A stretch of DNA of 35,758 bases from assembly GCA_022616375.1 (NCBI GenBank), contig JAKEEW010000401.1, positions 1-35,758 on the forward strand, read 5' to 3'. The DNA comes from Sporichthyaceae bacterium (GTDB taxonomy: Bacteria > Actinomycetota > Actinomycetes > JAKEEW01). The stretch's first letter is position 1. Each line of letters starts with the position of its first letter. Below, piece by piece: positions 1 through 35,758 of this stretch. A model generated the notes under the pieces. That model did not search any database. It was not told the DNA's origin and saw nothing but the letters and a program-made list of their open reading frames with translations. The translations under genes were made by a program, and so were the position numbers.

Positions 1-515
1 CCAAGGATCGGGTCATGCGCCAGTTCAGCGCGGGGGAGATCGACGTGCTGGTGGCCACCACGGTGATCGAGGTCGGGGTAGATGTGCCGAACGCGAGCAC
101 GATGGTGGTCATGGACGCGGACCGGTTCGGGGTGGCGCAGCTGCACCAGATCCGCGGCCGGGTCGGCCGTGGGTCCGCGCCCGGGTTGTGCCTGCTGGTC
201 ACCGAGGCCGCGGCCGACAGTCCGGCCAGGGAGCGGCTGGACGCGATCGCCGCCAGCACCGACGGCTTCGCGCTGTCCAGGCTCGACCTCGAGCAACGCC
301 GGGAGGGCGACGTGCTCGGCGCCAGCCAGTCCGGTCGGCGGACCAGCCTGCGGTTGCTGTCCGTGCTGCGCGACGAGGATCTGATCAGGCAGGCGCGTGA
401 GGAGGCCGGCGCGCTGATCGAGGCCGACCCCGAGCTGGTCGGCCATCCGGCCTTGGCCGCGGCGGTTGCCGAGTTCGTCGACCCGGACCAGGCCGAGTTC
501 CTGGAGAAGGCGTGA
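1..515 (+). CDS. recG: ATP-dependent DNA helicase RecG, C-terminal part
   Basis: This is the 3' end of a superfamily 2 DNA helicase; the gene enters from the left edge and the first whole codon is at base 3. About 170 residues are visible. They include helicase motif V (TTVIEVGVDVPNAS) and motif VI (QIRGRVGRG, the arginine-finger motif), followed by the RecG-type C-terminal segment (EQRREGDVLGASQSGR). RecG remodels stalled replication forks and branch-migrates Holliday junctions in the cytoplasm. Position just before rsmD and coaD matches the usual actinobacterial order and separates it from Mfd or UvrB, which share the helicase motifs. Its TGA stop overlaps the GTG start of rsmD (GTGA), implying translational coupling. 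Confidence 0.93.
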   Translation, partial: KDRVMRQFSAGEIDVLVATTVIEVGVDVPNASTMVVMDADRFGVAQLHQIRGRVGRGSAPGLCLLVTEAAADSPARERLDAIAASTDGFALSRLDLEQRREGDVLGASQSGRRTSLRLLSVLRDEDLIRQAREEAGALIEADPELVGHPALAAAVAEFVDPDQAEFLEKA

Positions 516-1105
516 CCCGGATCGTGGCCGGGATCGCCAAGGGCCGGCGGCTGACCGTGCCGGCCGGGCTGGCCACCCGGCCGACTTCCGACCGGGCCAG
601 GGAGGGGCTGTTCTCCACCCTCGAGTCGATCCGGGGGTCGCTGGCCGGCGCCCGGGTGCTCGACCTGTATGCGGGCTCGGGCGCGGTTGGCCTGGAGGCG
701 CTGTCCCGGGGGGCCACGCACGCGCTGCTGGTCGAGGCTGATGCGCGGGCGCTTCGGGTGTTGCGCTCCAACATCGCCAACCTCGAGCTGCCCGGAGCCG
801 AGCTCAGCCAGGGCCGGGTCGAGCGGATCGTGTCCGGCCCACCCGGCGGGGAGCGCTACGACCTGGTGTACGCCGATCCGCCGTACGCGATCGGCGACCC
901 GGAGGTGGCCGCGGTGCTGTCCGCGCTGCGCGAGCACGGCTGGTTGGCTCCGGCGGCGCTGATCGTGATCGAGCGGCCGGCCCGGGGAGGCGACTTCGTG
1001 TGGCCGGTGGGATATGTACCGGATCGGGCACGCCGGTACGGCGAGGCGATGCTCTGGTACGGTCGCGCCGCTGGCCCCGACTCGGTTACCGCGGCTACCG
1101 GCTGA
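512..1105 (+). CDS. rsmD: 16S rRNA (guanine(966)-N(2))-methyltransferase RsmD
   Basis: RsmD methylates N2 of G966 in 16S rRNA of the small subunit, using S-adenosylmethionine. The 197-residue length is typical. Visible marks are the N-terminal RIVAGIAKGRRL, the conserved RPTSDRAREGLFS segment, the SAM-binding loop VLDLYAGSGAVGLEALSRGA, and the catalytic motif DPPY at residues 122-125, as in N2-guanine/N6-adenine methyltransferases. The GTG start at 512 overlaps the recG stop by four bases; no independent SD is needed if the two are coupled. Twelve bases separate it from coaD, the normal partner gene in many bacteria. Confidence 0.94.
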   Translation: MTRIVAGIAKGRRLTVPAGLATRPTSDRAREGLFSTLESIRGSLAGARVLDLYAGSGAVGLEALSRGATHALLVEADARALRVLRSNIANLELPGAELSQGRVERIVSGPPGGERYDLVYADPPYAIGDPEVAAVLSALREHGWLAPAALIVIERPARGGDFVWPVGYVPDRARRYGEAMLWYGRAAGPDSVTAATG

Positions 1106-1117
1106 AGGAGCGAACCC

Positions 1118-1597
1118 GTGCGACGCGTCGTCTGTCCAGGCTCGTTCGACCCGGTCACGAACGGACATCTCGACGTCATCGGGCGCGCGTCCACCCTCTA
1201 CGACCAGGTAGTCGTCGCGGTGCTGGTCAACGTCAACAAGACCGGGCTGTTCACGGTCGAGGAGCGGATGGAGCTGCTCGCCGACGTGACCAAGGTGTAC
1301 GGCAACATCGTCGTCACCTCATTCCACGGCCTGCTGGTCGACTTCTGTCGGGAACACGACATCCCGGCGATCATCAAGGGCCTTCGCGCGGTGAGCGACT
1401 TCGACTACGAGCTGCAGATGGCCCAGATGAACCATTCGCTCTCCGGGGTGGAAACGCTGTTCGTGGCGACGAACCCGCTCTACAGTTTCCTCTCGTCCAG
1501 CCTTGTCAAAGAGGTTGCGACCTACGGTGGAGATGTCTCGGGCCTGGTGCCCGAGGTGGTCTTCGACCGAATTCGCGACAAGCTGGGTCATCGCTGA
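1118..1597 (+). CDS. coaD: phosphopantetheine adenylyltransferase
   Basis: CoaD transfers AMP from ATP to 4'-phosphopantetheine, the penultimate step of coenzyme A synthesis. The 159-residue product begins MRRVVCPGSFDPVTNGHLDV, containing the nucleotidyltransferase GSFDPxTxGH motif (residues 8-17). The C-terminal YSFLSSSLVKEVATYGGDV matches the family's conserved ISSTxxRE-like region. The GTG start is set by a good SD, AAGGAG at 1105-1110, with 7 bases of spacing; the SD overlaps the last base of the rsmD stop, so the two genes form one transcription unit. Nothing unusual was seen. Confidence 0.95.
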   Translation: MRRVVCPGSFDPVTNGHLDVIGRASTLYDQVVVAVLVNVNKTGLFTVEERMELLADVTKVYGNIVVTSFHGLLVDFCREHDIPAIIKGLRAVSDFDYELQMAQMNHSLSGVETLFVATNPLYSFLSSSLVKEVATYGGDVSGLVPEVVFDRIRDKLGHR

Positions 1598-1709
1598 CCC
1601 AGCCCGACACAGGCCGCATCCTGCGCCGCCCAAACCACGCGGCGCCGGCACCGGCCTCGCGCCGACCTCGGGGCCGGCCGATACGCAGAGCTGGGAGGGG
1701 CGAGTACAC

Positions 1710-2369
1710 GTGGATGCACTCGAAATCCTGGACGAGCTTGAGCGGCTGATCGAAGACGCCCGGATGATGCCGATGTCGGCATCGTGTCTGGTGAACCGGG
1801 CCGAAGCCATGGAGCTCGTGCACCAGCTGCGCGAGGCGCTGCCGCACGAGCTGCGGCACGCGGCCATGCTGCTGCGCGATCGGGAAGCGATGATCGACGA
1901 GGGCCGCCGGGAGGCTGAACGGGTTCTGGCCGCGGCCCACGAGGAGCGCAGTCGGCTGCTCGCCGAGGCGGAGGCCAGGGAGGCCGACTACCGGCCGGCC
2001 GCGGTGTCGGGCGGGGTCGACCGGGAGGCGCTGGCGATCCGGCAGGAGGCCGACGAGTACGTGGACCAGCAGCTGGCCAACCTAGAGCTGATCTTGAACA
2101 AGGCGCTCGGCGCGGTCCAGCAGGGCCGCGGCCGGCTACGCAACGGCAGCGAACCCGACTTCGGACCGGCCGGCGACTTCCTGCCGCGGCAGGACTACCG
2201 CACCGATGCCGACTACAGCACCGGCGAGTACGGCCAGATGCCCGACTACGATCCCAGCCCGGAGTACGGGTCGGCTCCCGACTACGGATCGAACCACGAC
2301 TACGGGCCGGCCACCGAGTACGGTCGGCCGGCCGAGTACGGCCCGGTCGCCCCGGAGCGTCGCTACTGA
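1710..2369 (+). CDS. sepIVA: SepIVA-like DivIVA-domain septation factor with a Tyr-rich repeat tail
   Basis: The product is 219 residues with the GTG start at 1710, preceded by GGAGGGG at 1694-1700. The N-terminus (LDELERLIEDARMMPMSASC) and the later segment YVDQQLANLELILNKAL (118-134) closely resemble mycobacterial SepIVA (Rv2927c), a cytoplasmic coiled-coil protein required for septation. Residues 47-95 are a charged Ala/Glu/Arg coiled coil, clearly shorter than I recall for the mycobacterial protein. Residues 146-219 form a tail with repeated DYG/EYG/DYD units at 6-9 residue spacing, ending PERRY. Position directly upstream of yceD-rpmF-rnc-mutM is the same as in mycobacteria. An upstream in-frame extension to 1503 overlaps coaD and is not credible. 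The tail is the novel part; its function is unknown. Confidence 0.82.
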   Translation: MDALEILDELERLIEDARMMPMSASCLVNRAEAMELVHQLREALPHELRHAAMLLRDREAMIDEGRREAERVLAAAHEERSRLLAEAEAREADYRPAAVSGGVDREALAIRQEADEYVDQQLANLELILNKALGAVQQGRGRLRNGSEPDFGPAGDFLPRQDYRTDADYSTGEYGQMPDYDPSPEYGSAPDYGSNHDYGPATEYGRPAEYGPVAPERRY

Positions 2370-2415
2370 TCGCGGGCGTGACGGCTGACCCAACTCGCAC
2401 GCCAAACGCCTTGAT

Positions 2416-2444
2416 CCGCCCGAGATGTACGACATGTCGGGCGG
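2416..2444 (+). terminator. strong hairpin after sepIVA
   Basis: A 13-base arm at 2416-2428 pairs with 2432-2444 with one mismatch around the 3-base loop ACG. The arms begin and end with CCGCCCGA / TCGGGCGG. It lies 47 bases after the sepIVA stop. No U-tract follows, which is common for GC-rich actinobacterial terminators. It could equally be a DNA-level palindrome. Confidence 0.55.
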
Positions 2445-2525
2445 CTGGGCGCGACTAGGGTACGAGTTGTGTTTCGGGCCCGGCCATCCGTCAGCCTGCT
2501 TGATCAGCGGATCCGGGCGACTGGT

Positions 2526-2554
2526 TTGGGCGGCGGGGCAAGGTCAGGTAACCT
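2526..2554 (+). promoter_or_regulatory. probable promoter of the yceD-rpmF-rnc-mutM operon
   Basis: TTGGGC (2526-2531) as -35 and TAACCT (2549-2554) as -10 are separated by 17 bases, a normal housekeeping-sigma spacing. The predicted transcript starts near 2561, about 27 bases before the yceD start. Confidence 0.5.
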
Positions 2555-2582
2555 TGCCAACCGGTCTCATCGCTGACCGGTT
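2537..2582. repeat. two consecutive palindromes around the yceD promoter -10 and leader
   Basis: The first is perfect: 8-base arms GGCAAGGT / ACCTTGCC (2537-2544, 2551-2558) around CAGGTA, overlapping the proposed -10. The second has 7-base arms AACCGGT / ACCGGTT (2559-2565, 2576-2582) around a 10-base loop and would lie in the 5' leader, ending 5 bases before the ATG. The first could be an operator and the second an mRNA hairpin. Both arms are read directly; the roles are inferred. Confidence 0.5.
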
Positions 2583-2587
2583 TCGCC

Positions 2588-3175
2588 ATGCCCGAAGAGA
2601 GCAGGAGAGCACTGAAAGGCCTGGATCCTCGCGCCCCGCTCGTGATCGACACTCGTGAGCTGGGACGCCGCCCAGGATCTATGCGCAAGCTCTCCCGTAC
2701 TGTTCCGGCACCGGCGCAGCTGGGCATCGAGGTCGTGGGTGTTCCCGAGGGCACCGAAGTCGAGCTGGACGTGCGGCTCGAGTCGGTGGTCGAGGGTGTG
2801 CTCGTGACCGCGACCGCGACCACAACCGCGTCGGGTGAGTGCGTGCGCTGCCTTGATCCACTCGAGCGTGAGCTCGAGGCAGGGTTCCAGGAGCTGTACG
2901 CCTACCCGGATGCGGGGTTCGCGGACGACGAGGAGGCCCTGCGGCTCGAGGGCGACTTGATCGATCTTGAGCCGTTGCTGCGCGACGCGGTGGTGCTCGC
3001 ACTTCCGCTCGCGCCGGTGTGCCGGGACGACTGTCGCGGCCTGTGCCCCGAGTGCGGGGTGCGGCTGGCGGCCGATCCGGAGCACCGGCATCAGGCCGTC
3101 GACATACGGTGGGCGGCACTGGCCGGCTACCGCCGGTCCGAGGGCGATCAGGACAACGAGAAACAGGAGAGCTAG
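2588..3175 (+). CDS. yceD: YceD/DUF177 family protein
   Basis: This 195-residue DUF177 protein sits, as in most bacteria, immediately before rpmF (2 bases). YceD homologues are linked genetically to rRNA and ribosome assembly (23S rRNA accumulation), but the biochemistry is not settled. The N-terminal PRAPLVIDTRELGRRPGSM matches the actinobacterial family. Cysteine pairs (CVRC; CRDDCRGLCPECG near the C-terminus) look like a zinc-binding arrangement. The ATG at 2588 has no SD. AGGAG at 2603-2607 precedes only CTG codons (2612, 2621), so the start is less certain than the gene; family N-termini favour a start within about 10 codons of the chosen one. Confidence 0.88.
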   Translation: MPEESRRALKGLDPRAPLVIDTRELGRRPGSMRKLSRTVPAPAQLGIEVVGVPEGTEVELDVRLESVVEGVLVTATATTTASGECVRCLDPLERELEAGFQELYAYPDAGFADDEEALRLEGDLIDLEPLLRDAVVLALPLAPVCRDDCRGLCPECGVRLAADPEHRHQAVDIRWAALAGYRRSEGDQDNEKQES

Positions 3176-3177
3176 CC

Positions 3178-3351
3178 GTGGCGGTCCCTAAGCGCAAGGT
3201 TTCGCGCAGTAACACCAGGACCCGGCGCGCCAACTGGAAGGCGGCCAAGCCGACGCTGGTCAGCTGCGAGCGTTGCCGCGAGCCGCGCCTGCCGCACCAG
3301 GCGTGCCCGACCTGCGGCACGTACAACCAGCGCCAGGTCGTCGACGTCTGA
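3178..3351 (+). CDS. rpmF: 50S ribosomal protein L32
   Basis: The protein is 57 residues: [20 protein letters not shown], then a zinc ribbon with CERC and CPTC pairs, so it is the zinc-binding (C+) form of L32. The GTG start at 3178 is preceded by CAGGAGA at 3164-3170. It lies 2 bases after yceD and 8 bases before rnc, within one operon. C+ L32 is often replaced by a C- paralogue under zinc limitation in actinobacteria; no such paralogue is in this window. Confidence 0.97.
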
Positions 3352-3359
3352 CCCGCCAG

Positions 3360-4094
3360 GTGTCCGCCGTCCCGGCCCAGGTGCCGCCCTACGCGAAGCT
3401 CGAGGCGGCGCTCGGCTACACGCTCGACCATGAGTTGCTCGAGCGTGCGCTGACCCATCGCTCGTACGCGTACGAGCACGGTGGGCTGCCCACGAACGAG
3501 CGGCTGGAGTTCCTCGGCGACTCGGTGCTCGGTCTGGTCGTCACCGACACCCTGTTCCACCAGCATCCCGATCTTGCCGAGGGCCAGCTCGCCAAGCTGC
3601 GCGCGGCCGTGGTCAACATGCGTGCGCTCGCCGACATCAGCCGTGGCCTGGATCTGGGCGCCTACCTGCGGCTCGGCCGCGGTGAAGAAGGCACCGGCGG
3701 CCGGGACAAGTCGTCCATCCTGGCCGACACGCTCGAGGCGATCATCGGTGCGGTCTACGTGCAGCGCGGCCTGACCGACGCATCGGCGCTGGTGCACCGG
3801 TTGTTCGATCCGCTGATCGAGGCATCCGCGCAGCTCGGTGCCGGTCTGGACTGGAAGACCAGCCTGCAGGAGCTGACCGCCGCGACCGGCCTTGGCGTCC
3901 CGGAGTATCTGGTGACCGAGGACGGGCCGGACCACATGAAGGTCTTCACCGCCGCCGCCTGCGTGGGTGGGGTCATCTACGGTCAGGGCAGCGGGCGCAG
4001 CAAGAAGGAGGCCGAGCAGCAGGCGGCCGAGGCGGCCTGGACCGCGCTGCGCAAGATCGTAGAGGCCGACGGCCCGAACGTCGGCAACCTCTAG
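3360..4094 (+). CDS. rnc: ribonuclease III
   Basis: RNase III cleaves double-stranded RNA, processing the 30S rRNA precursor and structured mRNAs. The product is 244 residues from the GTG at 3360 (a second in-frame GTG is at 3381). The catalytic signature [13 protein letters not shown] is at residues 46-58, and [12 protein letters not shown] near 122-133 supplies the other metal-binding acidic residues. A C-terminal dsRNA-binding domain (about 163-240) ends with [18 protein letters not shown]. The frame is open upstream into rpmF, but that extension is non-homologous. Translation is probably coupled to rpmF, since no clear SD is present. Confidence 0.95.
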
Positions 4095-4115
4095 ACCGCC
4101 GACTCGTCCGGCCCG

Positions 4116-4988
4116 ATGCCTGAGCTTCCCGAAGTCGAGGTAGTCCGGCGTGGTCTGGACCGGTTTGTGGTCGGCCGCACGGTATCTGCCGTGGCGGTCA
4201 TGCATCCCCGCTCGGTTCGCCGGCAGCCCGCCGGGGCGGCCGAGCTGGTGGCCCGGCTGACCGGGTGCCGGATCGAGGCGGCCCGCCGGCGCGGCAAGTT
4301 CCTCTACCTCCCGCTGGACTCGGGTGAGGCGATCGTGGCCCACCTCGGGATGAGCGGACAGTTGCTCATGGTCCCGACCGCTACGGAGCCCGAGATCCAC
4401 CTACGGATCCGGGTCGGCTTCGTCGACGGTGATCCGGAGCTGCGGTTCGTCGACCAGCGCACGTTCGGCGGGCTGGCGGTCGAGCCCACGGTGCCGACCG
4501 AGGACCCCGACGACCCGGTGCCGCAGTCGATAACCCATATCGCCAGGGACCCGTTCGACCCGCTGTTCGACGACGCCGAGTTCGCCCGGCGGCTGCGGCT
4601 GCGCAAGACCGGGATCAAGCGGGCGCTACTGGATCAAGGACTGATCAGCGGGGTCGGCAACATCTACGCCGACGAGGCGCTGTGGCGGGCGCAGCTGCAC
4701 TACGCAAGGCCGACCGAGACGCTGACCCGGCCGGCGATCGTCCGGCTGATGGAGGCGGTTCGCGAGGTGATGGCGGCCGCCCTGACCGAGGGCGGGACCA
4801 GCTTCGACCGGCTGTACGTGAACGTGAACGGGGAGAGTGGCTACTTCGACCGGTCGCTTGCGGTCTACGGCCGGCAGGACGAGCCGTGCCCGCGGTGCGG
4901 CAGCCCGGTCCGCCGGGACGCGTTCATGAACCGCTCCTCGTACACCTGTCCGCGCTGCCAACCCCGGCCGCGCCGGGCGCACTGGTAG
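4116..4988 (+). CDS. mutM: formamidopyrimidine-DNA glycosylase
   Basis: MutM (Fpg) removes 8-oxoguanine and formamidopyrimidines and nicks the abasic site. The 290-residue product starts [15 protein letters not shown]; after Met removal Pro2 is the Schiff-base nucleophile and Glu3 the catalytic acid. Lys61 in RRRGKFLYL corresponds to the conserved Lys57 region. The [12 protein letters not shown] helix-two-turn-helix segment is present, and a C-terminal zinc finger CPRC...CPRC carries the conserved Arg in FMNRSSYTC. The start lies 21 bases after rnc. It is last in the yceD-rpmF-rnc-mutM operon and converges on the CAP gene, 31 bases away. Confidence 0.96.
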
Positions 4989-4996
4989 CGACCGCC

Positions 4997-5011
4997 GGCG
5001 CTGCCCGCGCC
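4997..5011. terminator. short hairpin between convergent mutM and CAP gene
   Basis: Perfect 5-base arms GGCGC / GCGCC around TGCCC lie in the 31-base gap between the two stops. This is weak evidence for a bidirectional terminator. Confidence 0.25.
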
Positions 5012-5019
5012 GTCAAAGA

Positions 5020-5706
5020 TCAGGTGTAGCCGAACATCTGGGTCCAGAACGGACCCCCGTCGCCGCCCAGGTACACCCCGACTCCGACCGCCTTCGAGTC
5101 GCAGTTGAGGATGTTCTTCCGGTGCCCGGAGCTGGCCATCCAGGCCGCCACCACCGACTTCGCGGTGGGATAACCGTGCGCGATGTTCTCGGCCGACGGG
5201 TTGGTGTATCCGGCCGCCTCGGCCCGGTCCCACGGCGACGTGCCATCTGGAGACTCGTGCGAGAAATAGTCCCGCCGAGCCATATCGGCGCTGTGCTTAC
5301 GGGCGGCGGTGCGCAGCCGGCTGTCGGTGCGCAGCGAGCTGGTGCAGCCCTCTTTCTTCCGCTCGGCATTGGTGAGCTTGATCACCGAGGATTCCAGGGC
5401 CGAACGCGGATCCGGCTCCTCGGCCGGCCCAGTGGACTGACTGGGGCTGGGGCTCGGCGTCGAGCTTGTCGACACGTCGTCGGCGACGCCGTCCGACTGG
5501 TTGGGTGCGGCGCGGTCACCGACCCCGGTGGGGCTTCCGGACGGGGTGAGCGCGGCCTCGGTCCGGGACCCGGAACTGTCGACCGGGGAGATCACCTCGC
5601 GGTGCAGCTCGTAGCCCCCGGCCACCCCGAGCGACCCGACGAGGACGAAGCTGGACGCCAGTGTGATTAACCGCGAACGACGTTGAAGCCGGCGTTGCCC
5701 TGCCAC
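5020..5706 (-). CDS. secreted/anchored CAP (SCP-like) domain protein
   Basis: The protein is 228 residues on the reverse strand with a GTG start (5706-5704). An Arg-rich N-terminus and one hydrophobic segment (about 13-31) form a signal peptide or anchor. Residues 40-100 are a Ser/Thr/Pro-rich spacer. Residues 105-228 are a CAP domain of the bacterial YkwD type: LTNAERKKEG, RDYFSHESPDG, SAENIAHGYP (Glu173) and SSGHRKNILN (His195). Cys121 and Cys202 could form a disulfide outside the membrane. Bacterial CAP proteins are extracytoplasmic; their activity is mostly unknown. TAGGGT on the reverse strand, 8 bases before the start codon, suggests a leaderless transcript. Confidence 0.85.
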   Translation of the reverse strand: MAGQRRLQRRSRLITLASSFVLVGSLGVAGGYELHREVISPVDSSGSRTEAALTPSGSPTGVGDRAAPNQSDGVADDVSTSSTPSPSPSQSTGPAEEPDPRSALESSVIKLTNAERKKEGCTSSLRTDSRLRTAARKHSADMARRDYFSHESPDGTSPWDRAEAAGYTNPSAENIAHGYPTAKSVVAAWMASSGHRKNILNCDSKAVGVGVYLGGDGGPFWTQMFGYT

Positions 5707-5714
5707 GGGCGCTC

Positions 5715-5720
5715 ACCCTA
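5715..5720 (-). promoter_or_regulatory. candidate -10 of the CAP gene (leaderless)
   Basis: The reverse-strand hexamer TAGGGT fits TAnnnT and ends 8 bases before the GTG. No SD of full strength lies between them. No convincing -35 was found. Confidence 0.35.
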
Positions 5721-5886
5721 CTGCGTTCCGGCGGTAACCGCGCCCCTTCGGCGGAGTCGATCACCCCCTCGGCGCACCGGCCCAACGATGATCAATTAGT
5801 CGCCCAGACCGCCGAACGGGGTGCCAAACTGGCCCCCGGCCTGGGCAAACATCCTCAAGACACACAAGGTGACGGCCCGGTCACTC

Positions 5887-5916
5887 TTGACCCAGGCCCC
5901 TGAAAGGTGCGACGCT
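5887..5916 (+). promoter_or_regulatory. candidate promoter of the small coiled-coil gene
   Basis: TTGACC at 5887-5892 is a good -35; GACGCT at 5911-5916 (18-base spacer) keeps the A at position 2 and T at position 6. This would give a leader of about 85 bases before 6005. The rest of the 298-base gap (5707-6004) shows no gene or repeat that I can support. Confidence 0.35.
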
Positions 5917-6004
5917 TGAAGCCCGCGCACCCCTGTCGAGCGCTCGCGTCTGGGTGCCTGCGTGGTCACATCACACCAGGGTCTCTCATCGTGGAGGACC
6001 GTCC

Positions 6005-6199
6005 ATGGCGAAGGCGCTTCTCGGGCACGTCGGGGGGCCTGACCCCCGCATACTTGCCGAGATGCGTCGTCTTCAGCAGCGTGTACGCGACCTCGAGAAC
6101 GAGCTCGATCGAGTACAGGCCGAGAACGACGCACTGATCACTTCTCACACCGAGCTGGCCGACCTAGATCGACCAGTACGGGAGCCGGCGCTCACCTGA
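6005..6199 (+). CDS. small conserved actinobacterial coiled-coil protein
   Basis: A 64-residue protein starts MAKALLGHVGGPDPRILAEM and continues as one coiled-coil helix with heptad-spaced Leu/Val and many Arg/Glu (MRRLQQRVRDLENELDRVQ), ending PVREPALT. The ATG at 6005 has GTGGAGG at 5990-5996, 8 bases upstream, which selects it over the in-frame start at 5954. From memory, very similar 60-75 residue proteins with the same MxKALLGxVGG N-terminus and EPALT end occur near smc in Streptomyces and other actinobacteria, annotated as hypothetical. The function is unknown; it may be a homodimer or an adaptor. The short invariant N-terminus looks like an interaction motif. Confidence 0.8.
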   Translation: MAKALLGHVGGPDPRILAEMRRLQQRVRDLENELDRVQAENDALITSHTELADLDRPVREPALT

Positions 6200-6225
6200 G
6201 CGCCAGCCGCCCATCCACAGCAGCC

Positions 6226-6291
6226 GAACGGAGTCGCTGTGGCGGACGGGACACCCCGTGAGTGGGCCCGTCTGCTTCACCGGCTCCGTTC
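6226..6291. repeat. long imperfect inverted repeat after the small coiled-coil gene
   Basis: The 25-base arms 6226-6250 and 6267-6291 match at 20 of 25 positions (outer GAACGGAG / CTCCGTTC and inner GACGGG / CCCGTC), with a 16-base loop. It starts 26 bases after the stop at 6199. It could be a terminator or a structured RNA; no U-tract follows. Confidence 0.6.
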
Positions 6292-6329
6292 TCACGTCCG
6301 GCCCACGTCTCAGCTCCACGCCGTATAGT

Positions 6330-6410
6330 CCATGATCGCCGTTTTCATGATCTCTTTTGTGCAAACGTGCAGGTCGTCGCTGAGTGAGATCATGAAAACA
6401 GCGATCATGG
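6330..6410. repeat. near-perfect 25-base inverted repeat
   Basis: Arms 6330-6354 and 6386-6410 are complementary at 24 of 25 bases (outer CCATGATCG / CGATCATGG, inner TTTTCATGATCTC / GAGATCATGAAAA), separated by 31 bases. It is AT-richer than anything around it. It lies in the 482-base gap (6200-6681) before smc. It is too long for a simple terminator and resembles an interspersed palindromic element. Confidence 0.75.
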
Positions 6411-6413
6411 GGG

Positions 6414-6470
6414 TCGGGTGCTAGGCACCCGATCATGGAGATCGGATGCTCGGCACCGTTTTCGGGTGCC
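6414..6470. repeat. tandem 28-base pair of small hairpins next to the palindrome
   Basis: The 16-mer TCGGGTGCTAGGCACC (6414-6429) recurs with two changes at 6442-6457, a 28-base period. The first copy folds with 8-base arms TCGGGTGC / GCACCCGA and loop TAG. The second forms GGCACC / GGTGCC (6452-6457, 6465-6470). GATCATGG occurs at 6403-6410 and again at 6431-6438, linking this block to the preceding palindrome. Confidence 0.55.
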
Positions 6471-6681
6471 TGCAGCTGGGCAACTTTCCACCCCTGTTCA
6501 GGTCGGTTCGCCAGACAGGTGCCGATGACCTGACGTCTACTCCGGTCCGATGCCGCCGCTCGGCGCGCTTGCCGGCGATCACGCCTGGTCGGCCGGTACA
6601 GTCGAACCCGGTCTTCCCCACCGCGGCATTCGCCGCCGCTGGCGCCAGCCACGGCGCCCGGCTTGGCCAGGAGAGCAGGTA

Positions 6682-9600
6682 GTGCACCTCAAGTCCGTCA
6701 CGCTGCGCGGGTTCAAGTCATTCGCATCGGCTACCACGTTGCGCTTCGAACCCGGGATCACCTGTGTCGTAGGACCGAACGGCTCGGGTAAGTCCAACGT
6801 GGTCGACGCGCTGGCCTGGGTGATGGGCGAGCAGGGCGCGAAGAGCCTGCGCGGCGGCAAGATGGAAGATGTGATCTTCGCCGGCACCGCCGGCCGGCCG
6901 CCGCTCGGGCGGGCCGAAGTCGTGCTCACGATCGACAACTCGGACGGTGCGCTGCCGATCGAGTACTCCGAGGTCACGATCTCCCGGACCATGTTCCGCA
7001 GCGGCGGCTCCGAGTACGCGATCAACGGCAACCACTGCCGCCTGCTGGACATCCAGGAGCTGCTGTCCGACTCGGGCATCGGCCGGGAGATGCACGTCAT
7101 CGTCGGCCAGGGTCAGCTGGACTCGGTGCTGTCCGCGACCCCGGAGGACCGGCGCGGCTTCATCGAGGAGGCAGCCGGCGTGCTCAAGCACCGCAAGCGC
7201 AAGGAGAAGGCGCTGCGGAAGCTGGACGCGATGCAGGCCAACCTCACCCGGCTGCAGGACCTCACCGCCGAGCTGCGCCGCCAGCTCAAGCCGCTGGGTA
7301 AGCAGGCCGAGGTGGCCCGCAAGGCCGCGGTGATCCAGGCCGACCTGCGCGATGCCAAGCTGCGCCTGCTCGCCGACGATCTGGTGCAGCTGCGCGGCCA
7401 GCTCCAGGCCGAGGTAGCCGACGAGACCGCGCTGCGGGATCGGCGCCGCCTGGTCGAGACCGAGCTGACCACCGGCAAGGCCCGCGAGCAGGAGCTCGAG
7501 GTCGGGCTGGCCGAGGCCGGTCCGGCGTTCGCCCGCGCGCAGGAAGCCTGGTACCGGTTGTCCGGGTTGCGGGAACGGTTCCGTGGCACCGCCGGGCTGG
7601 CCGCCGAGCGCTCCCGCCATCTGGTCGCCGAGACCTCGGCCGAGGAGCGGCGGGGCCGCGATCCCGAGGAGATGGAGACCGAAGCCGCCCGGATCAAGGG
7701 CGAGGAGGCCCAGCTCGCCGAGCAGACCGAGCACGAGCGGGCGGCGCTGGCCGAGGCGGTGACCCGGCGGACCGAGACCGAGCAGGCGTTCGCCGCCGAA
7801 GAGCGCCGGCTCACGACCACGTTGCGGGCGCTGGCCGATCGCCGCGAGGGTTTGGCCAGGCTCACCGGGCAGGTCACCACACTGGAGGCCAAGCTGGCCG
7901 CGGCCGACGCCGAGATCGGCCGGCTCACCGCGGCGCAGGCCGATGCCCAGGCCAGGGCCGAGCAGTACCAGGAGGAGCTGGCCGCGCTGGAGACCCAGGT
8001 CGCCGGGCTTGACGCCAGCGGCGAGGGGCTGGACGCGGAGCACGAGACCGCGACCGCCGTGCTGGCCGCGGTCGAGCAGCGCCTGGCCGGGCTGCACGAG
8101 CAGGAACGCGACGCGGAGCGAGAGCGCGCCGCGCTGGTCGCCCGCAAGGACGCGCTCGAGCTCGGGCTAGCCCACAAGGACGGCGCCGGAGCGCTGCTGG
8201 CCAGCACGGATCGGGTGCCCGGCCTGCTCGGATCGGTGGCCGCACTGGTGACTGTCGAGGCGGGTGCCAGCACCGCGATCGCCGCGGCGCTCGGCATGGC
8301 CGCGGACGCGGTCGCAGTTGCCGACCTGAACGCGGCCATGACCGCACTTCGGCGGCTGAAGTCCGACGAGGCGGGCCGGGCCAGCGTGCTGGTCGGGTCC
8401 GAGGCCGGCTCGGGTACGCCGGGCTCGGTGCTGGTGCCGGACCGGGCCGGCTGGCCCGCGCTGCCGGACGGGTGCCGCTACGCGATCGACCTGATCCAGG
8501 CTCCACCCGCGCTGCATCCGGCGCTGCGCCGGCTACTCGACCGGGTGGTCGTGGTCGCCGATCTCGACCGGGCTGCTGCGCTGCTCGGGTCGGTGACCGG
8601 GGTGACCGCCGTGACCAGGGACGGCGATCTGCTGGGCGGCGACCTCGCGGTCGGCGGCTCGAGCTCGGCACCGAGCCTGATCGAGGTGCAGGCCGCGGTG
8701 GACGACGCGGCGCAGCGGCTGGCCGAAGCCAGCCGGCGCTGCGAGCGGCTGCAGACCGAGATCGAGGCGGCCACCGCGGAGGCCGAGCGGGCCGCGACCA
8801 GGGTCGAGCAGGCCTCGGCGCTGCGTGGCGAGTCGGACAGCCGGCGGTCCGGGCTCGGCCGCCAGGTCGCCCAGCTCGGGGCGACCGCGCGCTCGGCCCA
8901 GGCCGAGTCCGAACGGTTGGCCACCGCGATCGCGGCCGCCCAGGGCACGGTCGACGCAGACACCGCAGGACTGGCCGAGCTGCGCGCCCGGCTGAGCACC
9001 GCGGAGCAGACCCCGGCCGACGAGGAACCCGGCCCGGAGTACCGGGACCGGCTGGCCGCGGCCTGCACTGCGACCCGCCAGACCGAGATGGAGTGCCGGC
9101 TCGCCGTGCGCACCAGCGAGGAACGGATCAGAGCCCTGGCCGGCCGGTCCGAGCAGCTGGTGCGCGCCGCCGCCCAGGAACGCGCGGCGCGGGAGCGAGC
9201 CGCGGCCAGGCAGGCCAGCCGAGTCAGGGAGGCGCGCGTCGCCGCCGCGGTCGCCACCGGCGCGGAGTATGCACTCGGGCTGATCGACGAGTCGCTGCGT
9301 GCCGCGGCCAGAGAGCGCGATCTGGCCGACCGGACCCGGGGCGCGCTGGAAGCCGAGCTGCACGTGCTGCGTGGCCGGATCCGCGAGCTCGACGGCGAGC
9401 TCGACCAGCTCACCGACACCGTGCACAAGGACGAGATGGCCCGCGCCGAGCAGCGGATGCGGATCGAGGCGCTGGAGCAGAAGGCGCTGGAAGAGCACGG
9501 CATCGACGTCACCTCGCTGATCGGCGAGTACGGCCCCGACCAGCCGATCCCGCTGCTGCCCGACCCGGACGCGCCGACCGAGGACGAGACCGGGGCGCCG

Positions 9601-10452
9601 ATCCTGCCGAAGACCCGGGCATACGTGCGGGCCGAGCAGGAGCGCCGGCTAGCCACCGCGGAGCGGGGCTATGCGCTGCTCGGCCGGGTCAACCCGCTCG
9701 CGCTCGAGGAGTACGCGGCGCTCGAGGAGCGGCTGAAGTTCCTCACCGAGCAGCTGGAGGACCTCAAGGCGACCCGGCGTGATCTGCTTACCGTGATCAA
9801 GGAGGTCGACGAGCGGGTCGAGCAGGTGTTCGCGGCCGCGTTCGAGGACACCGCCCGCGAGTTCGAGCAGGTCTTCGCCCGGCTGTTCCCCGGTGGCGAG
9901 GGCCGGCTGGTGCTGACCGATCCGCACGACATGCTGACTACCGGGATCGAGGTCGAGGCTCGCCCGCCCGGCAAGAAGATCAAGCGGCTGTCGCTGCTGT
10001 CCGGTGGCGAGCGGTCGCTGACCGCGGTCGCCCTGCTGGTGGCGATCTTCAAGGCCAGGCCGAGCCCGTTCTACGTGCTCGACGAGGTCGAGGCCGCGCT
10101 CGACGACACCAACCTGGGCCGGCTGCTCGGCATCTACCAGGAGCTACGGGAGTCCAGCCAGCTCATCGTGATCACGCACCAGAAGCGGACGATGGAGATT
10201 GCGGACGCCTTGTACGGTACGTCCATGCGTGGCGACGGCGTGACCGCGGTGATCAGCCAGCGGCTCAGGGACGACGACTCGGTCGCGGCCGGGTCTGCCA
10301 ACGGCTCTAACGGGGGTCCGAACGGGGGACCGCATGGCGGTCCGACCCGGGCACCGGTGCCGGCGCTGTCGGGTCCGACCGTCCCTGGCCCGACCGTCCC
10401 TGGCCCGACCATCCCGGCCCCGGCCGGCCCGGCCGACCGGGCCAGGACGTGA
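6682..10452 (+). CDS. smc: chromosome segregation ATPase SMC
   Basis: SMC is the ATPase core of bacterial condensin, working as a homodimer with ScpA/ScpB to organise and segregate the chromosome. The product is 1256 residues from the GTG at 6682, chosen because AGGAGA at 6669-6674 precedes it and MHLKSVTLRGFKSFA is the family N-terminus; the frame's extension to 6550 lacks homology. Order: Walker A GPNGSGKSN (about 32-40), first coiled coil, hinge (about 512-660), second coiled coil rich in Ala/Glu/Arg, signature LLSGGERSLTAVAL (about 1103-1116), Walker B YVLDEVEAALDD (about 1131-1142). A 55-residue Gly/Pro/Asn-rich tail (from about 1201) with PTVPGPTVPGPT repeats is unusual. The stop overlaps the next gene by GTGA. 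Confidence 0.97.
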   Translation: MHLKSVTLRGFKSFASATTLRFEPGITCVVGPNGSGKSNVVDALAWVMGEQGAKSLRGGKMEDVIFAGTAGRPPLGRAEVVLTIDNSDGALPIEYSEVTISRTMFRSGGSEYAINGNHCRLLDIQELLSDSGIGREMHVIVGQGQLDSVLSATPEDRRGFIEEAAGVLKHRKRKEKALRKLDAMQANLTRLQDLTAELRRQLKPLGKQAEVARKAAVIQADLRDAKLRLLADDLVQLRGQLQAEVADETALRDRRRLVETELTTGKAREQELEVGLAEAGPAFARAQEAWYRLSGLRERFRGTAGLAAERSRHLVAETSAEERRGRDPEEMETEAARIKGEEAQLAEQTEHERAALAEAVTRRTETEQAFAAEERRLTTTLRALADRREGLARLTGQVTTLEAKLAAADAEIGRLTAAQADAQARAEQYQEELAALETQVAGLDASGEGLDAEHETATAVLAAVEQRLAGLHEQERDAERERAALVARKDALELGLAHKDGAGALLASTDRVPGLLGSVAALVTVEAGASTAIAAALGMAADAVAVADLNAAMTALRRLKSDEAGRASVLVGSEAGSGTPGSVLVPDRAGWPALPDGCRYAIDLIQAPPALHPALRRLLDRVVVVADLDRAAALLGSVTGVTAVTRDGDLLGGDLAVGGSSSAPSLIEVQAAVDDAAQRLAEASRRCERLQTEIEAATAEAERAATRVEQASALRGESDSRRSGLGRQVAQLGATARSAQAESERLATAIAAAQGTVDADTAGLAELRARLSTAEQTPADEEPGPEYRDRLAAACTATRQTEMECRLAVRTSEERIRALAGRSEQLVRAAAQERAARERAAARQASRVREARVAAAVATGAEYALGLIDESLRAAARERDLADRTRGALEAELHVLRGRIRELDGELDQLTDTVHKDEMARAEQRMRIEALEQKALEEHGIDVTSLIGEYGPDQPIPLLPDPDAPTEDETGAPILPKTRAYVRAEQERRLATAERGYALLGRVNPLALEEYAALEERLKFLTEQLEDLKATRRDLLTVIKEVDERVEQVFAAAFEDTAREFEQVFARLFPGGEGRLVLTDPHDMLTTGIEVEARPPGKKIKRLSLLSGGERSLTAVALLVAIFKARPSPFYVLDEVEAALDDTNLGRLLGIYQELRESSQLIVITHQKRTMEIADALYGTSMRGDGVTAVISQRLRDDDSVAAGSANGSNGGPNGGPHGGPTRAPVPALSGPTVPGPTVPGPTIPAPAGPADRART

Positions 10453-11114
10453 CCGCGGCTGCGCGCAGCAACGGTTCCGAGCCGGCCGGCGACCGCCCGT
10501 TCGACGTGCTGCTGTGCGATCTGGACGGGGTGCTGCGGGTCTGGGATCCGAAGCTGTGGCCGCCGATCGAGGAACGGCACGGCCTGCGGCCAGGTGCGAT
10601 CTACTCCACCGCGTTCCAGGCCGAACTGCTGATGCCGCCGGTGCTCGGGCAGATCAGCGACGAGCAGTGGCGGCTCGCGGTGGCTCGGGAGCTGGCCGGT
10701 GAATACGGCATCGAGACGGCCGCGGCGGCGGTTGCCGACTGGGCCGCGCCCACCGGCCGGGTCGAGCCGGCCGCATTAGCGCTGGTCCAGCAGGTCAGGG
10801 CGGCCGGAATCCGGACCGTCCTGGTGACCAACGCGACGTCCAGGCTGGACCGTGATCTGGCCGCGCTCGGGCTGGATGAGGCGGTCGACGCGGTCGTCAA
10901 CTCGTCCCGGATCGGCGTGGTGAAGCCGGACCGCGAGATCTACCTGCATGCCGCCGAGGTGGGCGGAGCGGAACCACGGCGGTGCCTGTTCGTGGACGAC
11001 ACGCCGGCCAACGTGGTCGGGGCCGAGACGGTCGGGATGACCGCGCTGCTCTACACCGGACCCGACATGCTGCCGGTGGTCGCTACCACGCTCGGGCTCG
11101 AGCTCGCCGGCTAG
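10449..11114 (+). CDS. HAD-superfamily hydrolase
   Basis: A 221-residue haloacid dehalogenase-like hydrolase, probably a small-molecule phosphatase in the cytoplasm. Motif I is FDVLLCDLDGVLRVWD (nucleophile Asp in DLDGV), motif II VLVTNATS, motif III Lys in GVVKPDREIY, and motif IV CLFVDDTPANVVGA. The alpha-helical cap between motifs I and II puts it with the subclass I (DhaK/EpoxHydrolase-like) group. Substrate cannot be read from sequence. The GTG start overlaps the smc stop by 4 bases, so it is translationally coupled to smc. The stop TAG at 11112-11114 abuts the stop of the convergent gene with no bases between. Confidence 0.85.
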   Translation: MTAAARSNGSEPAGDRPFDVLLCDLDGVLRVWDPKLWPPIEERHGLRPGAIYSTAFQAELLMPPVLGQISDEQWRLAVARELAGEYGIETAAAAVADWAAPTGRVEPAALALVQQVRAAGIRTVLVTNATSRLDRDLAALGLDEAVDAVVNSSRIGVVKPDREIYLHAAEVGGAEPRRCLFVDDTPANVVGAETVGMTALLYTGPDMLPVVATTLGLELAG

Positions 11115-12113
11115 CTAGACGCCTGGGCTGGCCTCGCCCCGCTCGGTGCCCGACGCCAGGTCGGCGTACATGGCCCGGAAGTCCTCGTCCGGCATGATCT
11201 GCCACTCCCGTGCGCCGCGGTCCACCGCGAGCAGGCTCATCGTGTCGTCGCGCCACCAGTAGACCTCGGGGCTGACCGGGTGCGGCAGCGACGCGAACAT
11301 CTGTGCGGTCCTGGCCACCATCCAGGGCACCGCCTCCGCGGTCTGGGTCCGGTCCGCGATGATGTGGATCATCGTGGTGTCGTGCTGCGGCACCGCGACC
11401 AGCACCCCGTTCGGGGCCGGCGCCGGCAGCAGATCCTCGATGAACAGGGCCGGCGACGCGCCGTGGCTGGCCTCGGAGACTACGAGCGAGACCGTCGCCC
11501 CGCCGGCCAGCTCCTGTACCCCGACATGCCACGGCTCGATCACTCGGCGGGAGTTCGCCCTGGCCTGGGCCAGCACCTCGACGTCCTCCACCGGCTCGGC
11601 GGCCCACCGGCCCAAGTCTGCCCAGCGCAGCGCGCTCGGGGTCCGGCTCAGCCCGTTGGACGGCCGGTCCACGTCGACGAATACCGCCGCGTCGATCCCG
11701 GCCGCGTAGCTGCGTACCAGCGCCTGGTCCTCGTCCGCGTGCCCAGCGGGTTGTAACCGGATCAGCAACCGCTCCTTGACCGCCTCGAAGCTCTGGGTCA
11801 GCTCGTCCCGGCGGGCCTCCCAGGCCGGGTAGCCGAGGGTGGCCTCCACCCAGCGGTCCACCACCGCGTTCCGGCGCGCTTGCGGGGCCAGCCACCAGGA
11901 TCGGACCACCTCGGTGAGGTCGGCCTGCAGCAGCCGGCCGTTCAGGAGTAGGTCGACGGTCCACGGATCGAGCCAGGTGAACCGCACCCCACCGCGCCGC
12001 AGGGCGGCCGTGACCAGGCTCTTGACGGGCTGCTCCGGGCGAACGGCAACGCCGTCCGAGGAGCCGAGGCGTGCGTCCGGCTCCTCCGCGGTGACCAGCG
12101 TGAAGATCCCCAT
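11115..12113 (-). CDS. conserved hypothetical protein (possibly YtpQ/DUF1444-like)
   Basis: A soluble 332-residue protein on the reverse strand with no signal peptide or membrane segment. It starts MGIFTLVTAEEPDARLGSS, with AGAAGG 8 bases upstream of the ATG. The N-terminal third contains a WW pair (VVRSWWLAPQARR), the middle TPSALRWADLGRWAAEPVED followed by an ARANSR segment, and the C-terminal half SPEVYWWRDDTMSLLAVDRG. The middle segment faintly resembles DUF1444/YtpQ proteins; I would not transfer a function. It is a lone gene, divergent from ftsY (126 bases) and convergent with the HAD gene. It could have entered the smc-ftsY interval after that pair was established. Confidence 0.75.
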   Translation of the reverse strand: MGIFTLVTAEEPDARLGSSDGVAVRPEQPVKSLVTAALRRGGVRFTWLDPWTVDLLLNGRLLQADLTEVVRSWWLAPQARRNAVVDRWVEATLGYPAWEARRDELTQSFEAVKERLLIRLQPAGHADEDQALVRSYAAGIDAAVFVDVDRPSNGLSRTPSALRWADLGRWAAEPVEDVEVLAQARANSRRVIEPWHVGVQELAGGATVSLVVSEASHGASPALFIEDLLPAPAPNGVLVAVPQHDTTMIHIIADRTQTAEAVPWMVARTAQMFASLPHPVSPEVYWWRDDTMSLLAVDRGAREWQIMPDEDFRAMYADLASGTERGEASPGV

Positions 12114-12218
12114 GTGTCAGCCTTCTGCGCGATTGCCGGGTCAGCCTACTGAACGTCAACGTCATTGGGATCCGATCGGTTACGCACCAATTCGGTGTGC
12201 TGCTTGCCCGAGTTCGGC

Positions 12219-12234
12219 ATCTGACAGACTGAGC
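12219..12234 (+). promoter_or_regulatory. ftsY promoter-like 16-mer ATCTGACAGACTGAGC
   Basis: It contains a candidate -10 CAGACT (12225-12230) whose end is 9 bases before the ftsY ATG, fitting a leaderless transcript. It is identical in 14 of 16 positions to the element before rpsP (16814-16829). A TTGCCC at 12204-12209 could be a -35, but the spacing of 15 is short. Confidence 0.45.
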
Positions 12235-12239
12235 CCGCT

Positions 12240-13379
12240 ATGGAAATCTTGATTGTCGCCGTGGCCCTGGCCGTGATCCTGCTGGTCACCGCGGGTCTGC
12301 TGACCAGCTCCCGGCGGCGCCGCCGGCCGCCGGCCGGACCGATCCCGCCGATCACACCGACCACGCCGGCTACCCAGGCCGAGCCCGGCATCCCCGGCCA
12401 GCGCGAGCCCGCCGGCGACTACGCCGAGCCCGAGGCTCCGGTCACCACGATCGAGCGCCCCGAACCGGCGGCCGGCCGGCTGGTCCGGCTGCGGTCCCGG
12501 CTGGCCAGGTCCAACACGGCGTTGGGGCAGGGCCTGCTCGCCCTGCTGTCCAGGGACCACCTCGACGAGTCCACCTGGGAAGAGATCGAGGACGTGCTGC
12601 TGACCGCCGACCTGGGCGTCGCGCCCACCGGCGAGCTGGTCGAACGGCTGCGGACCAGGGCCAGGGTGGAGGGCATGACCTCGGCCGCGCAGGCCAGGCA
12701 GGTGCTGCGGGAGGAACTGCTCGCCCTGGTGGACCCGAGCCTGGACCGCAGCCTGCGGATCGACCGGGCCGGCCCACCCTCGGTGGTCCTCGTGGTCGGG
12801 GTCAACGGCACCGGTAAGACCACGACGACCGGCAAGCTGGCCCGGGTACTGATCGCCGAAGGGCACACCGTCGTGCTCGGCGCGGCCGATACGTTCCGGG
12901 CCGCGGCCGCCGAGCAGCTGACCACCTGGGGCGCCCGGGTCGGAGCCAGGACCGTGCGCGGTCCGGAAGGCGCGGACCCGGCCAGCGTCGCGTTCGACGC
13001 GGTTCGCGAAGGGATCGACGAGGGCGCCGACGCGGTGCTGGTGGACACCGCCGGCCGGTTGCACACCAAGACCGGGCTGATGGACGAGCTCGGCAAGGTC
13101 AAGCGAGTGGTGGAGAAGCACGGGCCGGTGGACGAGGTGCTGCTGGTCCTGGACGCGACCACCGGGCAGAACGGCATGGTCCAGGCCCGGGTGTTCGCCG
13201 AGGTCGTGGACGTCACCGGGATCGTGCTGACCAAGCTGGACGGGACTGCCAAGGGCGGCATCGTGGTCGCGGTGCAGCGCGAGCTCGGCGTGCCGGTCAA
13301 GCTGGTCGGCCTGGGCGAGGGCCCGGACGACCTGGCGCCGTTCGACCCGGAGGCGTTCGTCGACGCGCTGGTTTCCTAA
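12240..13379 (+). CDS. ftsY: signal recognition particle receptor FtsY
   Basis: FtsY is the membrane receptor for the SRP-ribosome complex. The protein is 379 residues: a hydrophobic helix at 2-22 (IAVALAVILLV type), an Arg stop (RRRRR), a Pro-rich linker, then the NG domain. G1 is GVNGTGKTTTT (from about 187), the DTFRAAAAEQL insertion box follows, G3 is VDTAGRLHTK (about 268-277) and G4 TKLDGTAKGG (about 330-339), which distinguish FtsY from Ffh. Unlike E. coli FtsY it has a true transmembrane anchor, as is common in actinobacteria. The ATG has no SD; a -10-like CAGACT ends 9 bases upstream, so it may be leaderless. Confidence 0.96.
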   Translation: MEILIVAVALAVILLVTAGLLTSSRRRRRPPAGPIPPITPTTPATQAEPGIPGQREPAGDYAEPEAPVTTIERPEPAAGRLVRLRSRLARSNTALGQGLLALLSRDHLDESTWEEIEDVLLTADLGVAPTGELVERLRTRARVEGMTSAAQARQVLREELLALVDPSLDRSLRIDRAGPPSVVLVVGVNGTGKTTTTGKLARVLIAEGHTVVLGAADTFRAAAAEQLTTWGARVGARTVRGPEGADPASVAFDAVREGIDEGADAVLVDTAGRLHTKTGLMDELGKVKRVVEKHGPVDEVLLVLDATTGQNGMVQARVFAEVVDVTGIVLTKLDGTAKGGIVVAVQRELGVPVKLVGLGEGPDDLAPFDPEAFVDALVS

Positions 13380-13410
13380 CCCCCGCCCCTCCGCCTGACG
13401 CAGTTTTCTG

Positions 13411-13484
13411 GATCATTACTCGCGATCTGCGCAGACAAATCGCCCAAATTGGGTGATCGTTTGCGCAGATCGCGGGTAATGATC
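13411..13484. repeat. 74-base near-perfect palindrome between ftsY and ffh
   Basis: Left arm 13411-13447 and right arm 13449-13484 are almost fully complementary: outer GATCATTAC / GTAATGATC, middle CGCGATCTGCGCA / TGCGCAGATCGCG, inner CCCAA / TTGGG with a single central A. Only a few mismatches and one bulge interrupt about 35 base pairs. It begins 31 bases after the ftsY stop. It may serve as a terminator, but the length and AT-rich ends suggest a mobile or repetitive palindromic element. Confidence 0.75.
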
Positions 13485-13513
13485 GGGAAGAGCGGCGGGA
13501 TGTCGCGGTCGAC

Positions 13514-13519
13514 TACCCT
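13514..13519 (+). promoter_or_regulatory. candidate -10 of ffh
   Basis: TACCCT in the context GACTACCCTGAC fits the actinobacterial TAnnnT -10. It would give a leader of about 35-40 bases ending in GAGG (13550-13553), 7 bases before the GTG. No clear -35 was found. Confidence 0.4.
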
Positions 13520-13560
13520 GACGGGGTCCCCGCAGTCCACGAACTGATCGAGGCCCGCTC

Positions 13561-15174
13561 GTGTTCGACACGCTTTCCGATCGCCTCGCCGCGACCTTCA
13601 AGAACCTGCGCGGCAAGGGCCGGCTCTCACCCGCCGACCTCGACGCGACCGCCAGGGAGATCCGGGTCGCGCTGCTCGAGGCCGATGTTGCGCTGCCGGT
13701 GGTCCGGGAGTTCATCGCCGCGGTGAAGGAGCGGGCGAGCGGGGCGGAGGTGCACCAGGCACTCAACCCGAGCCAGCAGGTCATCAAGATCGTAAATGAC
13801 GAGCTGGTCCGGATCCTCGGTGGCGAGACCCGGCGGCTGCGGTTCGCCAAGCACCCGCCCACCGTGATCATGCTGGCCGGTCTGCAGGGCACCGGTAAGA
13901 CCACGCTGGCCGGCAAGCTCGGTCGCTGGCTCAAGGCGCAGGGCAACCACCCGCTGCTGGTGGCGGCCGACCTGCAGCGCCCGAACGCGGTCCAGCAGCT
14001 CCAGGTGGTGGGGGAGCGCGCCGGGGTGCCGGTGTTCGCGCCCGAGCCGGGCAACGGGGTGGGCGATCCGGTCGCGGTCGCCAAGGCGTCGATCGAGCAC
14101 GCCCACTCGAAGCTCTACAACGTGGTAGTGATCGACACCGCCGGGCGGCTCGGTATCGACGCGGAGATGATGAAGCAGGCCGCCGACATCCGGGACGCGG
14201 TGAGCCCGGACGAGGTCCTGTTCGTGGTCGACGCGATGATCGGACAGGATGCGGTCGCCACCGCCCAGGCCTTCCTGGACGGCGTCGGTTTCGACGGGGT
14301 CGTGCTGACCAAGCTGGACGGCGACGCCCGCGGTGGCGCCGCGCTCTCGGTCGCCCAGGTGACCGGGCGCCAGATCATGTTCGCCAGCAATGGCGAGAAA
14401 CTCGACGACTTCGACGTGTTCCATCCGGACCGGATGGCCTCGCGCATCCTCGGGATGGGCGACCTGCTCACCCTCATCGAGCAGGCGGAGCGGACCTTCG
14501 ACGCCGATCAGGCCGCGAAGATGGCCGAGAAGGTGGCCAGCGGTCGCGCCCACGAGATGACCCTGGAGGACTTCCTCGCGCAGATGGAGCAGGTACGCAA
14601 GCTCGGCTCCATCTCGAAGCTGCTCGGGATGATCCCGGGCATGGGGGAGATGCGTGAGCAGATCAACAACATCGACGAGCGAGAGATCGACCGGATCGCC
14701 GCGATCATCAAGTCGATGACCCCGGCCGAGCGGGCCGAGCCGAAGATCATCAACGGTTCGCGCCGGGCCCGGATCGCACGCGGTGCCGGAGTGACCGTGA
14801 CCGACGTGAACGGCCTGCTGGATCGCTTCGGCGATGCCCAGAAGATGATGAAGCAGATGTCCCGCGGCGGCGGTGGCTTCCCTGGGATGCCTGGCATGCC
14901 CGGCATCCCGGGCATGCCAGGCGGCGGGAAGAAGTCGCGGGGCAAGTCGGCCGGGAAGAAGGGCAAGAAGCCCAACCGCAGCGGTAACCCCGCGCGCAGC
15001 GGCAACCCGGCCAAGCAGAGCGGCGGGCAGCCGGGCCGTACCAGTCCGGGCGAGCTTCCAGCCGCGTTCGGCGGCGGCGCCTTTGGCGGCGGCTCGGCGA
15101 CCGGACAACCGGGTCCCGACGACATCGACCTTCCGCCGGAGCTGCGCGACTTCCTGGGCGGCGGCCCGCGGTAG
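13561..15174 (+). CDS. ffh: signal recognition particle protein Ffh
   Basis: Ffh binds 4.5S RNA and signal sequences emerging from the ribosome and docks on FtsY. The product is 537 residues from the GTG at 13561. The N domain begins MFDTLSDRLAATFKNLRGKG; G1 is GLQGTGKTT (from 107); DTAGRLGIDAEMM and TKLDGDARGGAALS follow. The M domain carries the RNA-binding GSRRARIARGAG (near residue 400-411). After it comes a long tail (about 441-537): four GMPG/GIPG triplets, a Lys/Arg/Ser block, Gly-rich FGGGAFGGGS, and the acidic end DDIDLPPELRDFLGG. The family's GMPG tail is known, but this one looks long. The gene is separated from ftsY by 181 bases. Confidence 0.96.
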   Translation: MFDTLSDRLAATFKNLRGKGRLSPADLDATAREIRVALLEADVALPVVREFIAAVKERASGAEVHQALNPSQQVIKIVNDELVRILGGETRRLRFAKHPPTVIMLAGLQGTGKTTLAGKLGRWLKAQGNHPLLVAADLQRPNAVQQLQVVGERAGVPVFAPEPGNGVGDPVAVAKASIEHAHSKLYNVVVIDTAGRLGIDAEMMKQAADIRDAVSPDEVLFVVDAMIGQDAVATAQAFLDGVGFDGVVLTKLDGDARGGAALSVAQVTGRQIMFASNGEKLDDFDVFHPDRMASRILGMGDLLTLIEQAERTFDADQAAKMAEKVASGRAHEMTLEDFLAQMEQVRKLGSISKLLGMIPGMGEMREQINNIDEREIDRIAAIIKSMTPAERAEPKIINGSRRARIARGAGVTVTDVNGLLDRFGDAQKMMKQMSRGGGGFPGMPGMPGIPGMPGGGKKSRGKSAGKKGKKPNRSGNPARSGNPAKQSGGQPGRTSPGELPAAFGGGAFGGGSATGQPGPDDIDLPPELRDFLGGGPR

Positions 15175-15183
15175 GCGCGTTCC

Positions 15184-16263
15184 GTGCCGGAGACGGGTGT
15201 GCAGCGGATCCGCGGTGTCGTGCTCCCGGAGGGCGAGCCGCGTGATCTCTACCTGGTCGCCGGCCGGATCAGCTACCAGCCGGCCGGCTCGGCCACCGAC
15301 GTCGGGTCGGGCTGGATCATGCCCGGCCTGGTGGACGCGCATTGCCACATCGGTCTGGACGAGAACGGGCCGGTAGACGAGGCCGAGCAGGAGCGGCAGG
15401 CACTGGCCGAGCGGGCCGCCGGCATGTTGCTGGCCAGGGACGCCGGTAGCGCCGCCGACACCCGCTGGATCGACCAGCGCGACGACCTGCCCAGGATCAT
15501 CCGCGCCGGCCGGCACCTCGCCCGGACCGGGCGCTACCTGCGTAACTACGGCATCGAGCTGGAGCCGCCCGGGCTGCCCGCCGCGGCCGCCGAGCAGGCC
15601 GGCCGGGGCGACGGCTGGGTCAAGATCGTGGCGGACTGGATCGACCGCGGCCGCGGCGACCTGACCCCGTGCTGGCCGGCCGACGTGCTGGCCGCGGCGG
15701 CAGCCAAGGCCCAGGCGGCCGGTGCCCGGGTGACCGTGCACACGTTCGACGAACAAGGTGTAGCCGATGCGATCGCGGCCGGAGTCGACTGCGTCGAGCA
15801 CGGCACCGGACTGTCCGAGCAGCTCATCGACACCATGGCGGCGCGCGGCACGGCGCTGGTTCCTACCTTGATCAACATCGCGAACTTCCCGGAGATCGCC
15901 GATCGGGCCGCCGCCAAGTTCCCCGGCTACGCCGAGCACATGCGCAGGCTGCATGCGAGTGCGCCGAGCCGGGTCGCGATGGCGTACGAGGCCGGGGTGC
16001 CGATCTTCGCCGGCACCGACGCCGGTGGCGCGGTACGGCACGGCCGGATCGCGGAGGAGGTGTTCGCGCTGCACGCGGCCGGCCTGCCCGCCGAGGCCGC
16101 GCTCGGCGCCGCTAGCTGGGCCGCGCGCAGCTGGCTCGGCCGCCCTGGCCTGGACGAGGGCGCGTCGGCGGATCTTGTGGTCTACCCCGGCGACCCGCGC
16201 ACCGATCTTCGTGTGCTGGCTGACCCATCCCGGGTGGTGTTGCGTGGCAGGATCGTGCTGTGA
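15184..16263 (+). CDS. amidohydrolase-superfamily metal hydrolase
   Basis: A 359-residue cytoplasmic metal-dependent hydrolase, TIM-barrel type. The N-terminal beta-sandwich strands lead to SGWIMPGLVDAHCHIGLDE with the metal ligands His53 and His55. Then come KIVADW (candidate bridging Lys), VTVHTFDEQ and CVEHGTGLS (metal His residues), and IFAGTDAGG (catalytic Asp). The C-terminus returns to the sandwich with ADLVVYPGDPRTDLRVLADP. This layout fits the dipeptidase/imidazolonepropionase-like branch. I recall the same gene type between ffh and rpsP in other actinobacteria, but the substrate is unknown. The GTG start is 9 bases after ffh, and its stop overlaps the next start (GTGA), so it is in the ffh operon. 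Confidence 0.85.
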   Translation: MPETGVQRIRGVVLPEGEPRDLYLVAGRISYQPAGSATDVGSGWIMPGLVDAHCHIGLDENGPVDEAEQERQALAERAAGMLLARDAGSAADTRWIDQRDDLPRIIRAGRHLARTGRYLRNYGIELEPPGLPAAAAEQAGRGDGWVKIVADWIDRGRGDLTPCWPADVLAAAAAKAQAAGARVTVHTFDEQGVADAIAAGVDCVEHGTGLSEQLIDTMAARGTALVPTLINIANFPEIADRAAAKFPGYAEHMRRLHASAPSRVAMAYEAGVPIFAGTDAGGAVRHGRIAEEVFALHAAGLPAEAALGAASWAARSWLGRPGLDEGASADLVVYPGDPRTDLRVLADPSRVVLRGRIVL

Positions 16264-16805
16264 CCGCATCACAACCGCGCGTGTTGCTGCGCCGGCCCAG
16301 GCCACAGGACGAGCAGTGGTACCTGGATGCGTTGCGCCGTAGCGCCGCGCACATCGCGCCGTGGAACCCGGTCCGCGACGACCCGGGCGCGTTCGACGAG
16401 CTGCTCGAGCGGGACGCCTCCGGTAACTCGGTGATCTTCACGGTGGTCAACCGGGCGGATGGCGGGTGCGCGGGCAAGATCGCGGTGAACAACATCGTCC
16501 GGGGCCGGTTCCAGTGCGCGGTGCTGGGTTACGACGCATTCGTCCCCTACGCCGGCAGTGGCCGGATGCGGGAGGCCCTGCAGCAGGTAGTGGCCCGGTG
16601 CTTCGCCCCGCTCCCGGCCGGGCTCGGCCTGCACCGGCTCGAGGTCAACATCCAGCCGGACAACGTCCGCTCGATCGGGCTGGCCAAGCGGGTCGGCTTC
16701 CGGTTCGAGGGGTTCTCGCCGAAGTTCCTGTACATCAATGATCAGTGGCGCGATCACGAGCGGTACGCGCTCACCGTCGACGAGTTCGAGCCGGTTGGGT
16801 TCTAG
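16260..16805 (+). CDS. GNAT-family N-acetyltransferase, RimJ/RimL-like
   Basis: A 181-residue acetyltransferase using acetyl-CoA. It resembles RimJ/RimL N-terminal protein acetylases: LLRRPRPQDEQWYLDALRRS at the N-terminus, the LGYDAFVPYAGSGRMREALQ segment (acetyl-CoA-binding region), and the closing GLHRLEVNIQPDNVRSIGLA with VGFRFEGFSPKFLYINDQWR. RimJ/RimL acetylate ribosomal protein N-termini; with rpsP 155 bases downstream a ribosomal target is plausible but not shown. GTG start overlapping the amidohydrolase stop by four bases. Confidence 0.82.
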   Translation: MTASQPRVLLRRPRPQDEQWYLDALRRSAAHIAPWNPVRDDPGAFDELLERDASGNSVIFTVVNRADGGCAGKIAVNNIVRGRFQCAVLGYDAFVPYAGSGRMREALQQVVARCFAPLPAGLGLHRLEVNIQPDNVRSIGLAKRVGFRFEGFSPKFLYINDQWRDHERYALTVDEFEPVGF

Positions 16806-16813
16806 GGCACACG

Positions 16814-16829
16814 ATCTGGCAGAATGAGC
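16814..16829 (+). promoter_or_regulatory. rpsP promoter-like 16-mer ATCTGGCAGAATGAGC
   Basis: CAGAAT (16820-16825) is a candidate extended -10. It is 14/16 identical to the ftsY element at 12219-12234, and its core TGGCAGA-T recurs before rplS (19383-19391). It would give an rpsP leader of about 125 bases. Confidence 0.45.
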
Positions 16830-16959
16830 GGCCGAGTACTCGGTGTGCGTACGGCCCCTCTCTCCGGCGTGCACCGCGTCCGCCCGAGTAGTCCGGATCT
16901 GGTGCCCCACCCCGGTCCGTCCAGCTCGATCCCACGAAGATCCAGGAGACACCACAGTC
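16830..16959 (+). promoter_or_regulatory. possible structured leader of rpsP
   Basis: A 130-base leader contains the perfect 12-base palindrome CCGAGTACTCGG at 16832-16843, close behind the proposed promoter, and a later CCCGAGTAGTCCGG-like segment (16882-16895). Autoregulatory leaders are common on ribosomal protein operons. I cannot assign this to a known leader family. Confidence 0.3.
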
Positions 16960-17523
16960 GTGGCAGTCAAAATCAAGCTCAAGCGCATGGGCAAGATCCG
17001 TGTGCCGCAGTACCGCATCGTGGTGGCCGACTCCCGCACCAAGCGGGACGGTCGTGCGATCGAGGAGATCGGTATCTACCAGCCGATGGAGGACCCATCG
17101 CTGATTCGGGTCGACTCCGAGCGGGTGCAGTACTGGCTCGGGGTTGGTGCCCAGCCGACCGAGCCGGTGCAGGCGATCCTGAAGGTGACCGGCGACTGGC
17201 AGAAGTTCAAGGGCCTGCCGGGGGCCGAGGGAACGCTGCGGACCGCGGCGCCCAAGTCCGACAAGAAGATCGTCTTCGAAGCAGCGGTCAAGGACGCTAC
17301 TGCCCAGCCGAAGGCCGAGGCCACCACGCCGCGGACCCGGGCCAAGAAGGCCGCGGCGAAGCCCGAGGAGACCGCAGCTCCGGCCGAGGCCGCTGCTCCG
17401 GCTGAGGCGGCTGCTCCAGCTGAGGCCGCTGCTCCGGCCGAGGCGGCGGCCGAGGCTGCGCCCGCTCCCGAGACCGCCGTGCCGGCTCAGGCCACGCCGG
17501 TCGAGGCACCGAGCGAGGCCTGA
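16960..17523 (+). CDS. rpsP: 30S ribosomal protein S16 with Ala/Pro/Glu-rich extension
   Basis: The start is the GTG at 16960 after AGGAGA at 16944-16949. Residues 1-80 are canonical S16 ([46 protein letters not shown]). S16 proteins are usually 80-100 residues in most bacteria; here the product is 187. The extension has a basic block ([12 protein letters not shown]), then about four AAPAEA repeats encoded by an 18-base tandem repeat (17374-17447), and an acidic/Pro end. Such tails are known in several actinobacteria and are expected to be disordered on the 30S surface. First gene of rpsP-khpA-rimM-trmD. Confidence 0.96.
17374..17447 (+). repeat. 18-base tandem repeat inside rpsP
   Basis: About four 18-base units of the form GCAGCTCCGGCCGAGGCC encode AAPAEA. 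Third positions differ between units (GCT/GCC/GCG, CCG/CCA), so the repeat is held at protein level and is not a very recent DNA slippage product. Confidence 0.7.
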
Positions 17524-17528
17524 TCCGC

Positions 17529-17768
17529 GTGCTGGACGAAGCGCTCGAGCACCTGGTCAAGGGGATCGTCGAGCACCCGGATGACGTCCGGGTGCGCAGC
17601 CGTGACCTGCGTCGCGGTCAGGTACTCGAGGTGCGGGTGCATCCGGACGACATCGGCAAGGTGATCGGCCGCAACGGCCGCACCGCCAAGGCATTGCGGA
17701 CCGTCATCGCGGCGGTCGGCGGTCGCAACGTCCGGGTGGACCTCCTCGAGTCCGGCCGGCCGCGCTAA
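17529..17768 (+). CDS. khpA: KH-domain RNA-binding protein KhpA
   Basis: A 79-residue single KH-domain protein. The KH GXXG-type loop region is DDIGKVIGRNGRTAKALRTV (GRNG), followed by the closing strand VRVDLLESG. KhpA (YlqC) binds RNA together with KhpB (Jag) in firmicutes and sits between rpsP and rimM in most Gram-positives. GTG start at 17529, 5 bases after the rpsP stop and within its operon; likely coupled. Confidence 0.93.
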   Translation: MLDEALEHLVKGIVEHPDDVRVRSRDLRRGQVLEVRVHPDDIGKVIGRNGRTAKALRTVIAAVGGRNVRVDLLESGRPR

Positions 17769-17796
17769 CGCCTGCGCTTGACCGGCGGGGTGGCCG

Positions 17797-18321
17797 ATGC
17801 AGCTGGTGGTAGGGCGGATCTCGCGCGCACACGGAGTCCGTGGCGAGGTTGCGGTGCAGGTTCGTACCGATGATGTGGAATCCCGGTTCGCGGCCGGGTC
17901 GGTCCTGTTGACCGACCCGGCCGCCGCCGGTCCGCTCACGGTGACCGCAACCCGCTGGCACCAGGACCGTTTGCTGGTCAGCTTCGCCGAGATCGCGGAT
18001 CGGACCGCGGCCGAGCAGGCTCGCGGGACCGAGCTCCTGGTGGAGGTCGACCCGTCGGTCCGCCCGGAGGACGCCGAGGAGTTCTACGACCACCAGCTGG
18101 TCGGGCTGCGCGCGGTGACCGTGTCCGGCGACGAGATCGGGCCGGTCCGCGAGGTGCTGCACCTACCCGCCCAGGACGTGCTCGCGGTGGCCGCGGCCGA
18201 CGGCAAGATCCTGATCCCGTTCGTGACCGAGATCGTGCCCGAGGTCGATCTGGACGCCGGGCTGGTCCGGGTGAACCCGCCGCCCGGGCTGCTCGAGCTT
18301 GGCCGATCCGACCCCGCGTAG
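17797..18321 (+). CDS. rimM: 16S rRNA processing protein RimM
   Basis: RimM assists maturation of the 30S head and binds S19. The 174-residue length is normal. The N-terminal barrel starts MQLVVGRISRAHGVRGEVAV; the PRC-barrel C-domain contains EEFYDHQLVGLRAVT, IGPVREVLHLPAQDVLAV and ILIPFVTEIVPEVDLD. The ATG at 17797 is 28 bases after khpA, with GGGGTGG at 17787-17793 as a possible SD. Third gene of the S16 operon. Confidence 0.95.
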   Translation: MQLVVGRISRAHGVRGEVAVQVRTDDVESRFAAGSVLLTDPAAAGPLTVTATRWHQDRLLVSFAEIADRTAAEQARGTELLVEVDPSVRPEDAEEFYDHQLVGLRAVTVSGDEIGPVREVLHLPAQDVLAVAAADGKILIPFVTEIVPEVDLDAGLVRVNPPPGLLELGRSDPA

Positions 18322-18340
18322 GGAGCCTAAGCCGAGACCG

Positions 18341-19339
18341 ATGCGCATCGACGTCGTCACGATCTTCCCCGAGTATCTGACCCCGCTCGGTGTCTCGCTG
18401 ATCGGCAAGGCCAGGCAGCGCGGCCTGCTCGACGTGCACGTGCACGACCTACGCCGCTGGACCACCGACGTGCACCGGACCGTGGACGACACACCGTACG
18501 GCGGCGGGCCCGGCATGGTGATGAAACCCGAGCCGTGGTGGGCGGCACTGGCCGCGGTGACCGAGGCCGGATCGGCGGTCGGGCGGGTCGCACCGCCGAC
18601 GCTGGTGATCCCTACCCCGAGCGGGCGACCGTTCACTCAGCGGGATGCGCAGCGGTTGGTCGCCCTACCCTGGTTGATCTTCGCGTGTGGCCGGTACGAG
18701 GGAATCGACGCCAGGGTGGCCGAGCGGGCCCGCGGCACGATGCCGGTCGAGGAGCTGTCCATCGGGGACTACGTGCTGGCCGGCGGCGAGGTCGCCACGC
18801 TGGTGATCGTGGAGGCGGTGGCCAGGCTGCTGCCCGGCGTGCTCGGCAATGCGGACTCGGTCGTGGACGACTCGTTCGCGCCCGGTGCGATGAGCGGGCT
18901 GCTGGAAGGGCCGGTCTACACCAAGCCGGCCGACTGGGACGGTCGGACCGTGCCGCCGGTGCTGCTGTCCGGTAACCACGCCGCGATCGCCAGGTGGCGG
19001 CGGGACCAGGCGTTGCGGCGGACTGTGGCGCTTCGTCCCGATCTGGTCCAGCGGCTTGATCCAGCCGAACTCGACCGGCGGGACCAGGATGTGCTGGCTG
19101 CGCCTTCGGTGGGCGCCGAGCCCAGCTCCGATCCTGGCGCCGACTCCGATCCTGGCGCCGACTCCGACCCTGGCGCCGATCCTGGCGCCGACTCCGATCC
19201 TGGCGCCGACTCCGATCCTGGCGCCGATCCTGGCGCCGACTCCGACCCTGGCGCCGACTCCGACCCTGGCGCCGACTCCGACCCCGGCGCCGGCTCTGGC
19301 CCAGACCCAAGCCCGAGCCGGGGGGATCAAGACCGCTAG
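18341..19339 (+). CDS. trmD: tRNA (guanine(37)-N(1))-methyltransferase TrmD with DPGADS-repeat tail
   Basis: TrmD methylates N1 of G37 in tRNAs reading codons that start with C or U, preventing +1 frameshifts. The start is the ATG at 18341 (MRIDVVTIFPEYL, the family N-terminus); a frame extension to a TTG at 18299 overlaps rimM. The trefoil-knot SAM site is visible: DDTPYGGGPGMVMKPEP, FACGRYEGIDARV, SIGDYVLAGGE; then PGAMSGLLEGPVYTKPADWD and PVLLSGNHAAIARWRR. Core ends near residue 250. Residues 256-332 add an acidic low-complexity tail with ten DPGA units, a length not usual for TrmD. Last gene of the operon. Confidence 0.95.
   Translation: MRIDVVTIFPEYLTPLGVSLIGKARQRGLLDVHVHDLRRWTTDVHRTVDDTPYGGGPGMVMKPEPWWAALAAVTEAGSAVGRVAPPTLVIPTPSGRPFTQRDAQRLVALPWLIFACGRYEGIDARVAERARGTMPVEELSIGDYVLAGGEVATLVIVEAVARLLPGVLGNADSVVDDSFAPGAMSGLLEGPVYTKPADWDGRTVPPVLLSGNHAAIARWRRDQALRRTVALRPDLVQRLDPAELDRRDQDVLAAPSVGAEPSSDPGADSDPGADSDPGADPGADSDPGADSDPGADPGADSDPGADSDPGADSDPGAGSGPDPSPSRGDQDR
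19130..19297 (+). repeat. tandem 18/12-base repeat in the 3' end of trmD
   Basis: Ten units: eight of 18 bases (GAYCCTGGCGCCGACTCC, encoding DPGADS) and two of 12 bases (GATCCTGGCGCC). Unit identity at DNA level is very high, so the array is young and expands or contracts in frame. Confidence 0.9.
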
Positions 19340-19343
19340 CCGG

Positions 19344-19380
19344 CCGGAAGCCGTCGCTGGTTTTCCGGTAGCGGCTCCGG
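19344..19380 (+). terminator. hairpin after trmD
   Basis: CCGGAAGCCG (19344-19353) pairs with CGGCTCCGG (19372-19380) with one bulged A, loop 18 bases. It sits 4 bases after the trmD stop and just before the rplS promoter-like element. Likely terminator or attenuator; inferred from position. Confidence 0.4.
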
Positions 19381-19382
19381 TG

Positions 19383-19502
19383 TGGCAGACTTAACCGCTG
19401 CCGCAGCGGCAGGCGTAACGCGTGCCTGCGGTCCTCATACTTACCGACCCTGCCCACCCGCGCGGTGCCGTGCGCACCGTGGCCCGAGGAAGCGACCTGA
19501 CG
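19383..19502 (+). promoter_or_regulatory. rplS promoter-like element and leader
   Basis: TGTGGCAGACTTAAC (19381-19395) carries the same TGGCAGA-T core as the rpsP element. The following leader has an 8-pair hairpin starting GCAGGC and ending GCCTGC (19410-19430). GAGGA at 19486-19490 precedes the ATG at 19503 by 12 bases. A role in L19 autoregulation is possible but unproven. Confidence 0.35.
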
Positions 19503-19862
19503 ATGCACACCCTCGACGTTGTAGACGCCACCTCGATGCGCTCGGACGTCCCGGACTTCCGTCCGGGCGACACGATCAAGGTTCACGTCCGCGTCGTCGA
19601 GGGCAACCGGTCCCGGATCCAGGTTTTCCAGGGCGTCGTGATCCGCCGCCAGGGCAGCGGCGTGCGCGAGACCTTCACGGTCCGCAAGGTCAGCTTCGGA
19701 GTCGGCGTGGAGCGGACGTTCCCGGTCCACTCGCCGGTTATCGACCGCATCGACGTGGTCTCCCGGGGCGACGTTCGCCGCGCAAAGCTCTACTACCTGC
19801 GCGATCTCCGCGGCAAGGCGGCGAAGATCAAGGAGCGGCGCGAGACGCCGGCGGCACGCTGA
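19503..19862 (+). CDS. rplS: 50S ribosomal protein L19
   Basis: 119 residues. [20 protein letters not shown], then [54 protein letters not shown] and the C-terminal [20 protein letters not shown]: all standard for L19, at the 30S-50S interface. The ATG at 19503 is preferred over an in-frame GTG at 19422 because L19 proteins start here and an SD-like GAGGA precedes it. Own promoter likely, since 163 bases with a hairpin separate it from trmD. Confidence 0.97.
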
Positions 19863-19900
19863 GCGCCTCCGCTTCGACCGTTCGCACTGGCAACGATGGC

Positions 19901-19906
19901 TAAGCT
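19901..19906 (+). promoter_or_regulatory. candidate -10 of the first lepB (leaderless)
   Basis: TAAGCT in GGCTAAGCTCG ends 9 bases before the ATG at 19916, the same spacing as at ftsY. No SD is present between. This fits a leaderless mRNA; no clear -35. Confidence 0.4.
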
Positions 19907-19915
19907 CGCACGTTA

Positions 19916-20866
19916 ATGGACGACCTCGACGGCCTCGCGGGCCGTTCCGCCGAGCGGCCCGAGCCAGCCGACGCACACCCCGCTAGCTCGAGTCAGACCG
20001 GCCCCACCGGGCCCGGTCCGGTCGCGCCCGGCCCCGGTGCGCCTGGTCTCGCCCCGCCTGGTCCTGGCGGGGTCGATTCCGTGACGCGTCATCCGGCCGA
20101 CGACGCCGGCACGTCGCCCGAGCCGGCCGTGGACGAACCGGTCGCGCGGCCCAAGCCCAAGCCCAAACCCAAGCGCAAGCGCTCGTTCGTCCGCGAGCTG
20201 CCGGTGCTGCTCGCCATCGCCCTCGGCCTGGCCCTGGTGATCAAGGCGCTGGTGATCCAGTCCTTCTTCATCCCGTCCGGTTCGATGGAGAACACGTTGC
20301 AGCCCGGCGACCGGGTGCTGGTCAACAAGGCCGTCTACCACCTGCGCGACATCAAGCGCGGCGAGGTCGTCGTGTTCAACGGGGAGAACTCGTTCAACGG
20401 GGCGTTGCCCGCGGTCGAAGCCGCGACCGACGGCGCTTTCGCCCGCGCGTTCGCCAGCGTGGCGCATTGGTTCGGTGCGAGCGCTCCGGGGGAGAAGGAC
20501 TACATCAAGCGCGTCATCGGGCTGCCCGGTGACCGGGTCACCTGTTGCGACGCGCAAGGTCGGATCAGCGTCAATGGAGTATCGCTGGACGAGAACGCGT
20601 ACCTGTTTCCCGGGGATCGGCCCTCGTTGGAGCCGTTCGACATCGTGGTGCCCAAGGACCGCCTGTGGGTCATGGGCGATCACCGCAGCGTCTCCCAGGA
20701 CAGTCGCGCGCATCTCGGCCAGCCCGGCGGCGGCACGGTGCCGATCGACAAGGTGGTCGGCCGGGCCTTCGTGATCGTCTGGCCGTTGAGCCGGGCCGGC
20801 ACGCTGAGCATCCCCGACACGTTCTCCCAGCCCGGGCTCTCGGGCAGCGGCTCAGCTCGTGGCTAG
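19916..20866 (+). CDS. lepB: signal peptidase I (first of two)
   Basis: Type I signal peptidase, an integral membrane serine protease removing signal peptides on the outer face. 316 residues: a long Pro/Gly cytoplasmic N-tail, a Lys-Pro repeat (KPKPKPKRKR), the anchor helix LPVLLAIALGLALVIKALVI, then the catalytic Ser123 in FFIPSGSMENTL. Lys198 in DYIKRVIGLPGDRV is the general base, after a 40-residue insertion. WVMGDHRSVSQDSRAH (box E) follows. No second C-terminal helix is seen. ATG without SD. It overlaps the second lepB by 8 bases, so the pair is co-transcribed. Confidence 0.94.
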   Translation: MDDLDGLAGRSAERPEPADAHPASSSQTGPTGPGPVAPGPGAPGLAPPGPGGVDSVTRHPADDAGTSPEPAVDEPVARPKPKPKPKRKRSFVRELPVLLAIALGLALVIKALVIQSFFIPSGSMENTLQPGDRVLVNKAVYHLRDIKRGEVVVFNGENSFNGALPAVEAATDGAFARAFASVAHWFGASAPGEKDYIKRVIGLPGDRVTCCDAQGRISVNGVSLDENAYLFPGDRPSLEPFDIVVPKDRLWVMGDHRSVSQDSRAHLGQPGGGTVPIDKVVGRAFVIVWPLSRAGTLSIPDTFSQPGLSGSGSARG

Positions 20867-22235
20867 GGGAGCGCACGCCAGACCGCGCGGCTCGAATCGG
20901 CCGGAGCCGGATCCGGACGCTGCCGGCCAGGCCAACGGTGCCGGCCGGTTCCCCGGTCGCCGGCCACGCCGGGCGGCGGACGGCCCGCGCTACGCACCGG
21001 GCACGCCGGCTCCCGAGCCCGTAGTGGACAGCCCCGGTTCGGCTTTCGTGAAACCGGCACGCCCTGGGGCCATGGCGGTCCCCGAGCCGGGCGCGACCGA
21101 GGTCCCGCGCTATCACCCTGGCCAGCCGGCAGCCGAGGCCGACCCCACCTATCCGACCTACCCGGCCTACCCGACCGGGCCGTACCGGGTATACCCGGGG
21201 GTCCCGGACTACCGGGAATACTCGGAGGCCCCGGATGGCCGGGGATACCCGGGCGGCGATCAGGACCACCGGGGATACCCGGGGGACCAGGATCACCAGG
21301 CGTACCAGGCCGGCCCGAACGACGGATATGGCGGCGGCGGGCCGGCAGATCCGCCCCGGACCGGACGGCGCCGAGCACCGCGCAAACCCGGCTCGCTGTG
21401 GCGTGAGCTTCCGATGTTGGTCGGCATCGCGATCATCTTGGCGCTGCTGATCAAGACCTTCCTGGTGCAGGCGTTCTACATCCCGTCGGACTCGATGGAG
21501 AACACCCTGCTGCGCGGCGACCGGGTGCTGGTCAACAAGCTGGGCGCCCGCTTCGGTGGACCCGACCGCGGCGAGGTCATCGTCTTTCGCGATCCGGGTG
21601 GCTGGTTGAGCAACGGCGGTGCCGGGCAGCCGAGCAACCCGATCGTTCGCGGGATCAAGAAGACGCTGGTCTTTATCGGTTTGCTGCCGTCGGACAGCCA
21701 GCAGGATCTGATCAAGCGAGTGATCGGCCTGCCCGGAGACCGGGTAGCGTGCTGTGACTCGCAGGGCCGGGTCACGGTGAACGGCCAGCCGTTGGGGGAG
21801 CCCTACGTGTTCCCCGGCAACCCGCCCTCGGACACCACGTTCGACGTGACCGTGCCACCCGGCCGGCTCTGGGTAATGGGCGATCACCGCTCGGTCTCGG
21901 CCGACTCGCGGGTGCACATGGCCGAGGCCGGCGAGGGCACGATCCCGATGGACAACGTGGTCGGCCGGGCGTTCGTGGTGGTCTGGCCGCTGGGCCGGGC
22001 CGGTGGCCTGGGCGTGCCGAGCACGTTCGAGGGCGATCGGCTCGACCAGGCCGGGTCGGAGACCGGCCCGCAGTCACCCGGCACCGAGTCTCCGGCGCCG
22101 GAGTCGCTCGCGGTGCTGAGCCCGGCCGCCGCCTCCGCCGCGTCGGTGCCGCCGCTGCTGTGGGGCTTCGCCGGTGCGGTTCCGCTGGTCGCGATCCGGC
22201 GGCGCTGGCGGCATCGCCGCTTCGCCCGGTCGTGA
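20859..22235 (+). CDS. lepB: signal peptidase I (second, with long Tyr/Pro-rich N-tail and C-terminal anchor)
   Basis: A second signal peptidase, 458 residues from the GTG at 20859. Residues 1-180 are a disordered cytoplasmic tail with many YP, GYPG and QDH units and an Arg-rich end. The anchor helix is LPMLVGIAIILALLIKTFLV; catalytic Ser212 is in YIPSDSMENTL and Lys286 in DLIKRVIGLPGDRV; box E is WVMGDHRSVSADSRVH. Unlike its neighbour it has a Ser/Pro linker and a second hydrophobic helix near the C-terminus (VPPLLWGFAGAVPLVAI), then Arg-rich residues, as in Streptomyces Sip proteins with two anchors. The two genes are diverged duplicates. The N-tail length is exceptional for LepB. Confidence 0.92.
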   Translation: MARGAHARPRGSNRPEPDPDAAGQANGAGRFPGRRPRRAADGPRYAPGTPAPEPVVDSPGSAFVKPARPGAMAVPEPGATEVPRYHPGQPAAEADPTYPTYPAYPTGPYRVYPGVPDYREYSEAPDGRGYPGGDQDHRGYPGDQDHQAYQAGPNDGYGGGGPADPPRTGRRRAPRKPGSLWRELPMLVGIAIILALLIKTFLVQAFYIPSDSMENTLLRGDRVLVNKLGARFGGPDRGEVIVFRDPGGWLSNGGAGQPSNPIVRGIKKTLVFIGLLPSDSQQDLIKRVIGLPGDRVACCDSQGRVTVNGQPLGEPYVFPGNPPSDTTFDVTVPPGRLWVMGDHRSVSADSRVHMAEAGEGTIPMDNVVGRAFVVVWPLGRAGGLGVPSTFEGDRLDQAGSETGPQSPGTESPAPESLAVLSPAAASAASVPPLLWGFAGAVPLVAIRRRWRHRRFARS

Positions 22236-22759
22236 CCGCGCCTTCGGCCCATCCGGCGGACGAGGAGTATGCGCTGGTCCGGCACTCGGTCCGGGTCGTG
22301 CTCGTCGACTCGCTGGATCGGATCTTCCTGTTCCGGGCTCGTGAGCTGGGCCAACCCGAGCTGGGCGAGTGGTGGGAGCTGCCCGGCGGCGGACTCGAGT
22401 CGGGTGAGACACCGGAGCAGGCGGCCGTCCGCGAGCTGCTCGAGGAGACCGGTATCGCGGTCGAGCCCAGCCAGGTACGCGCGCCGAACTGGACCAGGAC
22501 CGCGACGTTCGTGATCCGTGGAGTACGGCGGCTGCAGCACGAGGTCGTGGTGCTGATCCGGCTGGACCGGCCGGGTCCGCAGATCGACACCTCCGGGCAG
22601 CTCACCGTCGAGCTGGAGGACTACACCGGGCACACCTGGATGCCGGTCTCCGCGGTGATTGGGAGCTCGGAGCCGTTCTATCCGGGCCGGCTGCCGCTGC
22701 TGCTGGCGGATTTCCTGACCGGTACGGATATCGCCGAACCGTTCGAGCGCTTTAACTAA
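22232..22759 (+). CDS. Nudix hydrolase
   Basis: A 175-residue pyrophosphohydrolase. The Nudix box is complete: GGGLESGETPEQAAVRELLE followed by ETGI, matching GX5EX7REUXEEXGU. WWELPGGG before it is typical of the MutT-like class. The substrate (nucleoside diphosphate derivative or other) cannot be read. The GTG start overlaps the lepB stop by GTGA, so it is coupled to the signal peptidases. A longer frame from 22160 lies inside lepB and is not credible. Confidence 0.9.
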   Translation: MTAPSAHPADEEYALVRHSVRVVLVDSLDRIFLFRARELGQPELGEWWELPGGGLESGETPEQAAVRELLEETGIAVEPSQVRAPNWTRTATFVIRGVRRLQHEVVVLIRLDRPGPQIDTSGQLTVELEDYTGHTWMPVSAVIGSSEPFYPGRLPLLLADFLTGTDIAEPFERFN

Positions 22760-22809
22760 GCTGGCGGCTGGCAGGGATCCGGACGCTCAGCGGCGGGAGG
22801 ATGGTGCTG

Positions 22810-23556
22810 ATGATCGGTTCACCGCCACGCAGCACGATCCGCAAGGACGCCGGCCTGTACGGCTACGAACGCGCGCTGACCAGGGCCGGGCTTACCCCGG
22901 TGGCCGGCGCGGACGAGGCCGGTCGGGGTGCCTGTGCCGGACCGCTGGTGGTGGCCGCCGTGATCCTGCCCGAAGGCAAGCGCGGCCAGGTGCCGGGCCT
23001 GGCCGACTCCAAGCTGCTGGTACCGACGACCAGGGAGCGGGTCTACGACGAGGTGCTGGCCAGGGCCACCACGTGGTCCGCGGTGATCATCCCGCCCGGT
23101 GAGCTCGACCGGTACGGCCTGCACGTCTGCAACATCGCCGGGATGCGCCGCGCGCTGGCCCAGCTCGGGGTGGCGCCGGGCTACGTGCTCACCGACGGCT
23201 TCCCGGTCCGCGGGATCGGGGTGCCCGGGCTCGCGGTCTGGAAGGGTGATCGCGTGGCCGGCTGCATCGCGGCCGCCTCGGTGGTCGCCAAGGTCACCCG
23301 GGACCGGATCATGTGCCGGCTCTCGGAGAGCTATCCGGAGTACGACTTCGCCACCCACAAGGGCTACGTCACCACTGATCACAATGCCGCTCTGCGCGCT
23401 CACGGGCCCTGTCCTGAGCATCGGCGCAGGTTCATCAATGTGGCGCGGGCGGCGCAGGCGGGGCTGGTGGGTGACAATGGGGAGGTACCGCCCACCGCCG
23501 GATCCGAGGAGACCGAAATGGTTGATCTCGACTCCATTGCCTGGGAGATCGCCTGA
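22810..23556 (+). CDS. rnhB: ribonuclease HII
   Basis: RNase HII nicks DNA at single embedded ribonucleotides and removes RNA primers. With the ATG at 22810 the product is 248 residues. Catalytic acidic residues are Asp35-Glu36 in AGADEAGRGACAGP, Asp129 in VLTDG and Asp165 in KVTRDRI; LADSKLL is the conserved DSK motif. The SD GGGAGG (22795-22800) lies directly against the ATG at 22801, too close to use, and is well spaced (9 bases) from 22810; a GTG at 22804 is the other option. The tail past residue 215 is longer than in many homologues. Followed by DUF2469 as usual. Confidence 0.94.
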   Translation: MIGSPPRSTIRKDAGLYGYERALTRAGLTPVAGADEAGRGACAGPLVVAAVILPEGKRGQVPGLADSKLLVPTTRERVYDEVLARATTWSAVIIPPGELDRYGLHVCNIAGMRRALAQLGVAPGYVLTDGFPVRGIGVPGLAVWKGDRVAGCIAAASVVAKVTRDRIMCRLSESYPEYDFATHKGYVTTDHNAALRAHGPCPEHRRRFINVARAAQAGLVGDNGEVPPTAGSEETEMVDLDSIAWEIA

Positions 23557-23611
23557 TCACCCCGGACCCGGCCACCACCCCACGCACCACGGCACGAAGG
23601 GGGAGCGCATT

Positions 23612-23938
23612 GTGAGCGCCGAGGATCTCGAGAAGTACGAGACCGAGATGGAGCTCCAGCTCTACAAGGAGTACCGGGATGTGGTCGGGCTCTTCACCTA
23701 CGTGGTCGAGACCGAGCGGCGGTTCTACCTGACCAACCACGTGGACCTGCACGCCCGCAACGAGGGCGGCGAGGTCTACTTCGAGCTGACCATGTCGGAT
23801 GCGTGGGTGTGGGACATGTATCGTCCGGCCCGGTTCGTGAAGAATGTCAAGGTTGTCACGTTCAAGGACGTGAACGTCGAGGAGCTGGCCAAGAGCGACC
23901 TCGAGGTCCCGCAAGATCGAGCCGGCTTCGGAGGATGA
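23612..23938 (+). CDS. DUF2469 family protein
   Basis: A 108-residue soluble protein highly conserved in actinobacteria (mycobacterial Rv2901c type): MSAEDLEKYETEMELQLYKE, VVGLFTYVVETERRFYLTN, VYFELTMSDAWVWDMYRPAR, VVTFKDVNVEEL. It is almost always next to rnhB, as here. No function is established; strong conservation and aromatic/acidic composition suggest a binding role. GTG at 23612 after AAGGGGGAG (23597-23605). Seven bases, with GAGGATGAGAG as SD, separate it from the next gene. Confidence 0.93.
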   Translation: MSAEDLEKYETEMELQLYKEYRDVVGLFTYVVETERRFYLTNHVDLHARNEGGEVYFELTMSDAWVWDMYRPARFVKNVKVVTFKDVNVEELAKSDLEVPQDRAGFGG

Positions 23939-23944
23939 GAGTTA

Positions 23945-24544
23945 GTGGACTTAGCCAAGCTCCAGCAACAGAAGCAGTTCGCGATCCGTCAGAAGATCAC
24001 CATGATGGTGAACCGGTACGTCGTCACCACGCTCGACCCCGCCGGCACCGAGGGTGAGCAGGTCGCTTTCGTCGAGCAGAAGCGGATGGCCTTCCGGGAG
24101 GAGGTCACGTTCTACTCGGACGAGACCAAGCGGGAGCAGCTGTTGCGGTTCAAGGCCCGCAAGGTGATCGATCTGGGTAGTGGGTACGACGTCATGACCC
24201 CGGACGGCACGTCGATCGGCCTGTTCCGCAAGAACTTCGGCGCTTCGCTGTTACGCAGCACCTGGCACGTCGAGCAGCCGGGCGCCCCGGCGATCACCGG
24301 CCAGGAGCGCAGCATGGTGGTCGCGCTGCTCCGCCGGATCTGGGACGTCATCCCGTTCACCGACATCGTCCCGTTCGCCTGGCCGTATCACTTCGACTTC
24401 GGCTCGCCGGCCGGACCGGTGATGTCGGTAGAGAAGAAGTTCGGGATCCGGGACCGGTACGTGCTGACCGTGCACGCGGACGCACTGGACCGCCGGTTGG
24501 CGATCGCGATGGCGGTCGCGCTGGACGCGCTGCAGTCCCGCTAG
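23945..24544 (+). CDS. LURP-one-related / phospholipid scramblase-like protein
   Basis: A 199-residue protein with the Tubby-C-like beta-barrel pattern of the LURP-one/scramblase group: FAIRQKITMMVNRYVVTTLD, FVEQKRMAFREEVTFYSDET, AGPVMSVEKKFGIRDRYVLT with the last helix LAIAMAVALDALQ. Between the strands are FRKNFGASLLRSTWHV and a hydrophobic stretch VIPFTDIVPFAWPYHFDF. In this family the final hydrophobic helix is buried in the barrel, so it need not be a membrane protein. Function in bacteria is unknown. It is cotranscribed with DUF2469 (6-base gap), and the pairing is worth noting. Confidence 0.75.
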   Translation: MDLAKLQQQKQFAIRQKITMMVNRYVVTTLDPAGTEGEQVAFVEQKRMAFREEVTFYSDETKREQLLRFKARKVIDLGSGYDVMTPDGTSIGLFRKNFGASLLRSTWHVEQPGAPAITGQERSMVVALLRRIWDVIPFTDIVPFAWPYHFDFGSPAGPVMSVEKKFGIRDRYVLTVHADALDRRLAIAMAVALDALQSR

Positions 24545-24595
24545 TTCTCGCTGCTCCTCGGCAGCGCCGGCGGCTTCTCGGGCGGCTCGGGATAG

Positions 24596-24620
24596 CCCGG
24601 CGCCAGCCGTGGCGGCCGGG
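24596..24620 (+). terminator. hairpin followed by TTT after the LURP-like gene
   Basis: CCCGGCGCCA (24596-24605) pairs with TGGCGGCCGGG (24610-24620) with one bulge, loop GCCG, then TTTCG. A smaller perfect hairpin CGCTGC / GCAGCG lies at 24549-24566. Together they probably end the rnhB-DUF2469-LURP unit. The rest of the 183-base gap shows no clear promoter for yraN. Confidence 0.5.
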
Positions 24621-24727
24621 TTTCGCCGACAGCGATTGTGCACACCCCGGACTTTGTCCACATCGCGTGATCAAGGTCTGGGCCTCGACGCCACTCGCTG
24701 ACAACCTCGGTCCTGGAGGTGGTCGGC

Positions 24728-25084
24728 ATGGCGGTCAAGGACTCGGTCGGGCGCTGGGGTGAGGACGTCGCGGCCCGCCACCTGGTGGCCGCCGGGCTGG
24801 TCATCCTCGACCGCAACTGGCGATGCGGAGCCGGCGAGATCGACATCGTCGCCAGAGACGGCCACACCCTGGTGTTCTGCGAGGTCAAGACCCGGCGCGG
24901 GGCCGGCTACGGCACTCCGTTCGAGGCGGTCACCGTGGCCAAGGCACGCCGTCAGCGCAAGTTGGCCGCACATTGGCTCGAGCTTGCCGGGTTATCCGTC
25001 CCCGACGTCCGCTTCGACGTCGTAGGAGTGCTCTGCCCGCGGCGCGGCGGGCCCCAGGTCGAGCACCGCCGAGGGGTGCTCTGA
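24728..25084 (+). CDS. yraN: YraN/UPF0102 family endonuclease-like protein
   Basis: 118 residues from the ATG at 24728, chosen because GGAGG (24715-24719) is 8 bases upstream; an in-frame GTG at 24719 overlaps that SD. The PD-(D/E)XK-type core is clear: WGEDVAARHLVAAGLVILDR, GEIDIVARDGHTLVFCEVKT. It resembles Holliday-junction-resolvase folds; the activity is not established. First gene of yraN-comM-dprA, one base before comM. Confidence 0.93.
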   Translation: MAVKDSVGRWGEDVAARHLVAAGLVILDRNWRCGAGEIDIVARDGHTLVFCEVKTRRGAGYGTPFEAVTVAKARRQRKLAAHWLELAGLSVPDVRFDVVGVLCPRRGGPQVEHRRGVL

Positions 25085-25085
25085 G

Positions 25086-26657
25086 ATGGCGCTCGCACGT
25101 GCCTACGCGGTGGGCCTGGTCGGGCTCGCCGGCCATGTCGTCGAGGTGGAAGCCCACATCGGGCCTGGCCTGCCCGGGTTCACGCTGATCGGGTTGCCCG
25201 ATGCCGTGCTCTACGAGGCTCGCGACCGGGTCCGGGCCGCGGTCATCAACTCCTGCTTGAGCTGGCCAGATCGGCGGATGACCGTGTCGCTGTCACCGGC
25301 GAGCTTGCACAAGCGAGGCAGCAGCTTCGATCTCGCGGTCGCGTGTGCCGTGCTCGGCGCCGGCGGGGCGGTGCCGCGGGCCGCGCTTGCCGATCTCGTC
25401 CTGGTCGGCGAGCTGGGGCTGGACGGCCGGGTCCGACCGGTCCGGGGTGTGCTGCCTGCCGTGCTCGCGGCCGTCCGGGCCGGGATGAAGCGGTTCGCGG
25501 TGCCTGCGGCCAACCGGGCCGAGGCCGAGCTGGTGCCTGACGCCGAGGTGCTCGCGGTCCGCGGGCTGGCCGAGCTGGTCGGACTGCTCGGTGGCGAGGT
25601 TCCGGACGACGAGGCGCTGGACCTGGAGCCCGAGCCCGACCCGGTGCTCGGGCCGGATGCCCCGACTCAGTCCGGCTCGGCGGACTATCCACTCGATCTC
25701 GCCGACGTCTGCGGTCAACTCCCGGCTCGCCGAGCGCTCGAAGTGAGCGGGGCCGGCGGCCACCACCTCTATCTGCAAGGGCCGCCAGGCGCCGGGAAGA
25801 CCATGCTCGCCGAGCGGTTGCCCGGGATCCTGCCGCCGCTCGACCTCGACGCCGCCCTCGAGGTCACTTCGATCCATTCGGTGGCCGGCATGCTGCCTGC
25901 GGACCGACCGTTGCTGACCCGGCCGCCGTTCTGCAACCCGCACCACACCGCATCGGTCGGGGCAATCGTCGGGGGCGGCTCGACCACGATCCGGCCAGGA
26001 GCGGTGAGCCTGGCCCACCACGGCGTGCTGTTCCTCGACGAGGCGCCGGAGTTTCGGGCCGGCGTGCTCGACGGGCTCCGGCAGCCGATGGAGTCCGGCG
26101 AGGTAGTGATCGCCCGGGCGCAGGCGGTAGCCCGGTTCCCGGCCAGGTTTCAGCTCGTGATGGCGGCCAACCCGTGTCCGTGCGGGTTGGGCGACTCGGC
26201 GGACGAGCTGTGCGGCTGCCCGGCTATGGCGCGCCGCCGCTACCTGGCTCGGCTGTCCGGGCCGTTGCTCGACCGGGTTGACCTGCGACTTACGGTGGCC
26301 CGCCCGAGCCGGGCAGACCTGGTCACGGTCGGCACCGGGGAGTCCAGCCAGGCCGTCGCCGAGCGGGTCGCGCTAGCCCGCGACCGGGCGGCCAGGCGCC
26401 TGGCCGGCACGCCGTGGCGAGTCAACGCCGACCTGCCGGGTCGCGAGCTGCGAGGTCGGTTCGCACCCCAGCCAGGCTCCACGACCTCGGTCGAGCGGGC
26501 CATGTCCCGCGGGCAGCTCAGCGCCCGCGGCCTGGCTCGGGTGCTTCGGGTGGCGTGGACCATCGCCGACCTGAACGGTGCGCCACGACCCGGTCTGGCC
26601 GAGGTCGACCTCGCGCTCAAGTTGCGCTCCGACGGTCACCTGGGAGCGGTGGTCTGA
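25086..26657 (+). CDS. comM: ComM/YifB family Mg-chelatase-like AAA+ ATPase
   Basis: 523 residues. The N-terminal Lon-protease-like domain starts ARAYAVGLVGLAGHVVEVEA, with MTVSLSPASLHKRGSSFDLA. The AAA+ module has Walker A GPPGAGKT (232-239), Walker B GVLFLDEAPEF (about 312-322), and the cysteine cluster CPCGLGDSADELCGC. ComM is a hexameric helicase promoting branch migration during integration of transformed DNA in Vibrio; the role in actinobacteria is inferred. Starts one base after yraN; dprA begins one base after its stop. The set yraN-comM-dprA is conserved. Confidence 0.94.
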   Translation: MALARAYAVGLVGLAGHVVEVEAHIGPGLPGFTLIGLPDAVLYEARDRVRAAVINSCLSWPDRRMTVSLSPASLHKRGSSFDLAVACAVLGAGGAVPRAALADLVLVGELGLDGRVRPVRGVLPAVLAAVRAGMKRFAVPAANRAEAELVPDAEVLAVRGLAELVGLLGGEVPDDEALDLEPEPDPVLGPDAPTQSGSADYPLDLADVCGQLPARRALEVSGAGGHHLYLQGPPGAGKTMLAERLPGILPPLDLDAALEVTSIHSVAGMLPADRPLLTRPPFCNPHHTASVGAIVGGGSTTIRPGAVSLAHHGVLFLDEAPEFRAGVLDGLRQPMESGEVVIARAQAVARFPARFQLVMAANPCPCGLGDSADELCGCPAMARRRYLARLSGPLLDRVDLRLTVARPSRADLVTVGTGESSQAVAERVALARDRAARRLAGTPWRVNADLPGRELRGRFAPQPGSTTSVERAMSRGQLSARGLARVLRVAWTIADLNGAPRPGLAEVDLALKLRSDGHLGAVV

Positions 26658-26658
26658 G

Positions 26659-27846
26659 ATGGACGGCCTGATCGTGGACAGCCGAGGCGCGAGAATGCTG
26701 GCCGGCGGGTCGGTGGTGGCCCTGCCGCGCAGGCCGGCGGACGATCTCGGGGTCGACGAGCGCTACGCCAGGGCCGCGCTTAGCCGGCTGGTGGAGCCGG
26801 TGGACAAATCGATGGTCGGTCTGGTCGAGCGGTACGGCGCGGTCACCGTGTTCGCCGATCTGCGCAGCGGTGTGCTTCAGCACGACCGTGCCAGGCACTG
26901 GCGGGCCCGGCTCGGCAGACTCGACGTGGAAGAAGACCTACGCCAGGCCGCCGAGTTGGGTGGCCGTTTGGTGTGTCCGGGCGACGCCGAGTGGCCGCCC
27001 GGCGTGGACGACCTGGGCGCCCGCCGGCCGCTCGCGCTGTGGGTTCGTGGTCGCCAGAGTCTGACCGAGGTGCTGGCGCAGTCCGTCGCCGTAGTCGGGT
27101 CGCGGGCCGCCACCAGCTACGGCAGCCACGTCGGCGCCGAGCTCGGTGCGGAGCTGTGCGATCGCGGCTGGACGGTGGTGTCGGGTGCCGCGTACGGGAT
27201 CGACGCGTGCGCGCACAAGGGTGCGCTCGCCGCGGGCGGCCGCACAGTTGCGGTGCTGGCCTGCGGGGTGGACGTGACCTATCCCGCCGGCCATCGGGCA
27301 TTGCTGGAGCGGGTGGCCGAGGAGGGCGCGATCGTCAGCGAGCTGCCGCCCAGGGAGGCGCCGATGCGCGGCCGTTTCCTGGTGCGCAACCGGCTCATCG
27401 CCGCAATGACCCGAGGCACCGTCGTAGTCGAGGCGAGCCCGCGCAGCGGTGCGCTGAACACGGCAGGTGAGGCGATCGCGCTGTACCGCCCGGTGCTAGC
27501 GGTGCCCGGTCCGGTGACCTCCGCCATGTCCGCGGGGGTTCATCAGCTGGTGCGCAAGGGGATGGCCGAGCTGGTCACCAACGCGGCCGAGGTGATCGAG
27601 GTCGTTGGGCGGATCGGCGAGGATCTGGCTCCGGAAGTGCGCGGTCCGGTGCGCCAGCACGACCGGCTAGGTCCGGACGTAGCCAGGGTGCTCGACGCGA
27701 TGCCGGTGCGGGCGGTGTGCGAGGTGGAGGCGATCGCGACCAGGGCGGGTTTGGCCGCGGACACCGTGCTCGCCGGGTTGGAAACGCTGGTCGAGCAGGG
27801 CTGGGTGGAGGAGGTGCTAGGCGGTTGGCGGCGCATCAAGAAGTGA
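26659..27846 (+). CDS. dprA: DNA processing protein DprA (Smf)
   Basis: DprA loads RecA on incoming single-stranded DNA. 395 residues from the ATG at 26659 (one base after comM; a longer frame from 26578 lies inside comM). N-terminal helical domain, then the Rossmann fold: SVAVVGSRAATSYGSHVGAE, WTVVSGAAYGIDACAHKGAL, GGRTVAVLACGVDVTYPAGH, FLVRNRLIAAMTRGTVVVEA, SGALNTAGEAIALYRPVLAV. A C-terminal winged-helix segment ends ETLVEQGWVEEVLGGWRRIK. The machinery for DNA uptake is not in the window, and DprA may act in general recombination. Confidence 0.95.
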   Translation: MDGLIVDSRGARMLAGGSVVALPRRPADDLGVDERYARAALSRLVEPVDKSMVGLVERYGAVTVFADLRSGVLQHDRARHWRARLGRLDVEEDLRQAAELGGRLVCPGDAEWPPGVDDLGARRPLALWVRGRQSLTEVLAQSVAVVGSRAATSYGSHVGAELGAELCDRGWTVVSGAAYGIDACAHKGALAAGGRTVAVLACGVDVTYPAGHRALLERVAEEGAIVSELPPREAPMRGRFLVRNRLIAAMTRGTVVVEASPRSGALNTAGEAIALYRPVLAVPGPVTSAMSAGVHQLVRKGMAELVTNAAEVIEVVGRIGEDLAPEVRGPVRQHDRLGPDVARVLDAMPVRAVCEVEAIATRAGLAADTVLAGLETLVEQGWVEEVLGGWRRIKK

Positions 27847-27873
27847 TCAGGTGCGGTCGGTGAGCGCCTGATC
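27845..27873 (+). terminator. terminator-like hairpin after dprA
   Basis: GATCAGGTGC (27845-27854) pairs with GCGCCTGATC (27864-27873), one G-U-type mismatch, 9-base loop; the left arm overlaps the stop codon. A second hairpin GCGTCTC / GAGACGC (27886-27892, 27901-27907) follows. They end the yraN-comM-dprA unit. Confidence 0.55.
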
Positions 27874-27910
27874 CTGGGTGCCACGGCGTCTCCCGGCAGC
27901 GAGACGCGTG

Positions 27911-27961
27911 CCGATCGGTGCGGCCAAGTTGCTTGACCGATCGGATCCTAGGCCGCAGCGT
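27911..27961 (+). promoter_or_regulatory. xerC promoter with paired CCGATCGG palindromes
   Basis: TTGACC (27933-27938) and CAGCGT (27956-27961) are 17 bases apart; the -10 ends 7 bases before the GTG at 27969, suggesting a leaderless mRNA. The self-complementary 8-mer CCGATCGG occurs at 27911-27918 and 27937-27944, 26 bases apart, the second overlapping the -35 edge. Possible operator pair. Confidence 0.4.
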
Positions 27962-27968
27962 GGGCTGT

Positions 27969-29057
27969 GTGAGTGACTCAGCCGAGATGCCGACGCCCAC
28001 TGCCCTGGGCGCCGCCGTCGAGGCATTCGAGCGGCATCTCGCCGCAGAGCGCGGTCTGGCCGCGAACACGGTCCGGGCCTACTGCAACGACGTGCGCGAT
28101 CTGCTCGAGCACGCGGCCCGGATGGGAGTCACCGAGCCGGCCGGGGTCGATCTTGGCGTCCTGCGCAGCTGGCTGGCGCGTACCGCGACGCGTGGGCGCG
28201 CCTCAACCACGCTGGCGCGGCGCGCGGCGGCTGCGCGCGCGTTTACCCGCTTCGCGGCCCGGGCCAAGTTGACGCCTTCGGATCTTGGATCGGCGCTCGC
28301 CACGCCCAAGGTGGCGCGTCGGCTTCCCGCCGTACTTCGGCAGGACCAGGCCGCGCGTCTGCTGGACGGCGGGCATACCGATCCTGCGCACCGAGCCCCG
28401 ATCAGCCCGCCGACCGGCCACAACAGCAACAGCAACAGCAGCGGCAACGGCAGCGGTGACGGCGACCGCAGCGTCAACGGTGACGGCCGGGGCATCGGCA
28501 GCGGCAGCGGCGACAGCGAGGGCGGCCGCGGCGCGGACCCGAACCGAGCCGCCATGGAGCTGCGGGACCAGGCGATTCTCGAGCTGCTGTACGCGACCGG
28601 GGTCCGCGTCGGGGAGCTGTGCGGGCTCGATCTCGCCGATATCGACCACGAGCGCTCGCTAATCCGGGTGCTCGGAAAGGGCAGCCGGGAACGCGCGGTG
28701 CCGATGGGCCGGCCGGCGGTGACGGCGCTGGGTGGTTGGCTTGATCATGGTCGACCGCAACTGCGCAGGCCGGACAGCGGCACCGCGGTGTTCCTCGGCA
28801 TCAAGGGCCGCCGGATCGATCCCCGGATCGTTCGGGCGGTCGTCCATGATCGAATAGCTCAGGTATCCGGGGCTCCCGATCTTGGACCGCATGGTCTGCG
28901 GCACAGCGCGGCCACCCACCTGCTCGAAGGTGGGGCTGATCTGCGTAGCGTTCAGGAGCTACTCGGTCACGCTAGGCTCGCGACGACGCAGGTCTACACA
29001 CACGTGTCCGTCGAGAGGCTCATCCGTACCTATGAGCGCGCCCATCCCCGAGCCTGA
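27969..29057 (+). CDS. xerC: tyrosine recombinase XerC with low-complexity insertion
   Basis: XerC with XerD (or alone) resolves chromosome dimers at dif. With the GTG at 27969 the product is 362 residues, against about 300 in the family. The SAM-like core-binding domain ends near residue 130 ([19 protein letters not shown]). Residues 136-198 are an insertion rich in Asn, Ser, Gly and Asp in place of a linker of roughly ten residues. The catalytic domain is intact: Arg213 (GVRVGEL), Lys237 ([10 protein letters not shown]), His308/Arg311 ([12 protein letters not shown]), His334 (LGHARL) and Tyr343 (TQVYTH). The frame is also open to 27918. Its 3' end overlaps whiG by 26 bases. Confidence 0.92.
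28419..28530 (+). repeat. low-complexity AACAGC/GGCAGC-type tract in xerC
   Basis: Six-base-like units (AACAGC, GGCAAC, GGCAGC, GGTGAC and variants) encode the N/S/G/D insertion. Slippage-prone and strictly in frame. Confidence 0.7.
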
Positions 29058-29925
29058 ACCCCGTACCACCGCGGCGGGCCGCCGGCCAGCCGGTGCGACG
29101 GTCACGCTCGGTGCGTCGGCGCACTCGGTGCAGGAGCCTCGGCAGTCGGTCGATGGATCCCCGGATGGTCCTGTGGTCGAGCTTTGGCGGCGGTACAAGG
29201 CGACCGGAGACTCGCATCTCAGAGAACGGTTGATCTTGCACTACTCACCGCTGGTCAAGTACGTCGCTGGCCGGGTGGGGATGGGTCTGCCCGCGAGTGT
29301 CGATCAAGCCGACTTCGTGTCCTACGGGGTGTTCGGTCTAATCGACGCGATCGAGAAGTTCGACCCGGAGCGCGCCACGAAGTTCGAGCCGTACGCGATC
29401 CGCCGGATCCGCGGCGCGATCATCGACGAACTCAGGGCGCTGGACTGGATCCCGCGGTCGGTCCGGGCCAAGGCTAGGGCGATCGAGCGCGCCTACGCCG
29501 AGCTCGAAGGGCAGCTGCACCGGCACCCGAACGATCCCGAGGTCGCCAAGCATCTCGGCATCGGCCTGGACGAGCTGCACGCCACGTTCAGTCAGCTGTC
29601 CATGGCCAACGTGCTCGCGCTCGACGAGCTGCTGACCGCGAGCATCGAGCGAACCGGCGGAGTGAGCCTGGGCGACACGCTCGAGGACACCGCCGCGGTC
29701 GATCCGGTCGTCGCGTTCGAGACCAGGGAGACCAGGCAACGTCTGGCCAGGGCGATCGAGAACCTGCCGGACCGCGAGAAGACCGTGGTCACCCTGTACT
29801 ACTTCGAGGGTCTGACCCTGGCGGAGATCGGCCACGTGCTCGGGGTATCCGAGAGCCGGATCTGTCAGATCCACACCAAGTCTGTGCTGCAACTGCGGGC
29901 CAAGCTGTCCGAGCCACGGGACTGA
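29032..29925 (+). CDS. whiG: RNA polymerase sigma factor of the WhiG/FliA family
   Basis: An alternative sigma-28-type factor: in Streptomyces WhiG commits aerial hyphae to sporulation, while FliA-type members drive motility. 297 residues; regions: [20 protein letters not shown] and [20 protein letters not shown] (sigma 2), [20 protein letters not shown], the [20 protein letters not shown] region (sigma 3), [20 protein letters not shown] and [20 protein letters not shown] (sigma 4). The match to Streptomyces WhiG is high and the position after xerC is as in Streptomyces. The first 50 residues are a variable Pro/Ala tail; the ATG at 29032 lies in xerC's 3' end, and a GTG at 29173 is a later option. 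Confidence 0.93.
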
Positions 29926-31786
29926 CGTGGCGGGTCGCGCCGCGAATCCCTTCTGGGGGGAGGGCTGGCCCGCGGTGCGCGCGTTGTGGCCGCTCGACCC
30001 GGGCGTCGCCCACCTCAACCACGGCTCCTTTGGAGCCGTGCCGCTGGCCGTGCAGCTGCGCCAGCAGACCTGGCAGGACCGCATGAATGCCAACCCGATG
30101 CGGTTCTTCACCCGCGAGCTCGCCACCGAGGTAGAACGCGCGCGGCTGATCTGCGCCGACTTCCTCGGCGCCGATCCCGCCGGCTTCGCGTTCGTCAGCA
30201 ACGTCACCACCGGCGCCAACGCGGTCGCCGCCAGCTTGCCGTTGCGGCCCGGCTCCGAGGTCGTGGTCACCGACCACGGCTACGGCACGGTGACCCTGAC
30301 GATCGCGCGGGCCTGCCGGGATGCCGGGGCGCAGCTGGTGGAGGTGCCGATCCGGCTGGACGCCGACGCGGCCGGCATCGAGTCCGCGATCCTCGGTGCG
30401 ATCAGCGACCGGACCACGCTGGCCGTCATCGACCACATCACCTCGCCTACCGCACGGGTGTTCCCGGTCGATCGGCTGATCCCGGCGCTGCGAGCACGCG
30501 GCGTCCCGGTCCCGGTGGACGGCGCGCACGCGCCCGGCATGACGCCGGTCGATCTGGATGGGTTGGATCCCGATTTCTGGATCGGCAACTTCCACAAGTG
30601 GGCGTGCGCGCCACGGGGGAGTGCCGCGCTCTGGGTGGCTTCGCCGTGGCGGTCGAGCATGCGCTCGCTCGTGGTGTCGTGGCGCGAGGCCGAAGGCTTT
30701 CCGTACTCGTACAGCATGGTCGGCACCGCCGATCACAGCGCCTGGCTCGCGACCCCGGAAGCGCTGGCGTTCATGGCGCGGCTCGGCTGGCGGCAGGTGC
30801 GCGACCACAACGCCGCGCTGGTCGGCTACGGCCAACGGGTCATTGCCGAGGCGCTGCGGCTGGACCCGGACGGGCTCGTTGCGGAGACCGCGCTGGCCAT
30901 GCGGGTGCTCCCGCTGCCCAATGGCACGGCCGGCACCCAGCCGGCCGCGGAGGCGCTGATGCTCCGAATCGCCGAGGAGCTTGCGGTCGAGACCGCCATC
31001 GCGCCATGGAGCGGCATCGGCCTGCTGCGACTGTCGGCGCAGCTGTACAACTGCCCGGCCGACTACGAGCGACTCGCCGCCGGGCTGCCAAGGCTGGTCG
31101 GTCTGGACTGATCGGGCACCATCGAACTGGCCACCACCGGGGTGGGCGCCACCGGACTGGACGCCAGCGGGCCGGGGCCGGATGGCACCGGCCAAGCTCG
31201 GGTCGAGCGGAAGCAGCCGGATCCGGCCGGGCCGGAGCAGCAGGAGCGGATCGAGGTATGTCGGGCCGCGGCGCAGCCCCCAGTGCAGGCAGTGCGCGGG
31301 TGGTGGGCAGTGCCCGCCATCGGCGAGCCGGCCGATCACCTCGCCGGCACGGACCAGTTGGCCACGCCGCACCGCCGGCAGCACCGGTTCGTAGGTGGTC
31401 CGCAGGTCGCCGTGCTGGATCACCACGACTCCGCGCCCGGCCACCGGCCCGGCGAACGCCACCGTGCCGGCACCGGCAGCCAGAACCGACTGCCGAGCGC
31501 GAGCCGCCAGGTCGACGCCGCGATGGCCAGGCAACCACGGCTGCGGCGGCGGCAGGAACCCGCGCACCACTTGTGGTCGTGGATCCAGCGGCCAGCGGTA
31601 GCCCAAGCCGCTCGGAGCCGACGCCGGGAACCCGGGCTCGCCCGGGCCGGCGGGCGTGCCCACGGTGCTCACCGCCGCCGGGACGCCGGGGGACGGCACC
31701 GTGATCGCCGCGGTGGGAGCCACCGCGCCAGCCGCGACCGCCGCTACCACACCGCCGATCACAATCGCCTGCCGCATCGAGATCAT
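29789..31786 (-). CDS. M23 (LytM-like) endopeptidase with no stop before it enters the neighbouring genes
   Basis: On the reverse strand the ATG at 31786 opens a 665-codon frame. Residues 1-29 are a signal peptide ([20 protein letters not shown]). Residues 63-193 are an M23 domain: [24 protein letters not shown] (His88, Asp92), and [19 protein letters not shown], ending IRLLPL, where actinobacterial homologues normally terminate. Where a first His of HxH is expected there is Cys166 (His168 present). Residues 194-225 are still outside other genes; from residue 226 the frame runs antisense through the aminotransferase and ends inside whiG. No stop in any reverse frame exists just after the domain. 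Only 31112-31786 is convincing as real protein; the rest may reflect stop loss or a sequence error. Confidence 0.6.
29927..31111 (+). CDS. class-V PLP aminotransferase (isopenicillin N epimerase-like)
   Basis: 394 residues, GTG start one base after the whiG stop. Fold-type I PLP enzyme of the class-V/CefD-like group: [15 protein letters not shown] at the N-terminus, [12 protein letters not shown] (PLP phosphate contact), [13 protein letters not shown], and VDGAHAPGM (Asp pairing with the pyridine N). The PLP lysine is Lys224 in [16 protein letters not shown]. CefD-like proteins include isopenicillin N epimerases and cysteine desulfurase-like enzymes, and the substrate cannot be inferred. No beta-lactam genes are near. 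Most of the opposite strand is also open (see the M23 entry). Confidence 0.88.
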   Translation: MAGRAANPFWGEGWPAVRALWPLDPGVAHLNHGSFGAVPLAVQLRQQTWQDRMNANPMRFFTRELATEVERARLICADFLGADPAGFAFVSNVTTGANAVAASLPLRPGSEVVVTDHGYGTVTLTIARACRDAGAQLVEVPIRLDADAAGIESAILGAISDRTTLAVIDHITSPTARVFPVDRLIPALRARGVPVPVDGAHAPGMTPVDLDGLDPDFWIGNFHKWACAPRGSAALWVASPWRSSMRSLVVSWREAEGFPYSYSMVGTADHSAWLATPEALAFMARLGWRQVRDHNAALVGYGQRVIAEALRLDPDGLVAETALAMRVLPLPNGTAGTQPAAEALMLRIAEELAVETAIAPWSGIGLLRLSAQLYNCPADYERLAAGLPRLVGLD

Positions 31787-31834
31787 GCACCGAGCCTCGC
31801 CGGTGGGGCGGATGCGGGCCAGGGGACGGCGGGC

Positions 31835-31848
31835 ATCTGTGGACAGAT
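31835..31848. repeat. perfect 6-2-6 palindrome between the divergent M23 and AAA+ genes
   Basis: ATCTGT-GG-ACAGAT sits 48 bases upstream of the M23 start and 95 before the AAA+ start. It may be an operator shared by the divergent genes. Position and symmetry are the only evidence. Confidence 0.3.
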
Positions 31849-31931
31849 CGGCGGGTGTGAATGACGGGCGCGTCAGGAATCGCCTTGTGTGCTTACGGCT
31901 CGGGCGGTTCGCGTGCAGGCCGACTTGGTCA

Positions 31932-31937
31932 TAACCT
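31932..31937 (+). promoter_or_regulatory. candidate -10 of the AAA+ gene (leaderless)
   Basis: TAACCT, identical to the proposed yceD -10, ends 6 bases before the GTG at 31944; there is no SD between. TTCGCG at 31908-31913 could be a -35 with an 18-base spacer. Confidence 0.4.
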
Positions 31938-31943
31938 CTGCCC

Positions 31944-33269
31944 GTGCACGATGCTCTCCTGGACAGCCTGCGACGCGCGGTCCAAGCGGCTCCGACCGAC
32001 GTGGCGCTCCGGCTTCACCTGGCCGAGCTGCTGATCGACGGTGATCAAGCGACCGAGGCGCTGACCCATCTCGGCGTGGTGCTCCAGCACGACCCGACCT
32101 CGGCGCCAGCCCGATCGCTACTGACTCGCGCGATGGGGTCGGTCGGCCCGCCGCGGACCCAGGACGATCCGGTGCCGGACAGCGTCGCGACGCCGGACCC
32201 GGTCACCGAGCCGGACAGCGTCACGACCCCGGATCCGGTCACCGAGCCAGATCTACCTCGCCGCGATCAAGCGGAGCAGCCGACCGACGGCAAGGCAGGG
32301 TTCGACTGGAGCCGGGCCGAGGGCGAGTTCGCCGGCGTGGTGCCGCCGATGTTCGTCGACGGCGACGCCGAAGACGCCGAGGGCGTGCCCGCCTACGACG
32401 TGGAGCGCTCGACCGTCACGCTGGCCGATGTCGGCGGGATGGAGCCGGTCAAGGCACGCCTGGAGGCCGCGTTCCTGGCCCCGATGCGCAATCCCGAGCT
32501 CAAGGCGCTCTACGGCAAGAGCCTGCGCGGCGGCCTGCTGCTCTACGGTCCTCCCGGCTGCGGCAAGACATTCATCGCCCGTGCGCTGGCCGGCGAGCTC
32601 GGCGCCCAGTTCGTCTCGGTGTCGCTGGCCGACATCCTGGACATGTGGATCGGTCAGAGCGAGCGCAACCTGCATGACGTGTTCGAGCTGGCCCGCCGCA
32701 ACGCGCCATGCGTGCTGTTCCTCGACGAGATCGACGCGCTTGGGCAGAAACGGTCCCAGCTGCGCAACTCCGCCATGCGGTCTACGGTCAACCAGCTGTT
32801 GGCCGAGCTGGACGGGGTCAGTACGGCCAACGAAGGCGTCTTCGTGCTGGCCGCGACGAACGCGCCCTGGGATGTCGACCCGGCGCTGCGCCGCCCGGGC
32901 CGGCTGGATCGCACAATCCTGGTGCTGCCGCCGGACGAACCGGCCAGGGCCGCGATCCTGCGCCATCACCTGCGGGATCGGCCGATCGCCTCGATCGACG
33001 TGACCAAGCTGGCCAAACGGACCGACGGGTTCTCCGGCGCGGACCTGGCGCACGTGTGCGAGGCCGGTGCCGAACGGGCACTGCTGGACTCGGCCCGGAC
33101 GGGTACCACCCGCATGATCTCGATGTCCGACCTGGAAGCCGCGCTGCGCGAGATCAAACCGTCGATCCGGCCGTGGCTGGAGTCGGCCCGGAATGTCGCG
33201 CTGTTCGCGAACGAGGGCGGACAGTACGACGAGCTGCTCGCCTACCTCAAGACCCGGAAGATGGCCTGA
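31944..33269 (+). CDS. AAA+ ATPase (FtsH/p97-type module) with TPR-like N-terminus
   Basis: 441 residues, GTG start without SD. Residues 1-65 look like a TPR pair (LRRAVQAAPTDVALRLHLAE, LGVVLQHDPTSAPARSLLTR). Residues 66-115 are an acidic/Pro linker with two near-identical PDPVTEPD segments. The AAA+ module: DVGGMEPVKARLEAAFLAPM, Walker A GPPGCGKT (202-209), pore-type VSLADILDMWIGQSERNLHD, Walker B VLFLDEIDAL (257-266), arginine fingers RRPGRLDR (316-323), then the lid GFSGADLAHVCEAGAERALL. No protease or Zn domain follows, so it is an unfoldase/remodeller, not FtsH. Five bases separate it from the TPR membrane gene; the two likely form one complex. Confidence 0.9.
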   Translation: MHDALLDSLRRAVQAAPTDVALRLHLAELLIDGDQATEALTHLGVVLQHDPTSAPARSLLTRAMGSVGPPRTQDDPVPDSVATPDPVTEPDSVTTPDPVTEPDLPRRDQAEQPTDGKAGFDWSRAEGEFAGVVPPMFVDGDAEDAEGVPAYDVERSTVTLADVGGMEPVKARLEAAFLAPMRNPELKALYGKSLRGGLLLYGPPGCGKTFIARALAGELGAQFVSVSLADILDMWIGQSERNLHDVFELARRNAPCVLFLDEIDALGQKRSQLRNSAMRSTVNQLLAELDGVSTANEGVFVLAATNAPWDVDPALRRPGRLDRTILVLPPDEPARAAILRHHLRDRPIASIDVTKLAKRTDGFSGADLAHVCEAGAERALLDSARTGTTRMISMSDLEAALREIKPSIRPWLESARNVALFANEGGQYDELLAYLKTRKMA

Positions 33270-33274
33270 TCGGG

Positions 33275-34342
33275 ATGACTGATACCGATACCTCGCTGGC
33301 CCGGATCCGGGCGCTGGTGGAGACCCGGCGCTGGGCCGAGGCCCGCCAGCATCTGACCAGCGTGCTGAGCGCCAGCCCGGACTCCGCCCCGGCGCTGTGC
33401 CTGCTGGCCCAGTGCGAGCTCGGGCTGCAGCAGCCGGAGGCGGCGCGGCGGGCGGCAGCGGCCGCGATCGCGGCCGCGCCGGACGAAGAATGGGGACATC
33501 GGCTGCATGCGCTGGCGCTGAGCCAGCTCGGCCGGCACGACCAGGCCATCGCGGCCGCAACCGAAGCGGTCCGGCTGGCTCCCGACCTGTCCTCCTCGCA
33601 CTGGGTCCTGGGTCACGCCCTGCTCGGCAGCCCGACCCGGGCGAAGGAGGCGTACCCGGTGGCCCAGCGGGTGGTCGCGCTGGATCCGCACGACGCGGAC
33701 GGGTTCGTCCTGCTCGGGCTCGCCGCAGACAAGCACAAGCGGCGGGACGAGGAGCGCGCGGCGTACCACAAAGCGTTGGAGCTCGATCCGGACAACGCCG
33801 CGGCCATGAACAACCTCGCTGCCATGGATCTCAACCGCGGCCGGCTGGGCCGGGCCGCCCGCCAGGTGACCGCCGCACTCCAGATGGATCCGCACGAGCA
33901 AGTGCTGCGCGCCAACCTGGATCAGCTCGCGCTGCGACTGCTCGGCCGGCTATTGAACGCGATGCTGCTCAGCGGGTTCGTGCTGTTGCTCACCATCGCC
34001 GCCGAGTCCAGCGGTGACCTGCCGACCTGGTGGCCGCGGGCCATCGCCGGCACGTTGCTGCTCGCGACCTACGCCACGATCGCCTGGCTGACCCTGCGGC
34101 ATCTGCCGGCCGGCTCGCGCCGCTACTTGCGCGGTCTGCCCGGCCGGCTCACCGGCAAGGCCAAGCTTCTGTGGATCGTCTTCCTGGTGCTCTCCGCCGC
34201 CATGCTGGTGGCCGCGTTCGCTCCGGGTGACGCGGCCGGCGTCGGCGCCGTGATCACAATCTTGATCATTCGCGGGTTCCAGATCGCGCTAGTGGTGATG
34301 ATCATCCGTTGGGTGGTCAACAAGGTTCGGGGTCGCAGCTAG
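33275..34342 (+). CDS. TPR protein with C-terminal membrane domain
   Basis: 355 residues from the ATG at 33275 (a longer frame from 32708 lies inside the AAA+ gene). Residues 5-210 hold about six TPRs, the clearest being HRLHALALSQLGRHDQAIAA, EAVRLAPD, and HKALELDPDNAAAMNNLAAM. Residues 227-346 contain four hydrophobic segments (about 227-243, 256-274, 298-316, 322-346), ending in a basic tail KVRGRS. So the TPR part is cytoplasmic and anchored in the membrane. The upstream AAA+ protein starts with similar TPR-like helices, which supports a shared partner or hetero-assembly. No known system name can be given. Confidence 0.85.
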   Translation: MTDTDTSLARIRALVETRRWAEARQHLTSVLSASPDSAPALCLLAQCELGLQQPEAARRAAAAAIAAAPDEEWGHRLHALALSQLGRHDQAIAAATEAVRLAPDLSSSHWVLGHALLGSPTRAKEAYPVAQRVVALDPHDADGFVLLGLAADKHKRRDEERAAYHKALELDPDNAAAMNNLAAMDLNRGRLGRAARQVTAALQMDPHEQVLRANLDQLALRLLGRLLNAMLLSGFVLLLTIAAESSGDLPTWWPRAIAGTLLLATYATIAWLTLRHLPAGSRRYLRGLPGRLTGKAKLLWIVFLVLSAAMLVAAFAPGDAAGVGAVITILIIRGFQIALVVMIIRWVVNKVRGRS

Positions 34343-34393
34343 CGCGTCCGGCACCGGCCGCGCCGGCGACGTCAGAGTGCTGGCGCAGCGCCC

Positions 34394-34610
34394 GGGAATC
34401 GACGACACGGGCCGGGAATCCACGTCAAGGTCGGGAACCCACGTCAAGGTCGGGGAATCGACGACACGGGTCGGGAATCGACGACACGGGCCGGGAATCC
34501 ACGTCAAGGTCGGGGAATCGACGACACGGGTCGGGAACCGACGACACGGGCCGGGAATCCACGTCAAGGTCGGGAATCGACGACACGGGTCGGGAATCCC
34601 CGTCGTCGCC
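34394..34610. repeat. tandem array of two interleaved 19-20 base units
   Basis: About eleven units share the head GGGAAYC. Type A is GGGAATCGACGACACGGGYC (20 bases); type B is GGGAATCCACGTCAAGGTC (19 bases). The order is A B B A A B A A B A and a degenerate last copy; A-A-B occurs twice as a 60-base block (34453-34512, 34513-34571). It fills most of the 336-base gap before the aldehyde dehydrogenase. No open frame through it has coding character. Unit length near two helical turns would put copies on the same DNA face. Confidence 0.9.
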
Positions 34611-34678
34611 GGCACTAGGCTCGGCCGGGAGCAGAGGTGGGTCGCCGGCCGGCGGTCGGGTCTGCTAGGAATCGGCTC

Positions 34679-35758
34679 ATGACAGTGTCCGAGTTCTACC
34701 TGGCCGGGAAGTATGCGACCGGCGAGGCCGCCCGTACCGTCCCGGTCCGCAGCCCGGTCACCGGCGAGCAGCTGACCGAGGTCCCGGTCGCCACCGCCGC
34801 CGAGGTCGACCGAGCCGTCCAGGCCGCCCGCCGGGCGTTCGACGACTACCAGCACTGGAGTGTGTACGAGCGCGCCGAGCTCTGCCGCCGGGTGGCAGAG
34901 CTGATCGAGGCGAACGCCGACGAGCTGGCCCGCCTGACCACGCTGGAGCAGGGCAAGCCGCTGGCCGAGGCGCACGGCGACGTGGAGGACTCGGCCGCGC
35001 TGTTCTCGATCTCGGCCGAGGATGCGAAGCGGCTCTACGGCGAGGTGATCCCGAGCACCGACCGGAACAAGCGGATATTCACGTTCCGCCGCCCGGTCGG
35101 GGTGTGGGGAACCATCACGCCGTGGAACTTCCCGCTGATGATCATGTGCGAGTTCATCGGACCGGCCCTGGCCACCGGCAACGCCGTGGTCGCCAAGCCG
35201 CCGGAGAACACCCCGCTGGCCTGCCTGGCGCTGGGCCGGCTGCTGTCCGAGGCCGGCGTGCCGGACGGCCTGGTTTCGATCATTCCCGGCCCCGGGGAGG
35301 TCGGCGAGGCGCTGGTCACCCACCCGCACGTGGACGCGATCGGCTTCGTCGGATCCTCGGCCACCGGCGAGCGGATCACTCGGGCCGCCGGGCTGAAGCG
35401 TTCGATCATGGAGATGTCCGGCAACGGCCCGATCGTGGTCTGCGCCGATGCCGATCTCGAGATCGCCGCCGCGGCCGCCACCTACGGGGCGTACTGGAAC
35501 GCCGGTCAGGTGTGCTGCGCCAGCGAACGGGTGATCGTGGCTGCGGCCGTCAGGGACGATTTCGTCAGCACCGCGATCAAGGCAGCCGAGGTAGTCAGGC
35601 TCGGCGACCCGTTCGATCCGGCCACCACGATGGGACCGCTGAACAACGAGGCCACTGCGGCCAAGATGGACCGGCACCTGGCCGACGCCGCCGACCGCGG
35701 GGCCGAGCTGCTGCTCGGCGGCGGCCGCGCCAACGGGCACCCGACCGCGCTGTACTAC
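34679..35758 (+). CDS. aldehyde dehydrogenase, N-terminal part (runs off the window)
   Basis: 360 codons are present; the gene continues past the right edge. NAD(P)-dependent oxidation of an aldehyde to an acid. Visible motifs: TITPWNFPLMIM, NAVVAKPPENTPLA (cofactor Lys), IGFVGSSATGERI, the general base Glu in IMEMSGNGP, and the nucleophile Cys in NAGQVCCASERV. MSGNGP replaces the more usual LGGK(S/N)P. The start is ATG 34679 with AGGA at 34667-34670. Class (succinate-semialdehyde, lactaldehyde, betaine or other) is not decidable from this part. It lies immediately downstream of the repeat array. Confidence 0.92.
   Translation, partial: MTVSEFYLAGKYATGEAARTVPVRSPVTGEQLTEVPVATAAEVDRAVQAARRAFDDYQHWSVYERAELCRRVAELIEANADELARLTTLEQGKPLAEAHGDVEDSAALFSISAEDAKRLYGEVIPSTDRNKRIFTFRRPVGVWGTITPWNFPLMIMCEFIGPALATGNAVVAKPPENTPLACLALGRLLSEAGVPDGLVSIIPGPGEVGEALVTHPHVDAIGFVGSSATGERITRAAGLKRSIMEMSGNGPIVVCADADLEIAAAAATYGAYWNAGQVCCASERVIVAAAVRDDFVSTAIKAAEVVRLGDPFDPATTMGPLNNEATAAKMDRHLADAADRGAELLLGGGRANGHPTALYY

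Follow-up and report, generated by a model that had tools for sequence, protein, structure and literature searches.

A dispersed family of palindromic repeats with fixed ends, represented between ftsY and ffh in a Sporichthyaceae bacterium

The genes ftsY and ffh of a Sporichthyaceae bacterium are separated by a long palindrome. A hairpin in this position raises the question of whether it is an RNA belonging to the one locus, a terminator, or a member of a family of dispersed elements. An earlier note, made from the sequence alone, considered the last of these and suggested that a second palindrome, at position 6330, might belong to the same family. The stretch of DNA analysed, contig JAKEEW010000401.1 at its full length of 35,758 nucleotides, is termed the window.

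The palindrome and its conserved parts

The 74-bp palindrome between the two genes is real and imperfect (Table 1). The strongest short-range inverted repeat in the window has arms at 13406-13436 and 13459-13489, which are 87% complementary. RNA of positions 13400-13495 folds at -68.5 kcal/mol, compared with a mean of -27.2 kcal/mol for shuffled sequences (z -12.4; none of 200 shuffles was as good). The earlier note had described about 35 base pairs with a one-base centre. The long hairpin stands, but the exact count does not: there are 34 pairs including G-U (26 + 8), with a 2 x 1 internal loop and a 3-nt loop. The ends are as that note gave them. As the palindrome is asymmetric, the family that it represents, here termed family A, has an orientation.

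Table 1. Positions of the palindromic elements, their parts and the neighbouring genes in the window
Feature	Position	Strand	Description
Family-A1 palindromic element	13411-13484	+	74 bp; GACAA left and TGATC right of the centre give the orientation
Left arm	13411-13436	+	First 9 bp, GATCATTAC, nearly invariant across family A
Inner hairpin	13439-13457	+	From the fold and conserved alignment columns; 8 pairs, 3-nt loop at 13447-13449; holds the conserved core
Right arm	13459-13484	+	Last 9 bp, GTAATGATC, nearly invariant across family A
Left flank	13406-13410		Family consensus TTCCC; about 5 bp pairing with the right flank above cross-copy expectation
Right flank	13485-13489		Family consensus GGGAA; partner of 13406-13410
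ftsY	12240-13379	+	Pfam SRP54 GTPase and SRP54_N; stop 31 nt upstream of the element
ffh	13561-15174	+	Pfam SRP54, SRP54_N and SRP_SPB; start 76 nt downstream of the element
Family-B palindrome	6330-6410	+	81 bp; gap before smc; dispersed family separate from A

Constant across family A are the ends (GATCATTAC/GTAATGATC), a length of 74-76 bp and an off-centre core; the mid-stem is variable. An alignment of 39 sequences has 25 invariant columns, which include most of both ends and also parts of GA(C/T)AA left of the centre, and TGATC right of it. Among 35 copies of equal length, 29 of the 74 columns are invariant where 0.5 would be expected at a uniform rate, a comparison that is indicative only, as the copies are related.

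The variable mid-stem is compensated. Double changes occupy 43 cells, compared with 21.4 +/- 5.8 after shuffling, and none of 500 shuffles reached this number, although the shuffling ignores relatedness. Eight pairs show double changes, a count that does not exceed the shuffled data (155 of 500). With arms taken from different copies as the expectation, mirror position 10 pairs in 29 of 38 copies (16.9 expected) and position 11 in 33 of 38 (20.6 expected). The five positions immediately outside the ends also pair above expectation, in 29, 23, 28, 24 and 22 of 47 copies, the expected values being 23.7, 16.5, 21.6, 19.4 and 17.8. RNAalifold alone yields only 17 pairs, below the single-sequence fold. 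The 30-nt arms on their own have a median fold z of -0.13, with 12 of 96 below -2. Compensation of this kind can arise by selection for the hairpin or by template-switch correction of quasi-palindromes, and these results fit either source.

Copies in the genome and a second family

The genome is a draft of 4.64 Mb in 971 contigs, 96.75% complete with 5.77% contamination, and has a GC content of 0.70 (422 kb sample). A sequence search of the assembly, in which a palindrome matched in both directions gives two rows, finds copies elsewhere in the genome at about 78-95% identity, and a covariance model adds a few more. These searches resolve to 42 places in the genome (43 rows minus one, L128, from Thiobacillus). 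The inverted copies of the ends, for which the earlier note had proposed a genome-wide search, are indeed present. The 9-mer GATCATTAC occurs 119 times (the reversed control, 0), and 96 of these occurrences sit in 48 inverted pairs with both 9-bp ends perfect. Among the matches listed, the 9-mer reaches 14 more copies or part copies, which brings family A to at least 56 places. The suggestion of a family of palindromic elements with variable interiors is thus borne out, with fixed ends. Solitary 9-mers that were examined lie mostly within coding DNA or are part copies. A DNA-uptake word was ruled out, since the 9-mer occurs in pairs and is not abundant singly.

The 48 intact elements in the DNA examined fall into two types, 38 of type A1, like the copy in the window, and 10 of type A2, which has longer ends (GATCATTACGCRC, 13 bp rather than 9) and a much more divergent interior. 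In one A2 copy (L153:574-669, contig C846) the left end and flank are tandemly duplicated with a spacing of 21 bp.

The palindrome at 6330 belongs elsewhere. Its ends, of about 23 bp, are CCAAGATCGCCGTTTTCATGATC-like and its core is GCAGGTCG-like. The genome carries at least 24 copies of this palindrome; both neighbours were called for 23 copies, and 5 of these stand at divergent sites. Neither query retrieves the other family at E up to 10. Membership in family A, as the earlier note had suggested, is ruled out by the different ends, the different core and this lack of cross-matching. The exact end word is found in none of 147 other genomes of the class. Family B is a separate lineage-specific family, unrelated to A.

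The distribution of family A is likewise narrow. Its covariance model has no match in 59 other genomes of the class (stricter filters), and its end-pair pattern none in 392 other genomes, relatives at class level. The exact A1 pattern has one match in genome_contigs, a collection of one genome per species for 84,980 species from which the genome's own records may be left out. This sole match, a Thiobacillus contig where the pattern overlaps a predicted gene, was taken as chance and is uncounted, and wider taxonomic spread was rejected. Phage or plasmid origin was also rejected, with no match in phage and plasmid collections, nor by exact pattern in viral_contigs. No description of family A was found among the papers listed in literature searches, which do not work by sequence and so give a weak negative. 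As far as could be seen, family A is new as a family, and its general kind is already known.

Placement relative to genes

Gene calls were made with a simple codon-usage open reading frame finder, so gene starts are approximate. Both neighbours were called for 42 of the intact elements; of the other 6, 4 stand at the edge of a contig and 2 overlap predicted genes. The 42 comprise 23 in convergent gaps, 19 in co-directional gaps and none in divergent gaps. Of intergenic base pairs, 0.29 lie in divergent gaps and 0.14 in convergent gaps (422 kb sampled from contigs bearing hits, not at random); given that share, finding none of 42 in divergent gaps has a P of about 6e-7. The gap count does contain one A-bearing divergent gap, attributed to a decayed half-copy (L148) with divergent neighbours. 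In the co-directional gaps 12 elements have the opposite orientation and 7 the same, with no clear preference.

The elements begin 1-80 nt from stop codons (60 distances, from 37 A-bearing regions that are 40-400 bp long and in which both ends were recognised). These distances overlap the positions of ordinary one-off hairpins in the same genome, which also stand at gene ends, mostly without U-tracts. Family A displays one feature of canonical terminators, a stable hairpin that closely follows the stop codon. There is no U-tract on either side of the elements, the flank consensus being GGGAA outward on both strands, and family A is therefore not a canonical intrinsic terminator. The earlier note was right that the palindrome greatly exceeds the length that termination requires; its location is nonetheless that of gene-end hairpins.

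An additional plain hairpin is found in none of the 23 A-bearing convergent gaps and in 7 of the 18 without A or B (Fisher P 0.0014), a contrast that is partly a length effect, since the flanks beside A are short. Of convergent gaps without A, 11 of 18 lack a plain hairpin. Without the element, A-bearing convergent gaps have a median of 43 bp, equal to that of gaps without A, which is what insertion followed by mere tolerance would give.

Overlap with genes was seen at two sites. One A2 copy (L136:1628-1702, contig C718) is translated as part of an acyl-CoA dehydrogenase, whose C-terminal tail it forms a few codons past the domain end. Another copy overlaps an open reading frame (L010:490-1548, contig C951) only through an apparent draft frame shift near its 3' end, and the true stop is likely 29 nt upstream of the element. 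This reading frame resembles a sugar-binding protein, as judged by reading the sequence.

Origin and probable role

Some copying process, presumably transposition-like, is needed to explain homologous elements at dozens of loci that are otherwise unrelated. The read-through copy in the acyl-CoA dehydrogenase and the equal gap medians fit insertion. The earlier note had envisaged a transposase that mobilises the ends, and none was found: PF01797 and NF047646, models for RAYT/Y1 transposases, have no matches in the assembly, which is 96.75% complete, and control genomes were positive. On two contigs, C155 and C718, the genes that lie between or next to closely spaced A ends include a two-component system, an MMPL protein, an acyl-CoA dehydrogenase and a luciferase-like monooxygenase, with no transposase among them. 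As to target-site duplications, 47 copies show no more direct repeats within a copy than across copies, z being at most 1.8 over many settings, and no empty site was seen.

Several known systems resemble family A in part. REPINs, REP doublets that form hairpins in Pseudomonas and others, include the GI doublets of SBW25, with 71 bp between their invariant ends (PMC3116915). Family A displays the same conserved inverted ends, near-fixed length and compensated hairpin interior of constrained length, together with extragenic dispersal; solitary ends are read as remnants in that account (PMC3116915). Unlike REPINs, family A occurs in an assembly without a detected RAYT/Y1 transposase, and its ends, of 9 bp (13 in A2), have no hairpin of their own. 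The REP feature in which each end is a palindrome of 20-40 bp is absent, as single arms do not fold. REPINs are moreover reported to be random across extragenic space (PMC3116915), whereas family A is strongly biased to gene ends.

That bias is shared with REPs tagged by GTAG or CGTC and their dimers, described as lying mostly between unidirectional and convergent genes, near 3' ends (PMC3733652). The CGTC type is described there as lacking a dedicated transposase, and some families are species-specific, many having 20-100 units; the main text of that source does not contain the word Actinobacteria (PMC3733652). Family A differs from tagged REPs in that its arms do not fold alone and the tags are no feature of its ends: one or other motif, whichever the strand, is present within the terminal 15 nt of 3 and 7 of the 48 elements.

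Like the inverted pairs of Haemophilus uptake signals that act as terminators, family A pairs a short fixed word with its inverted copy at the 3' ends of genes (PMC5217627). Unlike those signals, its 9-mer is not abundant singly. The 'I-shaped' terminators of mycobacteria are defined by shape and not by shared sequence, and family A differs from them in being a family of repeats whose ends and core are fixed. The likeness lies in a hairpin without U-tract at 50 bp or less from the stop (PMC12288462).

The element that separates ftsY from ffh is probably a copy of a lineage-specific, REPIN-like miniature repeat that persists as a bidirectional gene-end hairpin, a terminator and/or a 3' barrier. 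Family A would have been copied around the genome by some transposition-like process, its copies persisting almost solely just downstream of stop codons. A transcript arriving from either side would form a long hairpin without U-tract, which might serve as a bidirectional terminator and/or as a barrier to 3' exonucleases. At this locus the copy could separate the two transcripts or attenuate them, and could protect the 3' end of ftsY mRNA. The gene-end role is a probable one, predicted from position; copies may act as gene-end hairpins or merely be tolerated as such.

Other explanations account for parts of these results. The placement between two genes of the signal recognition particle pathway and the strong fold would suit an RNA of this single site, a regulatory leader of ffh or a 3' element of ftsY. 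The same element is present at dozens of unrelated genes, which rules out a local RNA function, and the window has no Rfam match above the gathering score; a single-site RNA is scarcely credible. The earlier note had taken a palindrome conserved at this locus only, across genera, as the sign of such an RNA; dozens of dispersed copies are seen instead. A purely selfish miniature repeat, which inserts anywhere, is lost from genes and promoters and forms a hairpin useless to the host, is possible if doubtful. The ordinary size of A-bearing convergent gaps once the element is subtracted, the lack of clear orientation bias at co-directional sites and the dehydrogenase tail all agree with it, but the closeness to stop codons and the lack of intact divergent copies, compared with 5 of 23 in family B, suggest more than tolerance.

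In a host-encoded terminator system, a dedicated factor would recognise the ends and core, and copies would be held by selection rather than by self-propagation. Invariant ends and an off-centre core beside a varying, compensated mid-stem, the gene-end position and the missing hairpins beside A are all as such a system would predict. Homology among copies at dozens of unrelated places would still require copying, however, other genes are served by ordinary hairpins and no candidate factor was identified; this explanation is unlikely. A bolder form of the preferred reading is also unlikely. It would make family A a RAYT-independent REPIN-like replicator that belongs to a deep, isolated lineage and is now domesticated, serving throughout the genome as a bidirectional, sequence-marked signal of gene ends, with a dedicated factor reading its invariant ends and core.

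REPIN-like anatomy in a genome without a detected RAYT bears on whether RAYTs are needed for spread or persistence. The strict gene-end placement provides a natural test set for dispersed palindromes as terminators in high-GC bacteria with hairpins that lack U-tracts.

Several family A copies lie less than about 200 bp from contig ends (C155, C198, C546, C708, C832, C68, C448 and C130), as if the hairpins had broken the assembly there.

Follow-up and report, generated by a model that had tools for sequence, protein, structure and literature searches.

A protease-free, p97-like AAA+ ATPase and a TPR membrane protein form a conserved two-gene unit in Actinobacteria

Bacterial FtsH pulls proteins out of the membrane and degrades them. 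Msp1/ATAD1, a machine with a single AAA+ module and its own membrane anchor, extracts membrane proteins without proteolysis. An actinobacterial AAA+ ATPase with N-terminal TPRs is known from type VII secretion, namely EccA. The actinobacterial Cdc48-like protein Cpa has two AAA modules (PMC6017811). An arrangement resembling the one described here, in which a TPR + 6TM gene replaces snf7 beside the gene for a bacterial VPS4-like AAA+ protein (example ACB74714.1), receives one sentence in the accessible text of Ravi et al. 2024 (PMC11237479), where such pairs are described as VPS4-like transfers from archaea. This was the only mention of the pair that we found, and it makes the arrangement less novel. 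In the literature searched, we found no characterised bacterial motor that is conserved, p97-like, free of a protease and served by a membrane receptor of its own. The pair reported here is genuine and conserved, and it represents a two-gene AAA+ system at the membrane that is essentially uncharacterised.

The window that we analyzed (35,758 nucleotides, contig C774) comes from a fragmented actinobacterial metagenome-assembled genome (MAG) of 4.64 Mb in 971 contigs, which is 96.75% complete and 5.77% contaminated. An AAA+ ATPase of 441 amino acids is encoded on the forward strand (31944..33269) from a GTG start, and homologues align from this same position. After a gap of 5 nt, the same strand encodes a TPR-membrane protein of 355 amino acids (33275..34342), hereafter the partner. 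A sequence-only reading of the window had claimed a two-gene unit here, and the open reading frames, strand and spacing are all as it described.

That reading also held that the ATPase lacks a protease domain and begins with TPR-like helices. Pfam and the predicted structure (mean pLDDT 86.1) agree on this and define two TPRs. The Pfam matches were AAA (1.6e-43), AAA_lid_3 (2.2e-9) and TPR_19 (1.4e-6), and no peptidase domain was detected. The two TPRs (residues 2-66; 31947..32141, forward strand, as for all features of the pair below) match TPR_19/TPR_20 and form four helices in the model, mostly with pLDDT above 90. The linker that follows (residues ~70-150) is mostly disordered in the model and has one short helix at residues 122-129, coinciding with a conserved FDWxxAE pattern (residues 120-129; 32301..32330). 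A simple pattern match found xDWxxxE in 28 of 38 ATPase homologues; FDWxxAE is absent from some ATPases that are still paired with a partner (L092 and L094). We consider this helix a candidate docking motif.

The AAA+ core (residues 153-343; 32400..32972) is p97-D2-like in sequence and fold, and its catalytic motifs are conserved among the 38 aligned homologues. Walker A (GPPGCGKT, 32547..32570) is invariant or nearly so, while the Walker B Asp-Glu (32724..32729) and the arginine-finger motif RPGR (32892..32903) are invariant, and the sensor-1 residue is also conserved. In pore loop 1 (MWIGQSE, 32643..32663), the Gly and Glu are invariant and the aromatic position is Trp, Tyr or Phe in nearly all homologues. 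The AAA lid (residues 353-403; 33000..33152), seen by Pfam (AAA_lid_3) and in the model, is followed by a family-specific C-terminal tail (33159..33257) with the pattern PSxxPWxxxARNVAxFANxxGxYDELxxYLK. Trp411, Ala415, Gly426 and Tyr428 of the tail are invariant in the 38 homologues, and the model places its two helices within residues 409-437. No Pfam match was obtained when the tail was searched separately.

Among solved structures, p97 has the nearest AAA+ core by both sequence (372 bits) and fold (TM-score 0.80-0.84 against D2, for the domain only). Like p97 D2, the ATPase combines a D2-type fold with a complete ATPase site, a canonical pore loop and arginine fingers. However, Cdc48, p97 and Cpa have two AAA+ modules and an N-domain, whereas this ATPase has one AAA+ module and N-terminal TPRs. 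A phylogenetic tree of 98 AAA+ cores, in which the bootstrap had not fully settled, placed the ATPase family in one group (94/85 support) apart from the FtsH-like, Mpa-like and Cdc48-like sequences of the same genome; these three outsiders sit on long branches. The Cdc48-like sequence is a separate gene fragment on contig C216 and falls outside the ATPase clade.

The suggestion that no named system fits was borne out when we examined FtsH, Vps4, EccA, Cpa, Mpa and IteA, none of which could accommodate the ATPase. FtsH is a membrane-located AAA+ machine, and of the NCBIfam models its own scored highest on the AAA+ region (215.6 bits). Identity with FtsH was rejected, as this score lies far below the cut-off of 600, the C-terminal M41 zinc peptidase is missing, and the ATPase has no membrane helices of its own; it also falls in a different clade from the FtsH-like sequence of its genome. 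The models for EccA (T7SS_EccA, 38.7 bits against a cut-off of 466.65), Mpa/ARC (pup_AAA, 130.9 against 504.75) and IetAS/IteA (IteA, 130.8 against 510) were rejected on score. No recurrent secretion-locus neighbours were seen beside the ATPase, and IetAS/IteA has a subtilisin-like protease as its partner, unlike the TPR and membrane-helix protein found here. Vps4/CdvC was likewise rejected: the N-terminal piece matches TPR families only, with no MIT domain, the lack of a Pfam match in the tail means that there is no Vps4_C, and the CdvC model reached 164 bits against a cut-off of 650, below the FtsH, CDC48 and PAN models.

The predicted structure of the partner (mean pLDDT 90.9) contains twelve TPR helices, that is six TPRs, and then four long C-terminal helices, in agreement with the earlier description of a six-TPR protein with four membrane segments. 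The TPRs span residues 2-204 (33278..33886; pLDDT mostly 93-98), and a Pro is conserved every 34-35 residues, at positions 35, 69, 103, 138, 172 and 206. The four C-terminal helices (residues 209-244, 252-275, 294-315 and 320-352; 33899..34330) coincide with four hydrophobic segments in the sequence. The loop between TM2 and TM3 carries on average 5.0 Lys and Arg residues, compared with 0.6 between TM1 and TM2 and 0.5 between TM3 and TM4. By the positive-inside rule, the TPRs, the TM2-3 loop and the C-terminus are therefore predicted to face the cytosol. For the partners of a few loci (L015, L032, L057, L091 and L093), few membrane segments or none are predicted, which means that not every partner is membrane-anchored.

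We profiled the co-occurrence of the two genes, as frequent absence of the partner beside ATPase homologues would have argued against a functional pair. A scan of the collection returned 383 ATPase relatives, and we analyzed the best 80 of the 383 loci, calling partners in each with profiles built from both families. All 80 are actinobacterial except one from a Chloroflexota MAG. A TPR partner adjoins the ATPase in 77 of the 79 assessable loci (L038 ends at a contig edge and could not be assessed for a partner), which favors the pair, and the strong TPR matches fall beside the ATPase in loci of up to 13 kb. The partner lies directly downstream in 65 of these loci and in the window. Among these 66 cases, a 4-nt overlap of the two genes is the commonest spacing (37 cases), and the intergenic distance is between -11 and +7 nt in 59. 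In two loci (L040 and L059), the partner is upstream on the same strand, and in ten (L010, L011, L029-L031, L033, L035, L041, L048 and L068) it is upstream and divergent. The divergent loci belong to Catellatospora, Micromonospora, Jidongwangia, Catelliglobosispora, one Actinoplanes and Ruania, in one part of the tree. Many of them have a separate small membrane protein gene (~143 amino acids) beside the partner, as if the partner had been split.

Both loci without an adjacent partner (L009 and L017) support the pairing rule. Of the exception genomes, that of Actinoplanes utahensis carries a second, complete pair of ATPase and TPR-TM genes on a different contig, and in that of L009 TPR-TM homologues occur at unlinked sites. 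A search for partners alone within the class returned TPR proteins in three genomes (G054, G086 and G140) that we set aside as other TPR membrane proteins; they have 6-8 predicted TM segments, and no ATPase of the pair family lies near them. The identical arrangement is present on annotated megaplasmids of Streptomyces and Actinomyces, where the products are named 'ATP-binding protein' or 'AAA family ATPase' and 'tetratricopeptide repeat protein' or 'hypothetical protein'. The fragmentation and contamination of the MAG (971 contigs, 5.8%) could raise the suspicion of chance neighbors or an assembly artefact. However, the same pair occurs in dozens of isolate genomes and on complete plasmids, and because of this conservation we practically dismiss that explanation.

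Clustering of the neighboring genes in the 80 loci revealed that the outer neighborhood varies by lineage, which indicates that the module consists of two genes. No third gene recurred across lineages in this similarity clustering, which covers short genes and unclustered singletons poorly. Neighbors limited to single lineages occur, for example, in Actinoplanes and in Mycobacterium (prfB-mscS-ftsE-ftsX-smpB, names read by eye from sequence); due to this restriction we took them as context and not as components. Immediately upstream of the diverged pair in locus L094 is a gene that, by eye, resembles a TgpA-type transglutaminase membrane protein.

These neighborhoods bear on whether the pair could be a bacterial analogue of Vps4-ESCRT-III, with the ATPase recycling a membrane-bending polymer, as proposed for the VPS4-like AAA+/TPR-6TM pairs. 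The small helical domain, linker and single AAA+ module resemble the MIT-linker-AAA layout, and in the accessible text of Ravi et al. 2024 (PMC11237479) a TPR + 6TM gene stands in place of snf7. However, the ATPase has neither MIT nor Vps4_C, its CdvC score is far below the cut-off, and the similarity clustering of the 80 loci, with its partial coverage of short genes, offered no cross-lineage third gene as a candidate for the polymer, such as a linked ESCRT-III (Snf7/PspA) gene. We regard this analogy as quite improbable. Going by that text, the pairs of Ravi et al. appear to resemble this one in joining, as two neighboring genes, an ATPase with a single AAA+ module to a TPR protein that has a membrane domain. 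Theirs are described as VPS4-like with 6TM, whereas here the ATPase is p97-D2-like with TPRs and the partner usually has 4 TM, as it does in the window. Compared by description rather than by sequence, the two may represent the same or sister families.

Our preferred interpretation, which we hold to be somewhat more probable than not, is that the pair acts as an AAA+ remodelling machine or unfoldase that is non-proteolytic and is recruited to the membrane by a TPR adaptor; we deduce docking, threading and client indirectly. The topology of the partner suggests that it would be embedded in the cytoplasmic membrane and expose its six TPRs to the cytosol. Its TPR groove could then recruit the ATPase, probably through the N-terminal TPRs of the ATPase or the FDWxxAE helix of the linker. 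The ATPase is expected to be a hexamer, as in close relatives, and, judging by its aromatic pore loop and complete ATPase site, would pull clients through the pore. Since it has no protease, its action would be unfolding, extraction or disassembly, here presumably of membrane or membrane-associated proteins, and it would work like p97, Msp1 or Vps4. The likeness to Msp1 is one of working only, as the membrane anchor here is a separate TPR protein.

Comparison of evolutionary rates revealed a median identity of 64% for the ATPase core and 28% for the partner TPRs. The distances of the two correlate (rho 0.51; 1 of 999 permutations was as high), which fits co-inheritance of the two sequences and would be expected equally from shared ancestry. 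The fast-evolving partner probably sets the choice of client. A more specific and tentative version of the adaptor model, possible but doubtful at present, is a dedicated actinobacterial system for membrane-protein quality control or extraction, like Msp1 or ER p97, in which a rapidly diversifying TPR-membrane receptor picks clients for a conserved non-proteolytic motor. If a protease-free motor with its own membrane receptor is confirmed, the pair would offer a bacterial model of p97/Msp1-type extraction reduced to two genes.

The same data could be read the other way, with the TPR-membrane protein as the client and not the adaptor. In this view it builds a membrane complex, which is taken apart or reshaped by the ATPase. 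A client might evolve much faster than its ATPase, as the partner does, and the strict gene pairing also suits this idea, as do the loci with two partners per ATPase, which flank it in L087 (genome G135) and follow it in tandem in L047 and L052. However, TPR domains are usually docking scaffolds, and the confident model of the partner has no evident disordered tail from which threading could start. We therefore consider a client role unlikely and retain the adaptor model.

With strict thresholds, the ATPase was detected in 9 genomes when 148 from the class were searched and in 6 when 198 from the phylum were searched (both counts include the source genome), and this patchy distribution indicates that the pair is accessory. 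Some genomes carry two ATPase copies (Actinospica and G198). Two phage proteins matched the ATPase, both distantly and at the level of general AAA+ similarity. The patchiness within the class, the presence on megaplasmids and the weak AAA-core similarity to the defense ATPase IetA/IteA could point to an anti-phage or other conflict system. However, the IteA model scored 131 bits against 510, no effector gene recurs, and the neighbors are ordinary chromosomal genes, such as the prfB to smpB group read by eye in mycobacteria. We judge a conflict role to be very improbable.

Three loci from another class (L106:1129-2367, L107:1495-2946 and L108:1495-2763) contain ATPases that fall inside the tree on long branches and have no partner in the locus. 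Profile searches of these genomes for a partner returned only weak, generic TPR matches (at most 43 bits, against ~75-350 for partners). The ATPases of L106 and L107 have Gln instead of the Walker B Glu (DQ) and Glu instead of the sensor-1 Asn, and we predict from these substitutions that both are hydrolysis-dead. Loss of the partner thus accompanies a diverged ATPase in one lineage, a single case. In all three loci, a reading frame for an HtrA-like trypsin/PDZ protease runs divergently alongside the ATPase.

The sequence-only reading had placed the pair where conserved ribosomal genes would be expected. This needs correction, as the only rpsB found in the genome is on contig C737, with tsf, pyrH and frr intact beside it. 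C737 ends ~700 bases upstream of rpsB and retains 117 C-terminal residues of an aldehyde dehydrogenase that reads towards rpsB, and the window closes with 360 N-terminal residues of such an enzyme (34685-35758). Against the same set of homologues, the fragments are complementary, one reaching residue 360 and the other starting at ~368. Contigs C774 and C737 are therefore likely adjacent, and the ribosomal operon very likely follows directly. Given this contig join, which we infer, the cassette is inserted at the junction, and together with the dehydrogenase it has probably shifted the operon downstream and not replaced it. The likely gene order is whiG-like sigma factor, aminotransferase, M23 peptidase (reverse strand), ATPase, TPR-4TM protein, dehydrogenase and rpsB-tsf-pyrH-frr.

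The space that separates the aldehyde dehydrogenase gene from the TPR gene contains a tandem array (34392-34598) of ~20-nt units (CCGGGAATCGACGACACGGG) with a 60-nt higher-order unit and 93% matches. Its motif is nearly confined to this site, where six of the seven matches in the genome are located; the other is on contig C529.
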